Below are positions 1 through 64,000 of a DNA stretch of 64,000 nucleotides, in pieces; position 1 is the stretch's first letter; each line of letters begins with the position of its first letter. The stretch comes from Vreelandella olivaria. GTDB lineage: Bacteria > Pseudomonadota > Gammaproteobacteria > Pseudomonadales > Halomonadaceae. A model generated the notes under the pieces. The model saw only the letters and a list, made by a program, of their open reading frames with translations, did not search any database and was not told where the DNA came from. A program made the position numbers and the translations under genes. Where the stretch lies: NCBI RefSeq assembly GCF_023507745.1, contig NZ_JALPZO010000123.1:124001-188000 (forward strand), read 5' to 3'.

Positions 1-130
1 GATCGAGGCTCTCAAGCACCACCTGCTGCCCAAACACCTTCCGCAACCCGATCAGCTCCAGAATCGGAAAAGGGTTGTGGGCATTCGCCCCAGCGACCAC
101 TGATGAACTGGGTGTTATGGTATCGTTCAT
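1..130 (-). CDS. ABC transporter ATP-binding protein, N-terminal 43 codons (runs off left edge)
   Basis: Reading leftward from an ATG at 130, an open frame runs to the window edge. It contains PILELIGLRKVFGQQVVLES, the usual first strand of an ABC ATPase ahead of the Walker A loop, which lies outside the window. The start overlaps the hydantoinase stop as ATGA, so the two are translationally coupled. This suggests that an ABC importer follows hydantoinase in the same operon. The first roughly 20 residues are a variable tail. The substrate cannot be told from this fragment. Confidence 0.7.
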   Translation of the reverse strand, partial: MNDTITPSSSVVAGANAHNPFPILELIGLRKVFGQQVVLESLD

Positions 131-1653
131 GCTCTGTTCTCACCCAGGCTGGTGGGTCCATCTGTTGACGGATTCACCAATTGGCGGATCAGCGCTTTCG
201 GATCGCGTAAGGCACGCACCTTGGCGACTGGCTCGGGAAGCCCACAGGCTAGGAACTCACCACTACCGCGGGCAACCTTGATCTCGCCATCTTCGATGAC
301 GACACGGCCGCGATTGATCACTACATCCGGCCAGCCGGTCACCTTCATGCCTTCGTAAGGGGTATAGTCAACATTGTCATGCAGTAGATCGTTAGTGATC
401 GTGACTTCGCGCTCTTCGTCCCATATCACGATGTCGGCATCCGAACCCACTGCGATAGTGCCCTTACGCGGATATAAGCCATAGGTACGAGCATGATTGG
501 TCGCGGTGAGTGCCACAAACTCATTGATCGTCAGACGTCCTTTCAAGTAGCCCTCGCTGAATAGCAAAGGCATGCGCACCTCCAGGCCGGGCAAACCGTT
601 GGCCATCTCTCGGAAACCCGTCTTTTCGCCTTTCGGCAGCTTGCCGGTTTCATCCCAGCAGTATGGCGCATGATCAGAGGAGTAAAGTGACAGACTCCCC
701 TCCATCAGTCCTTGCCACATGGCACGCTGACAGCGTTCGTCACGCGGTGGCGGACTGCAACAGAATTTGGCCCCTTCGACACCAGGCTTGTCGATGTCGG
801 CAGCGGTCAGGAACAGATACTGTGGGCAGGTTTCTGCATAAAGTGCGGCGCCCTTTTGCTGTGCCTGGCGGATACAGTCCAAGGTACCGACTTCCGAGAC
901 ATGCACGATTAGAATTGGTGTTTCCAGGATTCGAGATAGCGTCACCACCCGGTTGGTAGCTTCGGTCTCGGCGAGCCCACTGTGTGCCACCGCATGGTAT
1001 TTTGGTGCGTTCAATCCCCGTTCGACAAGGCGGTCGCCAAGCCAGCGAATCACATCATTGTTCTCGGCATGCACCATGACCAACGCACCCTCACGATCCG
1101 CCAGAGCTAGCACATCGAGAATCTGATAATCGTCCAACTTCATACGCTCATAGGTCATGAAGACCTTGATCGAGGTCACCCCTTGGCGAATAGCACGTGG
1201 CAAATCCGTCTTCAGAGCCAAGTCATCCAGGTTGGTGACGATGACATGAAAGCCATAATCGATCACCGCCTTCTCTTCGGCTCGCGCACTGTAATCCTCA
1301 AGCACCTCGCGCACACTATCATTGCGATGTTGGGCCGCAAACGGCATGATGGTAGTGTTACCACCAAACGCTGCGGAGACAGTAGCCGAATAGAAGTCAT
1401 CGGCACACATCAGCCCCATCCCCGATAACTGCTCAACATGGCAATGGCTGTCAATACCACCGGGTAACACCCATCGACCACACGCATCAATATCACGTTT
1501 ACCTGCTGGCAATCCTTCGGCAATTGCGGAGATTTTACCGTTGATGATGCCAATATCGGCTGCGAAGATATCGGTTGCCGTCGCCACCTGACCATTGCGA
1601 ACCACCATGTCGAAGGCTCTATTCAGATGAGTTTGAGTGGTGATTGTTGTCAT
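127..1653 (-). CDS. hydA: D-hydantoinase / dihydropyrimidinase
   Basis: Cytoplasmic zinc amidohydrolase that opens cyclic ureides (hydantoins, dihydropyrimidines) to N-carbamoyl amino acids. All family metal ligands are visible in 508 aa: HxH at 70 and 72 (IDSHCHVEQ), the lysine to be carboxylated at K163 (TSIKVFMTYE), H195 (MVHAEN), H251 (IVHVSE) and D327 (YSSDHAPY). Length matches the family. The ATG follows AGGAG by five bases. It shares its strand with aspC and pxpA, but about 640 bases separate it from aspC, so it probably has its own promoter. It is coupled downstream to an ABC ATPase gene. Together with the M20 hydrolase and hydantoin racemase nearby it completes a hydantoin-hydrolysing set. 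Phenylhydantoinase or allantoinase-like specificity cannot be excluded. Confidence 0.88.
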   Translation of the reverse strand: MTTITTQTHLNRAFDMVVRNGQVATATDIFAADIGIINGKISAIAEGLPAGKRDIDACGRWVLPGGIDSHCHVEQLSGMGLMCADDFYSATVSAAFGGNTTIMPFAAQHRNDSVREVLEDYSARAEEKAVIDYGFHVIVTNLDDLALKTDLPRAIRQGVTSIKVFMTYERMKLDDYQILDVLALADREGALVMVHAENNDVIRWLGDRLVERGLNAPKYHAVAHSGLAETEATNRVVTLSRILETPILIVHVSEVGTLDCIRQAQQKGAALYAETCPQYLFLTAADIDKPGVEGAKFCCSPPPRDERCQRAMWQGLMEGSLSLYSSDHAPYCWDETGKLPKGEKTGFREMANGLPGLEVRMPLLFSEGYLKGRLTINEFVALTATNHARTYGLYPRKGTIAVGSDADIVIWDEEREVTITNDLLHDNVDYTPYEGMKVTGWPDVVINRGRVVIEDGEIKVARGSGEFLACGLPEPVAKVRALRDPKALIRQLVNPSTDGPTSLGENRA

Positions 1654-2296
1654 ACTAGCTCCTGAGAGAGAAATACTGCCTCAATGCCCAAACGGTCTAA
1701 TCCCATCTCTGAGTTGCATGCTGCCCGGCACGCCATTCCAGTCAAAAATACCCACTTCCAGCGGATCTGGTTTTCGATACGTACGGCTTTTCGATTCAGG
1801 CCTCGATTCGAATGTCTCAGGATTTCCAGGCTTGCCGTCATGGTCAGTAACACGACACATCACCCGGGTCTGAAACCCTGTAAAAATCATTCTGCGAGCC
1901 GAATGTGTTGATGTCGCATACCTTTTTGTCTCCACCCCTTAACATAAGGTCAAGACCGTTACGGCTGCATATATGCCTGACATACTCTAAGCATCTTACG
2001 AGACATGAAAAAAAGGCAGGATAAGCATTACTATTCAAAAGATTAGAAAAATTAACCGCGGGAGCCTCATACCGAAGTACATCATGTCGATCATCTCCTT
2101 TCCACGCGGCATACGTCATCGGTGAACCGGCGTATTCCAGTGCACATCTCGCTGGAAGATAGATTTTGAACACCAGGACTGTGGAAAATTGCCCGCCGGG
2201 AGGAAAACCGTTCTGCAAGTGAGGAAGAGTTGATCAGCATTTGATGAAGGAGCGGGCAGATGTAGCCTACCCACCCTTCCAACCGTAGGTCATTAC
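1654..2296. other. 643-base intergenic region upstream of hydantoinase
   Basis: No convincing gene. The open frames here lack a ribosome-binding site and family resemblance. Small self-complementary stretches (for example GCATATATGC near 1963-1972 and a CGTACG core near 1779) and AT-rich tracts are consistent with a promoter region for hydA on the minus strand, but none is decisive. No tRNA or clear terminator was seen. Confidence 0.5.
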
Positions 2297-3499
2297 CTAT
2301 CTCAGAGCCTCGCATGCTTCACGAACACGTCGGCACGCTTCCAGTAGCCGTTCGGTATCCGAGGCGAACGACATTCGGAAATGACCCGGTAAGCCGAAGG
2401 CACTGCCAGGAACCACCGCTACCCGAGCTGATTCAAGCAGATAACGAGCCAACGCCTGATCGTCCTCGACTCTCATACTTTCCGGCGTCTCGCGTCCCAG
2501 TAGCGCTTCGCAATTCGGAAACAGGTAGAACGCCCCCTCCGGCAGTCGACAGACCAGACCGTCAATCGCACTGATTGCCTCGGCACAGAGTATGCGGCGT
2601 TCAGCGAAGACTGCATTGCGTGCCTGAATAACATCAAGGGGTTGGGTCAATGCCGCGACCGCTGCTGCCTGGGAAACCGAGGCGGGATTGGAGGTCGTTT
2701 GCGACTGTATTACCGCCATGGCCTGGATCAATTCCGCCGGCCCACCACCGAAGCCGATCCGCCAACCAGTCATGGCATGCCCCTTGGAAACACCATTGAT
2801 AGTCAGCGTGCGTAGTTTCATCTTCGGTTCGACCTGAGCCAATGTGCAGAACTCGAAGTCGTCGTAGACGAGATATTCATAGATATCGTCGGTCAGCACG
2901 AAGATATCGGGATGCCTGGACAGCACCGCCGCCAGCGCTTCCAGCTCGTCGCGGGTATAGCCGGCTCCGGACGGATTTCCCGGTGAATTGAGAATCAGCA
3001 CGCGTGTGCGCGACGTGATCGCGCCCATGAGTCGCTCAGGGGTCAGCTTGAAGCCGCTCTCGGCCGGGCATGCCACCGCCACCGGTATACCGCCAGTAAG
3101 GCGCACCATGTCAGGGTAGGAAACCCAGTACGGCGCAGCGAAGATGACTTCGTCGCCCGGATCGACCAGTGCCATCAGCGCATTGAAGATGACCTGCTTG
3201 CCTCCGGCCCCGACACTGATCTCATCGACCCGGTACTTGAGACCATTGTCGCGACGGAATTTCTCGATGACCGCTTGCTTGAGCGCTAGCGTGCCGTCGA
3301 CATGAGTGTAGCGGGTCTCACCGGCATCCAGCGCCGCCTTGGCAGCCTTGCGGATGACGGCCGGAGTATCGAAATCAGGCTCGCCCTGGGAAAGAGAGAT
3401 CACATCAACCCCTTCGGCACGCATTTTGGCGGCGCGACCACTGATTTCGATGGAAGCAGAGGGATGAACAATCGACAAACGCTTGGCCAATCGGGTCAT
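2297..3499 (-). CDS. PLP-dependent class I aminotransferase (aspartate aminotransferase-like)
   Basis: Fold-type I aminotransferase of 400 aa, the usual length. Visible features are the PLP-ring DDIYEYL segment (D204, Y207), the NSPGNPSG loop near 171-178, the Schiff-base lysine K239 in GVSKGHAMTGW, and a C-terminal FRMSFA carrying the carboxylate-binding arginine. It should transfer an amino group between an amino acid and 2-oxoglutarate or oxaloacetate. Its start overlaps the pxpA stop (ATGA), so it is in the pxpA operon. In this island it plausibly processes the amino acid released from hydantoin or oxoproline-type amides. The exact amino acid is unknown, so no symbol is given. Confidence 0.85.
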   Translation of the reverse strand: MTRLAKRLSIVHPSASIEISGRAAKMRAEGVDVISLSQGEPDFDTPAVIRKAAKAALDAGETRYTHVDGTLALKQAVIEKFRRDNGLKYRVDEISVGAGGKQVIFNALMALVDPGDEVIFAAPYWVSYPDMVRLTGGIPVAVACPAESGFKLTPERLMGAITSRTRVLILNSPGNPSGAGYTRDELEALAAVLSRHPDIFVLTDDIYEYLVYDDFEFCTLAQVEPKMKLRTLTINGVSKGHAMTGWRIGFGGGPAELIQAMAVIQSQTTSNPASVSQAAAVAALTQPLDVIQARNAVFAERRILCAEAISAIDGLVCRLPEGAFYLFPNCEALLGRETPESMRVEDDQALARYLLESARVAVVPGSAFGLPGHFRMSFASDTERLLEACRRVREACEALR

Positions 3500-4302
3500 T
3501 GCTGAGGACTTCCTGACGGTTGGCGGGCGGCGACGATATCGGCCATCGGCCGGATCGCGACACCGTTATTCTCGAGCCGACGGCGCAAGGTGGCAGCCAT
3601 CTCGACGGCTCCGGGAGTGTCCCCATGGACACAGATACTGTCGATATCGAGGGCAATACGCTTGCCGGAGATCGTTGTGACGGCCTGCTCTTCGAGCATG
3701 CGCAGGACACGATCAGCCGCGGCCTTAGGGTCATGAATCACCGCACCGGGTAACTTGCGCGACAGCAGATTGCCGTTATCGGCATAGGCCCGATCAGCGA
3801 AGACTTCATTGCCGACCCTTAGTCCCAGCTCTTGCGCAGTCAGTGACGTCTGCATGCCCGGCATGGCTAGTTGGATCAGTTCAGGATCAATGGCAGCGAT
3901 CGCCCGCGAGACAGCCAGTGCCAGCTCCCGATCCTCGGCCGCCATGTTGCCCAGTGCACCATGTGTCTTGACGTGGCGAATGGGGTGCCCCACTACTTCG
4001 GCCATGGTGCGAATAGCACCAATCTGATAGATCAGCTGTTTTTCCAGGTCGGACGGCGATTCACCCTCAATGCGGCGACGCCCGAAACCCACCAGATCCA
4101 TAAAACTCGGATGCGCCCCTACCTGCACGCCTCGGTCACGCGCCTGCACCAGCGTCTCGTGCATCACCACTGGATCCCCGGCGTGAAAACCGCAGGCGAT
4201 ATTGGCCGTCGTGACAATGTCGAGCATGGCACGGTCATCGCCCATGCTCCAAGCGGCGAAGCTCTCCCCCATATCGCAGTTTAAGTCCACATGGACACTC
4301 AT
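3496..4302 (-). CDS. pxpA: 5-oxoprolinase subunit A (LamB/YcsF family)
   Basis: PxpA works with PxpB and PxpC in ATP-dependent opening of 5-oxoproline to glutamate. The N-terminus VDLNCDMGESF and the later ANIACGFHAGDP and GAHPSF blocks are diagnostic of LamB/YcsF proteins. The start is the second of two adjacent ATGs, six bases after GGGGAG; an upstream in-frame extension of 40 codons lacks a ribosome-binding site and family similarity. The result is 268 aa, close to the usual 245-255. The gene is coupled to the aminotransferase by an ATGA overlap and is divergent from the D-2-hydroxyacid dehydrogenase gene across an operator-like region. pxpB and pxpC lie 3-5 kb away, so the subunit genes are split. 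Confidence 0.88.
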   Translation of the reverse strand: MSVHVDLNCDMGESFAAWSMGDDRAMLDIVTTANIACGFHAGDPVVMHETLVQARDRGVQVGAHPSFMDLVGFGRRRIEGESPSDLEKQLIYQIGAIRTMAEVVGHPIRHVKTHGALGNMAAEDRELALAVSRAIAAIDPELIQLAMPGMQTSLTAQELGLRVGNEVFADRAYADNGNLLSRKLPGAVIHDPKAAADRVLRMLEEQAVTTISGKRIALDIDSICVHGDTPGAVEMAATLRRRLENNGVAIRPMADIVAARQPSGSPQQ

Positions 4303-4376
4303 CATACTCTCCCCTGACAGGGTTGTTGAAAAGGCACCACGCAATCCGTACTCACGGTATCGAATGGCACCAGCCA

Positions 4377-4396
4377 TGGTATACCAATAGTATACA
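4377..4396. promoter_or_regulatory. Putative GntR/FCD operator pair in the pxpA / dehydrogenase divergent region
   Basis: A perfect 10-base palindrome TGGTATACCA at 4377-4386 is followed at once by TAGTATACA at 4388-4396, giving two GTATAC cores 10 bases apart. FCD-type GntR regulators commonly bind TGGTnnnnCCA-like palindromes. The one-mismatch match TGGCATACCA upstream of the TRAP operon and the GTATAC core upstream of the local gntR gene support a shared regulator. Binding is inferred. Confidence 0.5.
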
Positions 4397-4482
4397 CAAA
4401 GCTCAGCTTCAGATAACGTCACTATAAGACCGGGGCGGAACGGTTGTTTTCAATTCGACTAACACAACTCAAGGAGTTCTAT

Positions 4483-5466
4483 GTGACCGACTTCACCTGC
4501 GTAATCGCCCAGCCAATCCACCAAGATGGCATCGAGCTACTGCATGAAGCAGGCATTCGAGTGGTTCATACACCAGCGCCTGATCCAGTGTCGCTGGGTT
4601 CCGTTCTAGGCAATGCCGATGCGCTGATCGTGCGTAGCGCCGAAGTTAATCGCACCATGTTGGATCGGGCTCGGCGGCTCAAGTTGATTGGCGTCCACGG
4701 TGTCGGTGTCAACGCCATCGATATCGCCGCCGCCACCGAGCATGGAGTGATCGTCGCCAATACACCCGGCAGCAATGCCCAGGCGGTAGCGGAGCAGGCG
4801 ATCGCACTGATGTTCGCGGCAGCCAGACGGGTGCCGCTGGCCGATCGCACCGTGCGTGAGGGTGATTTCTTCGCCTTCAAGTACAGCGTGCCGATGATCG
4901 AACTGGAGGGGAGTACCTTCGGTGTGGTCGGCTTTGGCAATATTGGCCAGCGCACGGCACGAATGGCGAAGGGGTTGGGCATGCGTGTCATCACCTATTC
5001 TCCCAATGCACCGGATAGCGCGCTGGCTGAGGTAGGGGTCAAACGCGCTCAGTCACTCGAAGTATTGCTTGGTGACGCCGATATCGTCTCAATACACGTC
5101 GCTCTCAACGAGCAGACACACAACCTCATCGGACGCCAGGAACTGGCGCGAATGAAACCCACAGCGTTATTGATCAATACCGGACGCGGAGGCACGGTGG
5201 ACGAGATCGCGCTGGCCGAGATGCTGGCAGAGGAGCGTCTTGCTGGCGCCGGGCTGGATGTGTTCGCCGTCGAGCCGATACCGTACGATCATCCTTTGCT
5301 GGCGCTCGACAATGTCGTGCTCTCACCGCACAACGGCGGCTCCACCGCCACCAGCATGTCACGCACGGCACGTGCGGTCGCTCAACACGTCGTCGACATG
5401 AGTCGCGGCCAGCTCCCAACCCAGGTGCTCAACCCCTTGGTCATAACCAATCAGGAGGCCCCATGA
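4483..5466 (+). CDS. D-2-hydroxyacid dehydrogenase (phosphoglycerate dehydrogenase-like)
   Basis: NAD-dependent dehydrogenase of 327 aa that interconverts a 2-oxo acid and a D-2-hydroxy acid. Seen: the Rossmann glycine motif VVGFGNIGQRTARMAKGLGM, the catalytic arginine region LINTGRGGTVDE, a glutamate in DVFAVEPIP, and the catalytic histidine in LSPHNGGST. The start is a GTG six bases after AAGGAG; the ATG two bases earlier reads straight into a stop codon. The stop overlaps the next start (ATGA), so it is co-translated with the M20 hydrolase. With an aminotransferase nearby, it may reduce the keto acid formed from the released amino acid. That coupling is inference. Confidence 0.85.
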   Translation: MTDFTCVIAQPIHQDGIELLHEAGIRVVHTPAPDPVSLGSVLGNADALIVRSAEVNRTMLDRARRLKLIGVHGVGVNAIDIAAATEHGVIVANTPGSNAQAVAEQAIALMFAAARRVPLADRTVREGDFFAFKYSVPMIELEGSTFGVVGFGNIGQRTARMAKGLGMRVITYSPNAPDSALAEVGVKRAQSLEVLLGDADIVSIHVALNEQTHNLIGRQELARMKPTALLINTGRGGTVDEIALAEMLAEERLAGAGLDVFAVEPIPYDHPLLALDNVVLSPHNGGSTATSMSRTARAVAQHVVDMSRGQLPTQVLNPLVITNQEAP

Positions 5467-6716
5467 ATAGCATCGTGCCTGACATGCAACTGTCCAAGCG
5501 ACTCTTTACCGAGCTGGCCGCCCCCTACGAGCATCAAACCGGTATCACCCGAGATGCCTATGGCCCTGGTGAACAACGGGCCCATGAACTGTTCGTGGCC
5601 TCCGCTAAAGCTCTTGGCCTGGAGATCCATCAGGACGCCGCCAGCAACCATTTCGCCCTTTGTCGTGGGCTCGACGACACCCTGCCCGCCTGGCTGGTCG
5701 GCTCACATCTCGATTCCGTTCCCCAGGGCGGCAACTATGACGGAGCTGCCGGTGTCGTTGCTGGCCTCGCGGCGATCGCCGGGCTGCTGGCCGCAGGTAT
5801 TACGCCCCAACGCGATATCATCGTGGCAGCCTTCCGCGCCGAGGAGAGCACTTGGTTTCCCACCTCCTACCTCGGCAGCCGCTCAGCGTTGGGCCAGTTA
5901 CAAGCCGAGGAGTTGACCGTGCCGAGAGCGGATAGCGGACGCCCGCTTTCCGATCATATGCGCGACTGTGGCGGTGACCCTGATGCGGTGGCGGCAGGCC
6001 ACAGCTGGCTGGGACAACGCGCCCTGTGTGGCATGCTGGAACTCCATATCGAGCAGGGTTCTACACTTGAGATAGAGAACCTACCGATCGCAATCGTCAC
6101 AAGTATCGCGGGCAGCTTTCGCTACCGACAAGCACGCTGTTTCGGCGAATGGGGGCATTCCGGTGCCGTAGCCAAGGAGCACCGCCACGATGCACTGATG
6201 GCCTTCTGCGAACTGACACTAGCATTGGAGCGGGAATGGTCCACACTTGAGACTGAAGGCCAGAGAGCCACCGTGACCATAGGTCAGATTGCGACCCCGC
6301 CGGCGCAACACGCATTCAGCAAGATTCCCGGAGAAGTCGGTTTCTGTCTCGACGTGCGTAGCGAAAGCCCCGAGATATTGACGTACCTGGAACAGTTTCT
6401 GTTCGGTAACGCTGAGCGGATCGAGCGCGAGCGTGGTGTACGCTTTGACCTGGGACCGCGCACCGCCAGCACGCCGGCACCGATGAGCACCGTTCTAACT
6501 GACCGTTGCCAGATGCTAGCATCAGGGCTTGATATCCCCCATCGCCTACTGCCGAGCGGGGCAGGGCACGACGCAGCAACATTCTCCAAGGCGGGAATAC
6601 CGACGCAGTTGCTGTTCGTGCGCAATCAGAACGGTAGCCACAACCCAAACGAGGCAATGCAGCTGAAGGACTTTGCCGAGGGTGTTCGGCTGCTTGCGGC
6701 GTTGATTCAGGAATGA
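5463..6716 (+). CDS. M20-family Zn-dependent hydrolase (N-carbamoyl-amino-acid amidohydrolase type)
   Basis: Member of the amidase, hydantoinase/carbamoylase branch of M20 metallopeptidases, 417 aa. The first metal block GSHLDSVPQGGNYDG and the LELHIEQG block are intact, as are the dimerisation-domain GEWGHSG and late SGAGHDAATF motifs. The usual NEEGSRF is replaced by RAEESTWF, which keeps the paired glutamates. It would hydrolyse the N-carbamoyl (or formamidino) group of the product opened by hydantoinase, releasing amino acid, CO2 and ammonia. It overlaps the dehydrogenase stop and has GGAGG upstream. It is one of three M20 paralogues in the window, so the substrate is not fixed by sequence. 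Confidence 0.83.
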   Translation: MNSIVPDMQLSKRLFTELAAPYEHQTGITRDAYGPGEQRAHELFVASAKALGLEIHQDAASNHFALCRGLDDTLPAWLVGSHLDSVPQGGNYDGAAGVVAGLAAIAGLLAAGITPQRDIIVAAFRAEESTWFPTSYLGSRSALGQLQAEELTVPRADSGRPLSDHMRDCGGDPDAVAAGHSWLGQRALCGMLELHIEQGSTLEIENLPIAIVTSIAGSFRYRQARCFGEWGHSGAVAKEHRHDALMAFCELTLALEREWSTLETEGQRATVTIGQIATPPAQHAFSKIPGEVGFCLDVRSESPEILTYLEQFLFGNAERIERERGVRFDLGPRTASTPAPMSTVLTDRCQMLASGLDIPHRLLPSGAGHDAATFSKAGIPTQLLFVRNQNGSHNPNEAMQLKDFAEGVRLLAALIQE

Positions 6717-6743
6717 GCGAGCATCATTGCGTCGGGGTTCGTT

Positions 6744-7421
6744 TCAGATATGCGCCAGACGATTGATGATGCTCTGGCGCACGTTGTCGATGTGCGCCTC
6801 CATCGCCTTCCTCGCGCCTTGGCTGTCCCGCTCACGCAGCCGCTCCAGAATAGCCAGATGTTCGTGACAGCCGGGCTCGAAGCGTTCGGGCACCTGCGCC
6901 AGATCAAATACTCGCGTCTTTAGGCGCAGGTCGGCGACCATCCGAGCCAACAGCTTATTGTTACTGGCCAGCGCGATGCCGTTGTGCAGCGCATCATCGA
7001 CTCGGTGCAGCTGTTCCGAGGTACGGGCGTCCTCGGGCATCTTGAGCAGGGTGATTACCTGCTGCGTGAGCACGTCGATTGCCTCAATAGCGAGACGTTG
7101 TGCAGCATGCCCCGCCGATTCGCTCTCCAGTAGGGCTCGCACCCGAAGAATTTCCATGTATTCATGCACCGAGGGCGCCTTGACCGCCAACTGGCCACGA
7201 GCCACGCGAATCGCGAACCCCTCGTGTTCCAGCCGACTAAGCGCTTCTCGAACGGGCGTGCGAGAAATGTTCAGCGCCTCAGCCAAATTACGCTCCTGCA
7301 ACAGCGTGCCTGCCGGTAGACGGCCCAACTGGATCATCTCAAACAGTTGCTGATATGCCTGCCCCGCCAGACTCTGGATGCGCGTTCCCTGAAGTATGCG
7401 GTCGATATCCAGCGTTTGCAT
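6744..7421 (-). CDS. GntR-family transcriptional regulator, FCD type
   Basis: About 225 aa. The N-terminal winged helix includes AYQQLFEMIQLGRLPAGT and NISRTPVREALSRLEHEG. It is followed by an all-helical FCD ligand domain with the metal/ligand histidines in DALHNGI and HLAILERL. The start chosen is the ATG preceded by AGGGAG; a longer frame upstream has no ribosome-binding site and crosses a palindrome. It follows pxpC on the same strand with a 62-base gap that contains operator-like repeats. It is probably the local regulator of the oxoproline/hydantoin genes, responding to an organic or amino acid. Confidence 0.85.
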   Translation of the reverse strand: MQTLDIDRILQGTRIQSLAGQAYQQLFEMIQLGRLPAGTLLQERNLAEALNISRTPVREALSRLEHEGFAIRVARGQLAVKAPSVHEYMEILRVRALLESESAGHAAQRLAIEAIDVLTQQVITLLKMPEDARTSEQLHRVDDALHNGIALASNNKLLARMVADLRLKTRVFDLAQVPERFEPGCHEHLAILERLRERDSQGARKAMEAHIDNVRQSIINRLAHI

Positions 7422-7446
7422 TGCCGCGGCTCCCTGCCAGTGAATA

Positions 7447-7480
7447 ATTAACGTCGTTAATGTAGTGTTCGAGTATACGA
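7447..7480. promoter_or_regulatory. Perfect palindrome and GTATAC core upstream of gntR
   Basis: ATTAACGTCGTTAAT at 7447-7461 has two perfect 7-base arms around one base. TCGAGTATACGA at 7469-7480 carries the same GTATAC core as the operator pair near 4.38 kb. Both lie 26-60 bases before the gntR start and between pxpC and gntR, which fits autoregulation. No T-tract follows the palindrome, so it is not a typical terminator. Confidence 0.45.
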
Positions 7481-7483
7481 CAC

Positions 7484-8482
7484 TCACATCGCAAGTCGCG
7501 CCAAATAGGCTCGAAAAGCCCGCTGACGCTCACGCCACAAAGTCTCGGCATGAGCGGGATCAATCACTTCGAAACACAGTCGATCTCCCGGTTTCATCTG
7601 CCCGAGCCGAGCCAGATCCGCCCGAATCACCGTGGCGATCTTGGGATAGCCACCCGTTGTACCACGATCGTTCATGGCGATGATCGGCCGGCCGTCGCCG
7701 GGAATCTGCACACTACCGGTCATCAATGCATCGGAGACGATGTTGTGTCCTACGGTACTGGTCAGCTCAGGGCCGGCAAGACGATAGCCCATGCGATCAG
7801 CGAGCGTCAATATCTCCCATTCAGCCGACAGGAAACGGGCAATCTTGGCGCGTGTAAAAAAAAACGACTGAGGGCCCAACACGACGCGGATGGGCCGTTT
7901 CTCACGCTGCGGCAGATGCTGCTCGCCTACTTGTCCGGCGTGGCTGGCACCAATGGTGGGATCGCTCAAGGCCAACCGGTCACCGACCGCCAAAGCACGC
8001 CCACTGAAGCCCCCAATACCGGCGCGCACCAGCGTCGACACGCTACCAAGAAACGGTGTCGCGGCGAAACCACCACCCACAGCCAAATAAGCTCTGGCAC
8101 CGGAAAGCACTCGTCGAATGTGCAGTTCGTCACCGTCGCGCAGCGCCAGTGCACGAAACGCTTCAGCACGCCGACCATTGACCAGAACCTCTGCATCCCC
8201 CGTGATCGCGACCACGCAATCGCCACCTACGAGTCGCAGCCGCGGCCCCATCAGCGTCACCTCCAGCACGCCGCACTCCTGGAGATGGCCCGTCTGTGAT
8301 TCGTTCGTTTGCGCGTTCCCGACCAAGGCGTTGGCCAATCCCAGACTCATGGAGTCAAGTGCCCCCGATGGCGGCAACCCTAGATGACCTTGTCCGATGC
8401 GCCCAGAATCCTGCAGCGTGGTCATCATGCCCGGCGAGGCGACCACGAACGCGACATCAAGATTATCTCGACTGGTGCTCAT
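7484..8482 (-). CDS. pxpC: 5-oxoprolinase subunit C (biotin-dependent carboxyltransferase-like, KipA family)
   Basis: 332 aa with the KipA/urea-carboxylase-like beta fold: TLQDSGRIGQGHLGLPPSGA at the N-terminus, AYLAVGGGF in the middle, DRMGYRLAG and the late MNDRGTTGGYPKIATV. PxpC with PxpB performs the hydrolysis and ATP steps of bacterial 5-oxoprolinase together with PxpA. Its start overlaps the pxpB stop (ATGA), giving a fixed 1:1 gene pair. It ends just before the regulator gene. A urea-amidolyase role is less likely because no biotin carboxylase domain is present. Confidence 0.87.
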   Translation of the reverse strand: MSTSRDNLDVAFVVASPGMMTTLQDSGRIGQGHLGLPPSGALDSMSLGLANALVGNAQTNESQTGHLQECGVLEVTLMGPRLRLVGGDCVVAITGDAEVLVNGRRAEAFRALALRDGDELHIRRVLSGARAYLAVGGGFAATPFLGSVSTLVRAGIGGFSGRALAVGDRLALSDPTIGASHAGQVGEQHLPQREKRPIRVVLGPQSFFFTRAKIARFLSAEWEILTLADRMGYRLAGPELTSTVGHNIVSDALMTGSVQIPGDGRPIIAMNDRGTTGGYPKIATVIRADLARLGQMKPGDRLCFEVIDPAHAETLWRERQRAFRAYLARLAM

Positions 8483-9213
8483 CTACTCGGCCCAGCGTTA
8501 TCAATCCACTCCCACTCGGGGCGCCAATCTGGCTTCTGCTGAAGTGCTTTGAATTGTTCGGTATTGATCGCCTCGAAACGCACGCTGTCGCCCGCTTCGA
8601 TCAGTATCGGAGGGGTTCGCTCAGCGGTGAAGTTATGCACCGGAGTACATCCGAGCAGGTGCCAACCGCTGGGCGCTTCCACAGATGAAATGGCGGTCTG
8701 TTGACCGCCGATACTTATGCTACCCGCTGGCGTTCGCGTTCGCGGTGAAAGGCGACGCGGCGCATGCAATCTGGCATCAAGCCCCCCAAGATAGACGAAG
8801 CCGGGCATGAAACCGATCATGAAAACGCGATAATCTGGCGCAGTATGGCGCATGATAAACTCGTCACGATCCAGGCCAAGGTGGCCACAAACATCGTCGA
8901 AGTCTATGCCGAATTCGCCCCCATAGACCACGGGAATTCGCCAGCGTCGGCTCGGTTTCGAGCTCACGCTCAGCATGCTCAGCAGGCGTTCGAGCCGTGC
9001 GATCAGCTCGCGCTGGGTAATCGCCACGCTATCGTATTCCACCGACAGCGAGCGATAGGTTGGCACTATGCCAATCACTCCAGCGATCTGCGCAGCCCGC
9101 ACCGCCTGCGCAGCCGCCTCTATCCAGCGGTTGACCTCAATATCTATCATCTCCCCGCAGTCGATTAGCACACCCTGATCCGCCAGCGGCGCGATTTGGT
9201 AATATGGTGTCAT
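8479..9213 (-). CDS. pxpB: 5-oxoprolinase subunit B (KipI family)
   Basis: Subunit B of about 244 aa. It shows the KipI N-terminus (QIAPLADQGVLIDCGEMI), a central VVYGGEFGIDFDDV, and GFMPGFVYLGGLD followed by RTRTPAGSISIGGQQTAI. The ATG chosen begins the conserved domain; 33 in-frame codons upstream overlap the TRAP permease gene and are not family-like. The ribosome-binding site is weak. It is placed 22 bases after the TRAP large permease stop and coupled to pxpC. This links uptake by the TRAP system to 5-oxoproline or a similar cyclic amide. Confidence 0.86.
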   Translation of the reverse strand: MTPYYQIAPLADQGVLIDCGEMIDIEVNRWIEAAAQAVRAAQIAGVIGIVPTYRSLSVEYDSVAITQRELIARLERLLSMLSVSSKPSRRWRIPVVYGGEFGIDFDDVCGHLGLDRDEFIMRHTAPDYRVFMIGFMPGFVYLGGLDARLHAPRRLSPRTRTPAGSISIGGQQTAISSVEAPSGWHLLGCTPVHNFTAERTPPILIEAGDSVRFEAINTEQFKALQQKPDWRPEWEWIDNAGPSR

Positions 9214-9235
9214 GGTGAGAAGTCCCGTTCTTTCA

Positions 9236-10540
9236 TCAGCGATGCTGCGACAAATGATCCGGCAACCAGGTCGCAATTTCCGGCACCACCGCCAGTAGCA
9301 GCGTAAAAGCAACCATGATCAGGAAGAAAGGCAGTACGGCACGCGCGACCTGGCTGATCTTCATCCCCGTGATGCCATTGATCACGAACAGATTGAAACC
9401 GACCGGCGGCGTAATCTGCGCCATCTCCACCACTAAGACCAGAAAGACACCAAACCAGATTGGATCAAACCCCGCCTGGGTGATAAGCGGCAGTGTGATC
9501 GGCAGCGTCATGACGATAATCGACATGCCTTCGAGCAACATACCCAACACTACATAGAAAACCAGCAGGATAGCGACCAGCGCCAACGGCGACAGTTCTA
9601 GCGAGCTGATCATGTCGGCAATCGTTCGCGGCACGTTAAGAAACCCCATCGCCACCGACAGGAACATGGCACCGACGATAATTATCCCGATCATCGATGT
9701 GAGCTGTGCCGCGCCCATCAGCGCACTCCACAGATTTCTCCAACTCAGGCAGCGCTGAAGAAGGCAAACAATAAGGGCGCCGAGAACCCCCACGGCTCCC
9801 GCTTCAGTGGGTGTTGCCATGCCGGTGAACATGCTGCCGATGACGAGGGCAATCAACAGTGCAACCGGGCCTAACTGGATCAGAGCCCGCAAATAGTCAC
9901 CGACTCGAAGCCCGCGCTGACGAGGCGGCAGTTCGCCCGGTCGCAGCAAAGCGTAACCGCCTAGATAGATCATGAATGCCAGTGCCAGCAGCAACCCCGG
10001 AATGATCCCCGCCATGAACATCTTGAGAATTGACACCTGCGCCAATACTCCATAGATGATCATGATAGTGCTGGGCGGAATCAGAAAACCGAGCGTGCCA
10101 GCACCAGCCAGCGAGCCGGCAGCGATACGCGCATCGTAGCCACGCCGCATCAGTTCGTTCGAGGTGATACGCCCGACCGTTGCCGTGGTCGCCGCAGAGG
10201 AGCCGGAGATAGCTGCAAACAGCGTACAGCCCAGCACGTTAGTATGCAGGAGCCGCCCCGGCACGCGATCGACCCAGGGCGCAAGGCCGTCGAATAACAG
10301 TTGTGTGAGGCGGCTTCGAAATAGCAGCTCGCCCATCAGGATGAACAGTGGCAGCGCCACCAATCCCGAGGTGGTGGTTGAATTCCAGAGCGTCTGCGCG
10401 AGCAGCTTTTCCACCGGCATGAATCCCCGGAACATCTCTAGCGAGACGATACCCACTCCGGCCAACCCCAACCCGACCCAGACACCACTAGCGAGTATCG
10501 CCAAGAGTAGCGCAAACGCTGTCAACATGATCGTGATCAT
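9236..10540 (-). CDS. TRAP transporter large permease (DctM family)
   Basis: Very hydrophobic inner-membrane protein of 434 aa with about 12 predicted membrane segments. It matches the DctM layout: LALPLFILMGELL-like segment near 60-72, GCTLFAAISGSSAATTATVG, SLAGAGTLGFLIPPS and the late QITPPVGFNLFVINGI. It forms the ion-driven channel of the TRAP importer with the small permease, whose stop it overlaps by ATGA. It lies between dctQ and pxpB in one minus-strand operon. Substrate is unknown; context suggests a cyclic amide or carboxylate. Confidence 0.92.
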   Translation of the reverse strand: MITIMLTAFALLLAILASGVWVGLGLAGVGIVSLEMFRGFMPVEKLLAQTLWNSTTTSGLVALPLFILMGELLFRSRLTQLLFDGLAPWVDRVPGRLLHTNVLGCTLFAAISGSSAATTATVGRITSNELMRRGYDARIAAGSLAGAGTLGFLIPPSTIMIIYGVLAQVSILKMFMAGIIPGLLLALAFMIYLGGYALLRPGELPPRQRGLRVGDYLRALIQLGPVALLIALVIGSMFTGMATPTEAGAVGVLGALIVCLLQRCLSWRNLWSALMGAAQLTSMIGIIIVGAMFLSVAMGFLNVPRTIADMISSLELSPLALVAILLVFYVVLGMLLEGMSIIVMTLPITLPLITQAGFDPIWFGVFLVLVVEMAQITPPVGFNLFVINGITGMKISQVARAVLPFFLIMVAFTLLLAVVPEIATWLPDHLSQHR

Positions 10541-11076
10541 AACTTACCCTTCGTCGTCATCGTTGCGTCCTCGGGCGGATGCGCCAACAGCCCAGGCAAG
10601 GAGAACAGCACCATCGCACGCACAATCAGCGTTAACGTAAAGACGATCAGTCCCAGCGCCATGAGTGCACGAGGATAGATCAATGGAATTTCCTGTGGTG
10701 TGCTCGACACCGTGCCACCATGCCAGGTCTGCAGGCAGAAGCCGATAAAAGCCGCTGAGAAGAAACCGGCAATGACCACACCGATCAGCGTTGCGAGTAG
10801 ATCCAACCATCGCGCGTAGCCTTCCGGTATATGGTCACGTAGCAATGTGATGCGGATGTGCTTGTCATTCCGCAGCGCCCAACTGCTTGCCATGAAAATA
10901 ATTAGCCCCAGCAGATAGCCACTCACCTCCCAGCTAAATCCAAGACTTCGCCCAAACAGATTGCGGGAAATAATTTCCGACAGCATGAGCACAAATAGCA
11001 GCGCCATGGCAAGCGCAGCAAGAGCAGCAGTCGCCCAGGACAAACGATCGCTCAGTCGTAGCAAGCAAGAGATCAT
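10537..11076 (-). CDS. TRAP transporter small permease (DctQ family)
   Basis: 179 aa with four predicted membrane helices. The conserved DctQ features are FSWEVSGYLLG after helix 1-2 and the basic LRNDKHIRITLLRDHIP loop. It pairs with the large permease; start and stop overlaps show strict coupling. The 5' neighbour is the periplasmic binding protein gene about 80 bases upstream. Confidence 0.9.
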   Translation of the reverse strand: MISCLLRLSDRLSWATAALAALAMALLFVLMLSEIISRNLFGRSLGFSWEVSGYLLGLIIFMASSWALRNDKHIRITLLRDHIPEGYARWLDLLATLIGVVIAGFFSAAFIGFCLQTWHGGTVSSTPQEIPLIYPRALMALGLIVFTLTLIVRAMVLFSLPGLLAHPPEDATMTTKGKL

Positions 11077-11156
11077 GGGAAGACACCCCTATAGAATAGG
11101 ACGGTTCCAGCGGGTAACAGAGACCAACCCGCTGGCCTTGACTAACGGTTGCTCGG

Positions 11157-12158
11157 TTACTGCGCGTCGCGTGCCTCAAGATAGCGTGTCATCAGCTCGT
11201 CGGCCTGTGTGCCGGCCGATTCACGAAACTGCTGCCACTGTGGCCGAGCAGCGTCAGTAAGCTGCTTCGACAACTCGGCACTGGGGGCAGACATATGAAT
11301 GCCATGGTCGGCAAGAATCTGAGCGTTACGTTCGTCCTCGTCTTGGGAGAGCTGCTGAAACTGAGGCTCCATCTCCTGGGCCAGCGTTTCGATCGTCTGT
11401 TGCTGCTCTGCCGTCAATGCGTTCCATGCATCGAGATTGATTGAGACGACATCCGGCGCCAGTTGCCAATCGAGTTTATTGAAGTAAGTGGTGAACTCCC
11501 AAAAGCTGCCGTCAACACCGGAGGGCGTTGATGTGGTCACCCCGTCGATCACCCCAGAGGCCAGCGCCGGCACAACCTCGCCCCAAGGCATTTGCACTGG
11601 AGAAGCCCCCAGCGCCTTGAAGAATTCGGTGCCGTTCTTATCGACAGTTCTCAATTTGACTCCCTGAAGGTCTTCCACGGTTTCCACTGGTTGCCGGGTA
11701 AATACGCCTTGACCCGGCCAAGGCACAGTATAGAGAAACTTCTGATTGTACTCAGCCGCAACCGCTTCGTAATAAGGCCAGGCGGTTGCCCGCAGCAGCG
11801 CAGCGTCATTGATATTGCGGGTGAGATACGGTACCGACTCGATACCCAGCAACGGCTCCTCCCCAACCTGCTGTGTCAGCAGCATGTCAGCACCCTGAAC
11901 GAGGCCATCGCGCACCGCCGAAAGCAGTTCGGGCCCTTTTAAACCAAGAGCGCCACCGGAGTGGATATCAAGCTCCACTTCTCCGTCAGTGGCTTCTTTC
12001 ACAGCGTCAGCAAATTGATTAAGTGCCCTGACCTGGAAATTACCTTCCGGCCAGGGAGTCACGATTATCAGCTGTGTCGCCGCATGAGCGCCAAATGCTG
12101 CCATAGAGAGAACCACTGCCGTACAAAGCGTAGCCAGAGGATAAAAGGTTGTTTTCAT
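11157..12158 (-). CDS. TRAP transporter periplasmic substrate-binding protein (DctP family)
   Basis: About 333 aa starting with a classic signal peptide (MKTTFYPLATLCTAVVLSMA, cleavage near AHAA). An in-frame extension upstream was rejected because GGGAG lies six bases before this ATG. DctP features include SGGALGLKGPELLSAVRDG, the carboxylate-binding arginine region in LRTVDKNGTEFFKALGASP, and PWGEVVPALASGVIDGVTTS. First gene of the operon dctP-dctQ-dctM-pxpB-pxpC, which delivers the substrate of the hydrolytic enzymes. Ligand identity is not readable from sequence. Confidence 0.9.
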   Translation of the reverse strand: MKTTFYPLATLCTAVVLSMAAFGAHAATQLIIVTPWPEGNFQVRALNQFADAVKEATDGEVELDIHSGGALGLKGPELLSAVRDGLVQGADMLLTQQVGEEPLLGIESVPYLTRNINDAALLRATAWPYYEAVAAEYNQKFLYTVPWPGQGVFTRQPVETVEDLQGVKLRTVDKNGTEFFKALGASPVQMPWGEVVPALASGVIDGVTTSTPSGVDGSFWEFTTYFNKLDWQLAPDVVSINLDAWNALTAEQQQTIETLAQEMEPQFQQLSQDEDERNAQILADHGIHMSAPSAELSKQLTDAARPQWQQFRESAGTQADELMTRYLEARDAQ

Positions 12159-12497
12159 GTTCGACTCCCAAGAGTTGTTTTCGAATGCTGCCAAGTAGCA
12201 GCTTTCCCAGATCAAAGCGGCCACATCACTTCTGGCACCGTACTGGAATATCTTTGGCATACCAAAGGAGACAAGTCAATTAACTGAGCGCAATTAGACT
12301 CTAGTCTATTATTTGGAATTTGGCGGAAGGGGTCGGCAGTCACGGCTGCACGGCATTGATGGTTAAACGTTATGAATAGACGACCCACGAGACAAAAAGG
12401 AAATAGACTACTCGGGATGGCATTGACGTGGATTAATACCAGAAACCTATTGGTTCAACATGCTCATTCGCCCCCTGATAAATGAGACAGGCTCATC
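12159..12497. other. Intergenic region upstream of the TRAP operon
   Basis: 339 bases between dctP and the end of a LysR gene on the same strand. It contains two operator-like elements listed separately (TGGCATACCA and the TAGACT inverted repeat). No open frame with a ribosome-binding site was seen. It should hold the TRAP-pxpBC promoter and the LysR 3' end; no clear terminator was found. Confidence 0.5.
12255..12308. promoter_or_regulatory. Candidate operators upstream of the TRAP-pxpBC operon
   Basis: TGGCATACCA at 12255-12264 sits inside TTTGG-CATA-CCAAA and differs by one base from the palindrome at 4377. An independent inverted repeat TAGACT-CT-AGTCTA lies at 12295-12308. Both are about 100-150 bases before the dctP ATG. 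The first suggests shared control by the GntR/FCD protein; the second could be a LysR or other site. Confidence 0.4.
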
Positions 12498-13397
12498 TCA
12501 TGCGAAGAATTCCTCGCGGAAAGTGTCTTTCAAGTGCTCAATGAAAGTACGTGCCAGTTGGGAGAGCGGTTCACTGCGTGGATGCACCAAATTGACCACC
12601 AGCGACTGCGTATATGACAGTGGCAATGCACACAGTGAATCAGATATATCACTATGCATCGAGAAGTCGTCGACTAGCGCGATGCCCGCCTGATTCCGCA
12701 CCAACCCACACGCATAGTGCGGGGAGTCGACCTCGATCGCGGGCTGATAGACGAGCCCATGGGTTTCATGCAATTGTTGTACAAGCTGACCAAATGGTGT
12801 CTCGACGCCATAACCAATCAGCGGATAACGTGGCAGCATATCGACCTCAACCCTACGCTGAACTGCCAGAGGATGTTCGCGATGGCAGATGCATACTAAC
12901 CGGGTCTCGAAAAGCGGCGATATTTCAAGATTAGGATGATCGACAGGAAACAAGGATATCCCCATATCAGCCCGATGTTCAAGCAAGAGGTCTCTCAGCG
13001 TGATGTTACGGGCACACTCCAGACTGACACGCACCTGTTGATGGTGGTCCCGAAACGTAGACACGGCCTTAGGAATAAGTTGATGGCCAAGGCTCGGGCT
13101 GCAAACCAGACGCACCACTCCATGGCGCTGCTGAATCAGATCATTAACCGTTGCGTTGACCCGCTGTACATCGCGATATACATGCTCGACATCGCGAAAC
13201 AGTCGACGTGCTTCCGGCGAAGGGTGGAGTCGCCCCTTGACTCGCTCAAACAGCCGAAACCCAATTCGTTGCTCACTGTAAGAGAGCATCCGGCTAACCG
13301 CTGGCTGTGAGACTAGCAACAACTGAGAAGCACCGCTAATCGACCCGGTGACCATGACCGCACGAAAGACTTCTATCTGGCGAAGATTGAGCGACAT
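12498..13397 (-). CDS. LysR-family transcriptional regulator
   Basis: About 299 aa. The N-terminal helix-turn-helix is MSLNLRQIEVFRAVMVTGSI with GASQLLLVSQPAVSRMLSYSEQRIGFRLFERVKGRL, then a type 2 periplasmic-binding-like effector domain. GGGAG lies nine bases before the chosen ATG; the TTG seven codons earlier is less likely. It is divergent from the hydantoin racemase gene and upstream of the TRAP operon, so either could be its target. Confidence 0.88.
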   Translation of the reverse strand: MSLNLRQIEVFRAVMVTGSISGASQLLLVSQPAVSRMLSYSEQRIGFRLFERVKGRLHPSPEARRLFRDVEHVYRDVQRVNATVNDLIQQRHGVVRLVCSPSLGHQLIPKAVSTFRDHHQQVRVSLECARNITLRDLLLEHRADMGISLFPVDHPNLEISPLFETRLVCICHREHPLAVQRRVEVDMLPRYPLIGYGVETPFGQLVQQLHETHGLVYQPAIEVDSPHYACGLVRNQAGIALVDDFSMHSDISDSLCALPLSYTQSLVVNLVHPRSEPLSQLARTFIEHLKDTFREEFFA

Positions 13398-13489
13398 ACC
13401 AAAAAGCTCCCATAGCAACCCTTAACAAAAAGTTAACTGGAACTGGCAAACATATATGCAAGAGTCACGCCATATTCAGGCATAACATC

Positions 13490-13499
13490 AGGTTAACCT
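13490..13499. promoter_or_regulatory. AGGTTAACCT palindrome between lysR and the racemase gene
   Basis: Perfect 10-base palindrome in a 184-base divergent intergenic region. GTTAAC also occurs about 55 bases away near 13430. A regulator site for the adjacent LysR protein is possible but unsupported beyond symmetry and position. Confidence 0.25.
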
Positions 13500-13581
13500 C
13501 TTCCCACATCTCGCTAATCACGCAGGCAGTTACTGTCGCTATAAACTGGAGAATTATCCTACAACAACAGTGGAGCTGCCC

Positions 13582-14250
13582 ATGAGCCGCAGTATCGTTG
13601 TTATTAATCCCAACTCTTCAACCAGTGTGACTGCAAGCATTGACGCTGCCTTAGCCCCTCTCAGGCTGACTAATGGGCTTAATATCGAGTGTCACACCCT
13701 TACTGATGCCCCCTCTGGCATCCAGAGCGAGGCCGATATCATGCAAGTCATGCCACTGCTGTCGGCGTTCATCAACGCTCACAAAGAGCAGACAGCCGGG
13801 TTTGTAATCGCCTGTTTTAGTGACCCAGGCCTCGCCATGGCTAGAGAGGCGACCCGGCTACCAGTGTACGGTATTGGTGAAAGCGCCATGCTGACTGCAC
13901 TAACGCAGGGCCAGAGTGTTGGCGTCGTAGCAATCCAGCCGACTTCCATATCTCGCCATTTGCGAGCCTGGGGTGCCATGGGAATACTTTCACGTCTTGC
14001 GGGCGAAAGAGCACTGGGACTGAACGTAGGTGAGTTGATAAATGAAAAAAAGACTTGGATGCGGCTCTTAGAAACAGGACAAAAGTTGCGTGACGAAGAT
14101 GGTGCTAATGTTGTGGTGCTAGGCTGCGCAGGCTTGGCACACCATCGCCTCCAACTGGAGCAGGAACTCGGCCTACCCGTCGTGGAACCGTGTACTGCGG
14201 CAGCAGGTATGGCACTGACAGCCGCTCACCTCGCTGCATCTGGCAAATAG
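13582..14250 (+). CDS. Hydantoin racemase / Asp-Glu racemase superfamily protein
   Basis: 222 aa, the usual length for hydantoin racemases. The N-terminus IVVINPNSSTSVTASID and the two cysteine motifs ACFSDPG and VLGCAGLAHH are the marks of the cofactor-independent two-cysteine racemase fold. GGAG lies six bases upstream of the ATG. In context it would racemise hydantoins so that both enantiomers feed the hydantoinase, or racemise another ureide such as allantoin. It is monocistronic and divergent from a LysR gene. Confidence 0.82.
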   Translation: MSRSIVVINPNSSTSVTASIDAALAPLRLTNGLNIECHTLTDAPSGIQSEADIMQVMPLLSAFINAHKEQTAGFVIACFSDPGLAMAREATRLPVYGIGESAMLTALTQGQSVGVVAIQPTSISRHLRAWGAMGILSRLAGERALGLNVGELINEKKTWMRLLETGQKLRDEDGANVVVLGCAGLAHHRLQLEQELGLPVVEPCTAAAGMALTAAHLAASGK

Positions 14251-14269
14251 TACGTGTGAGTTGTACCGA

Positions 14270-14519
14270 TTGACGTCAACAGTCCAGCATCCTTTTCAAT
14301 TACTCACAAGTCATCATAAATATAAGCATTAGGTTTATTAGTGAAAAATCGCTGTGATTCGTTGTCAAGTATCTTCAGCAGCTAAGGAAGAGGTGTGATA
14401 TAGGACAGTGCTAGGCAGACGAAGAAATCACTGGTTGTGATCGGGGTAGTGATCAAACAGAGTTTGCCGCTATAGTGATCCATAGCAAAGAGCCACTTAC
14501 CGCTAAATAGAGGGAACCA
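14270..14519. promoter_or_regulatory. MocR promoter region with three GTGATC repeats
   Basis: Three direct GTGATC repeats lie at 14437-14442, 14449-14454 and 14475-14480; two are preceded by TAGT or TAGT-like bases (GGTAGTGATC, TATAGTGATC). The last is 40 bases before the mocR GTG. MocR-type proteins often bind direct repeats near their own promoter. A TTGACGTCAA palindrome lies at 14270-14279. Confidence 0.4.
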
Positions 14520-16004
14520 GTGAAACGTCGTGATACAGGTAGTGCCTGGATAATCGATGCGTTAGCGCTTCGCGTGGATCTAAAAAAGGGTGCGCTCCCC
14601 CTCACCCAACAGCTCTACCGCCCCCTGAAAGAGTGGATTCAGCATGGTGAGCTAGCAGCCGGGCAGGTACTGCCCTCTTCCCGCCATATGGCTCAGTTGC
14701 TGGGAGTAAGCCGCAATACAGTGCTGGCAGTCATGGACCGGCTGCTGGCCGAAGGGCTGCTTGTTGCCCGACAAGGGGCGGGGCTCTATGTGGCGCAACT
14801 ACCCACGTTATTGAGGCGATCAGCAGCTTCCACCCCACGGCCTACCTGCTACTCATCCCGCGGCAACACACTGCTGGGGTTAAGCAGCACTCTCAGTAAT
14901 GGCTATCGCGCCTTTTCCCCTGGCGTCCCCGCGCTGGACCTGTTCCCAAGGGAACAGTGGCAACGGCTGTTGCGGCGACATTATCGCCATGCCGATATGT
15001 CATGGATGGATTACCAAACCAGCGGTGGCCTGCCTGAACTCAAAGCAGCCCTCTGTGACTATTTGAGGCTCTCCCGGGCAGTACGCTGCCAACCTGAACA
15101 AATCGTCATCACCCAGGGAGCGCAGCAAGCGTTTGAATTGATCGCTCAGTTGCTTACCGATAGTGGTGATGCAGTGTGGGTGGAGGAACCCGGCTATGGC
15201 GGTGCCCAGGCTTGCTTTCTGGCATCGGGGTTAGCAATCACCCCCGTTCCGGTCGATAAAGGCGGGCTGAATATTGCCTTACGCCCGGCTCACTCCCCCA
15301 CCCCGCGGCTGATTTATGTGACGCCATCCCACCAGTACCCAACCGGCGTCACCATGCCGGTTCCCCAGCGTCTGGCGTTACTGGAATTCGCCTCTCGCTC
15401 AGGCTGTTGGATTATCGAGGATGACTACGACAGTGAATTTCGCTATGACACTCCCCCCACTCCTTCTTTACAGGGGCTTGCCGACCAGGCATCAGTTATC
15501 TACGTGGGCACTTTCAGCAAAGTGCTCTACCCAGGTTTGCGTATCGGCTACCTGGTGCTGCCCGATGAACTTGCCGCCGATTTCACACGAGCTCATGCAC
15601 GCTTACACCGGGAAGGCAACTACCCCATTCAATCGGCGCTTGCGGAATTTATTGCTAACGGACACTTTACTCGCCACGTAACACGTATGCGGTCTGCCTA
15701 CCGGCAGCGGCAAGCCTGTTTACGCACAGCATTAGCTCCAGCGGTGGCAAAGGGGCTTCGCCTTTCTGATGGCCATGCTGGTATGCATCTGTTAGCCGAA
15801 CTCAATAGTTTCGACCAAGAAGCACTACTGGTAAAACGTGCCAATGACGAGGGTATTACCCTCTCTCCGCTTTCCCGATACTACCTTTCCGAGCACAAAC
15901 GCCCTGGTTTGGTGCTTGGCTATGCTGGTTCTACGGAACAAGCGTTACTGCAGGCGGGCACGTGGCTTAACGATGCCTATTTAGCGACAAGAGACACTCC
16001 ATAA
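14520..16004 (+). CDS. MocR-subfamily regulator (GntR winged helix + aminotransferase domain)
   Basis: 494 aa. Residues about 20-90 are a GntR winged helix (YRPLKEWIQHGELAAGQVLPSSR, LLGVSRNTVLAVMDRLLAEGLL). The rest is a fold-type I aminotransferase with YVTPSHQYPTGV and the PLP lysine in YVGTFSKVLYPGLRIGYL. Such proteins sense PLP-amino-acid adducts and regulate amine, vitamin B6 or amino-acid genes. Starts at GTG after GAGGGA. No divergent target is adjacent upstream; it may autoregulate through the GTGATC repeats. Confidence 0.9.
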   Translation: MKRRDTGSAWIIDALALRVDLKKGALPLTQQLYRPLKEWIQHGELAAGQVLPSSRHMAQLLGVSRNTVLAVMDRLLAEGLLVARQGAGLYVAQLPTLLRRSAASTPRPTCYSSRGNTLLGLSSTLSNGYRAFSPGVPALDLFPREQWQRLLRRHYRHADMSWMDYQTSGGLPELKAALCDYLRLSRAVRCQPEQIVITQGAQQAFELIAQLLTDSGDAVWVEEPGYGGAQACFLASGLAITPVPVDKGGLNIALRPAHSPTPRLIYVTPSHQYPTGVTMPVPQRLALLEFASRSGCWIIEDDYDSEFRYDTPPTPSLQGLADQASVIYVGTFSKVLYPGLRIGYLVLPDELAADFTRAHARLHREGNYPIQSALAEFIANGHFTRHVTRMRSAYRQRQACLRTALAPAVAKGLRLSDGHAGMHLLAELNSFDQEALLVKRANDEGITLSPLSRYYLSEHKRPGLVLGYAGSTEQALLQAGTWLNDAYLATRDTP

Positions 16005-16145
16005 CGCTCCTTTATCGCGATATATTGTTCAGGCAAGACATGCCAGCATATTCTCTGGAGGTATTCTTGTAGTAGTGTATCGTCCTTTACAAGCCTATCT
16101 ATAAATTGAACAGAAAGGGGACAACACGTTCCCAATGGGGTCAAC

Positions 16146-16871
16146 GTGTCTCAATCGCTCTCTTCACACACAGAATCCCGCGCTTCGAAATGTAAGGCAT
16201 GGAGTGTTCACGTATTTACTGCCAGCGGTGTACTGCTCGGCACCATGGCGCTGCTTTCACTGATCGACAATAATCCGGTCGCCTGTCTCCTCTGGCTGGG
16301 TGCCGCCATGATGGTCGACGGTGTCGATGGCACGCTAGCACGCAAGTATGAAGTAAAGACCATACTGCCCCATTTCGATGGTTCGACACTTGATATGGTG
16401 GTCGATTACCTTACCTGGGCCTTTATTCCCGCCCTTTTCATCTATTTCTTCATTGAGTTGCCGCCCAATTTTGCACTGTTCGCAGTATTCATTATTCTGC
16501 TGTCATCCATGTTCTGTTTCTGCAACGTCGATATGAAAAGCCAGGATAATTACTTCGTTGGCTTTCCTGCCGCCTGGAATATCGCCGCTGCCTATTTCTA
16601 TATTCTCGACTTCCCTCCCTTCATCACCTTTGCCACTATCGTTTTTCTGGCCATCCTCACGGTGACAAGGATGAAGTTTCTTCACCCTTTTCGGGTGCGC
16701 TTGTTTATGCCGCTTAATATCACCGTCACCCTGGTGTGGTGTGCATGCGCCACGTCACTGATACTCTCCAGCCCCGAGCACGCCGCCTGGGCACTGTGGG
16801 GGTGGGGTATTTCATCCGTTTACTTTATCGGTATGTGCCTATGGCGTACCGCCCGAGAGTGGTTCGATTGA
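16146..16871 (+). CDS. pcs: Phosphatidylcholine synthase (CDP-alcohol phosphatidyltransferase family)
   Basis: 241-aa membrane protein with about eight hydrophobic segments. The CDP-alcohol phosphotransferase core is present as DGVDGTLARKYEV followed by DGSTLDMVVDYLTWAFIPA. The long AR-to-G spacing and the VDYLTW continuation are typical of bacterial Pcs, which condenses CDP-diacylglycerol with choline in the inner membrane. Starts at GTG. It stands alone between mocR and tag. A phosphatidylserine synthase assignment fits less well. Confidence 0.82.
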   Translation: MSQSLSSHTESRASKCKAWSVHVFTASGVLLGTMALLSLIDNNPVACLLWLGAAMMVDGVDGTLARKYEVKTILPHFDGSTLDMVVDYLTWAFIPALFIYFFIELPPNFALFAVFIILLSSMFCFCNVDMKSQDNYFVGFPAAWNIAAAYFYILDFPPFITFATIVFLAILTVTRMKFLHPFRVRLFMPLNITVTLVWCACATSLILSSPEHAAWALWGWGISSVYFIGMCLWRTAREWFD

Positions 16872-16967
16872 GGTATCGCACCTACTTTTCTGATAGTGCC
16901 GAAGGCAAACCTTCACGACACCTGTAACGCAACGCAGTAGTACGAAATAACAGAAGGTGAGGAGCCG

Positions 16968-17576
16968 ATGAGCAACGATTTTATTGCCCCTGATGGACTC
17001 CCCCGCTGCCAGTGGTGTGGTGGAGCACCAGAGTTTCTGCCCTACCACGACAACGAGTGGGGCTTCCCGGTAGATGACGACCAGCGGCTGTTCGAGAAGC
17101 TGTGCTTAGAGAGTTTTCAGTCAGGCTTAAGCTGGCGCACTATTCTCAACAAACGCGAGAACTTTCGCACTGCCTTTCACCACTTCGATTTCCGTAAAAT
17201 CGCCCTCTTTAGTGAAGAGGATGTGCAGCGTTTACTGCAGGATGCGGGCATTATTCGCCATCGAGGCAAGATTGAAGCGGTGATTAATAATGCAGCACGA
17301 GCTCAGGAAATGGTCGAACAGGAAGGCTCTCTGGCCGCTTTCTTCTGGCGTTATGAACCAGCGCCTGACGCATTAGCAGCGCCGCAAACCCAGACCACCT
17401 CCCCGGAATCCATTGCGCTTTCGAAGGCACTCAAAAAGCGGGGCTGGAAATTTGTCGGCCCCACCACTGCTTTCGCTTTCATGCAGGCCATGGGGTTGCT
17501 TAATGATCACTCACTCACTTGCGTTACACGCAAACGCGTTGAGCAGGCAAGGCAACAGTTTCAGCCTCCCGCCTAA
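16968..17576 (+). CDS. tag: DNA-3-methyladenine glycosylase I
   Basis: 202 aa. Tag features: zinc-site cysteine in LPRCQWCG, YHDNEWGFPVDDDQRLFEKL, the substrate pocket segment ESFQSGLSWRTILNKRE, and the C-terminal MGLLNDHSLTCVTRK with the remaining zinc His and Cys. It excises 3-methyladenine from alkylated DNA. AGGAG lies before the ATG. The VOC gene follows after 23 bases and may be co-transcribed. Confidence 0.93.
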   Translation: MSNDFIAPDGLPRCQWCGGAPEFLPYHDNEWGFPVDDDQRLFEKLCLESFQSGLSWRTILNKRENFRTAFHHFDFRKIALFSEEDVQRLLQDAGIIRHRGKIEAVINNAARAQEMVEQEGSLAAFFWRYEPAPDALAAPQTQTTSPESIALSKALKKRGWKFVGPTTAFAFMQAMGLLNDHSLTCVTRKRVEQARQQFQPPA

Positions 17577-17599
17577 CGTAGTACATAGGAGCTAGCACT

Positions 17600-18004
17600 A
17601 TGAAGCCAAAAATCAGCTTGATTACGCTAGGCGTGAAACATCTAGCTCGCGCCATTCACTTTTACCGTGATGGACTGGGCCTGCCGGAACACGAAACAGA
17701 TAGCGATGAGGTTGCGTTTTTCAAGCTGGAAGGGACTTGGCTATCGCTGTTTCCCCGTGAAGCACTGGCCGAGGATATCGGTATTACCGATGATACGCCG
17801 GACGGTTTCAGCGGCATCACACTAGCCCATAATGTTGCCAGCCAAGACGCTGTTGATAAGGTGCTTGAACAAGCAGTTGCGGCAGGTGCAGAGCTCATCA
17901 AACCGGCCGAATCGGTGTTCTGGGGTGGCTATTCTGGCTATTTCCGCGATCCGGAGGGTCACTACTGGGAAGTCGCCTATAATCCGTTTATGGATTTGAC
18001 GTGA
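17600..18004 (+). CDS. VOC-family (glyoxalase/bleomycin-resistance-like) protein
   Basis: 134 aa with one pair of beta-alpha-beta-beta-beta modules: ISLITLGVKHLARAIHFYRD at the start and GYFRDPEGHYWEVAYNPF at the end. The fold is that of small metal-dependent lyases, dioxygenases and resistance proteins. AGGAG precedes the ATG. It follows tag closely and converges with the MDR gene. Substrate unknown. Confidence 0.85.
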   Translation: MKPKISLITLGVKHLARAIHFYRDGLGLPEHETDSDEVAFFKLEGTWLSLFPREALAEDIGITDDTPDGFSGITLAHNVASQDAVDKVLEQAVAAGAELIKPAESVFWGGYSGYFRDPEGHYWEVAYNPFMDLT

Positions 18005-18013
18005 ACTCCACCA

Positions 18014-18967
18014 TTAAGCCAGATCTGCGAAATCCAACAGCACCTTCTGACCACTCGGGCAAAACGCCATCTCGATAGCTTGTCGCCAGCCCTGGGCAGG
18101 GAACCGTTGATAACCAGGCATATCTGTCTGGCTCAACAGTCTCCAGATATCCAAGAATTTGTGCTGCCAGGCCTCTGCAGACACCCTGGCCAAACTATCG
18201 CGTAAATGAAACCTTCGATAGTGAGCCAATGGCTTGAAATCCAATCGAATAGCCTGCCCCGTCAATAACCCATAGGCGATAAACGTCGAGTCAGGAGCCA
18301 TTGACTGCAGGATATTTGTCGCAATGGGACCACCCAAAGCGTCAAATACCAGGTCTGTCCCACGCGCAACATACAATATCTGCGAGGTATCTTGCATAGA
18401 TACCGGTTTTATACCCATCTTTTCCAGGCGGGTAACTCTACTCTCGGAGCGGTATATACCAACAACTTCGCTGGCGCCGTGATGATATGCCCACGCCCCG
18501 AGGTAATCAGCACAATTTGAGCCTGCTCCACTAAGCAGCACACGCTTGCCCTTTACAGGCCATGTTTCAAGCATGGTTAGGGCAGCCAAGGGGTTGATAT
18601 AGGCGCGTGCTGCAACAGCGTCAGAAATGGCATCCGGGACGGGCACTGCAAGAGCCGAATCACAATCCAAGATCGTCTGCCAAGTACCTTCACCGCGCAA
18701 TGGAAGCACTCGCTTCCCGACCAGATAGGCATACTTTCGTGGCGCATCAATAACGCGACCGACCCCTTCATAACCAGCGACAGCGGGAAGCCTTATACGG
18801 TGAGAGTAGGCACCGCTGATGGGAATCAGGTCGGACGGGTTTACAGGAGCACACGTCATCTTCACCCTGAGTTTGCCCTCACCCATGCGTGGAACTTCCG
18901 TTGTTTCCATTATTAATTTTTCCAGCGGTCTTCCAAACGAGCGGTAGGTGAGCGCATGACGCCGCAT
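18014..18967 (-). CDS. MDR-superfamily oxidoreductase (MECR/quinone-oxidoreductase-like, non-zinc)
   Basis: 317 aa. The N-terminal GroES-like domain has VNPSDLIPISG and VAGYEGVGRV, and the Rossmann part has VLLSGAGSNCADYLGAWAYHHGA. The zinc ligands of alcohol dehydrogenases (GHE and the four-cysteine lobe) are absent, which points to an NADPH enoyl/quinone reductase. The ATG used follows GAGG; 22 further in-frame codons upstream are not conserved-looking. It converges with the VOC gene. Physiological substrate unknown. Confidence 0.8.
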   Translation of the reverse strand: MRRHALTYRSFGRPLEKLIMETTEVPRMGEGKLRVKMTCAPVNPSDLIPISGAYSHRIRLPAVAGYEGVGRVIDAPRKYAYLVGKRVLPLRGEGTWQTILDCDSALAVPVPDAISDAVAARAYINPLAALTMLETWPVKGKRVLLSGAGSNCADYLGAWAYHHGASEVVGIYRSESRVTRLEKMGIKPVSMQDTSQILYVARGTDLVFDALGGPIATNILQSMAPDSTFIAYGLLTGQAIRLDFKPLAHYRRFHLRDSLARVSAEAWQHKFLDIWRLLSQTDMPGYQRFPAQGWRQAIEMAFCPSGQKVLLDFADLA

Positions 18968-19246
18968 AGATACCTCGAAAATGGGGGGATGAATTTCGCG
19001 GGCTGAACCACATGAATCATGTCGCATGTTCAAGGTTTCAGCCTAGACGCCGAGTCACTTAAGGGCCTCCGCATATGCTGCTTGAGCTCATCAGCATGCT
19101 GGTGACGCTATGACACCCACGACGTAGGTAACGGTCGAATCAAACGCTTTGGCATCTAACTCTTGGACAATAATCACGCACCCTCATCCGCTTGAGCCAT
19201 CACCACCCATTAAACGGGACACGCTCTGGAAAAGGCCGCTAAACCT
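18968..19246. other. Non-coding stretch between the MDR gene and the antitoxin-like ORF
   Basis: About 280 bases with no supported gene. It should contain the MDR promoter at its left end. No transposase or toxin reading frame was recognised on either strand. Confidence 0.4.
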
Positions 19247-19420
19247 TCACTGCCATTCCATTTTGAAAGCTTTACAGGATTGTACATAGTTTTTGGATAG
19301 AGATTTATACGACTTTGATACGGCAATCGTATCTTCATCAATCCGAACCGTGGCCTGCTTTTTCAGCTTCTTTATATGCGGATTTTTAACGGATTTAGAA
19401 AAAATGTAATCATTGCGCAT
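19247..19420 (-). CDS. Shortened BrnA/CopG-like antitoxin, 57 aa, with apparent internal deletion
   Basis: An ATG six bases after AAGGGA opens a 57-residue frame. The N-terminal half (MRNDYIFSKSVKNPHIKKLK then KQATVRIDEDTIA) resembles the family of ribbon-helix-helix antitoxins that begin with a YDFSKAxKNPYAKKLKKQVTIRLDEDTIAYF-type sequence. After TIA, the segment (YKSLSKNYVQSC, then KMEWQ) resembles the YQSLINLYLRDC and KLEMxW ends of the same family. The roughly 12-15 residues expected between (start of the first helix) are missing. No BrnT-type toxin is adjacent. It may be a relic or a DNA-binding-defective antitoxin. Confidence 0.6.
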   Translation of the reverse strand: MRNDYIFSKSVKNPHIKKLKKQATVRIDEDTIAVSKSYKSLSKNYVQSCKAFKMEWQ

Positions 19421-19680
19421 ATCGTGTCCCTTCTACAAACCTTTCTCACGACACCCACTGATACTGATTTGCAGACAATAACGTGTAAAAAACATCAACA
19501 CTAATCAAAATTAGCAATATGAGTGTGATAGGATATATTTACCTGCTCGTCACGTTTACATATTTTAATCATGCCTATCAAATGCAGTGGGCTACTATCT
19601 ACCAATAAGGCTAGTCGGAATAGCGGCTTAAGATCGATTAACTACTGTTCAAATTTACTGGATCATCACTGTATTTAAAA
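19421..19680. other. AT-rich divergent spacer
   Basis: About 260 bases between the antitoxin-like gene and a divergent LysR gene. A toxin partner would be expected here, upstream of a BrnA-type antitoxin, but no matching frame was found on either strand. Confidence 0.4.
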
Positions 19681-20604
19681 ATGAGAAGACTAAAGGTAAA
19701 GAACTTAAACCGATTACGAAGCTTCGAGGCGTCAGCGCGCTTGGGTGGCTTCGCTGCTGCTGCAGAGGCGCTTAATGTCACCCCAGCGGCCGTCAGCCAA
19801 CAGATACGTTCATTCGAGAATGAGTATGGTGTAGAACTATTTTTGCGCCTTCCCAATAGTCTTGCACTCACAAATGAAGGGCGAACACTACTACCTCGGA
19901 TAGCTGATGCCCTCAAAATGATCGACGAAGCTGTCGGCAACATCACCACAGGAAAGTTAGAGGGAACTCTAACCATCAATGTAGCACCATCCTTCGCTTT
20001 ACACTGGTTGCTACCCAGGATCGACGACTTTATTCAACACTATCCACAGATTTCCCTTACCATCCTTGCCGACGAGATGCCTAGCCAGGACACCATCAAT
20101 CAACTCGATTTGCGGATCGTTCACGGTAGCGGTAACCACCCTTATCTCGACTCTCAGATGTTACTCAAAGACGATGTCTTCCCGGTGATGACGCCAGAGC
20201 TTTACCACAGTCTGCCAGTAACAGAGTTTTCTGATCTTATGAGCCACGTATTGCTTCATGACATTCGCGTTGGCGCTAGCGAAGCAAGCATGCGTTGGCA
20301 ACGCTGGTTTGAAGATGAAAAGCTCTCGATATCCAGTCCACGACAAAGCCTTCACTTCGGCAACGCAACTTTGATGTTAGAAGCCGCATCGCAGAGTTTG
20401 GGGGTTGCGTTGGGGCGAAGCGCCTTGGTACACGATTACCTCGTGTCAGGAAAGCTAATTGCACCACTGCAAACTCGCAAAAGCGCAGAACACGCCTATT
20501 ACACGCTCACAACGAACCTGATGGCTCTTTCTCCCAGAGTCATCGCCTTTCGCTCCTGGCTGAATACTCAGGTCAGCCAGATGAGTAAAAGCACCCCTAA
20601 CTGA
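19681..20604 (+). CDS. LysR-family transcriptional regulator (GcvA-like)
   Basis: 307 aa. The helix-turn-helix reads NLNRLRSFEASARLGGFAAA then LNVTPAAVSQQIRSFENEYG. The effector domain has GTLTINVAPSFALHWLLPRI and LRIVHGSG, typical of the GcvA branch. The ribosome-binding site is weak. Its last eight bases overlap the 3' end of the PurD-like pseudogene, which converges with it. It may have regulated the decayed amino-acid gene set to its right; direct evidence is lacking. Confidence 0.87.
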   Translation: MRRLKVKNLNRLRSFEASARLGGFAAAAEALNVTPAAVSQQIRSFENEYGVELFLRLPNSLALTNEGRTLLPRIADALKMIDEAVGNITTGKLEGTLTINVAPSFALHWLLPRIDDFIQHYPQISLTILADEMPSQDTINQLDLRIVHGSGNHPYLDSQMLLKDDVFPVMTPELYHSLPVTEFSDLMSHVLLHDIRVGASEASMRWQRWFEDEKLSISSPRQSLHFGNATLMLEAASQSLGVALGRSALVHDYLVSGKLIAPLQTRKSAEHAYYTLTTNLMALSPRVIAFRSWLNTQVSQMSKSTPN

Positions 20605-21432
20605 TGCGTTCGGCGGTAGCTGCTATCGGACGTTCAGTCAGCTTTTCTCTCAGCAATGGTAGAGTCCTACTGCCGTTTGCGTGATACTGTTTATGCAAAG
20701 CACAAGGCCAGTCTTCGGCAATGCGCCCATTTACCTTAATACGGCCACCAATATCGCATCTCATTCTCACCCCTTTGAAGAACAAGCTACCTCGTGAGCT
20801 ATAAACTTCACGGCGGGCGTGTTCGACCGTCGCACCCAAAGCAGAGATGTGCGCAATACGACCAACTCCGGTCTGCAATCTGCCGTCGGAACTGGTTGTG
20901 ACATTAGCCCAGAATACTTGGGCTGAGCCTTTGAGCTTTGTGGGGTCGAAATCAATTTTCTGAGGCAAAAAACTCATTGTAGTAGGCCAGCACTTGGCTG
21001 GATCATTGCTGTTGCTTTCAACGCCTGTAACGAGACTGATAGCAAGACTCGCTCGTGAACAGGTTTCAATCTTTCGAATATCACTTCCCCCCTCTGCAAT
21101 TAATGTAAAGACAGCAGATAAATCCTCTTTAACACGGGGAAAGATGACTTCTGATTCCGAGTCACCCATCCTTGCATTTATTTCGATCAGATGAGGCTTG
21201 CCACTGGCATCGACACGCAGCCCTAGATATATCGCCCCATTAAACACGATGCCTCGGGACTTGAGTACTGCACGTAGTGGATCAAGGATCTCCGCACGAA
21301 TACGCTCTTAAAAACACCTGCGGTACCAGGAATATAATGTATGCTCACATCATCTGGGCTGGTTGAGATCAATGTCTGGCATATCGCGTGACCACGACCA
21401 GTTTTATCAATAACAGCGATAGTATGTGTCAT
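20597..21432 (-). pseudogene. PurD-like ATP-grasp ligase, large internal deletion plus frameshift
   Basis: The first about 40 residues (THTIAVIDKTGRGHAICQTL, then SIHYIPGTAG) look like the N-domain of a phosphoribosylglycinamide-synthetase-type ATP-grasp protein. After a T5 run near 21307-21311 the frame changes. A second frame then reads ERIRAEILDPLRAVLKSRGI and FNGAIYLGLRVD, followed by LIEINARMGDSESEV, the C-terminal ATP-grasp metal block of PurD (normally EFNCRFGDPET). About 150-200 residues of ATP-grasp core are missing. IEINARMGDSE departs from housekeeping PurD, so this was probably a specialised amino-acid ligase rather than the purine enzyme. It lies just downstream of the EamA exporter. 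Confidence 0.7.
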
Positions 21433-21439
21433 ATTAAAG

Positions 21440-22348
21440 TCACCTACGAATGGAAACCAGGATACCGAGTGTGGTCAAAAACACACCGATGATTTCGTAA
21501 GAGGTGGGAACTTCTAAGAGGAAGAGAAGCCCACCAATCATGGCGAATGCCGGAACCAGCGCACCAAAGAGAGAGCCACGTGAGGCGCCTAGTTTCTCTA
21601 CGGCCACGGAATAAAGCCAAAGCCCCAATACTGCGGTGATAATTCCCTGTCCTACCCCCTGCACTAGCCAAGCCCCCGCTTCTTCCACATCCAGATGGAA
21701 GTCGCCAAACAAGATGATTAGAGGTACCCAAGTCAGTAATGACCAGACAGATACTGCTGCCACCGCATCCCAGGAGACTAGGCCCCATTTTTTAGTCAAA
21801 ATTGTGTAAGAAGCCCAGAGTACGCCACCCAAGACAAGATATAGATCACCGAGGAGTATCTCAGGGGTCGCGTTGATGGCGAGACTTTGCCAGTTCACGA
21901 GAGCCAAACCGCCGAAGATCAAGCAATACCCCATAACCTGTACGTAGGTTTTTCTCTCATTAAGGAAGAGGTAACCACCAAGCGCACTGAGTATCAGCAT
22001 AGTACCGGTCTCCACGACTCCCAGATGACCCGCAGGTACATATTGCAGTCCAAGTGCGGAAACGTAAACGTATATCGCCCCTGCCCCTGAAGCTATTATG
22101 AATGACTTTATTGGTGATATACGTTGCCAAACCCGCTTGCGAAAATAATAAGGCAAAAGCATAAGACCAGCGAAGACAAAGCGCACTGCTACAATTTCTT
22201 GAGCGGTAAAGTTACTGGTTACGCCAAAGCGGGTTAGTACAGGCCACAGCCCCCAGATGATTGCCGCGAAAATGCCCGCAGTTACACCGATGAGTAGGGA
22301 ACTGGAGGAACCTTCAACCTCCAGTTGAATATTGATTTTTGATGTCAT
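21440..22348 (-). CDS. EamA/DMT-superfamily transporter
   Basis: 302 aa with ten predicted membrane helices in two EamA repeats: FAAIIWGLWPVLTRFG, then VRFVFAGLMLLPYYFRKRVW; the second repeat ends with GALVPAFAMIGGLLFLLEVP. Likely an inner-membrane exporter of an amino acid or related metabolite. The ATG overlaps the 3' end of the upstream halogenase/desaturase remnant. It appears intact although its neighbours on both sides are broken. Confidence 0.87.
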   Translation of the reverse strand: MTSKINIQLEVEGSSSSLLIGVTAGIFAAIIWGLWPVLTRFGVTSNFTAQEIVAVRFVFAGLMLLPYYFRKRVWQRISPIKSFIIASGAGAIYVYVSALGLQYVPAGHLGVVETGTMLILSALGGYLFLNERKTYVQVMGYCLIFGGLALVNWQSLAINATPEILLGDLYLVLGGVLWASYTILTKKWGLVSWDAVAAVSVWSLLTWVPLIILFGDFHLDVEEAGAWLVQGVGQGIITAVLGLWLYSVAVEKLGASRGSLFGALVPAFAMIGGLLFLLEVPTSYEIIGVFLTTLGILVSIRR

Positions 22349-23084
22349 AAGGTTTCCCCTTCAAGTTACATTCTTTTAGATGAACCAAGTAGCCACCCCA
22401 TACTTCAGTAAAGCGCTCGGGCGCTTTAGCTTTATATTTCAGGCGTTCCTGAGCTGAATTTGGCCAGTCACAACCAGGAGCAACATGATGTAGATCGTGC
22501 TGAACCGTATCTCCAACCACAATAAATAAGCGAGTTGGAACATGGACGAATAAAGCCTCAGTCCACCATAAAGCTCAGTAGAAGAAAGAGGCATTCTGTG
22601 GCGTTGGGCTACAGCAGATACGGGCATAATAAGGCTTAACTATATGCCAACCATGTGTATCACCATTGCGATAGAGGTTTGAAAGCACGTACTCCTCAGG
22701 TGCCCAAGGAGCACGAAAAACCTCCTCTCCAGCGAGCCTGCTAATAAAATTACAAAGTTCACCAGATGAATAAATTTTGGGAATAAAGGTGCTTTTTCTA
22801 GATAGTATGTGCTGTCCGACAGTTCTCATTTGCTGCGGAGTATCGCCGGTGCTCTTTATTAGTAGGTTTTTATTTTTTCCATGATACTCTGTGATGTACT
22901 CACATTCATTACGAATTGCATCAAGCATTTCTGGCCCCAAAAAATTGGGAATACTAACAAATCTCATACTTTTAAATTTAGTGGCATACTCCTCAATTTC
23001 CATATCACTATACATCTGAATTCTTTTCTCAATGATACAACCTGGGCACTCCACCACATTTTCGTTTTTAGCACCATCAACCAT
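22314..23084 (-). pseudogene. BesD-like Fe/2OG amino-acid halogenase (or hydroxylase) N-terminal remnant fused to desaturase-like C-terminal remnant
   Basis: A strong AGGAGG precedes the ATG. Residues 24-147 (MRFVSIPNFLGPEMLDAIRN, then LAGEEVFRAPWAPEEYVLS and NGDTHGWH) follow the layout I recall for BesD and related Fe(II)/2OG amino-acid halogenases. The match ends exactly at the first iron histidine, H147 (codon at 22644-22646). The frame continues as unrelated residues to a TGA at 22575-22577. The same frame resumes with ALWWTEALFVHVPTRLFIVV and GDTVQHDLHHVAP, where HDLHH fits the HxxHH box of membrane desaturases, ending at 22314. I infer a deletion that joined two genes, followed by a nonsense mutation. 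The distal His, Arg and D/G ligand position of the oxygenase are lost. Confidence 0.62.
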
Positions 23085-24100
23085 AATCAACCCCTCCTAA
23101 TATTTCTTTTAAGTGCATACAACTAGCGAATTTAAATTATTAAAAATAACCACACATCTCAATAAAAAAGAGAAAATTAAGCCAACTAAAACATTATCCA
23201 CCTAAAATCACACACCAGCCCTAGCATTCAGATTAATTATCTACGCACGTAAGAATTTCGCAACAAAAACCTTTCTAATCCTTAGGGTTAGAAAAACCAT
23301 ACCCTAGGTCATATATAAACCTGTCCTATAGTATTCAACCTTCATCTTCTTACTGTATTATGCAGCTCTCGCATCATCCCTTGCTCTAAACCAGTGACGG
23401 CTTAGGCATTCGTTTCGGAACTTACCGTTTAAGCTCTCAACAAATTCATTCTTACCAGGCTAGATAACTCCCAGTGACACCACCGCCTCTTTACTCCAGA
23501 GGAACATCGATTTTCTCGATAACTCGTCACCATAGCACTTGCTGAATAAGCTGTCTGGAACCAGCCAGCTTTCGTGAAGCGCGCACAGAATATAGCAGGG
23601 AGGTAATATAGTTGATAAGTAAAACCAGACACCAACGTAGGTGGTAATATTGCCATCATAAGAGAGGTGGCTGATGGTCAGGAAGAGACATACTTTTCGC
23701 CTGCGTTTAATAATAAATGCTACCCGTTAGTCTTTAACCAGGGATATATACTCTTGCTTAGGATTTCACCTCACAGAGCGTTAGTTAAAGTATTCTTCTA
23801 CGCTAGCCTCACAGATTACGGACAAGCGTCAGGGAGTCATGCCTAAGGGGAAAGTTTTAACCCGAGAACCGCAACGGATTCAGGAGAAAGTCAGTATCAA
23901 AGGCTCTAGTGCTATCGAATAAAACAAAGCATGAGCCGCCGTGGTACCTGCTGGAATAATGCACGATGGAGTGACTGTTACAAAGCTTAAAATCCGAGCA
24001 GATACCTCCCTCAGAATATCGAAACCTATCTGAAAAAAAGATTAGTTGGCCGCTACATAACCAATTAAGGTAGCGTGCCAATCATCTATTTCTTATCACC
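23085..24100. other. AT-rich decayed region without intact genes
   Basis: About 1 kb of AT-rich sequence. Apart from the IS3-type fragment listed separately, only short open frames are present, including a minus-strand one over about 23.46-23.70 kb (ITTYVGVWFYL, ELSRKSMFLWSKEAVVSLGV) that I cannot place. The promoter for the halogenase remnant should lie in its left part. Confidence 0.5.
23358..23459 (-). mobile_element. IS3-family transposase (OrfB) fragment
   Basis: A 33-codon minus-strand frame closed by stops on both sides reads PGKNEFVESLNGKFRNECLS followed by RHWFRARDDARAA. This matches the end of the DDE integrase core of IS3-type transposases (the E and the K/R of N-x-ESFNGKFRDECL). 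No terminal inverted repeats or remaining transposase could be found, so it is a scrap of an old insertion. Confidence 0.7.
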
Positions 24101-25540
24101 CTATATACTCGCCTCATGCTGCTGGGCCTCTTCCACCATCTCCACGGCAAGCTCACCCACTGTCCTCACGGCCGCTTCGATCACAGGGGTTAACGTAAAC
24201 GCATAGTTCAGCCGCAGGCATTGGCGAAACTTGCCCGAAGCTGAAAACAGCGACCCTGGGGCTACATGAATGGCATGCTGCGCCAACCGTGTGTTAAGGC
24301 GCACACAGTCAACCGCAGCGGGTAGCTCCACCCATAGCAAAAAACCACCTTGGGGGTAGCTGATACCCGCGCCCTTGGGGAAGTAACGCTGTACCCAGCT
24401 GATCATAATATCCCGCTGGCGTTGATACTGACGGGTGGCATAGCGTAGGTGCCGATCATAGTGCCCTCTGGCCACAAACTCTGCCACCGCTAACTGCGGC
24501 AACGTCGCCGAAGCACCGGTGGATACATACTTCATATGTAGCGCCTGGTCACGGTAGCGACCTGGTGCCAGCCAACCCACCCGTAACCCAGGTCCCAGTG
24601 TTTTGGAAAACCCGCTGCACAACATGACGCGCCCATCATCGTCAAAGGATTTCACCGTGCGTGGCCTTGGGCTGGTATAGGCAAGATCGCCATAGATGTC
24701 ATCTTCGATAATAGCCACATCGAAGCGTTGGGCGAGTTGAAACAGTGCCCGCTTGCGCGCCTCAGGCATGGTGTAGCCCAGGGGGTTGTTATAGGTGGGC
24801 GTGATCTGGATGGCACGAACCGGCCACTGCTCAAGCGCCAACTCCAGTGCTTCCAGGCTGATACCGGTTTGTGGGTCAGTGGGTATTTCCAGCGCTTTTA
24901 AACCATTGGCCTTGAGGATCTGCATGGTGCCATAGAAGCTGGGTGAATCAACGGCCACGACGTCGCCGGGCTGGGTTAGCGTACGCAGTGAAATGGCTAG
25001 TGCCTCCTGGCAGCCGGTGGTGATCATGATGTCGTCGGGATGCAGTAAACAGCCAGACGCAACCGCTAACCGCGCCACCTGCTGACGAAGTTCAGGACTG
25101 CCGCTCAGCTTATCGTAATTAAACCCGTGCAGATCATTACTGCGATGCAGGCCAGCCAGGATTTTCGACAGCGGTCGCAGTGTTTCATAATCCAGGTTCG
25201 GGACACCACGGCCCAGCAGTAGCCGCTGGTCATCACGCTGGGTGGCAACAAGTTCCAGCACCTGATCCCACTGGGAGATATCCAGTGGCCGCTGGGCGGG
25301 ACGGGAGATCGAGGGCAGTACTGATGGCACCCTGCTCGGCAATACGAAATAGCCTGACTTGGGTCGCGACTCGATCAACGCCACATCCATTAGCTGCCGG
25401 TAGGCTTCCTGAGCAGTGGAAATGCTGACATTCAGCTCTTTGCAAACGGCACGAATAGAGGGCAAACGGTCACCCACACGGTAGATGCCGTGTTCGATGC
25501 GCTCCTGCAATACATTAGCCACCTCTTCATAGCGCGTCAC
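24101..25540 (-). CDS. MocR-subfamily regulator (GntR winged helix + aminotransferase domain)
   Basis: 479 aa. The winged helix is VTRYEEVANVLQERIEHGIY with LPSIRAVCKELNVSISTAQEA; the aminotransferase domain has ITPTYNNPLGYTMP and the PLP lysine in LCSGFSKTLGPGLRVGWL. The GTG start lies seven bases after AAGGGG. It is divergent from the DUF1127-phzF pair, and four TCTGTAT elements sit in the shared promoter region. It probably controls those genes in response to an amine or PLP adduct. It is not close to the MocR at 14.5 kb in the linker and winged-helix sequence. Confidence 0.9.
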   Translation of the reverse strand: MTRYEEVANVLQERIEHGIYRVGDRLPSIRAVCKELNVSISTAQEAYRQLMDVALIESRPKSGYFVLPSRVPSVLPSISRPAQRPLDISQWDQVLELVATQRDDQRLLLGRGVPNLDYETLRPLSKILAGLHRSNDLHGFNYDKLSGSPELRQQVARLAVASGCLLHPDDIMITTGCQEALAISLRTLTQPGDVVAVDSPSFYGTMQILKANGLKALEIPTDPQTGISLEALELALEQWPVRAIQITPTYNNPLGYTMPEARKRALFQLAQRFDVAIIEDDIYGDLAYTSPRPRTVKSFDDDGRVMLCSGFSKTLGPGLRVGWLAPGRYRDQALHMKYVSTGASATLPQLAVAEFVARGHYDRHLRYATRQYQRQRDIMISWVQRYFPKGAGISYPQGGFLLWVELPAAVDCVRLNTRLAQHAIHVAPGSLFSASGKFRQCLRLNYAFTLTPVIEAAVRTVGELAVEMVEEAQQHEASI

Positions 25541-25566
25541 AATCTTTCCCCTTCCACCCAAGAACA

Positions 25567-25648
25567 ATACAGATAGCTATTTATAGCCCATACAGAGGGA
25601 TAAAACACCTCTTCTGTATCTTGAAAATATAAAACTCTATATCTGTAT
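25567..25648. promoter_or_regulatory. Four TCTGTAT elements between mocR and DUF1127-phzF
   Basis: ATACAGA occurs at 25567-25573 and 25590-25596, and its complement TCTGTAT at 25613-25619 and 25642-25648. This gives two direct pairs facing each other across the divergent promoter region. Paired direct repeats are typical of MocR operators. Binding by the adjacent MocR protein is inferred. Confidence 0.5.
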
Positions 25649-25704
25649 CATACAAGCCGTTCTCAGTAATCTGGTGAGGAACCTCGCACTCAAGGAGAGC
25701 CGCC

Positions 25705-25917
25705 ATGCCACGCTTCAGCCTCACCCAGCTCCGCTATAGACTGCGCTATCAACTTTGCGCCTATGGTCACTACCGCCGTAGCCGACGTCAGTTATTAGCC
25801 CTGAATGACCGGCTGTTAGAGGATATCGGCATCAGCCGCGAACAGGCGACAGCAGAGGGCCAAAAGGCATTTTGGAAGCATACACCTGTGGATGGTGGGC
25901 CATATGAAAACCACTGA
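25705..25917 (+). CDS. DUF1127 domain protein
   Basis: 70 aa, arginine-rich. The C-terminal half LALNDRLLEDIGISREQATA carries the DUF1127 L-x-D-I-G-I pattern. AAGGAG lies eight bases before the ATG. Small DUF1127 proteins are common in proteobacteria and some affect RNA turnover or nutrient responses; the role here is unknown. It overlaps the phzF start, so the two are coupled, and it is divergent from a MocR regulator. Confidence 0.85.
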   Translation: MPRFSLTQLRYRLRYQLCAYGHYRRSRRQLLALNDRLLEDIGISREQATAEGQKAFWKHTPVDGGPYENH

Positions 25918-26788
25918 GTATCACTTGTTAGATGTCTTTACTGACCGGCCTTTTACAGGCAACCCACTCGCGGTATTTCTAGATGCCAGCGAACTGGCAA
26001 CCAGTACCATGCAGGCGATGGCCAATGAGCTAAATCTGGCCGAAACAGTGTTTCTGGGCGCCCCCATTGGGTCGAACCACTATCCAATGCGAATTTTTAC
26101 GCCTATCCATGAACTGCCTTTTGCAGGTCACCCCACGGTAGGCACCGCACATTTGCTTGCGGAATTAAACCTGGTCAACCGTGAGCATGGCCTGGTACTG
26201 CAGCTGCCCATCGGTGAGCTAGCGGTTGGCTATGATCGAAGAAAGGCAACGTTTACTACCGCCCAACCTGTCAAAGTGATGGAGAGTACGATTGATCGTA
26301 CCACCGCAGCAACATTGCTCGGGCTGGAAAAACGTCAGGTTGTCAGCTCCCCCATGGTGGCCTCCTGTGGACTCCCCTTCCATCTGATTGAGCTAGCCGA
26401 TGCGGCAACGTTAGAGAGCGTAGAGATTTCATCCGCCAGTTGGGCGAGCGCCGTTATATCCAGCAGCGCAGAACAGGTATACCTGTATGTGAAGGAGCAA
26501 CCAAACAATTCAACACTGGTTATTCGAAGCCGTATGTTCTGTATGCACGCCAGTATTTGTGAAGACCCCGCTACCGGCAGCGCTGCAGCGGCATTAACCG
26601 GCTATTTAGCATCACTTCAGCCGGATGCCTTGCAAGTTAAGATCCACCAGGGCGTTGAAATGGGCCGACCGAGCGTTATTTACACCGCCGCCAATGGAGA
26701 GATTAAGTCTGGCTATGTGAGTGTAGGTGGCAACGCTGTTGTAGTGGGTAAGGGAGAGTTTTACCTGGAGCATACACCAAAAGACTGA
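25904..26788 (+). CDS. PhzF-family isomerase/epimerase-like protein
   Basis: 294 aa with the two-lobed diaminopimelate-epimerase-like fold of PhzF: LLDVFTDRPFTGNPLAVFLD, the proton-transfer glutamate in NELNLAETVFL, PFAGHPTVGTAHLLAE, and the late EDPATGSAAAALTGYLA. PhzF itself isomerises dihydro-3-hydroxyanthranilate, but most family members outside phenazine clusters are uncharacterised. No phenazine genes are nearby. Start chosen at the ATG of MKTTEYHLL; it overlaps the DUF1127 end. Followed by a hairpin terminator. Confidence 0.87.
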   Translation: MKTTEYHLLDVFTDRPFTGNPLAVFLDASELATSTMQAMANELNLAETVFLGAPIGSNHYPMRIFTPIHELPFAGHPTVGTAHLLAELNLVNREHGLVLQLPIGELAVGYDRRKATFTTAQPVKVMESTIDRTTAATLLGLEKRQVVSSPMVASCGLPFHLIELADAATLESVEISSASWASAVISSSAEQVYLYVKEQPNNSTLVIRSRMFCMHASICEDPATGSAAAALTGYLASLQPDALQVKIHQGVEMGRPSVIYTAANGEIKSGYVSVGGNAVVVGKGEFYLEHTPKD

Positions 26789-26795
26789 AAATAAG

Positions 26796-26830
26796 TGCCC
26801 GCCAAAGCGCGGGCAGCTAGCCATTTTTTG
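26796..26830 (+). terminator. Rho-independent terminator candidate after phzF
   Basis: TGCCCGC (26796-26802) and GCGGGCA (26809-26815) form a perfect 7-base-pair stem with a six-base loop. A T6 run follows after about ten bases, slightly far for an optimal terminator. Confidence 0.55.
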
Positions 26831-26951
26831 GGCCTTTTCAGCAGTTGACAAGCCTACTACCAAAGAATAATAATAAAAACACGAATGAGTCTTAGTAGCA
26901 AATAAGACCAAGCCCGCCATTTATGGGTTACCACCTGGAATCACTATTACG

Positions 26952-28010
26952 ATGCCCGCCTATTCATCGCCTGCGGTGCCTTTGGCATCTACCTATCGGC
27001 GTTTTATCGTAACCCGTTTGCTGATTATCGTCGGCTTAGCCATCGCGTTGTTATTGTCGCTGCTCACCGATATCGCCAGCGGCCCAGCGTCTATCTCACT
27101 TAGTGAACTGATCACGCTGATTGTTGATGCCCCGTCGCAAAGCCCTATTCGGCGGGTTATTGTCTGGGAGATCCGTATGCCTGCGGCACTCATGGCCGTG
27201 CTGGTAGGCGCCACCCTAGGCCTGGCGGGTGCGGAAATGCAAACGGTACTGAATAACCCGCTGGCCAGCCCATTTACCCTGGGTGTTGGCGCGGCGGCCA
27301 CGCTCGGGGCATCGCTGGTCATTGTCTTCAATCTCACCCTGTTTGGCTTGAATGCCCACTACGCCACCGCATTGATGGCGTTTGTGTTTGCGGCGGCCTC
27401 TATGCTGACCATCAATGCGCTGTCACGCCTTTATGGGGCCAGCCGCGAAATTATCGTGCTGTTTGGTATTGCGCTGGTCTTTGTGTTGAACGCGCTGGTC
27501 GCACTATTGCAGCTGGTTGCCAGCCCGGATGCCTTACAGCAATTGGTGTTCTGGACCATGGGCAGCCTGTCCCGTGCATCCTGGGAGACCGTAGCCATCG
27601 TGGCGGCAGTGCTAATCGCCTGCCTGCCTTTCTCGTTACGCAGCGCCTGGGCGATGACGGCACTGCGCTCGGGTGATGAACACGCGCGTAGCTTCGGGAT
27701 TGCGGTTGAGCGCTTGAGACTGATATCACTGCTACGGGTGAGTCTACTGGCCGCTGCCGCCGTCGCATTTGTGGGCACCATTGGCTTTATTGGCTTGGTT
27801 GGCCCACATATGGCGCGCCTGGCGCTGGGTGAAGATCACCGCTTTTACTTACCGGGTAGCGCTCTGGCCGGGGCGCTGGTGCTTTCGCTTGCCTCTATCG
27901 TCAGTAAAACACTGGTCGATGGGTTGGTGCTACCGGTGGGACTGGTGACCTCACTGGTGGGCATTCCCTTCTTTATGGCATTGATCATGATGCAGGGGCG
28001 AGCGCGATGA
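26952..28010 (+). CDS. Iron(III)-siderophore ABC transporter permease (FecCD family)
   Basis: 352-aa inner-membrane protein with about nine to ten helices. FecCD hallmarks are RMPAALMAVLVGATLGLAGA and MQTVLNNPLASPFTLGVGAA, with a late GFIGLVGPHMARLALGEDHR coupling segment. Only one permease gene is present, so it probably works as a homodimer. It overlaps the ATPase gene (ATGA). The first gene of an uptake operon ending with the outer-membrane receptor. The AT-rich leader has no convincing Fur box by eye. Confidence 0.92.
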   Translation: MPAYSSPAVPLASTYRRFIVTRLLIIVGLAIALLLSLLTDIASGPASISLSELITLIVDAPSQSPIRRVIVWEIRMPAALMAVLVGATLGLAGAEMQTVLNNPLASPFTLGVGAAATLGASLVIVFNLTLFGLNAHYATALMAFVFAAASMLTINALSRLYGASREIIVLFGIALVFVLNALVALLQLVASPDALQQLVFWTMGSLSRASWETVAIVAAVLIACLPFSLRSAWAMTALRSGDEHARSFGIAVERLRLISLLRVSLLAAAAVAFVGTIGFIGLVGPHMARLALGEDHRFYLPGSALAGALVLSLASIVSKTLVDGLVLPVGLVTSLVGIPFFMALIMMQGRAR

Positions 28011-28792
28011 GTGCAGGCTTTACGCTCAGCAACTTTACGACCCGCTATCGTAAGCGGCGTGTCTTCGAGCAGCTAAGCCTTCCCACGCTGCCACCCGGTT
28101 CGCTGGTCGCGGTGCTGGGGCCTAATGCGGTGGGTAAATCAACCTTGTTAAAGGCCATCGCCGGCCTGCAACCTGCCAGCGGACGCATGCAGCTTAACGA
28201 TATTGACCTAACCACGCTAAGCGGCACGGCAAGAATGCGTCATGTGGGTTATTTACCACAGACACTCCCCCAGGCCACCACATTAGTCGCCTACGAAGCG
28301 GTACTTAGCGCCTGTCGTGCCGTACGCCCCGATTTAAGCCGTGCAGAGATAGAAGCGTTAATCGAGCGTGTTTTTGATGCGTTAGCCATTCGCCCATTAG
28401 CTCTGCGCCCGTTAAGCGAACTCTCCGGCGGTCAGCGCCAGATGGTCGGCCTGGCCCAAGCGATTGCCCGCCAGCCCGCGCTATTACTGCTGGATGAACC
28501 CACTAGCGCGCTGGATTTACGCTGGCAGTTGGCGCTGATCAATACTGTTCGCGCCGTCATCGCCGAACGCCGGGCGGTGTGCCTGATGGCTATTCACGAT
28601 ATCAATCTCGCCCTGCGCTTCTGCGACCAGGTGCTGCTGTTTGGTAACGGTGGCCTGTTGGCCGCAGGTGATTCCCACAAGGTGATTACCCCAGAAGTGC
28701 TGCACGCTGCTTACGGAGTGGAGTCGCGGGTCGAACGGTGCTCGCTGGGACGGCCGGTGGTACTAAGCGATCGTGTTAGCGAACCCCTTTGA
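28007..28792 (+). CDS. Iron-siderophore ABC transporter ATP-binding protein
   Basis: 261 aa. Walker A GPNAVGKSTLL, Q-loop YLPQTLPQAT, signature LSGGQRQMVGLA, Walker [13 protein letters not shown] and H-switch MAIHDIN are all present. FepC-like size. It overlaps the permease gene and energises the importer at the cytoplasmic face. The binding-protein gene follows 34 bases later. Confidence 0.94.
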   Translation: MSAGFTLSNFTTRYRKRRVFEQLSLPTLPPGSLVAVLGPNAVGKSTLLKAIAGLQPASGRMQLNDIDLTTLSGTARMRHVGYLPQTLPQATTLVAYEAVLSACRAVRPDLSRAEIEALIERVFDALAIRPLALRPLSELSGGQRQMVGLAQAIARQPALLLLDEPTSALDLRWQLALINTVRAVIAERRAVCLMAIHDINLALRFCDQVLLFGNGGLLAAGDSHKVITPEVLHAAYGVESRVERCSLGRPVVLSDRVSEPL

Positions 28793-28826
28793 ACTCAATT
28801 TAGCGACCTCAGTTTAGGATAACGAC

Positions 28827-30002
28827 ATGCACCGCATGGTTTTTTGCCTATTGTGCCTGGTGGGTTTATTTAGCGCTGCCTCCTGCTGGGCAGCCGACTC
28901 ACAGGCGGACTATCCTAAACAACTTACCGACCTCGCCGGACGTCAGGTGACGCTTACTGCCCCGCCAGCTCGGCTGTTTCTTACCCAGCCGCGCCAGCTT
29001 TATGCACTGGCCAGCCTGCTTGATGACCCGGTTATGCGTTTGGCTGGCTGGGCCTATCCACTGGCTGTTTTCGACCCGGCCATGGCCCAACGCTTTACCA
29101 CCCAGTGGCCTGCGCTTGCCCAGTTGCCCACCCTTTCCCAAGCACCGACGTCCCAGCTCGATAGCGAAGCACTGCTTAATCTGGCTCCAGACGTGGTGCT
29201 GTTTGATCTTTCACGCGTTGGCAGTATTGAAGGCTCCCCACTGGCACGGCTATTTGACGAGTTGGACATTGCCTACCTGTATATCGACTTTAACCGCCAC
29301 CCATTGGAAAACACACCTAAAAGCCTTGCCCTGCTGGGAGAGGCCTTAAATGCAGTGCCCCGCGCCAGCGATATGATTACCCTGATTGAGCAGCACTTGG
29401 CGCGAATCGACCAGGGCCTGGCAGATCCTGGCGACGAACCAGTAACAGACCCACCCACCGTTCTGATCAATGTTGCACCAGGCGTTAAGGTTGATTGTTG
29501 CCGTACCAATCTCAGAAATGGACTTGCCGATCTGGTTGCGCGGGCGGGTGGCAATAATGTTGCCAACGTATTAGCCCCTGGCGCGTCGGCAACCCTCAGC
29601 AACGAGTGGGTATTGAGTTACCCACCCGACGTTATCATCAACACCGCAGGTCAGTGGTCAGCGGGTGATGGCCTGCGCGCAGGGCTGGGCATTAGCGACC
29701 ATGACATTGACCAGGACTTACGACACCTAAGCCAATCGCTCCCCGGCTGGACGCATCTGAACGCCATTCAGAATGGCCGGTTTTATGCCCTGTGGCACGA
29801 ATTTCACCAGGGCCCTTTTTCTATCGTGGCGCTTGAGCAGATTGCCCAATGGCTCTACCCCGAGCGCTTCCATGATCTCGACCCAGCAGCCACCTTTGAC
29901 GCGCTACTGCCCACCACACTCTCGCTAAGTCGCGAGGGTCAATTCTGGGGTGAGATCACGGCGACGTTGCCTGGTAGCTCTTTGCCCGACACCCGCCGAT
30001 AA
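28827..30002 (+). CDS. Periplasmic iron-siderophore binding protein
   Basis: 391 aa beginning with a signal peptide (MHRMVFCLLCLVGLFSAASC, cleavage near CWAAD; the cysteine could also suggest a lipoprotein, but no canonical lipobox is evident). The mature part has the BtuF/FepB arrangement: QLTDLAGRQVTLTAPPARLF, then DVVLFDLSRVGS and LSNEWVLSYPPDVIIN. AGGA precedes the ATG. It should hand ferric siderophore from the TonB receptor to the permease. Longer than average for the class. Confidence 0.87.
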   Translation: MHRMVFCLLCLVGLFSAASCWAADSQADYPKQLTDLAGRQVTLTAPPARLFLTQPRQLYALASLLDDPVMRLAGWAYPLAVFDPAMAQRFTTQWPALAQLPTLSQAPTSQLDSEALLNLAPDVVLFDLSRVGSIEGSPLARLFDELDIAYLYIDFNRHPLENTPKSLALLGEALNAVPRASDMITLIEQHLARIDQGLADPGDEPVTDPPTVLINVAPGVKVDCCRTNLRNGLADLVARAGGNNVANVLAPGASATLSNEWVLSYPPDVIINTAGQWSAGDGLRAGLGISDHDIDQDLRHLSQSLPGWTHLNAIQNGRFYALWHEFHQGPFSIVALEQIAQWLYPERFHDLDPAATFDALLPTTLSLSREGQFWGEITATLPGSSLPDTRR

Positions 30003-30056
30003 ACGCTTTTTTATTGCGCTTTCTGCATCCTCCTGCCACCCACACAAGGATACGCA

Positions 30057-32177
30057 ATGCCCATGACCCGCCCACTGACCATCGCCCTGTTCTCACCGCT
30101 GTTGGCTCTCGCTTACTTGCCCAGCGTCTATGCTCAACAGGCAAGCGAGAGCCCTATTACCGAAGAGACACTGGTGGTCACTTCAGACCGCCTCACCGAC
30201 GTGGCCCCGCAAAGCTATCGGGTTCAGCGCTCCAGCCTGGCTAACAAACGGCCGGTATCATTTTTGGAAGAAGCCCGCACCGTGGAGTCGATCACCGCCC
30301 AGGTGATGGCCGACCATAATATCAATAGCCTTAGCGAGGCCATGACAATGGTCGCAGGAGTGACCGAAGGTAACAATATGGGAGGCACCGAAGATGGCTT
30401 TATCAAACGCGGCTTTGGCAGCAATAGCGATGGCTCAATTCTGATCGACGGCATACGCCAACCACGTGGCACCTTCTCAATGGCGACGGTGGATCGAGTC
30501 GAAGTACTTAAAGGGCCAGCATCGCTATTTCAAGGCCAGCAAGACCCCGGCGGGGTGATTAACCTGGTAACCAAGCGCCCTGAATATGAATGGCAACGAC
30601 AGATAAACGCCGAATCTTCTTCATTTGGCGGCGGTAATGCCACGGTTGATGTCACCGGGCCGATTGCTGATACCGGCCTGGCATTCCGGTTTATCGTCCA
30701 TCATGAAGATGAAGCCTCCTGGCGCAGCTTTGGTAATGACCGGCGAACCATTATCGCCCCTTCCTTGCGCTGGGAAGGCAGCGACAGTCGCGCACAGATC
30801 TCCTATGAGTATCGCGATTATGACCTGGACTTGGATCGCGGCACGGTCATTATCGATAGCGAACCCGCCAACATATCCCGCAAGCAGCGCCTTGATGAGC
30901 CCTGGTCAAGAGTATTTGGTCACGACGAAGCGGTCACCGCCTGGTGGGAACAGGATATCAATGCTGACTGGTCGACACGGCTTACCTACGGCTGGAACCG
31001 TCGCCAATACAGCGACGGCCAGCCCCGCGTGATGCGAGTCAATGAGTCAACCGGCGCACTCACGCGCCGCGCCGATGCCAACCACGGCTTTGACCGTCGC
31101 GTACAATACACCGCCTGGGACACCACGGGCACCACCACCCTGGCAGGCATGCGGCACGATCTGACGGTGGGGATTGATCATGAACGCCAGAGGGATTATC
31201 TGGCCGAGGTGTATCGTGGCACTGCCGTGACTGATCAGAATATATACGACATTAGCTATGGGGGCCTTAATCTGGATAGCGATAGCCTTAACCGCTCGCT
31301 TAGCCAGCGTTTAGATGAGATCAATACCACCGGCATCTACTTGAATGACCGTTGGCACTTCAACGATCGCTGGACATTGGGGCTAGGCGGGCGTTACACC
31401 CACTATGAACAGTTCGGTGGCCGTGGTGAGGACTTCATCACTGAAACCGATATCAGCGACGACATTTTCTTGCCTTCTATCAGTTTGCTGCATCGCCTGA
31501 CTCCAGAGACATCCATATACGCCAGCTACAGCGAAGCGTTTGTGCCCAATGGTGCCGATAGCGATACCGGCCAAGCGCTGGACCCTGAGCACAGTATGGG
31601 CAGCGAAATTGGTCTAAAACACTTATGGAACGATCAGTTTTCGTTAGCCATTGCGCTATTTGATATCCGCAAAGAGAATGTTGCCGTATCTGATAACGGC
31701 GTTACTCGCACAGTGGGCGAAGCTGGCTCCCAAGGCATTGAACTAACGGTTTCCGGCCAGCTAACCGAACAGCTATCGCTACTGGGCGCTTATGCCTATA
31801 CCGACACCGAGGTGCTAAAAGATACCGAGGGCACTCAGGGCAACCGGCTAAGCAACGCCGCACGGCATACCGCAAGCCTCTATCTGGCTCACGACCTAAC
31901 GACCGCGCCTGAGCTGGGTAACTGGCGCCTGGGCGGTGGAGTACGCTACGTGGGCGAACGTGAAGGCGATGCTGCCAACAGCTTCCAGTTGGATGCTTAT
32001 ACCGTCGCAGATGCGTTTATCGGCTGGGATACACCTTGGCTGGGCGACAACCTCCACCTACAGCTTAACGCCAAGAATCTGTTCGACACCACTTACTACC
32101 CCTCAAGCGGCGGCAGTACACGCGTAGTGGTGGGCGACCCGCTGGAAGTCAGCCTGCAGGCGTCGGTTCGGTTTTGA
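30057..32177 (+). CDS. TonB-dependent siderophore receptor
   Basis: 706-aa outer-membrane barrel protein. Signal peptide to about residue 25 (YLPSVYAQQ), a TonB-box-like EETLVVTSDRL, then the plug with LSEAMTMVAGVTEGNN, IKRGFGSNSDGSILIDGIRQ and RVEVLKGPASLFQGQQDPGG. The C-terminus ends in the barrel signature LEVSLQASVRF with the terminal aromatic. AAGGA precedes the ATG. Last gene of the siderophore uptake operon; no siderophore synthesis genes are in the window, so it probably takes foreign siderophores. Its last about 25 codons recur as a diverged remnant at 37.51 kb. Confidence 0.93.
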   Translation: MPMTRPLTIALFSPLLALAYLPSVYAQQASESPITEETLVVTSDRLTDVAPQSYRVQRSSLANKRPVSFLEEARTVESITAQVMADHNINSLSEAMTMVAGVTEGNNMGGTEDGFIKRGFGSNSDGSILIDGIRQPRGTFSMATVDRVEVLKGPASLFQGQQDPGGVINLVTKRPEYEWQRQINAESSSFGGGNATVDVTGPIADTGLAFRFIVHHEDEASWRSFGNDRRTIIAPSLRWEGSDSRAQISYEYRDYDLDLDRGTVIIDSEPANISRKQRLDEPWSRVFGHDEAVTAWWEQDINADWSTRLTYGWNRRQYSDGQPRVMRVNESTGALTRRADANHGFDRRVQYTAWDTTGTTTLAGMRHDLTVGIDHERQRDYLAEVYRGTAVTDQNIYDISYGGLNLDSDSLNRSLSQRLDEINTTGIYLNDRWHFNDRWTLGLGGRYTHYEQFGGRGEDFITETDISDDIFLPSISLLHRLTPETSIYASYSEAFVPNGADSDTGQALDPEHSMGSEIGLKHLWNDQFSLAIALFDIRKENVAVSDNGVTRTVGEAGSQGIELTVSGQLTEQLSLLGAYAYTDTEVLKDTEGTQGNRLSNAARHTASLYLAHDLTTAPELGNWRLGGGVRYVGEREGDAANSFQLDAYTVADAFIGWDTPWLGDNLHLQLNAKNLFDTTYYPSSGGSTRVVVGDPLEVSLQASVRF

Positions 32178-32185
32178 CAAAACGT

Positions 32186-32204
32186 AAGCCGCCCCGTGCG
32201 GCTT
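32186..32204 (+). terminator. Hairpin after the TonB receptor
   Basis: AAGCCGC (32186-32192) and GCGGCTT (32198-32204) form a perfect 7-base-pair stem with loop CCCGT, starting nine bases after the stop. There is no T-run, so intrinsic termination is possible but not certain. Confidence 0.5.
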
Positions 32205-32257
32205 ATCCGAGTAGTACGCCTTTACTGGGGTGGTGTTGTCATTTTACCCATCGATAG

Positions 32258-32308
32258 CAACTCATCCCCTTTATACGCCTCAACCAGATGCGACTGCTGC
32301 CAAAGCCG
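32258..32308. repeat. Left copy of a 51-bp duplicated LysR 3' end
   Basis: These 51 bases are identical to 37591-37641, inside the 3' end of the LysR gene at 37.6-38.5 kb. On the minus strand they read RLWQQSHLVEAYKGDEL and continue to LLSMGKMTTPPQ and a stop at 32222. This is probably the original C-terminus of that LysR protein, which the intact right-hand gene has lost. Together with the receptor tail it marks the left edge of the inserted segment. Confidence 0.85.
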
Positions 32309-32478
32309 GACGGCTAGCAACAGGGCGATATCAAGGCTCCCCAAAACGGTCAAATAAAACGGGGGAATTGTTTGCTGCTACGTGCATTCACAGTTAGCCC
32401 TGGTAAATTCTGGCCTACGCAAGCTTCGAAGCTGAACCACCAGCTACTTTAAACCAAGCAACGATTTTAAGGCTTTTT

Positions 32479-33399
32479 TCAAGTCCCTGGCATCATGATG
32501 GTAATAAACACCGGTGCCAGCAACGTCAACAATAACCCGCTAACCAGAGCCAATGGCACCGCATCAGGCGAACAGGCCTGCTTGATAATCGGCAACGTAG
32601 AGTCCAGTGCAGTTGCCCCGGCGCTGCCAATACCAACCTGCGGCTGATGCCGTCCCAAGGCGTAGAGCACCATAATAGCAAGCAGTTCACGAAGCAGGTC
32701 TGTCATGAGGGCCATCGTTCCATACACTTGCCCAAGCGCATCACCGATCATGACGCTAGAAAGCGTAAACCAACCGAAACCACTGGCAAGGGCTAAGGAG
32801 ACCCGTAAGCTTTCACCAGTAATCCAGGCAGCCATAGCACCACCGACTAAGGAGCCCAGAACAACAAATAGGGGAACGGCCAATATCGACCACGATAACC
32901 ACTGCACATTAAGTTTGACGTGTGTTAGGTCGATACCGACCAGAAGAATTAGCAGCAGTAGCATGGCACCGCTTGACGGAAGCGCCAGCGCCCCCCCTAA
33001 AATGCGCTCCTGTAGAAGGTAAAGCACACCGCCCAGCCCAACCATCACCAGAGCGATGAGGCACTCTTTAAGCGGCGGCCAGATATAGCTCAGTCTGAAT
33101 GGCTGACGCGCTTTGGCAGGGAGGCTTTGCCGACTGCTTTTAAGCATGAGAATGAGCAGGCATGGAAACACCGTGGTGCAGACTGCAAAAACCAACGCGG
33201 CCTTCATCACAATGCCTATCGAGCTTGCCGACAAAATCACCTCACCAAATTCGAATCCAATAAGGAATAGAAGCACCCAAACTAAAGGTGCTATCGAATG
33301 TAGAAGTGGCTTACGGAACTGGGTGGGAAGTAGTCTTCCAATCGCATACCCCGCAAGTAGCGCAATCAGAATCGGTAGCAGAGAAAAAAGTATTTTCAT
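32479..33399 (-). CDS. LysO/DUF340-family amino-acid exporter
   Basis: 306 aa, strongly hydrophobic, about eight to ten helices. The start MKILFSLLPILIALLAGYAI with GRLLPTQFRKPLL and the central SSGAMLLLLILLVGIDLTH resemble LysO (YbjE), the L-lysine exporter of enterobacteria. The later SGFGWFTLSSVMIGDALGQV is the family's conserved helix. Start overlaps the dioxygenase stop (ATGA). It is the last gene of the island's minus-strand operon and the second exporter in it. Substrate may be lysine or a modified analogue; that is inference. Confidence 0.8.
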   Translation of the reverse strand: MKILFSLLPILIALLAGYAIGRLLPTQFRKPLLHSIAPLVWVLLFLIGFEFGEVILSASSIGIVMKAALVFAVCTTVFPCLLILMLKSSRQSLPAKARQPFRLSYIWPPLKECLIALVMVGLGGVLYLLQERILGGALALPSSGAMLLLLILLVGIDLTHVKLNVQWLSWSILAVPLFVVLGSLVGGAMAAWITGESLRVSLALASGFGWFTLSSVMIGDALGQVYGTMALMTDLLRELLAIMVLYALGRHQPQVGIGSAGATALDSTLPIIKQACSPDAVPLALVSGLLLTLLAPVFITIMMPGT

Positions 33400-34144
33400 A
33401 TTTTTTGAATCATCGGTGAGAAATCAATAAGTATCATGCACCTATCGGCATCTTCTGCATCAACTTCAGATTTAACTATTGGTGATACGTAATGAGATAC
33501 CCGTGGGTCATGAACAGCAAAGCTATCCATGAATTCGCGTAGTTCAAACTTCGCACAGATATCTTCTTCAGCAACTTCATTCAGCGTCAGGTTTCTCACG
33601 TGGGTAGAACCTATATAGTTCACCCCGCCATTCGTGCTTTTTGACCGACTAACCAGATGAGCAAATGTAAAAGGTTCGCCATCTTGATGGAAACAGTTAG
33701 GCGAGCTTATGCCGCGATTGTTGATCGAAGAAGATACTATTCTGACGAAATGCACGCCGAAATATATTGAGATATCAAGTCCCTCTCAGACCAGAAAGTA
33801 TTTTTAAAATCTTTAATGACAAGTTCTGTCAATAACTCAGTGGACTTAATGATGTCGCTCAATGCATAAAAGTAGCGTATGTTCTCATGCTCAGGATTAT
33901 TGCCAGACATTCCGTGTCCTCGCGAATCAATTACCACGGGCATCCAATCCACCCCAGCGCAGCCCCGCCATGGAACGATCACTCCATTTCCATATCGCCT
34001 GAATCGTTGAACACTAGTCGGCGCATAAGGATCTGGCTCTAGTGTCCTAAATTCTCTGTGAAGAAAAGCAACGTCTTTTTCACTGAAAGCGTGGTTCACA
34101 GAAAAGCGGGAATACCCATCCTTCAAAAGACTTTCTCTAATCAT
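33396..34144 (-). pseudogene. 2OG-Fe dioxygenase (L-isoleucine dioxygenase-like, PF10014 type), frameshifted
   Basis: Two overlapping frames form one protein of about 248 aa. The 5' frame covers residues 1-122 (MIRESLLKDGYSRFSVNHAF, VIDSRGHGMSGN, ending SERDLISQY). The 3' frame holds the active site: CFHQDGEPFTFAHLVSR with the HxD iron ligands, GGVNYIG, then FAVHDPRVSHYVSPI with the distal histidine. The shift is at an ATAT stretch, 33761-33768; removing two bases restores SQYFGVHFVRIV. Relatives hydroxylate free aliphatic amino acids. AT-rich compared with its operon. It could be a true mutation or an assembly error. Confidence 0.7.
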
Positions 34145-34203
34145 TGTCTATCTCTTTTTTTATGAGTTAACAGTTATTCTCTGCACAAGATTTAAGCGCT
34201 TTC

Positions 34204-34869
34204 TCATTTTGAAAAGGTGAACATCATTCCTCCGACCCCCCATAACAAACGCATCGAAAAGGCGATGAGCATTACTCCCATCAACCGCTCGAACCAGTGA
34301 CCAATACGCAGAAAACGCTCGCGAACAGGCAGGCTGGTGAACACCAAGCTGACCAACACGAACCAACCGGCATTGACTAGGCACATCCAACCGCCATAAA
34401 GCATTTGAATGCGCAATGGCGTCGAATCACTGACCACAGTCGTGAACACGGCCAGGAAAAACAGCGTCGCCTTGGGGTTGGTCGCATTGGTCAGAAACCC
34501 CAGCGCGAACGACTGGTGAAAACTCCTTGCCCCTGTCTCGGCTCCAGCATCCAGCGCCAGCCCGGCTGTGTGCTTACCTGCCTGCCGGATGAACGTGACG
34601 CCGAGATATAACAGGTAGGCTCCGCCCACCAACTCGGCCGCACTCAGTAACCAGGGGGTTGTGTGCATCAACGCGCCGACCCCCAGCAAGGTATAGATCA
34701 CATGCACCGAGATACCGGCCCCAATGCCGACCGCCGTAGCGATGCCTAGACGCCTCCCATAGAGCACGCTCTGGCGAATCGTGACGGCGAAATCCGGCCC
34801 CGGCGCCACGACTGCAAGAAAGTGTATGGCGGCCAGGGCAAGAAATTCCCCCAGATAATCCGGTGTCAT
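34204..34869 (-). CDS. LysE-family amino-acid exporter
   Basis: 221 aa, six predicted helices. The LysE/RhtB core is clear: HFLAVVAPGPDFAVTIRQSV near the start, GIGAGISVHVIYTLLGVGAL, and FALGFLTNATNPKATLFFLA. These inner-membrane proteins export basic amino acids, homoserine or threonine. It begins one base after the 2OG oxygenase stop, and the broken dioxygenase gene follows after 59 bases. Its place between two amino-acid oxygenase genes suggests it exports their product. Confidence 0.9.
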   Translation of the reverse strand: MTPDYLGEFLALAAIHFLAVVAPGPDFAVTIRQSVLYGRRLGIATAVGIGAGISVHVIYTLLGVGALMHTTPWLLSAAELVGGAYLLYLGVTFIRQAGKHTAGLALDAGAETGARSFHQSFALGFLTNATNPKATLFFLAVFTTVVSDSTPLRIQMLYGGWMCLVNAGWFVLVSLVFTSLPVRERFLRIGHWFERLMGVMLIAFSMRLLWGVGGMMFTFSK

Positions 34870-34870
34870 A

Positions 34871-35641
34871 TCAACTCCAAAAGGAGAGCGGGGTCGCTGG
34901 GCCGCGATAACCCACGAAACAAGACAGGCTGAGTCGCACCCCTTCGGAGCCCGGTGTTACGGCGTGCATCTTGCGTGAGTTGAACAGGATCAGGTCTCCG
35001 GCCTCTGGGCATACCTCCAAAGTGGCCGCTCCCAGAAGCGTTGGATCAATGCCATAACTGTCACCTCGCATCTTGTCGAAAGCCTCTGCAGACAGCTGCT
35101 GATCCCATATCTGCAGCGTGCCACCCTCGTCGGGCATGGATAGGTAGACGTTTGCAGCCATTTGCGCCTGTAAGCTACAAGCCTGGAAACTGTTGGGTGC
35201 GTCTTTGGCGAAGATATCGTGATGAGCCAGGAAAGTGACGCCTGGCTTAACAGCACGCGACAATCCGACATACATCTTTCGACCATATAGCGTTTGGAGC
35301 TGAGCACCTGCCGACCATAGTTCGTCCAATACACACCTGAGCAAATCGATAGGGGATACATAAGGTGCGCAGCGCTTCCTCAGTTCATTGATGTTGTCGA
35401 AAACACTCTCGAAATAATTAGCGATGAGCGGCGGCTGGTTCTCTGCTTCGTAAAAGGCCATCCCAATCCGGCCAATACTGGGTGCATTCAAGTATTTTTG
35501 AAGCCCGCGCTCCATGATCTGCTCGGAAAGCCTGGCGGCAATGTCCTTGTCAATAAAGTGACGTACACGAACCGCCAGAACTTCTTCACGCGCCAGCCTC
35601 TCGACCGCCCCCTGTTTTAAATCATCCAGTTCGATCAACAT
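34871..35641 (-). CDS. Fe(II)/2-oxoglutarate-dependent oxygenase, probable amino-acid hydroxylase
   Basis: 256 aa. The double-stranded beta-helix ligands are readable: HxD at H140 and D142 (FLAHHDIFAKD), distal histidine H226 (FNSRKMHAVTPG) and the 2OG-binding arginine R236 (VRLSLSCFVGYRG). Between them are VYLSMPDEGGTLQIWD and GDLILFNSR. The ATG used follows AGGGGAA; ten more in-frame codons upstream lack support. HxD, not HxG, implies hydroxylation rather than halogenation. I cannot place the exact family. Being coupled to a LysE exporter and next to a tRNA-editing gene, it likely modifies a free amino acid. Confidence 0.78.
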   Translation of the reverse strand: MLIELDDLKQGAVERLAREEVLAVRVRHFIDKDIAARLSEQIMERGLQKYLNAPSIGRIGMAFYEAENQPPLIANYFESVFDNINELRKRCAPYVSPIDLLRCVLDELWSAGAQLQTLYGRKMYVGLSRAVKPGVTFLAHHDIFAKDAPNSFQACSLQAQMAANVYLSMPDEGGTLQIWDQQLSAEAFDKMRGDSYGIDPTLLGAATLEVCPEAGDLILFNSRKMHAVTPGSEGVRLSLSCFVGYRGPATPLSFWS

Positions 35642-35742
35642 ACTTCCCCTGTTAATTATCTTTGCAGCCACTTACCGGATGGCAGGCAACGTTTATTGGC
35701 TCCTGTGACGTCGCCGAAATAAGCAGCGGGATCATGGCTAGA

Positions 35743-36375
35743 TCATTGAATGTCGTACTTAACGATTAACTGGCCTTTCCTCAGGTGCGCTGACAATATC
35801 TGTAGGCCTTGCAAATCCGCCGTTTCAACGACGTGAGTTCCGCCACATCCATAGGGTTTTAGTTCACCGAAGCCGACCTGGCGGAATTGCTTTTCGTGTA
35901 CCTTGATCTTGCAAGGGAGGTTGCGGGCGATCAGGTCTTCACAAAGGTTTTGTGCCGTTTCCACATCTACGGCCTGAGCATCGCCAGCAGGTTTAAAGGT
36001 CACTCGCGCCTCTCCGGGCCAGTGGTGTGCCTTGACGGGCCGCCAAGCGAACGCTTCAAGTGCGTGACCAATTAGATGTCCAGCCGAATGCAGCTTGGAA
36101 TGACGCTGGCGCTGTTCGGCATTCACCCTGGCGAAAGCTGAGCCAGGGCCAACCTTCTGACGGGTGTAATGGATAATATTCCCGTCCACTATTTCCACAG
36201 CGAAGACATCCGCGTCATCGATCCAGCCCACGTCTGCGGGTTGCCCACCTCCCTGCGGGTGAAAGGGAGTTGCATTCAATCGCACGCCATACCCGCCATC
36301 AGCCAATTTCTCGCAATATAGAACTTCAACTTCGGATTCCGTTATGCCGCCTTCCCAATACAATTTTCGCGTCAT
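35743..36375 (-). CDS. AlaX-type alanyl-tRNA trans-editing protein
   Basis: 210 aa, free-standing editing domain. Zinc ligands fit the HxxxH and CxxxH pair: H100/H104 (SAGHLIGHA) and C177/H181 (YGCGGTHV). The N-terminal glycine-rich FHPQGGGQPADVG is also diagnostic. AlaX proteins hydrolyse Ser- or Gly-tRNA(Ala), and related domains edit other mischarged tRNAs. GAGGAA precedes the ATG. It is the first gene of the oxygenase/exporter group and divergent from a LysR gene. An extra editing factor beside amino-acid oxygenases suggests protection against misincorporation of their product. Confidence 0.87.
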   Translation of the reverse strand: MTRKLYWEGGITESEVEVLYCEKLADGGYGVRLNATPFHPQGGGQPADVGWIDDADVFAVEIVDGNIIHYTRQKVGPGSAFARVNAEQRQRHSKLHSAGHLIGHALEAFAWRPVKAHHWPGEARVTFKPAGDAQAVDVETAQNLCEDLIARNLPCKIKVHEKQFRQVGFGELKPYGCGGTHVVETADLQGLQILSAHLRKGQLIVKYDIQ

Positions 36376-36397
36376 GGTTCGGTTCCTCTATCATTAA

Positions 36398-36416
36398 TTA
36401 TCAATTGTATTGATAA
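36398..36416. promoter_or_regulatory. TTATCAAT-TGT-ATTGATAA inverted repeat, probable LysR operator
   Basis: Two perfect 8-base arms around TGT lie in the 87-base spacer between alaX and the divergent LysR gene. It contains the T-N11-A arrangement typical of LysR binding sites. Likely controls both the regulator and the alaX-oxygenase-exporter operon. Confidence 0.6.
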
Positions 36417-36462
36417 AGAGCGGCTGCGATAATCCAGCGTAAATTCAAATAGTTTTTGCCTC

Positions 36463-37455
36463 ATGAGCACAAATAAGATGGTCACCCTGTTGGGCGAAAT
36501 GGCGGTCTTCGTCAAGGTCGTCGAAACCGGCAGCTTTTCAGAAACGGCACGCCAGTTGGGCGCAACACCCTCGGCAATCAGCCGCTCGGTTGCCCGCCTG
36601 GAGAAGGCGTTGGGTACCCGGCTGCTCCAGCGCACGACCCGCAAACTGCGGTTGAGCGAAAGCGGGCATGAGGTTCATAGACGTTGCGTCGATATGGTGA
36701 GCGCAGCGCAAGCCGTGATGGCCGTTTCCGGGCAGTTCGACCCAGAACCACAAGGTCTAATACGCGTCAGTGTGCCGAAGGCGGTAGGACGTTTCGTCAT
36801 CCACCCCCACCTTCCTGACTTCCTGACGCGTTATCCCAGAATCAACGTTCAGTTGCAGCTCAAGGACAACTATGTGGATTTGATTGATGATCAGGTGGAT
36901 CTGGCGATCCGCATTACTGATCGTCCTTCACCGGGTCTTATGGGAAGAAAACTCATTGACATCGACCATATGCTTTGTGCGACGCCGGACTATCTCGAGC
37001 GTCACGGCACACCAGCGCATCCGCATGATCTGAAAGTTCACAATTGCATTTTTCTGGGCGAGGAGCCTGGTGATTCCCGCTGGAAATTCCAGCGCAACGG
37101 CAAGAACGTGAGCGTCAATGTGCATGGCCGCTATGCGGTCAATCACACTGGAGCAAGGCTGGATGCGGTATTGCAACACCTTGGCATTGGCAGCTTGCCG
37201 TACTTCACCGCTCGCCATGCGTTGCAGCAGAGACATATCGTACAAGTACTTCCGGAATGGGAGTTCAAGACCAGCTATTATTGTGGTGAGGCCTGGGTGC
37301 TTTATCCACCGACTCGGTACCTGCCGCCGAAGCTTAGTGCTTTTATCAGTTTTATGGCCGAGCGATTGGGACAGGAACCCACTTTGCATAAAAAGTCACC
37401 CCATGAGTTGGAGCTGTTGGCTCCTCCTTACGAATCGCCTGAGGCGTCCTTTTAG
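36463..37455 (+). CDS. LysR-family transcriptional regulator of the island
   Basis: 330 aa. DNA-binding part: EMAVFVKVVETGSFSETARQ then TPSAISRSVARLEKALGTRL; effector domain from GLIRVSVPKAVGRFVIHPHL. Divergent from the alaX operon with a palindromic site between. It is clearly a paralogue of the LysR at 46.0 kb: same spacing of EMAVFVKxVExGSFS, RSxxRLE, CxxLGExPxDxxW. Both genes face an amino-acid exporter gene. The last 20 residues are an extra tail. Confidence 0.89.
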   Translation: MSTNKMVTLLGEMAVFVKVVETGSFSETARQLGATPSAISRSVARLEKALGTRLLQRTTRKLRLSESGHEVHRRCVDMVSAAQAVMAVSGQFDPEPQGLIRVSVPKAVGRFVIHPHLPDFLTRYPRINVQLQLKDNYVDLIDDQVDLAIRITDRPSPGLMGRKLIDIDHMLCATPDYLERHGTPAHPHDLKVHNCIFLGEEPGDSRWKFQRNGKNVSVNVHGRYAVNHTGARLDAVLQHLGIGSLPYFTARHALQQRHIVQVLPEWEFKTSYYCGEAWVLYPPTRYLPPKLSAFISFMAERLGQEPTLHKKSPHELELLAPPYESPEASF

Positions 37456-37458
37456 TGT

Positions 37459-37480
37459 CATGCAGGTGTCGTCCTGCATG
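37459..37480 (+). terminator. Hairpin directly after the island LysR gene
   Basis: CATGCAGG and CCTGCATG form a perfect 8-base-pair stem with a six-base loop, four bases after the stop codon. No T-run follows. It may act as a weak terminator or a 3' stabilising hairpin. Confidence 0.45.
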
Positions 37481-37508
37481 GGTAACGATACAAGGCGGCG
37501 CAGCAATG

Positions 37509-37641
37509 CTGCCCCCTTCAGGCAGCAGCACACGCGTGGTGGTGGGCGACCCACTGGAAGTCAGCCTGCAGGCGTCGGTGAGGTTTTAAACAACTCATCC
37601 CCTTTATACGCCTCAACCAGATGCGACTGCTGCCAAAGCCG
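37509..37641. repeat. Right copy: diverged TonB-receptor tail joined to LysR 3' end
   Basis: Plus-strand bases 37509-37589 encode LPPSGS followed by STRVVVGDPLEVSLQASVRF and a stop, the C-terminus of the receptor ending at 32177. About five of the last 60 bases differ, all but the stop context synonymous. Directly after it, 37591-37641 is identical to 32258-32308. In the left copy the two parts are 80 bases apart with a terminator between; here that spacer is gone. This marks the right edge of the inserted segment. Confidence 0.85.
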
Positions 37642-38529
37642 AGCCACCAGTTCCTGGATAAAGGTGCGCACGATGAGCGAGGGACGCCGCCCGGCCCGGG
37701 TAACAACACAAAATGGCGAGGCGATTTCAACTTGATCAGGCAGTAGCGCTTTGAGCTCTCCCCGCGCTACCCAATGGTTGGCGTAGTAATGGGGTAAGTT
37801 GCCGATAAAGTGACCGCTTAGAATTAATAACGCCTGGGCTTCCATATTGGAAGCGTGGGCACCCACCTGCGCATTGGGGAAACTTTTAAGCTCTTGCAGG
37901 TTGGCATAGGGGCGCACGACAAAGGGGTGATTGATGACCTCTTCTACCGTTAACCTGGCGCTATCGCGTGCAAATAACGGATGCCGTTTTGCGCAATAGA
38001 TCCCATGTACCTCGGTGTAGACCTGCCGATGCTGCAAGCCCTCCATTTGCGCGGTTTCCGGCAAGATACCTAGCTGCACTTCACCACTAGCGATCTCACC
38101 GATCAAGCGATCAGGGCTACCGACGGTAATGTTAAGTCGTGCTTTCGGGTTCTTACGCAGGAACTCTCCAATCACGCCCTGCAGGTCGAGATCCACATCC
38201 ATAATCGTGTTATCCACCACACCTAAACGCAGCGTGCCGTAAACGGAGCTACGCAGCTCGCTCATCTCGCTATCAAAGTCATCCACGGATGATAACAACA
38301 CCTTGGCACGCTCATAGACAATGCGGCCACGCTCCGTCAGCTCAAACCCCTGCCGCCCCCGGTGACATACAGTAAACCCCACTCGCTCTTCGAGCGCCCG
38401 GATGTGGAAGCTCACAGCGGATTGGCTCATGTGAAGCGCCGTTTGCGCACCCGCAAACCCACGGTGCTCCGTCACAGCAAGAAACACAGACAAGCTTTTC
38501 AGGTCAGCGGCAGAAAGTTTCATCGGCAT
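37561..38529 (-). CDS. LysR-family transcriptional regulator with altered C-terminus
   Basis: 322 aa. N-terminal helix-turn-helix: MKLSAADLKSLSVFLAVTEH, MSQSAVSFHIRALEERVG; effector domain with GTLRLGVVDNTIMDVDLDLQ. It is divergent from the polar amino-acid transporter operon and likely controls it. The final residues (FKTSPTPAG) are encoded by the antisense of a receptor-gene remnant; the left repeat copy suggests the original ending was LLSMGKMTTPPQ. The change lies after the folded domain and probably leaves function intact. No clear ribosome-binding site. Confidence 0.87.
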   Translation of the reverse strand: MPMKLSAADLKSLSVFLAVTEHRGFAGAQTALHMSQSAVSFHIRALEERVGFTVCHRGRQGFELTERGRIVYERAKVLLSSVDDFDSEMSELRSSVYGTLRLGVVDNTIMDVDLDLQGVIGEFLRKNPKARLNITVGSPDRLIGEIASGEVQLGILPETAQMEGLQHRQVYTEVHGIYCAKRHPLFARDSARLTVEEVINHPFVVRPYANLQELKSFPNAQVGAHASNMEAQALLILSGHFIGNLPHYYANHWVARGELKALLPDQVEIASPFCVVTRAGRRPSLIVRTFIQELVARLWQQSHLVEAYKGDELFKTSPTPAG

Positions 38530-38581
38530 GCTCTAAGTTAGTGCACAAAACATCAAAAAAACGGGTATGAACATCGAAAGA

Positions 38582-38598
38582 TAACAATTTTATTGTTG
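38582..38598. promoter_or_regulatory. AACAAT-TTT-ATTGTT inverted repeat, probable LysR operator
   Basis: Perfect 6-base arms (38583-38588 and 38592-38597) around TTT, in the 152-base divergent spacer between lysR and the transporter operon. Includes a T-N11-A pattern. Probable site for the adjacent LysR protein. Confidence 0.5.
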
Positions 38599-38681
38599 CA
38601 TAACTCCTGCTTAACTCAAGGAGTTCTTACTCAGCAGGTCTTCGCCGCTGAGCCAGGTATCACCACCCGAGGAGTATCCCC

Positions 38682-39509
38682 ATGCAACGTATCTCTACTG
38701 TTACCGCTGGCCTCCTACTTGGCATTTGCTTCACCACTACCGCCCACAGCGATTTGCTTGACGACATCCGCTCCGATGGCACCTTCACTGTTGGCACCGA
38801 AGCACGTTTCGCCCCATTTGAATACATTGAAGATGGCGAAATTGTCGGCTACTCCGCCGATATCATGGAACACATCATGAGCAAGCTTGAGGGCGTCGAA
38901 TTGATCCGCATGGATCTCCCCTGGCAAGGCATTCTGCCAGGGCTGGAGCGCGAGCGTTTTGATTACGTGATCACTTCAGTCACCGCCACCCCTGAACGCA
39001 TGCAGCGCTATCACTTAAGCGCGCCGATTGCAGATGCCACCATGGCGATTTTAAAACGCGCAGGCGAAGAGAATATCAGTTCGCCTGAGGATATCGCCGG
39101 CAAAGTGGCCGCAGCGCAAGCGGGTTCCGCACAATTGGAGGCGCTGGAAGCCTTGGCCGCCCAGCTCGAAGAAGCGGGTACGCCGGTTGCCAACATTCGC
39201 ACCTATACCGGTGTTGACGAAGCCTACGCCGAGCTTGGAACCGGTCGTGTCGATGTGGTGGTCAACAGCCTCCCCAACCTGCTCGAAGCGGAGCGCACCC
39301 GCCCGGATGTGTTTGCAGTGGTCGGCACCTTTGGCGACCCTGTTTACTTCACCTGGGCAGGGCGTGATGACGAAGAGAGCGCATCGCTAAATGCCTTTAT
39401 GGATGAGCAAATTCAGCGCCTTAATGAAGACGGTACGCTGACTGAGCTGCAGGAAAAATGGTTCGGCGGCCCCATGGATCTGCCTTTAGAGCTGCCCGTG
39501 GCCGAGTAA
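38682..39509 (+). CDS. Polar amino-acid ABC transporter periplasmic binding protein
   Basis: 275 aa with signal peptide (MQRISTVTAGLLLGICFTTT, cleavage after AHS). The SBP family 3 pattern is complete: GTFTVGTEARFAPFEYIEDG, GYSADIMEHIMSKL, LPWQGILPGLERERFDYVIT and a late EKWFGGPMD. Probably binds a positively charged or guanidino amino compound given the downstream enzymes. First gene of a seven-gene operon. Confidence 0.92.
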   Translation: MQRISTVTAGLLLGICFTTTAHSDLLDDIRSDGTFTVGTEARFAPFEYIEDGEIVGYSADIMEHIMSKLEGVELIRMDLPWQGILPGLERERFDYVITSVTATPERMQRYHLSAPIADATMAILKRAGEENISSPEDIAGKVAAAQAGSAQLEALEALAAQLEEAGTPVANIRTYTGVDEAYAELGTGRVDVVVNSLPNLLEAERTRPDVFAVVGTFGDPVYFTWAGRDDEESASLNAFMDEQIQRLNEDGTLTELQEKWFGGPMDLPLELPVAE

Positions 39510-39558
39510 ATCGGCGCCAGGTTCATAACATCGACTCATTTCTCTTTGCGGGTGCCGC

Positions 39559-40215
39559 ATGTTTGAGATTCTACTCAACCACTATCCTGTGCTGCTGAAG
39601 GGCTTGACCACCACCCTGGTGGTCTCGCTTTCCGCCATCGCACTGGGATTGGTATTAGGTGTTCTGCTGGCCTTTGGGTTAACCAGCCAATACCACCTGG
39701 TGCGCTGGCCTTGCGGGCTTTACCGCAGCTTTTGGCGTGGCACCCCCATCCTGCTGCAACTGCTGCTGGTCTACTATCTGCTACCCGAAATTGGCATTGA
39801 GATAGCGCCTATTTCAGCGGCTATCTTGGCCCTCACGCTAAACACCGCAGCGTTCCAGGCAGAAATCTTCCGCAGTGGCATCAGCCATATCCCCGCTGGG
39901 CAAATAGAAGCAGCACGTATGGCGGGTATCTCCGCCTGGCAAACCCGCAGGCGCATCATTATGCCCCAGGTGTTTCGCCTGACGCTGCCGCCATTGACCA
40001 ACGAGATCATCACCATCCTCAAGAATTCATCGCTGATTTCGGTGATCGCGGTCACCGAACTAATGCGCGTTAGCGAACAAATCGCCTCACGCACCTTTCA
40101 ACCGCTGGAAACGTATTTGGCTGCCGCGCTGCTTTATCTAGCCGTCAATCTCGTGCTGGCCCGTATCAGCGCTTACTTGGAACGCCGTATGACCGGCGGC
40201 TTAGCCACCGAATAG
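39559..40215 (+). CDS. Polar amino-acid ABC transporter permease
   Basis: 218 aa, HisMQ-type permease with about five helices. FWRGTPILLQLLLVYYLLPE and the coupling segment EAARMAGISAWQTRRRIIMP are family hallmarks. Pairs with the next permease to form the channel. It follows the binding protein gene by about 50 bases and precedes the second permease by 13. Confidence 0.93.
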   Translation: MFEILLNHYPVLLKGLTTTLVVSLSAIALGLVLGVLLAFGLTSQYHLVRWPCGLYRSFWRGTPILLQLLLVYYLLPEIGIEIAPISAAILALTLNTAAFQAEIFRSGISHIPAGQIEAARMAGISAWQTRRRIIMPQVFRLTLPPLTNEIITILKNSSLISVIAVTELMRVSEQIASRTFQPLETYLAAALLYLAVNLVLARISAYLERRMTGGLATE

Positions 40216-40228
40216 GGGAGTGTCTGCC

Positions 40229-40900
40229 ATGTTTGATATTGCCCTGCTATGGGAAGCGCGCGGCTTAATTCTGCAAGGGTTGTGGAACACGCTGTGGATC
40301 TGCTTTCTGGGCTGTTTACTGGCGCTTTCGTTGGGGTTGGCCCTGGCGGCGCTGCGGCTGGCCAACCCACGCCTTTTTGGCTACCCGGTGGCCTGCTATG
40401 TGGAAATTTGCCGCGGCACGCCTTTGCTGATTCTGCTGTTTTTACTCTATTACGGCGGCCCCAGTATCGGTTTGCGACTGGATGCCGAGATTGCCGGTGT
40501 CACAGGTATTGGCCTGTATGGCGCGGGTTACTTTGCGGAAATTTACCGCGGCGGTTTCAAGTCGATTCCGAAAGGCCAGCTTGAAGCGGCCCGGATGCTT
40601 GGCATCTCACCCTGGCACACGCTAACACGCGTCCAGATTCCACAAATGGCGCGGCTGATCGTACCACCAGGTACCAACCAGTTGATTATTCTGGTGAAAG
40701 AGTCTGCGCTGATTTCGATTATCTCAGTGGACGACCTAACCAAAAATGCCACGACGATCGTTAATCAAACCTTCCACGTCATCGAGCCATATCTAGCGGT
40801 CGCTCTACTCTACTGGCTGATGATTGAACTGGTTGCCCGCGGCGGCTATGCGCTGGAGAAGCGCCTGGCCGATCGTCAACCGCGCCATGTCACTCAATAA
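40229..40900 (+). CDS. Polar amino-acid ABC transporter permease
   Basis: 223 aa, second HisMQ-type permease. Shows [20 protein letters not shown] and [20 protein letters not shown], the ATPase-coupling loop. The ATG used lies eight bases after AGGGGAG; an upstream GTG overlaps the ribosome-binding site. Forms a heterodimer with the preceding permease. Confidence 0.93.
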
Positions 40901-40910
40901 GGATAACCCC

Positions 40911-41729
40911 ATGCCAATGGCTGACACACTCTCACCGCCACCAACGGCCAAGCAAAAGGCGATCGTCGAGGCGCATGGCATCAGTAAGCAGTTTGGCGAC
41001 CTGGAAGTGCTGACCAACATCGACTTCAGCCTTGCGCCTTCCGAGGTGGTCTGCGTGATTGGCCCCTCCGGTTCAGGCAAATCGACCCTGCTACGCTGCC
41101 TGGCCTTTTTGGAGCCGTACGACCACGGCAGTGTCTATATCAACGGGAAGTTGCTGGGCTATGAAGACCGTAGTGGCAAACGCGTTCGCACCAGCGAAAA
41201 GCGCGTGGATGAAGTGCGCGCCCCCGTCGGCATGGTGTTCCAGCACTTTCATTTATGGCCCCACCGCACGGCCCTGGAGAATGTGACTGAAGCGCTACGC
41301 CTGGTTAATGGACTCTCCCGCGGGGACGCCGAAGCGGAAGGCATGGCCATGCTGGAACAGGTCGGCCTTGCTGAGCGTGCCGGCCACTTCCCCGAGAGCC
41401 TTTCCGGTGGCCAAAAGCAGCGGGTCGCCATTGCCAGGGCACTCGCCATGCGGCCCAGGGTGATGTTCTTCGACGAGCCCACCTCAGCGCTGGACCCTGA
41501 ACTGGTGGGCGAAGTGCTGGATGTAATGAAGAAGCTGGCCGCCGATGGCATGACCATGGTGATCGTCACCCACGAAATGGGCTTTGCCGCCAAAGTCGCT
41601 GACCGAGTGATTTTTATGGATCAGGGCAGCGTGGTGGAGAGCAGCCCACCCGCGACGCTGTTTCGCCACCCCAAAAGCGAGCGGCTCCAACAATTTCTGA
41701 ATACCTGGCGCGAGCGCCATATCGACTAG
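40911..41729 (+). CDS. Polar amino-acid ABC transporter ATP-binding protein
   Basis: 272 aa. Walker [16 protein letters not shown]-loop [10 protein letters not shown], signature [15 protein letters not shown], Walker [16 protein letters not shown] and switch VTHEMGFA are intact; sequence is GlnQ/HisP-like. AAGGAT precedes the chosen ATG; the in-frame region before it overlaps the permease gene. The operon continues with catabolic genes rather than ending here. Confidence 0.93.
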
Positions 41730-41768
41730 TTCGGCCACCCCACATGATGACGATACCTGGAGAATCCC

Positions 41769-42488
41769 ATGAATTCTGATCCACGCTTTGATCACGCGCG
41801 CATTGAGCAACTGCCGCGCAGCAACAGCGAGCCCTGCGGCCACAATCACACGCTAGAAAATCCCATCTCTCCCGATGGAACTCCGGTACTGGGCGCGCGC
41901 TACGCAATCCCCGCCCGTGGTGGCCGTGCGGTACGCTTAAAAGCGGGCCAGACGGTCCGTATTATCAATACCCATGGCACCCAGGTGTGCGATACCTGGG
42001 CGTTTAGTACCGATAACCCCAACGAGTTTATGTCCTGGGAGCATGGCCGTGCGTGGTTGAGCGGGCTGATTCCGCAAGTAGGCGACCCGCTGATGAGTAA
42101 TCGCCGCCGCCCGATTATGACGCTTACCGCTGACACCTCACCAGGCATTCACGATACGCTGATGGCAGCCTGCGACCTGTTCCGCTATATGACGTTGGGT
42201 GTCGAGGGCTATCATGATAGCTGCGCTGATAACCTGCGTTTGGCCATGCAGGCCATTGGCTCTAAAGCACCTGAAGTGCCACAGCCGTTTAATCTATGGA
42301 TGAATATCCCCGTTGATGCGCAGATGAAGGTTGACTGGTGCCCACCGGTTTCCAAACCCGGTGACTATGTGGAGCTACGCGCCGAAATGGACTGTATTGT
42401 GGCCATGTCCGCCTGCCCGCAAGACATCATTCCTATCAATGGCGCTGATTGCGTACCTGTCGAAGTACATTTCGAAGTTTACGCATAA
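41769..42488 (+). CDS. DUF1989 / urea carboxylase-associated family protein
   Basis: 239 aa. The pattern ARYAIPARGGRAVRLKAGQT, NTHGTQVCDTWAFSTDNPNE, a central CDLFRYMTLGVEGYHDSCAD and late MSACPQDIIPIN is that of DUF1989 proteins, which often sit beside urea carboxylase or guanidine-carboxylase genes. Conserved Cys and His suggest metal binding, but the reaction is not established here. TGGAG precedes the ATG. Lies between the transporter and two C-N hydrolases. Confidence 0.85.
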   Translation: MNSDPRFDHARIEQLPRSNSEPCGHNHTLENPISPDGTPVLGARYAIPARGGRAVRLKAGQTVRIINTHGTQVCDTWAFSTDNPNEFMSWEHGRAWLSGLIPQVGDPLMSNRRRPIMTLTADTSPGIHDTLMAACDLFRYMTLGVEGYHDSCADNLRLAMQAIGSKAPEVPQPFNLWMNIPVDAQMKVDWCPPVSKPGDYVELRAEMDCIVAMSACPQDIIPINGADCVPVEVHFEVYA

Positions 42489-42508
42489 AGCCAGACAAGG
42501 AGCGCCTG

Positions 42509-43798
42509 ATGCAGAGCCACGCTAATCACCCAGACAACTCCACTACTATAAACCTGAGCGCTATCGCCACGGCGGTCAACCCACAGCGCCTGGAGAACGA
42601 CTTGGCAACGGTCGCTAGGTTCGGTGGTCGCACGGATGGCGGTGTGACGCGCCTGGCACTGGATAACAATGACGTTCGAGCGCGACTATGGCTGATCGAA
42701 CAAGCCAGCACGCTGGGTGCCAAAGCGAGTGTTGATGCCATCGGCAATGTGTTTCTTGACGTTCCCGGCAGCGACCCCAGGCTCTCCCCCGTGGTGACTG
42801 GTAGTCATCTGGATAGCCAGCCGACGGGTGGCAAGTACGATGGTGCGCTGGGCGTGCTGGCAGGGCTTGAAGCCCTACGTGCGCTTAAACAGGCTGGCTT
42901 TACTCCTCGTCGCTCGCTATCGCTGGTGAGTTGGACCAATGAAGAGGGCGCCCGCTTCTCACCCGGCACCTCAGGCTCAGCGGTCTTTTGCGACGTACGC
43001 AGCCTGGATGAAACCCGCCAGGTTGAAGACAGCGACGGCATCAGCCTGGGCAGTGCCTTGGATACTTGTCTGGCTGAACTTGATGCTGCGGGGGTGCCTC
43101 GCCGCCCATTGGCAACCCCCATGCACGCCTTTCTGGAACTACATATTGAGCAAGGCCCCATTCTGGAGCGCGACGGTGTGTCAGTCGGCGTGGTGGAAGG
43201 TATTCAAGGCGTTAGCTGGTTTGAAGTCACCGTATCGGGAAGCGCCAACCACGCGGGTACCACCCCGCGTGCCATGCGCCGCGATGCACTGGAAGGCGCC
43301 TGTGCGCTGGCAACGGCGCTACGGGAAGCCACCCGTGATAGCGAAGATCGTGTGCGTTTTACCATCGGCAAGTTTACCGTCAGCCCCGGTTCGGTAAATA
43401 CGATTCCAGATCAGGTCACCTTTAGTATCGATTTGCGTCACCCCGAAGCGGCCACACTAAAAAATCTGGAAGCCACCTTCAGTAAACTCACCCAACGATC
43501 CTGGGCAGGTTGTCACGCAACGCTGATACCACTCTCACGAGTCGAGCCGGTAGCGTTTCCCGCAACGCTCACTACCCTGCTTGATGGTACCGCCAACGAG
43601 CTGGGTCTTACTGCACCGCGATTAGTATCGGGCGCCTTTCACGATGCCATTCATCTCGCTAAACACTGCCCAACGGCGATGCTGTTTGTGCCCTGTCGCG
43701 ATGGCCTTAGCCACCACCCGGATGAGCATATCGAACTCGCTAATGCCGTGGTGGGCACCCAACTACTGGCCGCCAGCCTAGCGAGCCTAGCCCAATAA
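42509..43798 (+). CDS. M20-family Zn hydrolase (allantoate/N-carbamoyl amino-acid amidohydrolase type)
   Basis: 429 aa. Key motifs: GSHLDSQPTGGKYDGALGVL, WTNEEGARFSPGTSGS, LELHIEQGPILE and GSANHAGTTPRAMRRD, plus the late SGAFHDAIHLA. The ATG used follows AAGGAG; a longer frame overlaps DUF1989. Related enzymes split carbamoyl, ureido or formamidino groups from amino acids. It shares the first metal block almost exactly with the hydrolase at 54.1 kb, but the operons differ, so substrates probably differ too. Confidence 0.87.
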   Translation: MQSHANHPDNSTTINLSAIATAVNPQRLENDLATVARFGGRTDGGVTRLALDNNDVRARLWLIEQASTLGAKASVDAIGNVFLDVPGSDPRLSPVVTGSHLDSQPTGGKYDGALGVLAGLEALRALKQAGFTPRRSLSLVSWTNEEGARFSPGTSGSAVFCDVRSLDETRQVEDSDGISLGSALDTCLAELDAAGVPRRPLATPMHAFLELHIEQGPILERDGVSVGVVEGIQGVSWFEVTVSGSANHAGTTPRAMRRDALEGACALATALREATRDSEDRVRFTIGKFTVSPGSVNTIPDQVTFSIDLRHPEAATLKNLEATFSKLTQRSWAGCHATLIPLSRVEPVAFPATLTTLLDGTANELGLTAPRLVSGAFHDAIHLAKHCPTAMLFVPCRDGLSHHPDEHIELANAVVGTQLLAASLASLAQ

Positions 43799-43808
43799 GG
43801 AGAACGAA

Positions 43809-44795
43809 ATGACTAACGGTACCGACGGCACCCGCCGCAATAGTGCCACCAGGGAAAGTTACCTACCACGCCAGGAGCCACGCTATCGAGAAATCGCCAG
43901 CTTCTTGCGTTCACCGCTAGCCGACTCGCTAGAGGAGCTTGATATTGCTCTGGTCGGCATTCCTTTTGATGGCGGCGTCAGCAATCGCCCAGGTACCCGC
44001 CACGGCCCCAGGGAAATTCGCAACCAGTCGAGCATGATGCGCAGCCTGCACCACGTTACCCGGCTAGATCCGTTTGCACAGGCCCGCATTGCTGACATCG
44101 GCGATGTACGCTTTTCATCGATTTACGACCTTGAGCAGGTCTCCAACGATATTGCCGCCCATTACCGTGCTATTCAGCAAGCAGGCGTTATTCCGCTCAG
44201 TGCCGGTGGCGACCACTCAATCACCTACCCTATCCTGCGCGGCTTAGCGGCCCAAGGCCCAGTGGGGTTGATTCACATTGATGCGCATACCGACACCTGG
44301 GATGAGTTTCAGGGCTCGAAGTTTCATCATGGCGGCCCCTTCCGGCTCGCCTGTGAGCATGACCTGATTGATCCCAAACGCACGGTACAAATTGGCATTC
44401 GCGGCGCCCAGAACACCACCCAAGGGTGGGACTATTCCGATGCCATGGGTATGCGGGTGATATTTATGGAGGAAGTGGATACATTGGGAATTGAGGCAGT
44501 GATCGCCGAGGCGCGCCGCGTTGTCGGCAACGGCCCAGTTTATCTCTCGTTCGATATCGATAGCATCGACCCCGCCTTCGCCCCTGGTACCGGTACACCT
44601 GAAGTGGGGGGCCTCACCAGCCTGCAAGCACTGCAACTGGTACGCGGCTTTCGTGGCCTACCGCTCATCGGCGCCGACGTGGTGGAAGTCTCCCCGCCGT
44701 TCGACCCTAGTGGTAACACGGCCCTGCTTGGTGCCACCCTTATGTATGAGCTGCTGTGTTTGATTGCTGAACAGGTAGCGGTGGATAGGGGTTAA
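43809..44795 (+). CDS. Agmatinase-family ureohydrolase (guanidino-acid hydrolase-like)
   Basis: 328 aa, arginase fold. Binuclear manganese motifs GGDHSITYP, HIDAHTDTWDEF and SFDIDSIDPAFAPGTGTPE are complete. The substrate loop GSKFHHGGPFRLACEHDLID, then QIGIRGAQNTTQGWDYSDAM looks more like guanidinobutyrase/guanidinopropionase than agmatinase SpeB. It would release urea from a guanidino compound. AAGGAG precedes the ATG. Last gene of the ABC-DUF1989-M20 operon. Confidence 0.85.
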   Translation: MTNGTDGTRRNSATRESYLPRQEPRYREIASFLRSPLADSLEELDIALVGIPFDGGVSNRPGTRHGPREIRNQSSMMRSLHHVTRLDPFAQARIADIGDVRFSSIYDLEQVSNDIAAHYRAIQQAGVIPLSAGGDHSITYPILRGLAAQGPVGLIHIDAHTDTWDEFQGSKFHHGGPFRLACEHDLIDPKRTVQIGIRGAQNTTQGWDYSDAMGMRVIFMEEVDTLGIEAVIAEARRVVGNGPVYLSFDIDSIDPAFAPGTGTPEVGGLTSLQALQLVRGFRGLPLIGADVVEVSPPFDPSGNTALLGATLMYELLCLIAEQVAVDRG

Positions 44796-44975
44796 GCTCC
44801 CGTAGAACACTACGAGTTAAGAGAATGAATCGCATAATTGGCCCAGTGCGTTTATCGGATTGGGCGTATCTATTTTGCGTTTACGGCAACGGGTGTAATC
44901 GGCTTTATGTGATCAACAGTAGCTATGCAGCTACATCTTCTTTCCTTAAGGATGTAATGACTACGCTGACAAAAA

Positions 44976-45839
44976 TCAATCCCCCCCCATCATCTGTAAT
45001 GCAGAGAGGGATTCATTTAGCCATATAATCGCAAATATAGCCCCGAACAAAGGTTCACTCCCCATTAACAGAGATACTCTCGTAGGAGACGTCTTGCGCA
45101 CCGCATAATTTTGTATATAGAAAGCAAAAAGAGTACAAAATATTACCAGATACGCCATTATCAGCCAAAAACCTATCGAAGTAGGCATCGAAATTTCTGA
45201 TAAAGGTTGAAAAACAAATGCTAAAAACAGTGAGATAGATACAACCACCAACGACTGAATTGCAGTTAAGGTGGATGTCGTTATTACCTTCCCTTCCGCA
45301 ACACGCTTCGTAAATGTAACCATCAATGCCCGCAGAAGCGCTGCCATTAAAATAAAATAGTCTCCTTTATTTAATGCTAGAGCGGCCCCCTCTGAGCTAG
45401 TTAGCAAAAGTACGCCTAACACACTTACCAATGTCATCATTAACAACGCATTCGTTATTCGTCTCTTGTTAATAATTAGTTCGGCGAAAGCAGTCAAGAT
45501 GACTGACAAGCTGATAAGAAAAGCCGCTTTAGAGGCCGAAGTATGAAACACACCATAAACTTCGCAAAAAAAAATTGCCGCGAGTATAGCCCCTGTAGGA
45601 ACAGCAACCTTCCAATCTTTATTTAAGCCACGACGGAAGTCTCTAATAACTACTGGCAGCATGCATAAAAATGTAATAGAAAATCGAATCGCTACAAAAA
45701 TCAAGACACTTGTATAAACCAATGCATCTTTTGTTAATCCATAACTCGTCCCCCAAAAAATAGCCACCATTAATAACATTATTTCTGTCAGTGGAATCTT
45801 ATATCCTATTTTATTTGATGCACTCGCAATCTTACCCAT
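44976..45839 (-). CDS. EamA/DMT-superfamily transporter, 3' end disrupted at a C8/G8 tract
   Basis: 287 aa, AT-rich, ten predicted helices in two EamA repeats (IFWGTSYGLTKDALVYTSVL; LLMGSEPLFGAIFAIIWLNE). AAGGAG lies seven bases before the ATG; 29 in-frame codons upstream are not supported. The frame stops right after a run of eight G (minus strand). One more G would give MMGGGLIFVSVVITSLRKED and end at 44923, which completes the usual last helix. So the gene is either slightly truncated, phase-variable or miscalled by one base. It is divergent from a LysR gene. Confidence 0.8.
   Translation of the reverse strand: MGKIASASNKIGYKIPLTEIMLLMVAIFWGTSYGLTKDALVYTSVLIFVAIRFSITFLCMLPVVIRDFRRGLNKDWKVAVPTGAILAAIFFCEVYGVFHTSASKAAFLISLSVILTAFAELIINKRRITNALLMMTLVSVLGVLLLTSSEGAALALNKGDYFILMAALLRALMVTFTKRVAEGKVITTSTLTAIQSLVVVSISLFLAFVFQPLSEISMPTSIGFWLIMAYLVIFCTLFAFYIQNYAVRKTSPTRVSLLMGSEPLFGAIFAIIWLNESLSALQMMGGD
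44981..44988. repeat. C8 homopolymer at the exporter 3' end
   Basis: Eight C on the plus strand (eight G in the coding strand) sit three codons before the stop of the EamA gene. A change of one base restores a normal C-terminal helix. Such tracts are prone both to slippage and to sequencing error. Confidence 0.8.
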
Positions 45840-45999
45840 TACACAACTCCTTAACCGAAAATACAATTTAACAGTATTGATTTTCAGATAACTAGCAACC
45901 AAACAAACTCCATCCCCAAATATCATCTATTGACAAAATAATTATCTATAAGTAGGTTGAAAACAACAAGACCGGTGAAATGCAAAGGACAATTGCGCT

Positions 46000-46920
46000 G
46001 TGGACACGAATAAACTACTCCCGTTGCTGGCTGAGATGGCAGTATTCGTAAAAGCAGTTGAGTCTGGCAGCTTTTCAAAAACTGCCAAAATACTTGGAGT
46101 AGCTCCCTCTTCTATCAGCCGCTCTATCATGCGACTTGAATATTCGTTAGAAGAAAAGCTCTTAGAGAGAACAACTAGGCAAATGCGTTTAACGCCTATA
46201 GGTCAAGAGGTATTCCTACTCTGCCGGAATATGTTGGAGTCGGCACAAATGGCAGTCTCCGCTGCCCAATCTGATAAAATTGATGTATCAGGATCTTTAA
46301 GAGTAGCTGCACCAAAAGCGCTATCTAAACAAGTCTTGATGCCTATGATTCTAGAGTTCACTAAGCAAAACCCCAAAGTATCATTCCAACTCAAGGTCAC
46401 CGATCATCTAGTAGACCCAATTGGAGATGAAGTGGATGTATTTATACACATCACAGAAAACCCAATTGAAGGGCTTATTTCCAGGCATTTAGGCCGTTGC
46501 CGACTCATATTATGCTCCAGCCCAAATTACATAGAATCATTTGGCAGGCCTAGCCATCCTGAAGACCTCTTAAGCTATAACTGTTTATGCCTTGGAGAGA
46601 GTCCTCGTGACAGAGTATGGAGTTTTACAAAAGGTCACCAGTCAGTCCCTGTGAATGTAAAAGGCACACTGACAGCCAATCACAGCGAAATAAGAAGAGA
46701 AGCTGTAATAAGAGGCATGGGGATATCTATATTTCCAGACTTTGTTATATCCTCTCACTTAGTATCAAATGAGGTTGTAGAGCTTTTGCAGGATTGGCAT
46801 GTGGGTGGAAAATATCAGGGGGAAATTATTGCACAATACGCTCAGTCAAAATATATAACCAGTCAGCTTAGAGCTTTTATCAACTTCATAAAAGACTGCT
46901 TTAACAGCAACAGAACATGA
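46000..46920 (+). CDS. LysR-family transcriptional regulator (paralogue of the island LysR)
   Basis: 306 aa, AT-rich. Helix-turn-helix EMAVFVKAVESGSFSKTAKI then APSSISRSIMRLEYSLEEKL; effector domain begins GSLRVAAPKALSKQVLMPMI. GTG start, AAGGA upstream. Divergent from an EamA exporter gene, which it presumably controls. Clear sequence relationship to the LysR at 36.5 kb (for example LGExPxDRxW and VNVxGxxxxNH), but the DNA is much more AT-rich, suggesting separate arrival. Confidence 0.89.
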   Translation: MDTNKLLPLLAEMAVFVKAVESGSFSKTAKILGVAPSSISRSIMRLEYSLEEKLLERTTRQMRLTPIGQEVFLLCRNMLESAQMAVSAAQSDKIDVSGSLRVAAPKALSKQVLMPMILEFTKQNPKVSFQLKVTDHLVDPIGDEVDVFIHITENPIEGLISRHLGRCRLILCSSPNYIESFGRPSHPEDLLSYNCLCLGESPRDRVWSFTKGHQSVPVNVKGTLTANHSEIRREAVIRGMGISIFPDFVISSHLVSNEVVELLQDWHVGGKYQGEIIAQYAQSKYITSQLRAFINFIKDCFNSNRT

Positions 46921-46982
46921 TATTTCTATCATCTAAACTCTAAAAATGACAACAGCTAAGTACTTATTCATAATCCCCAGGC

Positions 46983-47514
46983 TCAATCCGGTTCATTCAA
47001 TACCTCGATATCAACTAGGTGGGTATTTCTTCCTACACGTTTAAGGTCAGCCCAGGCGGCTTCAGGTGTCGCAATTTTGAGGGGGCGACCAATATCCTTC
47101 ATGCGGGCCATCAGCTCGGAGACTGGGCGCCGCGTGTGAGTATACTCAATGGTGCCATAAGGCTTGCGGTAGACTCCCTTTCGGCCGGTCGTCATAATGG
47201 TCAGTCGCTCAACCGGAATCTGTGAGATGGCACCATATTCAGATAGTACACTCTCATGGGACACGTAGTTGTATTCCCCCCCGGCGCATGGCACGAGCAA
47301 TACGCTCCAGCCGATAAGCGTCTGGAGATCGAGATAGCGCATAGTGATAGATACCCCGCGCAACACATTCAAGCACCCCATGACGACGAAGTCGGTTCAC
47401 GCCCCCTTGGAGTGTTTTCGGGCTATCCTCATGGAACAGCTTGGCGAGATCTCGCAGTGTAAAAATCTTGCGCCCCTGACGATCCCAGGCATCTAATCGT
47501 TGGCGAGCGATCAT
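46983..47514 (-). pseudogene. AbiEi-family antitoxin, frameshifted at a C7/G7 tract, toxin gene absent
   Basis: The first frame (about 80 codons from 47514) reads ARQRLDAWDRQGRKIFTLRD, then TLQGGVNRLRRHGVLECVAR and ARAMRR: an antitoxin winged helix. After a run of seven G (plus-strand C7, 47276-47282) the frame shifts to EYNYVSHESVLSEYGAISQI, then RLTIMTTGRKGVYRKPYGTI and IATPEAAWADLKRVGRN, the AbiEi core. Removing one G gives one protein of about 176 aa. The AbiEii-type nucleotidyltransferase toxin normally follows, but only 60 bases remain before the LysR gene, so the antitoxin is an orphan. Confidence 0.75.
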
Positions 47515-47554
47515 TTGATCTATAAGTAGACGCCTTCAAGTCATCTTTACTCGA

Positions 47555-48175
47555 TTAAGCCGTCAGCCCAATCCCTCTCAAAATCACCGAAGTGACCGAC
47601 TGCACGGCTTTCTCGAACTGTAGGTCATCAAGGGGTTTGTCGTCGTTTAACAGGTAAATTTGATAGTCAAAGTCGGCATAGTGCTGGGTGGATGCCCAAA
47701 TCATATAAAGCAGGTAGGAAGGCTCAACGGGGTTGATCTGGCCGGTGTCCACCCATTCGCGGATTTTGGACTCTTTCAGCTTGGCCCATTCGTAAAGGTT
47801 GTCACGCAGGCGTTCTTTTAGAATTGGGGCACCCTGCATGACCTCTGCCGCCCATATTTTAGAGCCATGGGCACGATAGCGGGAGTGGTTCATCTTGGCA
47901 CGGATATAAGTGGCAAGGACCACTCGGGGGTCATCGTAGAGCTCAAAGCACAGCGCATCCTGTTTCCAGAGATCCAACAAGGCCAGCAGCACCTCCTGAT
48001 AGAGCACTTTTTTAGTGGAAAAATAGTAGTGCACGTTGGATTTTGGTAAGTCAGCCAGCTGGGCAATCTCTCCCATGGAGGCCCCGGCATACCCTTTTTC
48101 AGCAAATAGCTGCTCTGCTGCCTGAAGAATTTTTTTGACGTTGGTTTGCCGAATTTCGTCCTGTGTTCTCGCCAC
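47555..48175 (-). CDS. TetR-family transcriptional regulator (RutR-like)
   Basis: 206 aa. N-terminal helix-turn-helix: ILQAAEQLFAEKGYAGASMG, LADLPKSNVHYYFSTKKVLY; C-terminal domain with GSKIWAAEVMQGAPILKERL resembling RutR, the pyrimidine-sensing regulator. GTG start after AAGGAAG. It lies beside mmsA and the aminotransferase on the same strand, separated by the mmsA terminator, so it probably represses beta-alanine/pyrimidine genes. Effector identity is inferred. Confidence 0.83.
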   Translation of the reverse strand: MARTQDEIRQTNVKKILQAAEQLFAEKGYAGASMGEIAQLADLPKSNVHYYFSTKKVLYQEVLLALLDLWKQDALCFELYDDPRVVLATYIRAKMNHSRYRAHGSKIWAAEVMQGAPILKERLRDNLYEWAKLKESKIREWVDTGQINPVEPSYLLYMIWASTQHYADFDYQIYLLNDDKPLDDLQFEKAVQSVTSVILRGIGLTA

Positions 48176-48243
48176 GCTGCCGACTTCCTTTATGACGTTT
48201 ATGCACTGAGCAGCCAATCATGACAACCGTGACCGTGCTGCAC

Positions 48244-48277
48244 AAAAAAGCACCACCAGGAGAGCTCCTGATGGTGC
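48244..48277 (-). terminator. Rho-independent terminator of the aminotransferase-mmsA operon
   Basis: On the minus strand GCACCATCAGGAG pairs with CTCCTGGTGGTGC (one U-G wobble) and is followed at once by six T. It lies 30 bases downstream of the mmsA stop. Strong intrinsic terminator. Confidence 0.88.
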
Positions 48278-48306
48278 AGTGAAGATGGCGCAGTTAGCGC
48301 ACAACG

Positions 48307-49803
48307 TCAACGTTGGTTCGTAGGGAATGAGAACTCGGCGCTGGTCGCTTCACTCACTGATGGCCAGCGCTGGGAAACCGCTTTACGGCGGGTATAGAAG
48401 CGTACCGAATCGGGCCCATAAGCATGGAGATCGCCAAACAGTGAGCGCTTCCAGCCGCCAAAGCTGTGGTAAGCCACCGGCACTGGCAGCGGAACATTGA
48501 CGCCCACCATGCCTACTTCGATACCATCGGTAAAGCGGCGAGCGGCTTCACCATCACGGGTAAACAGGCAAGTGCCGTTACCATATTCGTGGTCGTTAAT
48601 CAGTTGCATGGCGTCGTCTAAACTACCCACCCTTACCACACAGAGCACTGGCCCGAAGATCTCTTCCTGGTAAATACGCATATCAGCCGTGACGTTGTCG
48701 AACAGGCAGCCGCCAATGAAGTACCCCTCTTCATGGCCAGCCACTTTCAGACTGCGGCCATCAGCAACCAGCTTGGCACCGGCGTGAATACCCTCTTCGA
48801 TATAGCCGAGCACTTTATCGCGGTGCTCTGCGGTGACCAGCGGCCCCATATCCAGTCCCTTGTCGGTACCAGGACCTACTTTTAGCTCTGCGATTTTGGG
48901 TAGCAGTGTTTCGACCAGACGGTCCGCCGTTTTATCTCCCACACAGACAGCAACGGAGATCGCCATACAGCGCTCTCCGCAACTGCCATAAGCTGCGCCC
49001 ATCAAGGTGTTGGCCGCGTTTTCCAAATCGGCGTCCGGCAGCACCACAGCATGGTTCTTCGCACCACCCAACGCCTGAACACGTTTACCCGCAGCACTGC
49101 CACGGGCGTAAATTGCCTCGGCAATCGGCGTCGAACCCACAAATGAAATGGCTTTGACGGCCTTGGCATCCAGCAGTGTTTCCACGGCTTCGCGGCCACC
49201 GTGAATCACATTCATCACACCCTTGGGCAGTCCCGCCTCTTGAAGCAATTCGGCCACGGCCATGGCTGCTGAGGGATCTTTTTCTGAGGGCTTAAGGATA
49301 AAGGTGTTACCACAGGCAATTGCCATGGGATACATCCACAGCGGCACCATGGCTGGGAAATTAAACGGGGTAATGCCCGCCACCACGCCTAAGGGCTGGA
49401 AGTTGGACCAGGCATCAATGCCTGGCCCTACGTTATGGGAGTACTCCCCTTTTAGCAGCTCCGGTACACCGCAGGCGTATTCAACGTTTTCGATGCCACG
49501 TTTAAGCTCGCCCATGGCGTCTTCAACGGTTTTGCCATGCTCTTCACTGACCAGTTGCACGAGACGATCAGCGTGCTCTTCCAATAGCTGCTTGAAGCGA
49601 TACATGACTTGAGCGCGCTTGGCGGGCGGTGTATCCCGCCAGGCAGGAAATGCCGCCTGGGCGGCGGTGATGGCACGCTCTACATCGGCAGCACTGGCAT
49701 CCGCCACCTGGCGAATCACTTGACCGGTAGAGGGGTTAGTCACCTCCAGGGTACGCTGGCTCTCAATCAGCTCACCATTAATCAGATGGGAAACAACACT
49801 CAT
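48307..49803 (-). CDS. mmsA: CoA-acylating (methyl)malonate-semialdehyde dehydrogenase
   Basis: 498 aa. Aldehyde dehydrogenase with the catalytic cysteine in GSCGERCMAISV, NAD-site FILKPSEKDPSA, GSTPIAEAIY, and the MmsA-type TPFNFPAMVPLWMYP and GMVGVNVPLPVPVAYHSFGG. Converts malonate semialdehyde (from beta-alanine) or methylmalonate semialdehyde to acetyl- or propionyl-CoA. GGAG precedes the ATG. It follows the omega-aminotransferase after about 20 bases, so the pair turns beta-alanine into acetyl-CoA. Confidence 0.93.
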   Translation of the reverse strand: MSVVSHLINGELIESQRTLEVTNPSTGQVIRQVADASAADVERAITAAQAAFPAWRDTPPAKRAQVMYRFKQLLEEHADRLVQLVSEEHGKTVEDAMGELKRGIENVEYACGVPELLKGEYSHNVGPGIDAWSNFQPLGVVAGITPFNFPAMVPLWMYPMAIACGNTFILKPSEKDPSAAMAVAELLQEAGLPKGVMNVIHGGREAVETLLDAKAVKAISFVGSTPIAEAIYARGSAAGKRVQALGGAKNHAVVLPDADLENAANTLMGAAYGSCGERCMAISVAVCVGDKTADRLVETLLPKIAELKVGPGTDKGLDMGPLVTAEHRDKVLGYIEEGIHAGAKLVADGRSLKVAGHEEGYFIGGCLFDNVTADMRIYQEEIFGPVLCVVRVGSLDDAMQLINDHEYGNGTCLFTRDGEAARRFTDGIEVGMVGVNVPLPVPVAYHSFGGWKRSLFGDLHAYGPDSVRFYTRRKAVSQRWPSVSEATSAEFSFPTNQR

Positions 49804-49824
49804 CTTTAAACGCTCCGTCATAGG

Positions 49825-51198
49825 TTATGCCAGTGAATCCAGGGTCGTCGCCACGGCGTCAAACAAACGCTCCAGTTCAGCCTCAGTGGTACCAAACGGA
49901 GGGCCAAACTGCAGCGTGTCGCCGCCATAGCGCACATAAAAGCCTGCTTCCCACAGGGCTAAGTGAGCATCACGCGGGCGAATGGTTGGGTCACCATCGC
50001 GGGGGGCCAGTTGGATAGCGCCAGCCAAACCATAGTTACGGATATCGATAATGTGATTAGCGCCTTTAAGCGCATGTAATTTTTGCTCAAAGGCAGGGGC
50101 AATCTCACGAACCTGGGCAGGGAAGTTTTCACGCTCCAGCATGTCAAGCGCCGCCAAGCCAGCCGCACAGGCCACAGGGTGGGCACTGTAGGTATAGCCG
50201 TGGGAAAACTCGATGGCGTGCTGAGGGCCACCAGCATGCATAAAGGTGTCAAAAATCTCGCTGGAAGCAATCACCGCCCCCATGGGCACGGCACCGTTGG
50301 TGATCTGCTTCGCCACGTTCATGATATCCGGTGTAACACCAAAGGATTCGGCGCCTGTTGTCGCGCCACAGCGCCCAAAGGCGGTGATCACTTCATCGAA
50401 AATCAACAGAATATCGTGGGCGGTACAGAGCTCGCGTAGGCGCTCCAGGTAACCCTTAGGTGGCACGATCACGCCAGCAGAGCCAGACATCGGCTCCACA
50501 ATCACCGCCGCAATGGTCGATGCATCGTGCAAGGCAATTTGGTCCAGCAGTGCATCAGCAAGTTCAGCGCCGGTTTCCGCCTGACCGCGGGTATAGGCGT
50601 GGCCTGCCTGAAGGGTATGCGGCAAATGCGTCACATCCATCAGTTGACCATAGTGCTTCCGGTTGCCACCGATGCCTCCCAAACTGGTTCCACCGATATT
50701 GACGCCGTGATACCCCTTGGCGCGACCAATCATACGCGTTTTCTCGGGCTTACCTTTTAGCCGCCAGTACGCTTTGGCCATCTTGACGGCGGTGTCTGCC
50801 GACTCTGATCCCGAATTGGTGAAAAACACATGGTCCAGGCCTGCGGGGGTCAGGCTTGCCACCTTTTCTGCCAGCTTAAATGCCAGTGGATGCCCGATCT
50901 GAAAGCCGGGCGCAAAATCCAGCGTCCCTAACTGGGCAGCTACGGCGTTTTGAATCTCTTCGCGATTATGGCCCGCGCCACACGTCCACAACCCGGACAG
51001 TGAATCGAACAACTTCCTGCCCTGGTCATCGATGTAGTAACGCCCTTCCGCTCCCGCAATAACACGTGGATTGGCGCGGAAGTCACGATTTGCACTAAAC
51101 GGCATCCAGTAATGCTGGTTAAGCGGGGTATTCGATGCACGCTCGTTGGCAGAGCGCTCAGATGCTTGCGGGGGTGTTTTGCTTTTTATTCCAAACAT
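49825..51198 (-). CDS. Omega-amino-acid:pyruvate aminotransferase (class III; beta-alanine type)
   Basis: 457 aa. Class III aminotransferase: GLWTCGAGHNREEIQNAV, HVFFTNSGSESADTAVKMAK, LLIFDEVITAFGRCGATTGA and the PLP lysine in NVAKQITNGAVPMGAV. Highly similar in pattern to beta-alanine:pyruvate aminotransferases (BauA type). The ATG chosen follows GGAG by nine bases; another in-frame ATG lies five codons upstream. Operon partner of mmsA and divergent from the DUF3311-symporter operon. Confidence 0.9.
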   Translation of the reverse strand: MFGIKSKTPPQASERSANERASNTPLNQHYWMPFSANRDFRANPRVIAGAEGRYYIDDQGRKLFDSLSGLWTCGAGHNREEIQNAVAAQLGTLDFAPGFQIGHPLAFKLAEKVASLTPAGLDHVFFTNSGSESADTAVKMAKAYWRLKGKPEKTRMIGRAKGYHGVNIGGTSLGGIGGNRKHYGQLMDVTHLPHTLQAGHAYTRGQAETGAELADALLDQIALHDASTIAAVIVEPMSGSAGVIVPPKGYLERLRELCTAHDILLIFDEVITAFGRCGATTGAESFGVTPDIMNVAKQITNGAVPMGAVIASSEIFDTFMHAGGPQHAIEFSHGYTYSAHPVACAAGLAALDMLERENFPAQVREIAPAFEQKLHALKGANHIIDIRNYGLAGAIQLAPRDGDPTIRPRDAHLALWEAGFYVRYGGDTLQFGPPFGTTEAELERLFDAVATTLDSLA

Positions 51199-51481
51199 AG
51201 TGTCCAGCTCCATCGCTATGAGGCATAGCCTCAGCATGCGCTACGGGGCAGGTATGTAAAATTACACTTTTCTTTTGTTCACGTTAGAGAATCTATACGT
51301 AACAGGGGGGCTTTCCTATTGCGGGCGGCTTGACGGGGGTTATAAAAAGATCTAATCATTATATTTATACGAATAAATACAACAAAAAAACGGACCACGC
51401 CCAGCATCGCCCCATTCGGCCATTTGATCGCCGATAAGGCGCCACGTAGTTAATAATCTTTTAAATTAAAGGGTTTAACCG
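51199..51481. other. Divergent promoter region, aminotransferase / DUF3311
   Basis: 283 bases holding the promoters of both divergent operons. AT-rich around 51340-51390. I saw no convincing RutR-like palindrome or other strong operator. Confidence 0.4.
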
Positions 51482-51715
51482 ATGTTGACGTACTTAACTC
51501 CCCGTAAGCTAGCGCTTTACGCTGGCATCCTATTTTGCTTCTTTATGCTGGAAAGCCCCATCATTATGTGGGCCAACCAAATAGAACCGATGCTGTTTGG
51601 CATGCCATTCTTTTTCCTCTGGAACCTGTTCTGGTGGTTTGCGTTAACCGCGCTTTTTTTAGTGGCGTATTTAACCAACTGGGGCAGTCCCACTAAGCGC
51701 CCCACCGCTCAGTAA
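51482..51715 (+). CDS. DUF3311 small membrane protein
   Basis: 77 aa with two predicted helices (LALYAGILFCFFMLE and FFFLWNLFWWFALTALFLVA). DUF3311 proteins are usually encoded directly before sodium:solute symporters, as here (18 bases). Probably an accessory membrane subunit; function not established. Confidence 0.87.
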   Translation: MLTYLTPRKLALYAGILFCFFMLESPIIMWANQIEPMLFGMPFFFLWNLFWWFALTALFLVAYLTNWGSPTKRPTAQ

Positions 51716-51733
51716 CCGGACAAGGAGTTCAGC

Positions 51734-53257
51734 ATGACCGGCAGTTTATTGATTATCACGGCATTTATGGTTATCCCCTTACTCGTAGGGGTACTATCCG
51801 CCCGTCAGTCCCAAGAAACCAGTGAAGACTTTTTCGTTCAGGGCCGCGCCATGGGTAGCATTGCGGTGTTTTTCACTGTCGCGGCAACCTGGTGGAGTGC
51901 GTTTGCATTTTTAGGCTCTAACGCAACGTTTTATACCAGCGGCCCCGTCTATTTAACGGCGCTTGCCTGGAACCTGCTGTTTGGCTTTATGTATTACTGG
52001 ATTGGCAAACGGGTGTGGTTTTTAGGTAAACGTTTCAATTATTTAACTCCATCTGATTTAATTGGCGACTTTTATAACAGTGAAGCACTACGCATCACCG
52101 TTGCGGCGATTACCCTTATCTTCACCGTCCCTTATTTGCAGATTCAGTTAACGGGCGGTGCTTATCTCATCGAGGTCGCCTCGGGCGGTCTAATCCCCTT
52201 CTGGCTGGCTGCGCTACTGTTCTACTTCATTATTATTATCTATGTTTGGATTGGTGGTATTCGGGCCATCGCCTGGACCGATGTGATCTACGGCGCGCTG
52301 CTGTTTTTCGGCATGATGTACGCAGGCTACTACATTTCCAGCCACGTGGGTGGCCCAGCGGCCCTGTTCAGCCAGTTACAGCAAACCTCTCCCGATCACC
52401 TCACCCTGCCTGGGCCTAATGGCAATATGGGTTATCCCATGTGGTTCTCGCTGTTTGCCATTACCGCCATTGGCGCCTTTATGGGCCCACAGATCTGGCT
52501 GCGGATGTATTCGGTTAAAAGCGGCAAGCTCTTTAACCTGATGCCCTTCTTGCTGGGACTGGCCGCTTTCGCCTATGTGGGTTCGGTGCTTTCCGGCTAC
52601 TCTGGCGTCTTGTTGGAGCCCAACGTGGGGAATCCGGACCAAATCCTGCCCATCATGCTGATGAATTATGCGCCTTACCTACTGGCCTCGCTCATAATGG
52701 CTGCAGGTGCTGCGGCCGCCATGTCCACGGCTAACTCACAGATTCATGCGGTTTCCACCGTGGTGACGATGGATATTTACAAGCGCTACATCAACCGTGA
52801 GGCCAGTCAGGCGCGCATCGTTTATATTGGCCGTCTTTCATTGGTTGGGTTCTCCCTGGCCGCCTACATCATGGCCCTCACCGTGCCTGGCGTACTGGTA
52901 ACTATTGGTATTGCTGCCCTGGCAGGTACTGCTCAGCTGATTATCCCTACTATTGGTGCCATTACCTGGAAAAAAGCTCACCCTAGCGCTGCGCTTGCCG
53001 GTCTCTGGGGTGGTATCGCCTGCGTTCTGCTGATGACCTTTGGTCCGCTGAGTGCCCCTCTGGGCTTCCATGCGGGTATCTGGGGGCTGCTGCTCAATGC
53101 CGTGCTGTTTATTGGCCTTAGCTATGTACTGCATCGTCGCGATACCTCAGTTGTGGAGCGTTTTACCCAGGCGCGCTACGACTACGATGCTGAGTACCAT
53201 CCGGAACGTTTGCCAGCATACTCCCAGCCAGCCACCAGTAACGTTAACTATCAATAA
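51734..53257 (+). CDS. Sodium:solute symporter (SSS family)
   Basis: 507 aa, about 13 helices. SSS features: the N-terminal SEDFFVQGRAMGSIAVFFTV, WSAFAFLGSNATFY, YVWIGGIRAIAWTDVIYGAL and a late AAAMSTANSQIHAVSTVV. AAGGAG precedes the ATG. Likely imports the substrate of the beta-alanine/ureidopropionate pathway encoded around it (for example N-carbamoyl-beta-alanine, a pyrimidine derivative or an amino acid). Followed by a GntR gene after 12 bases. Confidence 0.91.
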   Translation: MTGSLLIITAFMVIPLLVGVLSARQSQETSEDFFVQGRAMGSIAVFFTVAATWWSAFAFLGSNATFYTSGPVYLTALAWNLLFGFMYYWIGKRVWFLGKRFNYLTPSDLIGDFYNSEALRITVAAITLIFTVPYLQIQLTGGAYLIEVASGGLIPFWLAALLFYFIIIIYVWIGGIRAIAWTDVIYGALLFFGMMYAGYYISSHVGGPAALFSQLQQTSPDHLTLPGPNGNMGYPMWFSLFAITAIGAFMGPQIWLRMYSVKSGKLFNLMPFLLGLAAFAYVGSVLSGYSGVLLEPNVGNPDQILPIMLMNYAPYLLASLIMAAGAAAAMSTANSQIHAVSTVVTMDIYKRYINREASQARIVYIGRLSLVGFSLAAYIMALTVPGVLVTIGIAALAGTAQLIIPTIGAITWKKAHPSAALAGLWGGIACVLLMTFGPLSAPLGFHAGIWGLLLNAVLFIGLSYVLHRRDTSVVERFTQARYDYDAEYHPERLPAYSQPATSNVNYQ

Positions 53258-53269
53258 AGGAGTGTGCTG

Positions 53270-54097
53270 ATGGTTCAAGCCTCGGTACCCACCTCCAGGC
53301 GCCGCCCCAAGCTCGCCGAACTGATCAGCGATGATATTAAGCGCTGGATTGCATCTGAGTCGCTTGGGGAAGGGGATCGTTTGCCGAATGAGAAAGCCTT
53401 GATGGAGCTTTACGGCAGCGCTAAAGCGACCGTTCGGGAAGCGCTTAAGATTCTTGAGGTTGAGGGGCTTATTACCCTGAAAACCGGCCCCAAGGGCGGG
53501 GCGGTGATCAATCAACCAGGGATGGAACCTGCCAGCCGCATGCTACGCAACTTCCTGCATTTCCAACAGTTGGATGGCAGGCAGGTCTATCAGCTACGCA
53601 AGCTGCTGGAAGTCGAGTTGGCCGTATCGGTGGTTGGCAGGCTAACGGAGGCAGATTTTCAGCAGCTTGAAGCCAATATAGCCGCCTGTTCATGTTGCGG
53701 CGGCGAAGAAGACCATCGGCGCCAGCGCTTTTTGGAGCTTGAGTTTCACCAGCTCTTGGCCCGCGCTTGCCCTAACCCTCTCCTGGCATTTATGTGCCAG
53801 TTTTTAAACGACATGCTGCGCGACCTGGTGGTGATCAAAAAAGCCTATGTCCCTGAGCGCAAGCAGTTTGACCACGCGAATCAGGACTACCACCGGCAAT
53901 TGGTGGAAGCCTACCGGACTGAGGATACCCAACGAGTTCGGCGGATTATGGCCGAGCATATGCAGGATGCAGAGCATCACATGAGCGCTCTGGAAGCCGA
54001 AATGGCGGCACAAATGTTGATCAGCAGTGACTCACTTTCCGGCCATAACCACCGTTCCAAATTACACGACCTACTATCGGAAAATGCAGCGCCTTAA
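53270..54097 (+). CDS. GntR-family transcriptional regulator, FCD type
   Basis: 275 aa. Winged helix: LAELISDDIKRWIASESLGE, GSAKATVREALKILEVEGLI; FCD domain with the ligand histidines in ELEFHQLLARA and a late MAEHMQDAEHHM. AAGGAG lies seven bases before the ATG. It sits between the symporter and the hydrolase genes in one operon and likely controls them. Confidence 0.88.
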   Translation: MVQASVPTSRRRPKLAELISDDIKRWIASESLGEGDRLPNEKALMELYGSAKATVREALKILEVEGLITLKTGPKGGAVINQPGMEPASRMLRNFLHFQQLDGRQVYQLRKLLEVELAVSVVGRLTEADFQQLEANIAACSCCGGEEDHRRQRFLELEFHQLLARACPNPLLAFMCQFLNDMLRDLVVIKKAYVPERKQFDHANQDYHRQLVEAYRTEDTQRVRRIMAEHMQDAEHHMSALEAEMAAQMLISSDSLSGHNHRSKLHDLLSENAAP

Positions 54098-54130
54098 TGG
54101 CCCGCCGCTTTACCCCGCGAGGACATCCAT

Positions 54131-55405
54131 ATGAATACTTACGTTACGCCAAACACCGCCACTGCCGACCTACGCACTGATGGTGACCGCTTGTGGCAAT
54201 CGCTCATGGAGCTGGCCAAAATCGGCGCTACCGCTAAAGGGGGTGTTAACCGACAGGCACTCACCGACCTGGACCGCCAGGGACGAGACCTGTTTATTCA
54301 GTGGTGCCGTGCCGAGGGCTGCACCATCCGCATTGATAAAATCGGTAATATCTTTGCCCGCAGGGAAGGCAGCGACCCAGGCGCTAAAGCCGTGATGGCG
54401 GGCAGTCACCTGGATAGCCAGCCGACCGGGGGGAAATACGATGGTTGTTTCGGTGTGCTTTCAGGCCTGGAAGTCATTCGCACCCTTAACCAGCATAACA
54501 TCACCACCCGGGCGCCCATCGAAGTAGTGGCCTGGACCAATGAAGAGGGCTGCCGTTTTGCTCCTTGCATGATGGGTTCCGGGGTATTTACCGGCGAGCT
54601 TGAATTTGATGCCATGATGACCCGCACCGACGCTGATGGAGTGTCGGTAAGCGATGCCCTGGATGCCATTCACTATCGCGGCAGCGATAACGTCTCTTCC
54701 AGCGAGATCAAGGCCTATTTCGAGCCCCACATTGAGCAAGGCCCCATTCTTGAAGATACCAACACCACCATTGGCGTCGTCATCGGCGCGCTTGGCCAGA
54801 AATGGTATGACTTAACGCTGACAGGGCTGGAAGCCCATGCAGGCCCTACCCCGATGCACCTGCGCCGCGATGCGATGATGGGCGCGGCAGAAGTCACCCA
54901 GGCACTCAACCGTATTGCCAATGAACACCAGCCCCACGGGCGCGGTACAGTAGGTTACATGGCGCTGCACCCCGGTTCGCGTAACGTGATTCCCGGGCAG
55001 GTAAAAATGACCCTGGATATGCGCCACTGGGAACCGCAAGCGCTCACCGCAATGAGCCAGGCCGTAGCTACCTCCATTGAAGAGATTTGCCAGCGCCATG
55101 GGCTGGAGTACACGCTGACCCCGACAGCGGATTTCGCTCCCGAGTTCTTTGATGAGTCCTGTGTCTCAGCGGTACGTCAGGGAGCGGAGAAGCTCAAGCT
55201 CTCCCATATGGATATCATTAGTGGTGCCGGGCACGACGCTATTTTCATTGGCCGTGTCGCCCCAGCGGCGATGATCTTTATTCCCTGCAAGGATGGCATT
55301 AGCCACAACGAAGCCGAGAGCGCTACCCCTGAGCACGTTCACGCAGGCTGTAACGTACTGCTGCACGCGATGCTGAATGCCGCAGGTATAGAGGCTGGCG
55401 AATAA
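54131..55405 (+). CDS. M20-family Zn hydrolase, beta-ureidopropionase / N-carbamoyl amino-acid hydrolase type
   Basis: 424 aa. Motifs: GSHLDSQPTGGKYDGCFGVL, WTNEEGCRFAPCMMGSGVF, FEPHIEQGPILE, LEAHAGPTPMHLRRDAMMGA and the late SGAGHDAIFIG. These are the full metal and dimer-interface residues of the carbamoylase group. With the nearby beta-alanine aminotransferase and MmsA, hydrolysis of N-carbamoyl-beta-alanine is the best fit. Third M20 paralogue in the window. An amidase gene follows two bases after the stop. Confidence 0.87.
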   Translation: MNTYVTPNTATADLRTDGDRLWQSLMELAKIGATAKGGVNRQALTDLDRQGRDLFIQWCRAEGCTIRIDKIGNIFARREGSDPGAKAVMAGSHLDSQPTGGKYDGCFGVLSGLEVIRTLNQHNITTRAPIEVVAWTNEEGCRFAPCMMGSGVFTGELEFDAMMTRTDADGVSVSDALDAIHYRGSDNVSSSEIKAYFEPHIEQGPILEDTNTTIGVVIGALGQKWYDLTLTGLEAHAGPTPMHLRRDAMMGAAEVTQALNRIANEHQPHGRGTVGYMALHPGSRNVIPGQVKMTLDMRHWEPQALTAMSQAVATSIEEICQRHGLEYTLTPTADFAPEFFDESCVSAVRQGAEKLKLSHMDIISGAGHDAIFIGRVAPAAMIFIPCKDGISHNEAESATPEHVHAGCNVLLHAMLNAAGIEAGE

Positions 55406-55407
55406 TC

Positions 55408-56817
55408 ATGGCGGATTCCTTCGAAACACTGACTGCCGTTGGGGCATTAACCGGTTTCAGCGAGGGTTCTCTTTCGCCGGAGGCGCTCATTGATGACTGC
55501 CTGGTGCGCATTGCACGTGATAACCCTGCCATCAATGCCTTTACCTGCGTAAATGATGACGCCCGTCGTCTGGCGGCCGAATCCGCACGGCGCTGGCAGG
55601 CAGGAGCCCCCTGCGGGCCGCTGGATGGTGTACCGGTCACGATTAAGGATTTGACGCTGACCCAAGGCCTGCCGACACGCATGGGGTCAACCACTACCTC
55701 GTCTGACGGCCCCTGGGAATTGGATGCCCCGATCACTCGCCATTTGCGCAATGCCGGGGCTATCGTGATCGGCAAAACCACCTCTCCGGAATTTGGCTGG
55801 AAAGGCGTCACTGATAACCCCTTACATGGTATTACCCGCAACCCCTGGAACACTGATCTCACCCCAGGCGGATCATCTGGTGGTGCGGGTGCAGCGGCTG
55901 CTCTTAACCTTGGGTTGCTTCACCAGGGCAGCGATGCGGGCGGCTCCATTCGCATCCCGTGCAGCTTTACCGGTACCTTTGGTATCAAACCAACTTTTGG
56001 CTGGGTGCCGCAATGGCCAGCCAGTGCCATGAGCACACTCTCCCACCTGGGGCCTATGACCCGTACTGCCGCTGACAGCGCTTTAATGTTAAGCGTGATA
56101 GCACAGCCCGATGCCCGGGATGGCTACTCGGGAAGCCCTCGCGCCCCCGACTGGCTAACCCCGCCACCCAGCAATCTTCACGGTTGGCGTATTGCCTTTA
56201 GCGCCAACCTTGGCTATGTAGAGGTCGCGCCGGATATAGCCCAGCAGGTAGAGCAGGCCATTGCCCATTTAGAAGCCCTGGGGGCAACGGTTGAGCGTAT
56301 CGACCCTGGATTCAGCGATCCACTCAAGACCTTTAATACCCTCTGGTTTGCAGGCGCAACCCAGGCCCTTGAACGGCTTGATGAGCAGCAATGTTCACAG
56401 CTTGACCCTGGGTTCCTGGATATCGCCCGGCGTGGGCAGGATGTGTCGCTTTCTGCTTATCTTGCCGCCCGGCGTGAACGTAGCGAACTGACCGCCCATA
56501 TGGCAGCGTTTCATAAACGCTACGACCTGCTGGTTACCCCTACCATGCCTATCGCTCCCTTTAAGGCGGGCCATAACGTACCGCCAGAAGGCCCCTACAG
56601 GGACTGGATGGACTGGACACCCTTTAGTTACCCGTTCAACCTTACCCAGCAGCCCGCTGCTTCACTTCCCTGTGGCCTGGACGACCAGGGTTTACCGGTA
56701 GGTCTGCATCTGGTGGCAGGTAAATACCAGGATCTCAAGGTATTGCATGCAGCCCACCTGCTGGAGCGCTGTTTACCGCCGTTAACACCACCGAGAGTGG
56801 CACCGCCATATGCGTGA
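55408..56817 (+). CDS. Amidase-signature-family amidohydrolase
   Basis: 469 aa. The Ser-cisSer-Lys triad is visible: K in GVPVTIKDLTLTQ, S in TPGGSSGGAGAAAAL and the nucleophile region GSDAGGSIRIPCSFTGTFGI. Hydrolyses an amide, possibly a carbamoyl or acyl amide linked to the preceding hydrolase. Two bases separate it from that gene. It is not a GatA homologue in length or C-terminus. It converges end to end with menE. Confidence 0.87.
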   Translation: MADSFETLTAVGALTGFSEGSLSPEALIDDCLVRIARDNPAINAFTCVNDDARRLAAESARRWQAGAPCGPLDGVPVTIKDLTLTQGLPTRMGSTTTSSDGPWELDAPITRHLRNAGAIVIGKTTSPEFGWKGVTDNPLHGITRNPWNTDLTPGGSSGGAGAAAALNLGLLHQGSDAGGSIRIPCSFTGTFGIKPTFGWVPQWPASAMSTLSHLGPMTRTAADSALMLSVIAQPDARDGYSGSPRAPDWLTPPPSNLHGWRIAFSANLGYVEVAPDIAQQVEQAIAHLEALGATVERIDPGFSDPLKTFNTLWFAGATQALERLDEQQCSQLDPGFLDIARRGQDVSLSAYLAARRERSELTAHMAAFHKRYDLLVTPTMPIAPFKAGHNVPPEGPYRDWMDWTPFSYPFNLTQQPAASLPCGLDDQGLPVGLHLVAGKYQDLKVLHAAHLLERCLPPLTPPRVAPPYA

Positions 56818-56818
56818 G

Positions 56819-58213
56819 CTACTGTGGGTTGATCTGCCGTAGCGCCAACTCAGCAAACTGCTTGCGGGAAGGCTTAAACCCCACATCAGCAGGCCAGGGC
56901 AGCCAGGCATTAGGCACCATAAAGCCGGGCAATGCCTCGCGCACCCAGGCCTCCAACGCCTGGGTGGTCACGCTATCTGCCTGCTTATCAATAAAAGCGA
57001 CCGGGCGCTCTCCCCATTCAGGATGCGGCACTGGCACCACCAGCGCCTGAGCCACGCCAGGATAGTTGACTAACCGCTGCTCGATGCTTTCCGGCTGGAT
57101 ATTCTCTCCCCCGGAAATAAAGCGATTATCAAGCCGGCCTTCAACCACCAGTTCCCCATCGGCATTGAAATGCCCTTTATCGCGGGTGGCAAACCAGCCC
57201 TCATCGTTCACAGCAGGATCAAGTGCACCGTTATCCAGATAGCCGCAAAACAGTGTCTCCCCACGTAGTTGAATTTCCCCCTCCACCACCCTCACCTCCC
57301 GGCCCGGCAGTGGCCTGCCCACAACGCCTGGCGCAGAAGGTACTCCGGTGCACACCTGGCTGGACATTTCGGATAACCCATAGCTGACCTTCGGCGTCAG
57401 CCCAAGGTGTGTCATCTCAGCCACTAACGGAGCAGGAATCGCCGCCCCACCTAACAGCAATTCCCGCAATTGAGAGCGCTGGGGGTGAAAGCCTGCGCGC
57501 AGCAGTCGCCAAAGCTGCGTGGGCACCAGCGACAGGTGAGTAATCGACTGTTGTGACAGGCGGTCAGAAAGCGAGTGGGGGGCGTCATCAAGAATAACCC
57601 GCCCCCCGGCAAGGAAAACGCGAAACGGAATCGCATAGCCCCCAATATGAAACAACGGTAGCGACAGCAACCAGCCACTCTCATGATCAACGGGGATAAA
57701 CGATGCCGAACCGCGCGCAGAAGCCAAGTGATTCGCCACACGGTGTAGCACCGCCTTGGGTGTGCCGCTGGAGCCGGAAGTAAAAATGGTGTTACACCGT
57801 TGGCTGCCATCAAGCACTGGGGGCTCACCGACATCGGCTTCCGCCCAAAAGTCGAGGGTGATAGGTGTCAGGTCAGAGGAGTAACGTAGACCGCTCTCCG
57901 GCTGGCAAACGCGGGCAACCAGCAGACGCTTAGCCAGCGCCTGCTGCTGAGCAACAGGAAAAGCGGGATTAAGTGGGCAAAAGATGATACCCGCCCGCAA
58001 GCAGGCCCATGCCAGCAGCAAGGAGTGCAGCGCCCCTTTGGCAGGCACCATCAAGCGGTCACCGGGTACGAAGCCTTCACGGGCCAATTGCTGTACCAAA
58101 GAAGCCACACGACGATCGAGCGTTCGATAACCAAGACGCACCGAGCCAGCCTCTATCGCAATATGCTCAGGGGCCTCTTTAGCCCAGTAGTGGATGGGGC
58201 AGGTTTGCATCAC
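56819..58213 (-). CDS. menE: o-Succinylbenzoate--CoA ligase
   Basis: 464 aa. Acyl-adenylate-forming enzyme: NTIFTSGSSGTPKAVLH phosphate loop, SYGLSEMSSQVCTG, the GWFATRDKGHFNADGELVVE block with the ribose-binding aspartate, and RLDNRFISGGENIQPESIEQ, typical of MenE. Activates o-succinylbenzoate in menaquinone synthesis. Start is GTG at this position or ATG one codon later, behind AAGGAG. Last gene of the frdABCD-menBCE operon. Confidence 0.89.
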   Translation of the reverse strand: MMQTCPIHYWAKEAPEHIAIEAGSVRLGYRTLDRRVASLVQQLAREGFVPGDRLMVPAKGALHSLLLAWACLRAGIIFCPLNPAFPVAQQQALAKRLLVARVCQPESGLRYSSDLTPITLDFWAEADVGEPPVLDGSQRCNTIFTSGSSGTPKAVLHRVANHLASARGSASFIPVDHESGWLLSLPLFHIGGYAIPFRVFLAGGRVILDDAPHSLSDRLSQQSITHLSLVPTQLWRLLRAGFHPQRSQLRELLLGGAAIPAPLVAEMTHLGLTPKVSYGLSEMSSQVCTGVPSAPGVVGRPLPGREVRVVEGEIQLRGETLFCGYLDNGALDPAVNDEGWFATRDKGHFNADGELVVEGRLDNRFISGGENIQPESIEQRLVNYPGVAQALVVPVPHPEWGERPVAFIDKQADSVTTQALEAWVREALPGFMVPNAWLPWPADVGFKPSRKQFAELALRQINPQ

Positions 58214-58228
58214 GCGAAACTCTCCTTG

Positions 58229-59176
58229 CTATGGCTCCGGGACTCGATAGAGACAGCGCAGGCTATCGGTTATCACGTCCCCCATGGCAGTGGTAACGCG
58301 CTCGGTAAGCCAGTGCCCCGTATCCAGACCCGGCGGCTCATTGGGCGCCCACTCACTGTTCAGCCGGGCAAGCAGCCCCAAGCCCAGATCAGACTCGAAA
58401 CTCGATGAAAGCACGACACGCAAGTCATTTTCCATGGCTCGGTGAATCAACGCCTCGCAAGTGCTAAAAGCGCCTATCAGTGTTGGCTTGATCACCAGAG
58501 CAGCAATACCTGGATGATGCGGCCAATCCACACCACGCGATAACGTTTCATCCAGGGCAATATTCACTCCAGTGGCCTCTGCAACGGCGATGGAGTCTGT
58601 AAAGTCAGCACAGGGCTCTTCCAGGTAATCAATTTGCTCAAGGGGGAGGCGCTGACAAAAGCGCTGTGCCTCGTCACGGCTCCAGCCGCCGTTGGCATCC
58701 AGAATCAGCTTAACGGCGGGTAACCGCAGCGCTAAACGGGTAATCAGCGCCAGCTCATCCTCTGCGCTATAGCGCGCCACCTTCAGTTTGAGACGCAACG
58801 GCGGAGCAGCCCCCCAGCCAGCCACGATACTGTCCAGAGCATCCATAAGCTCCAGAGGGGCGCCCTGGAGCAGTGGATAGGGTGTGAAGGGAACAGGGAA
58901 GCTGGTTGGCCATCGGTACTGCGCACAGTCAAAGCCAAACTGCACTGAGGGAAGTGTTGGCGTTCTTTTTTCGCCCCGCTCCAAGGCCATAAGGCATGCC
59001 AGACTTTCGGCCTCCGCCTCCGCCAGGGTTTCAAGGGAAAAGCCCGGCAGAGGCGCAATCTCCCCCCACTGAGCGTTGATGGATACCAACAGGCCCCGGC
59101 GGTGTGTCAGCCGATGCCCTTTAAACGACAGTGGCTGGCGCAACGGCAAGGAGTAACGGTAAAGCGCCAGCGTCAT
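58229..59176 (-). CDS. menC: o-Succinylbenzoate synthase
   Basis: 315 aa, enolase superfamily. Seen: LRLKLKVARYS with the catalytic lysine, KLILDANGGWSRDEA and IDYLEEPCADF metal ligands, and ALVIKPTLIGAFSTC with the second lysine. Dehydrates SHCHC to o-succinylbenzoate. Its ATG shares a base with the menB stop (TAATG). Operon order menB-menC-menE. Confidence 0.9.
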   Translation of the reverse strand: MTLALYRYSLPLRQPLSFKGHRLTHRRGLLVSINAQWGEIAPLPGFSLETLAEAEAESLACLMALERGEKRTPTLPSVQFGFDCAQYRWPTSFPVPFTPYPLLQGAPLELMDALDSIVAGWGAAPPLRLKLKVARYSAEDELALITRLALRLPAVKLILDANGGWSRDEAQRFCQRLPLEQIDYLEEPCADFTDSIAVAEATGVNIALDETLSRGVDWPHHPGIAALVIKPTLIGAFSTCEALIHRAMENDLRVVLSSSFESDLGLGLLARLNSEWAPNEPPGLDTGHWLTERVTTAMGDVITDSLRCLYRVPEP

Positions 59177-60036
59177 TAAGGATTACGCGGGTAGCGTGAA
59201 AAGTCCGGACGACGTTTCTCGTTAAAGGCGTTACGCCCTTCCTGGCCCTCTTCGGTCATGTAATAGAGCATGGTGGCATTACCCGCCAGCTCCTGCAACC
59301 CGGCCTGACCATCGCAATCGGCGTTCAATGCGGCTTTCAAACAGCGTAACGCCATTGGGCTATGCTGGAGCATTTCCCGGCACCAACGAACACTCTCTTT
59401 TTCCAGCTCCGCTATAGGAACCACATGATTCACCAGCCCCATCTCCAGCGCCTGGGCGGCGCTGTATTGACGGCACAGGAACCAGATTTCACGGGCCTTT
59501 TTCTGGCCTACGATACGTGCCATATAGGAGGCGCCGTACCCACCATCGAAGGAGCCTACCTTGGGACCTGTCTGCCCAAAGACAGCGTTATCGGCGGCAA
59601 TGGTCAGATCACACATCATATGCAGCACGTGACCGCCACCAATTGCGTATCCCGCCACCATAGCGACCACCGGTTTGGGGCAGGTGCGAATATCACGCTG
59701 GAAATCCAAAACATTCAGATGATGAGTGCCTTCATCATCCCGATAGCCACCATAGTCGCCGCGAATGCGCTGGTCACCGCCGGAACAGAAGGCCTTGTCA
59801 CCCGCTCCCGTCAATAGAATGGCGCCAATGGCACTATCATGACGAGCCCGGCCAAGCGCCTGGATCATCTCGCTCACCGTCCGAGGACGAAATGCATTAC
59901 GTACCTCAGGACGGTTGATGGTGATGCGTGCAATCCCCTCTCTCGATGTGTGATACAAAATATCCTGATAACCACTTGAGTGATCCTGCCACTCGATAGA
60001 AGCGTAGAGTTCCGTTTCAGTGAGTCCGTTGATCAT
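59176..60036 (-). CDS. menB: 1,4-Dihydroxy-2-naphthoyl-CoA synthase
   Basis: 286 aa, crotonase fold. Diagnostic: [76 protein letters not shown]. These include the MenB-specific active-site loop and aspartate. Closes the naphthoate ring from o-succinylbenzoyl-CoA. It follows frdD by 46 bases on the same strand, so menaquinone synthesis is joined to fumarate reductase expression. Confidence 0.93.
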
Positions 60037-60082
60037 GCCAATCTCTTTTTCTGTCAGGGGCGTCTGCTATACAGCAGGTTAT

Positions 60083-60484
60083 CTAATTCAGCATACCCGC
60101 CACTACCATGCCCAGCGCCAAAAGGCTCAGTAGTGCTGCCAGGCCATACATCACCTTTTTATTAAGGGTATCGTTGCCCAGGCTCAGGTCAAACAGGCCG
60201 TGGCGTAGGCGATGAGCAGCATGGAACAGCGGTAAGCAGACCGCCGCACCAATAAACAGCAAGCCGGGAATACTAAACAGTAATCCCGATGCCCGCTCAT
60301 AGCTCAGCGCTTCAGCGGGCAGCAGGCCAAGGGGCAGTAACACAGCAATAAATAGAATAACAGCGGGCATAATCACCGCAAAGCAGACCCCACCAGCACT
60401 AAACAGCCCCCACCAGAGGGGTTCATCATAGGCTTGCCGACGGTGCGCATCGTGTTGACTCACGCTTGGTTTGTTCACGTTCAT
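60083..60484 (-). CDS. frdD: Fumarate reductase membrane subunit D
   Basis: 133 aa, three predicted helices (GLFSAGGVCFAVIMPAVILF; LLFSIPGLLFIGAAVCLPLF; LAALLSLLALGMVVAGML) with FHAAHRLRHGLFDL between helices 2 and 3, as in FrdD. The ATG overlaps the frdC stop (ATGA). Anchors FrdAB to the membrane and with FrdC binds menaquinol. Confidence 0.88.
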   Translation of the reverse strand: MNVNKPSVSQHDAHRRQAYDEPLWWGLFSAGGVCFAVIMPAVILFIAVLLPLGLLPAEALSYERASGLLFSIPGLLFIGAAVCLPLFHAAHRLRHGLFDLSLGNDTLNKKVMYGLAALLSLLALGMVVAGMLN

Positions 60485-60876
60485 GCCCTCCCAAATAACC
60501 AGAGAAACAGCAGCGCTACCACCAGCACTCCGGCCCACTGCCCAGCGACAATTGCCTGATCAGGCAAGCTGCGCCCCGCAATGCGTAGCGGCATTACCCG
60601 TGGAAATAACACGAAGAAGGTGGCCGCATGGAACAGGCTGGCTATTAACGCCAACAGATTCAGCAAGAGCACAATGGGCGCCCCCATAAAGGCTACCCAC
60701 CCCTGCCAGCTATCTGGGCCCTGAAGCAGGGAGATCATACCAGCCAGTAGGCAAAGGATGAAAAATACCAACGGCAGTACCGTGGCCTCGCGCACCATAT
60801 AGAGCTTAAAAAAACGATGTTTAAGCCACCAGGTACGTTTTAGCGGCGGTAGGCGTTGTAATGTCGATTTATCCAT
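60481..60876 (-). CDS. frdC: Fumarate reductase membrane subunit C
   Basis: 131 aa, three helices. FrdC pattern: LPPLKRTWWLKHRFFKLYMV with REATVLPLVFF, and SLFHAATFFVLFPRVMPLRI. Anchor subunit without haem in the E. coli type. Lies 11 bases after frdB and overlaps frdD. Confidence 0.89.
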   Translation of the reverse strand: MDKSTLQRLPPLKRTWWLKHRFFKLYMVREATVLPLVFFILCLLAGMISLLQGPDSWQGWVAFMGAPIVLLLNLLALIASLFHAATFFVLFPRVMPLRIAGRSLPDQAIVAGQWAGVLVVALLFLWLFGRA

Positions 60877-60887
60877 GATCCTCTCTC

Positions 60888-61655
60888 CTACCCTTTGAAA
60901 AGTGCAATCAGCGTATGCTTGGCGGACTCCACTTTGCTCTGATTAACCGCCGCCGCCGGGTCTACGTGTTTTGGGCACACCTTTGAACAAAAGCCAACAA
61001 AGGTACAGCTCCAGACCCCCTCATGGCGATTCAGCTCGGTCATCCGCTGTTTTGTGCCATGGTCGCGGCTATCCAGGTTGTAACGGTGCGCCAGCGTTAA
61101 TGCGGCAGGGCCAAGAAACTCAGGGTTGAGCCCAAACTGCGGGCAGGCCGAGTAGCAAAGCCCGCAATTAATGCAGTTGGCGAACTGCTTGTAGCGGGCA
61201 AGCTGCTCGGGGGACTGCTGATAGGTCTCCGGGGCTTTCGGGTCATAGGGTTTGACCGGGTTATCGTCGATCAGGTAGGGCTTAACCGCTGCCAGGTGTT
61301 CAAGGAATATCTCCATATCCACCACCAGATCCCGCTGCACGGGGAAGTGGGATAGCGGCTCAATACGAATCTCGCCCTCGTAATCACGCAGAAAGGTTTT
61401 ACAGCCCAGCTTGGGAATGCCATTGACCATCACACCGCAGGAGCCACAAATGGCCATGCGGCAGGACCAGCGGTAGCTCAGCGTGCTATCAAGCTGCTCT
61501 TTAATATGGTTAAGGGCATCCAGCAACGAGGTGCTGTCATCAACCGGCAGCTCATACTGCTGCCAATATGGCTCGGCGCTGCTGTCTGGCAGGTAGCGCT
61601 TGACGCTAATGTGCTTGGTTTGGAAATGATTAGTTTGGAGATGGTCAGTACTCAT
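60888..61655 (-). CDS. frdB: Fumarate reductase iron-sulfur subunit
   Basis: 255 aa. Cluster ligands: 2Fe-2S in [18 protein letters not shown] plus a later cysteine, 4Fe-4S in [12 protein letters not shown], 3Fe-4S in [17 protein letters not shown]. Order and spacing are those of FrdB rather than SdhB. Transfers electrons from menaquinol to FrdA. The start overlaps the frdA stop (ATGA). Confidence 0.94.
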
Positions 61656-63439
61656 GCCTTGCCCCCCTTGGCCGCATCACCATAAACCCGTTCAGCCGGT
61701 GCAGAGAAACGGGTATCAACGTCCTGCCAGCGCAGCTCGGCATGAGCATCCCCCCGATAGAAAACCTGGCTGTGCTTAAGGTAGTTGACGTCATCCCGAA
61801 CTTGTAAACCTTCATCCAGGCGCTGATGGGCACCACGGGATTCACGGCGTTCCAGCGCCCCCAGGCACGAAGCCTCGGCAATATCCAGGCCATACCCCAA
61901 CTCAATGCATTCCAGCAGCTCGGTATTGAATACCTTGCTTGTATCGTTGACACGAATGTTATTGAAACGAGCCCGTAACTGGCGAATCGTGTTCAGCGCC
62001 TGCTGCATGCTCTCTTCGGTACGGTAAATACCACAACCGCTCTCCATGGCCTGCACCATGGCGTGCTTAAGGTCCACCCAGGACTCACTACTGCCCTCAC
62101 CATCACACAGGCGTGCCAGTGCGGCTTGTTGAAGGTCGGCCTGAGCCTCCAGCAGACGACTATCAGCCCACTCCGTTTGCGCTGCCCGCTGGCTGGCCTG
62201 CTCGCCAGCCAGGCGGCCAAATACCAGCAGCTCAGTCAGCGAGTTAGAGCCCAGCCGGTTGGCACCATGCAGGCCCACCGAGGCACACTCTCCTGCGGCA
62301 TAAAGCCCGGCAATAGACGTTTCACATTGAGGATCGGTTTCAATCCCACCCATGGTGTAGTGTACCGCCGGTCGGATGGGGATCGGCTCTTTTACCGGAT
62401 CAACATTGATATAGGATTTGGCCAGCTCACAGATAAATGGCAGGCGCTCAAGAATGTAGGTCTCACCCAAGTGGCGCAGATCAAGGTAGACCACGTCGCT
62501 ATCCCCAAACTTGCCGGTGCGACCAGCCTGCTGTTCCTGCCAGAATGCCTGGGAAAGTTTATCGCGTGGCCCTAGCTCCATGTATTTGTTTTCCGGCTTG
62601 CCAAGCGGGGTTTCCGGCCCCAGGCCGTAATCCTGCAGATAACGATAGCCATCCTTATTTAAGAGAATACCTCCCTCACCGCGACACGCTTCGGTAATCA
62701 AAATGCCGGAGCCGGGCAACCCAGTGGGGTGGTATTGAACGAACTCCATGTCCCGCAGCGCCACGCCATGGCGGTAGGCCATGGCCATGCCATCACCGGT
62801 CACGATGCCCGCATTGGTATTAAAGCGAAACAGCCGCCCGGCGCCCCCGGTCGCCATCACCACGGCCTTGGCGCGCAGCAGTGTCAGTTCTCCCGTCGCC
62901 ACCTGGAGTGCAATCACCCCGATCACAGCGCCCTCATGAACGGCCAGATCAAGCACAAAGTACTCGTCAAAGCGCTCAATTTCAGGATATTTCAGCGAGG
63001 TTTGAAACAGGGTGTGCAGCATATGGAAGCCAGTTTTGTCGGCGGCAAACCATGTCCGGGCGGTTTTCATTCCCCCGAAGCGGCGCACCTGCACCTGACC
63101 ATCCTCCTTACGGCTCCAGGGGCACCCCCAGCGCTCCATCTGCACCAGTTCCTGGTAGGCATGATGCACGAAATAATCCACCACGCCCTGCTCAACCAGC
63201 CAGTCGCCACCGGATACTGTGTCATCAAAGTGTGCCTGATGGGTATCCTCAGCGCTGGTGACAGCGGCCGCCCCCCCTTCGGCTGCCACCGTATGGGAGC
63301 GCATGGGGTAAACCTTGGACAGCAGCGCAATACGTTGAGGTGTATTTTGCTCCCTGGCCTGTTCGGCAGCACCAATAGCAGCGCGCAAGCCCGCTCCCCC
63401 GCCGCCCACAATGACGATATCAAAATCTCGCTGCTGCAT
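61652..63439 (-). CDS. frdA: Fumarate reductase flavoprotein subunit
   Basis: 595 aa. FAD-binding Rossmann motif [20 protein letters not shown], the covalent-FAD histidine in [14 protein letters not shown], the active-site [20 protein letters not shown] and the late [15 protein letters not shown]. Size and sequence fit the E. coli-type FrdA. First gene of the operon; the promoter region holds a perfect FNR box about 120 bases upstream. Confidence 0.95.
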
Positions 63440-63561
63440 GACAAGCTCCTTCCCTCAGGCTGGCCGGATGGCGTTACTCACGACACTCTTGTGGCATCGT
63501 GTCTTTTATAGTTGAACTTACCACACCCGCAGCCACCCCTACGCATTAGTCCAAAGGTCTA

Positions 63562-63575
63562 TTGATACATATCAA
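63562..63575. promoter_or_regulatory. Perfect FNR/Anr box between frdA and the DASS transporter gene
   Basis: TTGAT-ACAT-ATCAA matches the FNR consensus TTGATnnnnATCAA at every fixed base. It lies about 123 bases before the frdA ATG and 140 before the transporter ATG, within a 275-base divergent spacer. Oxygen-responsive activation of one or both operons is expected. Confidence 0.85.
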
Positions 63576-63714
63576 GAAAAGGGAAAATTGGGCTGGTATT
63601 GCTTTTACCCTAGTGGCACACGACTTACTCTTCAAATTAGCCACTACCCACCGCTTGGCAGGACTCTGTCCACCGAGTAACAAAAATCAGCTTAGCAAAT
63701 AAGAGAGGTGTAGC

Positions 63715-64000
63715 ATGAACAACAATGCTCAATCCTCACCGCGCTGGAAGCTGTTAGCGCCGTTAGTCATCACGATTATCGTTGCGTTGATACCCACACC
63801 CGCGGGGGTCGCACCACACGCCTGGTACTTCTTCGCTATTTTTCTCGGCTGTGTCGTAGGTTTAATTCTTGAGCCCTTACCCGGTGCCGTCGTCGGATTG
63901 GTTGGCGTCACCCTGGTAGCACTACTCTCCCGTTGGGTACTTTTTTCTCCCGAGCAGTTGGCGGCAGAGGGGTTTAACCCTGCCAGTCAAGCGTTTTCAT
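63715..64000 (+). CDS. DASS-family dicarboxylate/citrate anion transporter, N-terminal part (runs off right edge)
   Basis: 95 codons from an ATG behind AGAGGTG. Two to three helices: LLAPLVITIIVALIPTPAGV and HAWYFFAIFLGCVVGLILEP, then VVGLVGVTLVALL. The PAGVAPHAWYFFAIFLG stretch is typical of DASS (CitT/2-oxoglutarate-malate translocator) proteins. Divergent from frdABCD across an FNR box, so it likely imports fumarate, malate or tartrate (or exports succinate) for fumarate respiration. Confidence 0.85.
   Translation, partial: MNNNAQSSPRWKLLAPLVITIIVALIPTPAGVAPHAWYFFAIFLGCVVGLILEPLPGAVVGLVGVTLVALLSRWVLFSPEQLAAEGFNPASQAFS

Follow-up and report, generated by a model that had tools for sequence, protein, structure and literature searches.

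A minus-strand reading frame in the window (the whole stretch of 64,000 nucleotides of Vreelandella olivaria DNA analysed here) joins the beginning of one enzyme to the end of another, and is accompanied by the genes and gene fragments collected in Table 1. The frame, 23084..22314, for which the first-pass annotation named no strand, encodes 169 residues before a TGA at 22577-22575, and another 86 between that codon and a stop at 22316-22314.

Table 1. Genes, gene fragments and deletion seam at the remnant locus
Feature	Position	Strand	Evidence
LysR-type regulator, intact, 307 aa	19681..20604	+	PF00126/PF03466
PurD-like gene, C-terminal part	20597..21307	-	47% identity to L055 residues 250-451; GARS_C 36.9 bits
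PurD-like ATP-grasp ligase gene, first ~41 codons	21310..21432	-	68% identity, L055 residues 1-40
EamA-type exporter, intact, 302 aa	21440..22348	-	PF00892 112 bits
Membrane desaturase-like C-terminal part (residues 268-357 of L055 counterpart)	22314..22628	-	68% identity
Deletion seam, 15 bp	22629..22643	-	alignment to L055
BesD/HalD-family Fe(II)/2OG enzyme, N-terminal ~142-147 residues	22644..23084	-	PF23169 112 bits
Integrase-core transposase fragment	23361..23459	-	PF13683 rve_3 32.4 bits over 33 aa, cut-off 26.5

The match of the N-terminal part to the Pfam family HalD (PF23169, E 3.4e-32, cut-off 26 bits) covers positions 2-139 of 228 and stops at the last histidine of GDTHGWH (22644), which is the first iron-ligand histidine. 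Its best match in the PDB is Halogenase B (7u6i, 5.7e-27), and it shares 53% identity (tblastn) with residues 2-142 of the HalD protein encoded at L055, a locus in a Sneathiellales MAG. These matches bear out the earlier placement of this part in the BesD group up to the first iron-binding histidine. The match to PF23169 is well above its cut-off; the NCBIfam model Lys_halognase_BesD (NF042920) gives 63 bits, far below its cut-off of 450; the intact HalD protein of L055, with 172 bits, is also below that cut-off. In a tree in which several other branches are long and placement is unsure, the window piece clusters with the proteins of L055, L056 (Stappia) and L057 (a Rhodobacteraceae MAG) with support of 99/98. 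The arginine of the TPR motif, kept in all 21 aligned homologues, is replaced by glutamine in the window. The piece does not contain the two histidines of a complete iron site, everything past the first being deleted.

A class-wide search with the N-terminal part found matches in four of 369 genomes, the window's own among them. Matches to PF23169 are present in 110 of 250 genomes of the family (105 of them above the cut-off) and presumably represent other Fe/2OG proteins, for example ectoine hydroxylase. Apart from that of the window, the matches listed for these genomes score at most 74 bits and mostly lie in frames of about 300 aa.

The deletion starts directly after the first histidine. 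Compared with L055, 1136 bp are absent, comprising the remaining part of the HalD gene, the spacer and desaturase codons 1-267, and the reading frame is kept across the seam. When the intact L055 desaturase is compared with the whole window by tblastn, 61 of 90 residues of the tail are identical (E 1.7e-40), and the desaturase model used to search the genus matches the same tail with one TGA inside. One of the three His boxes, HDLHH, is left; each of the 21 intact homologues described below has all three. The tail is thus desaturase-like and has an HxxHH box, as the first-pass annotation had it. The in-frame TGA noted there exists as well, but it does not mark the boundary: about 17 codons separate it from the seam, and it belongs to the part derived from the desaturase. 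The search of the C-terminal part against PF00487 that had been proposed as a check fails, because the 86-residue tail by itself has no desaturase match in Pfam; the full-length desaturases of L055 and L025 match FA_desaturase (PF00487) with 44.9 and 61.9 bits.

The idea that the tail might be the remaining half of the interrupted BesD gene was dropped, since the intact relatives place it in the desaturase. A match to the tail in another genome (G237, L023, E 3.5e-4) is on the strand opposite an apparent glucose-6-phosphate dehydrogenase gene and is taken as chance. The L025 desaturase has no match among PDB sequences. The predicted structure of the L055 desaturase (AlphaFold, mean pLDDT 69) gave no match at E<=0.001 in Foldseek and is uninformative: its best match is a chain of the Ycf2-FtsHi complex (E 0.012, probability 1.00, TM 0.38), and AlkB appears only at rank 32 (E 1.5).

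The HalD, desaturase and PurD-like pieces all lie within 20597-23084. The EamA protein is 66% identical over 294 aa to that of L055, and in both places its gene stands between the desaturase and the PurD-like gene. The PurD-like gene lacks about 627 bp compared with L055, and its C-terminal part is out of frame with its start. The LysR protein is 44% identical over 298 aa to its L055 counterpart, but the position of its gene differs, being beside the PurD-like gene in the window and beside the aminotransferase gene, at the other end of the cluster, in L055. The transposase fragment, presumably of the IS3 type, is on the side where L055 has the aminotransferase gene. No EctB-like aminotransferase was found near the remnant; across the window, the one genuine match is to a class III aminotransferase with 24% identity, encoded at 49828-51213.

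The GC content is 0.41-0.51 over 19-24 kb, as against 0.50-0.58 in the flanks, and a similar dip (0.46) is found at 33 kb. At 33396-34144 on the minus strand lies a second broken Fe/2OG oxygenase gene, the C-terminal part of which matches PF10014 (2OG-Fe_Oxy_2, 50.9 bits); the N-terminal part is in another frame and has no Pfam match. The adjoining minus-strand region 34204-36375 encodes a LysE exporter, an Fe/2OG protein (PF13640, 37.5 bits; its WelO5 match is below the cut-off) and an AlaX-like editing protein, whose tRNA-synt_2c and SAD matches are below their cut-offs. This region looks like a second island for amino-acid modification and export.

Intact loci in other genomes

Genomes in which both genes are separate and intact, proposed earlier as a check, do exist. 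In G378 (L025, L035), one of the four genomes matched in the class-wide search, an intact HalD-family gene of 265 aa is followed, with an overlap of 4 bp, by a gene of 368 aa, the product of which matches the window tail at its C-terminus. A contig collection (84,980 species by its description) was then scanned for two peptide patterns derived from the aligned desaturases, which hold nothing of HalD but limit what can be found. The scan returned 247 stretches, of which 21 were confirmed, representing 21 distinct loci with an intact desaturase. Seventeen of them are from actinomycetes. The other four are L055, L056, L057 and L039, the last being the gammaproteobacterial MAG of L025 again.

A HalD-family gene is found by tblastn directly upstream of the desaturase at every one of the 21 loci, which supports the first-pass suggestion that two enzymes of one pathway had been joined by deletion. 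The tblastn searches also detected a PurD-like ATP-grasp gene at all 21 loci, a gene for an EctB-like class III diaminobutyrate aminotransferase at 20 (L046 is the exception), a NUDIX gene at 10 and an EamA gene of the L035 type at one. EamA and LysR genes of the window's type occur at L055 only, and their place in the core cassette is thus tentative. The gene order at L055 is that of the window, HalD, desaturase, EamA and PurD-like, with the aminotransferase gene situated before HalD.

The linkage to HalD looks specific to this subgroup of desaturases. None of the eight more distant loci of the desaturase superfamily that were compared (L036-L038, L088-L092) has a HalD match, and none of six plasmid HalD records (L028-L032, L034), taken from a total of 36, matches this desaturase. 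A further 23 genomes gave weak desaturase-like matches.

Some actinomycete loci have further ATP-grasp genes, and the five proteins tested (L042, L046, L047, L052, L058) are ATP-grasp proteins by Pfam. Two intact clusters contain single open frames (L059:6751-8892 and L058:6860-8953) in which an ATP-grasp part, recognized by Pfam in L059 and by eye in L058, precedes a complete HalD part. The PurD-like protein of L035 is 42-48% identical to those of the actinomycetes, but its identity to the L055 protein is no more than 31%. The two types may therefore make different products.

The more distant desaturases have neighbors of other kinds. At L088:8954-13345 the desaturase is accompanied by a PF10014 oxygenase and by EamA-like and threonine-dehydratase-like genes, at L089:8138-10372 by an AzlC-like exporter, and at L090:7719-9583 by mutase-like genes; apart from PF10014, these names were given by reading. 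On an Agrobacterium vitis plasmid (L036:4234-11839) the homologue lies beside genes annotated as an iron-containing redox enzyme, a 2OG-Fe dioxygenase and dapF, with an EamA transporter near, and this group possibly represents another amino-acid pathway. A further distant homologue, L072 (G614:C23:30294-31358), also has one in-frame TGA.

Proposed pathway and the fate of the cluster

Homology, syntenic linkage, motifs and deletions have been shown above; in the pathway proposed here, the substrates, the reactions, their order and the product are inferred. The EctB-like aminotransferase would supply L-2,4-diaminobutyrate or a close diamino acid. The BesD-family Fe/2OG enzyme, with its full His-Asp-His triad, would then hydroxylate an unactivated carbon, and the membrane diiron enzyme of the desaturase superfamily would carry out a second C-H oxidation, either a desaturation or a hydroxylation. 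The PurD-like ATP-grasp ligase might form an amide with the oxidized amino acid, after which the EamA protein would export the product, with the LysR protein as a likely regulator. Rather than a halogenated compound, the pathway more likely made a diamino acid or peptide bearing a hydroxyl group and/or an unsaturation.

Two of these assignments can be described further. The PurD-like ligase has GARS domains, and the L055 protein finds true PurD as its best PDB matches; at 265 bits it is below the purD equivalog cut-off of 288 bits, and the L035 protein is above it with 329. The ligase could therefore be performing a purine-type reaction. The L055 desaturase gives 33 bits with the model of GntB, an arginine hydroxylase (NF041365, cut-off 380 bits), and this match, weak as it is, makes hydroxylation by the membrane enzyme conceivable.

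The aminotransferase points to diaminobutyrate as the building block. Twelve of the 20 aminotransferases were scanned with TIGR02407 (ectB), and all 12, together with the EctB of the window's own genome, matched at E<=1e-150; the proteins of L055 and L035, for which scores were printed, are above the curated ectB cut-off. The L055 protein shares 49% identity with the EctB encoded in the window's genome by a gene lying between neighbors that read as ectA and ectC. The assignment as EctB-like is based on the model score and this identity of about 49%.

It is possible, although we rather doubt it, that the same cassette acts on lysine or ornithine and that the EctB-like protein has another role, such as that of an omega-aminotransferase for the amino acid once modified. 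The N-x-T of the LNMTW stretch of BesD, which we take to be the residues in contact with lysine, is kept in all 12 desaturase-linked rows aligned and in none of the eight unlinked rows, so that a lysine- or ornithine-like substrate may be envisaged. None of the names of BesD substrate residues that were sought occurs in the available parts of PMC10187165 and PMC13244439. The known substrates of the BesD family are lysine, ornithine and certain aliphatic amino acids (PMC8407142, available text). Against such a substrate stand the EctB-type scores, above the equivalog cut-off in both aminotransferases with printed scores. The first-pass proposal of a free amino acid of the lysine type is thus favored by the N-x-T shared with BesD and disfavored by a partner that points to diaminobutyrate.

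That first-pass annotation also spoke of a halogenase. At the position occupied by Asp or Glu in hydroxylases, a Gly or Ala is usual in halogenases of the BesD kind (PMC8407142 and PMC13244439, as far as available). The motif is HGWHWG in BesD and HGWHWD in all 21 desaturase-linked HalD proteins, including the nearest three, L055-L057; the eight unlinked proteins aligned have HWD (six) or HLD (two). The 30 intact PF23169 members in which the motif was read (21 linked, eight unlinked and BesD) thus carry Asp in 29 cases and Gly only in BesD, and the Pfam name 'Halogenase D' can mislead. As the deletion in the window starts right after the histidine, the carboxylate/Gly position is absent and not directly readable, and it is by kinship that the lost enzyme was most likely a hydroxylase. 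A true halogenase with HxG, making a chlorinated or alkynyl amino acid, is quite improbable: the closest solved structure is Halogenase B, the NCBIfam BesD model does match, if far below its cut-off, and the diagnostic residue is deleted, but all the intact linked homologues have HWD. As to the alkynyl pathway suggested earlier, which in bes involves the diiron enzyme BesC and the PLP enzyme BesB, no gene of either type was noticed when genes of the window cluster, L055 and L035 were read.

The hydroxylase and the desaturase were fused by a deletion of about 1.1 kb, and a second deletion, of about 0.6 kb, disrupted the reading frame of the ligase. Both halves of the fusion must be inactive, because the first is without the carboxylate and the second histidine ligand and the second is without two of its three His boxes. 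Expression of the fusion frame is possible. The view that the frame might be a functional natural fusion, a bifunctional or regulatory protein, has in its favor the frame kept intact across the seam and the single ATP-grasp-HalD frames of L058 and L059; it is very hard to maintain in the face of the in-frame TGA, the missing iron ligands and His boxes, the replaced arginine and the breakage of the adjoining PurD-like gene. An assembly or binning artefact is equally hard to credit, for although the genome is a draft of 182 contigs and the desaturase is found in only this one of 82 genomes of the genus, a single cluster inside a long contig shows two deletions at separate places as well as substitutions and the loss of the aminotransferase gene, and the genome has a completeness of 100 and a contamination of 0.01. 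The TGA, the lost ligands and His boxes and the broken PurD-like gene confirm the remnant character proposed at first. Very probably the stretch is what is left, no longer functional, of a conserved cassette for the biosynthesis of an amino acid, in which a once intact pathway has suffered two deletions and lacks its aminotransferase.

We tentatively suggest that the intact cassette represents an undescribed natural-product pathway of actinomycetes and proteobacteria. A BesD-family hydroxylase and then a membrane diiron oxygenase might act on diaminobutyrate, another diamino acid or a peptide to give a doubly oxidized (hydroxylated, unsaturated, possibly cyclic) antimetabolite, joined by ATP-grasp ligases. 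The bacterium of the window might have stopped production through the two deletions and kept the exporter and the regulator, perhaps as a protection against producers.

The remnant itself is a case of ordinary gene decay, and its value lies in having led to a set of closely linked genes present in 21 genomes, of which 17 are from actinomycetes. Interest in BesD homologues stems from the C-H functionalization of free amino acids. With its hydroxylase-type site and its partners, namely a membrane desaturase-like enzyme, an EctB-like aminotransferase and a PurD-like ligase, the subgroup described here offers a way, open to testing, of reaching a new amino-acid product and also membrane diiron enzymes acting on amino acids.

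Relation to known systems

The cassette of EctB-like, HalD, desaturase and PurD-like genes is seemingly uncharacterized: searches aimed at the set or its HalD enzymes brought up no description of it, in a literature that included few subscription papers and was judged largely by titles and the openings of abstracts. Two papers were considered and set aside. In Paraburkholderia phymatum ectB and a desaturase are at different loci (PMC8305402, available text), and for the operons in which a tRNA-synthetase-like enzyme is surrounded by genes for ATP-grasp, 2OG dioxygenase and diaminobutyrate transaminase proteins, the available text of PMC2922099 names no desaturase. A Streptomyces genome paper (PMC11857848) mentions ectB, a halogenase and a desaturase.

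The closest known system is the bes cluster of Streptantibioticus (Streptomyces) cattleyicolor, with BesD and the product beta-ethynylserine. This cluster presumably also has an ATP-grasp ligase, and presumably uses the soluble diiron enzyme BesC and not a membrane desaturase; we know of no EctB-like gene in it. BesD is a chlorinase with HWG, whereas the HalD proteins of the cassette have HWD. The likeness lies in the PF23169 oxygenase, which in bes acts on a free amino acid (PMC8407142, available text). The BesD-family lysine hydroxylase (PDB 7jsd, 'Hydrox') is of the same family and keeps the carboxylate ligand (PMC13244439, as far as available), although in sequence the L055 HalD protein matches it more weakly (1.4e-37) than HalB (8e-51).

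The mangotoxin mbo cluster, with the acetylenase MboA and two ATP-grasp ligases, builds a small peptide with an oxidized side chain by ATP-grasp enzymes; MboA is heme-oxygenase-like, however, and neither HalD nor a membrane desaturase is mentioned for mbo in the available text (PMC13185094). The syl genes of syringolin, as named in the available text of PMC2773804, are an NRPS/PKS set without a HalD gene. SylB, which that paper calls rhizobitoxin desaturase-like and regards as the likely desaturase of a lysine residue, is nevertheless a precedent for lysine desaturation by a desaturase-like enzyme (PMC2773804), and RtxC of rhizobitoxine may be compared likewise, by description only. For the alternative that the membrane enzyme hydroxylates its substrate, the comparison is with GntB, the L-arginine gamma-hydroxylase of guanitoxin, a transmembrane enzyme acting on arginine (PMC10367076, available text).
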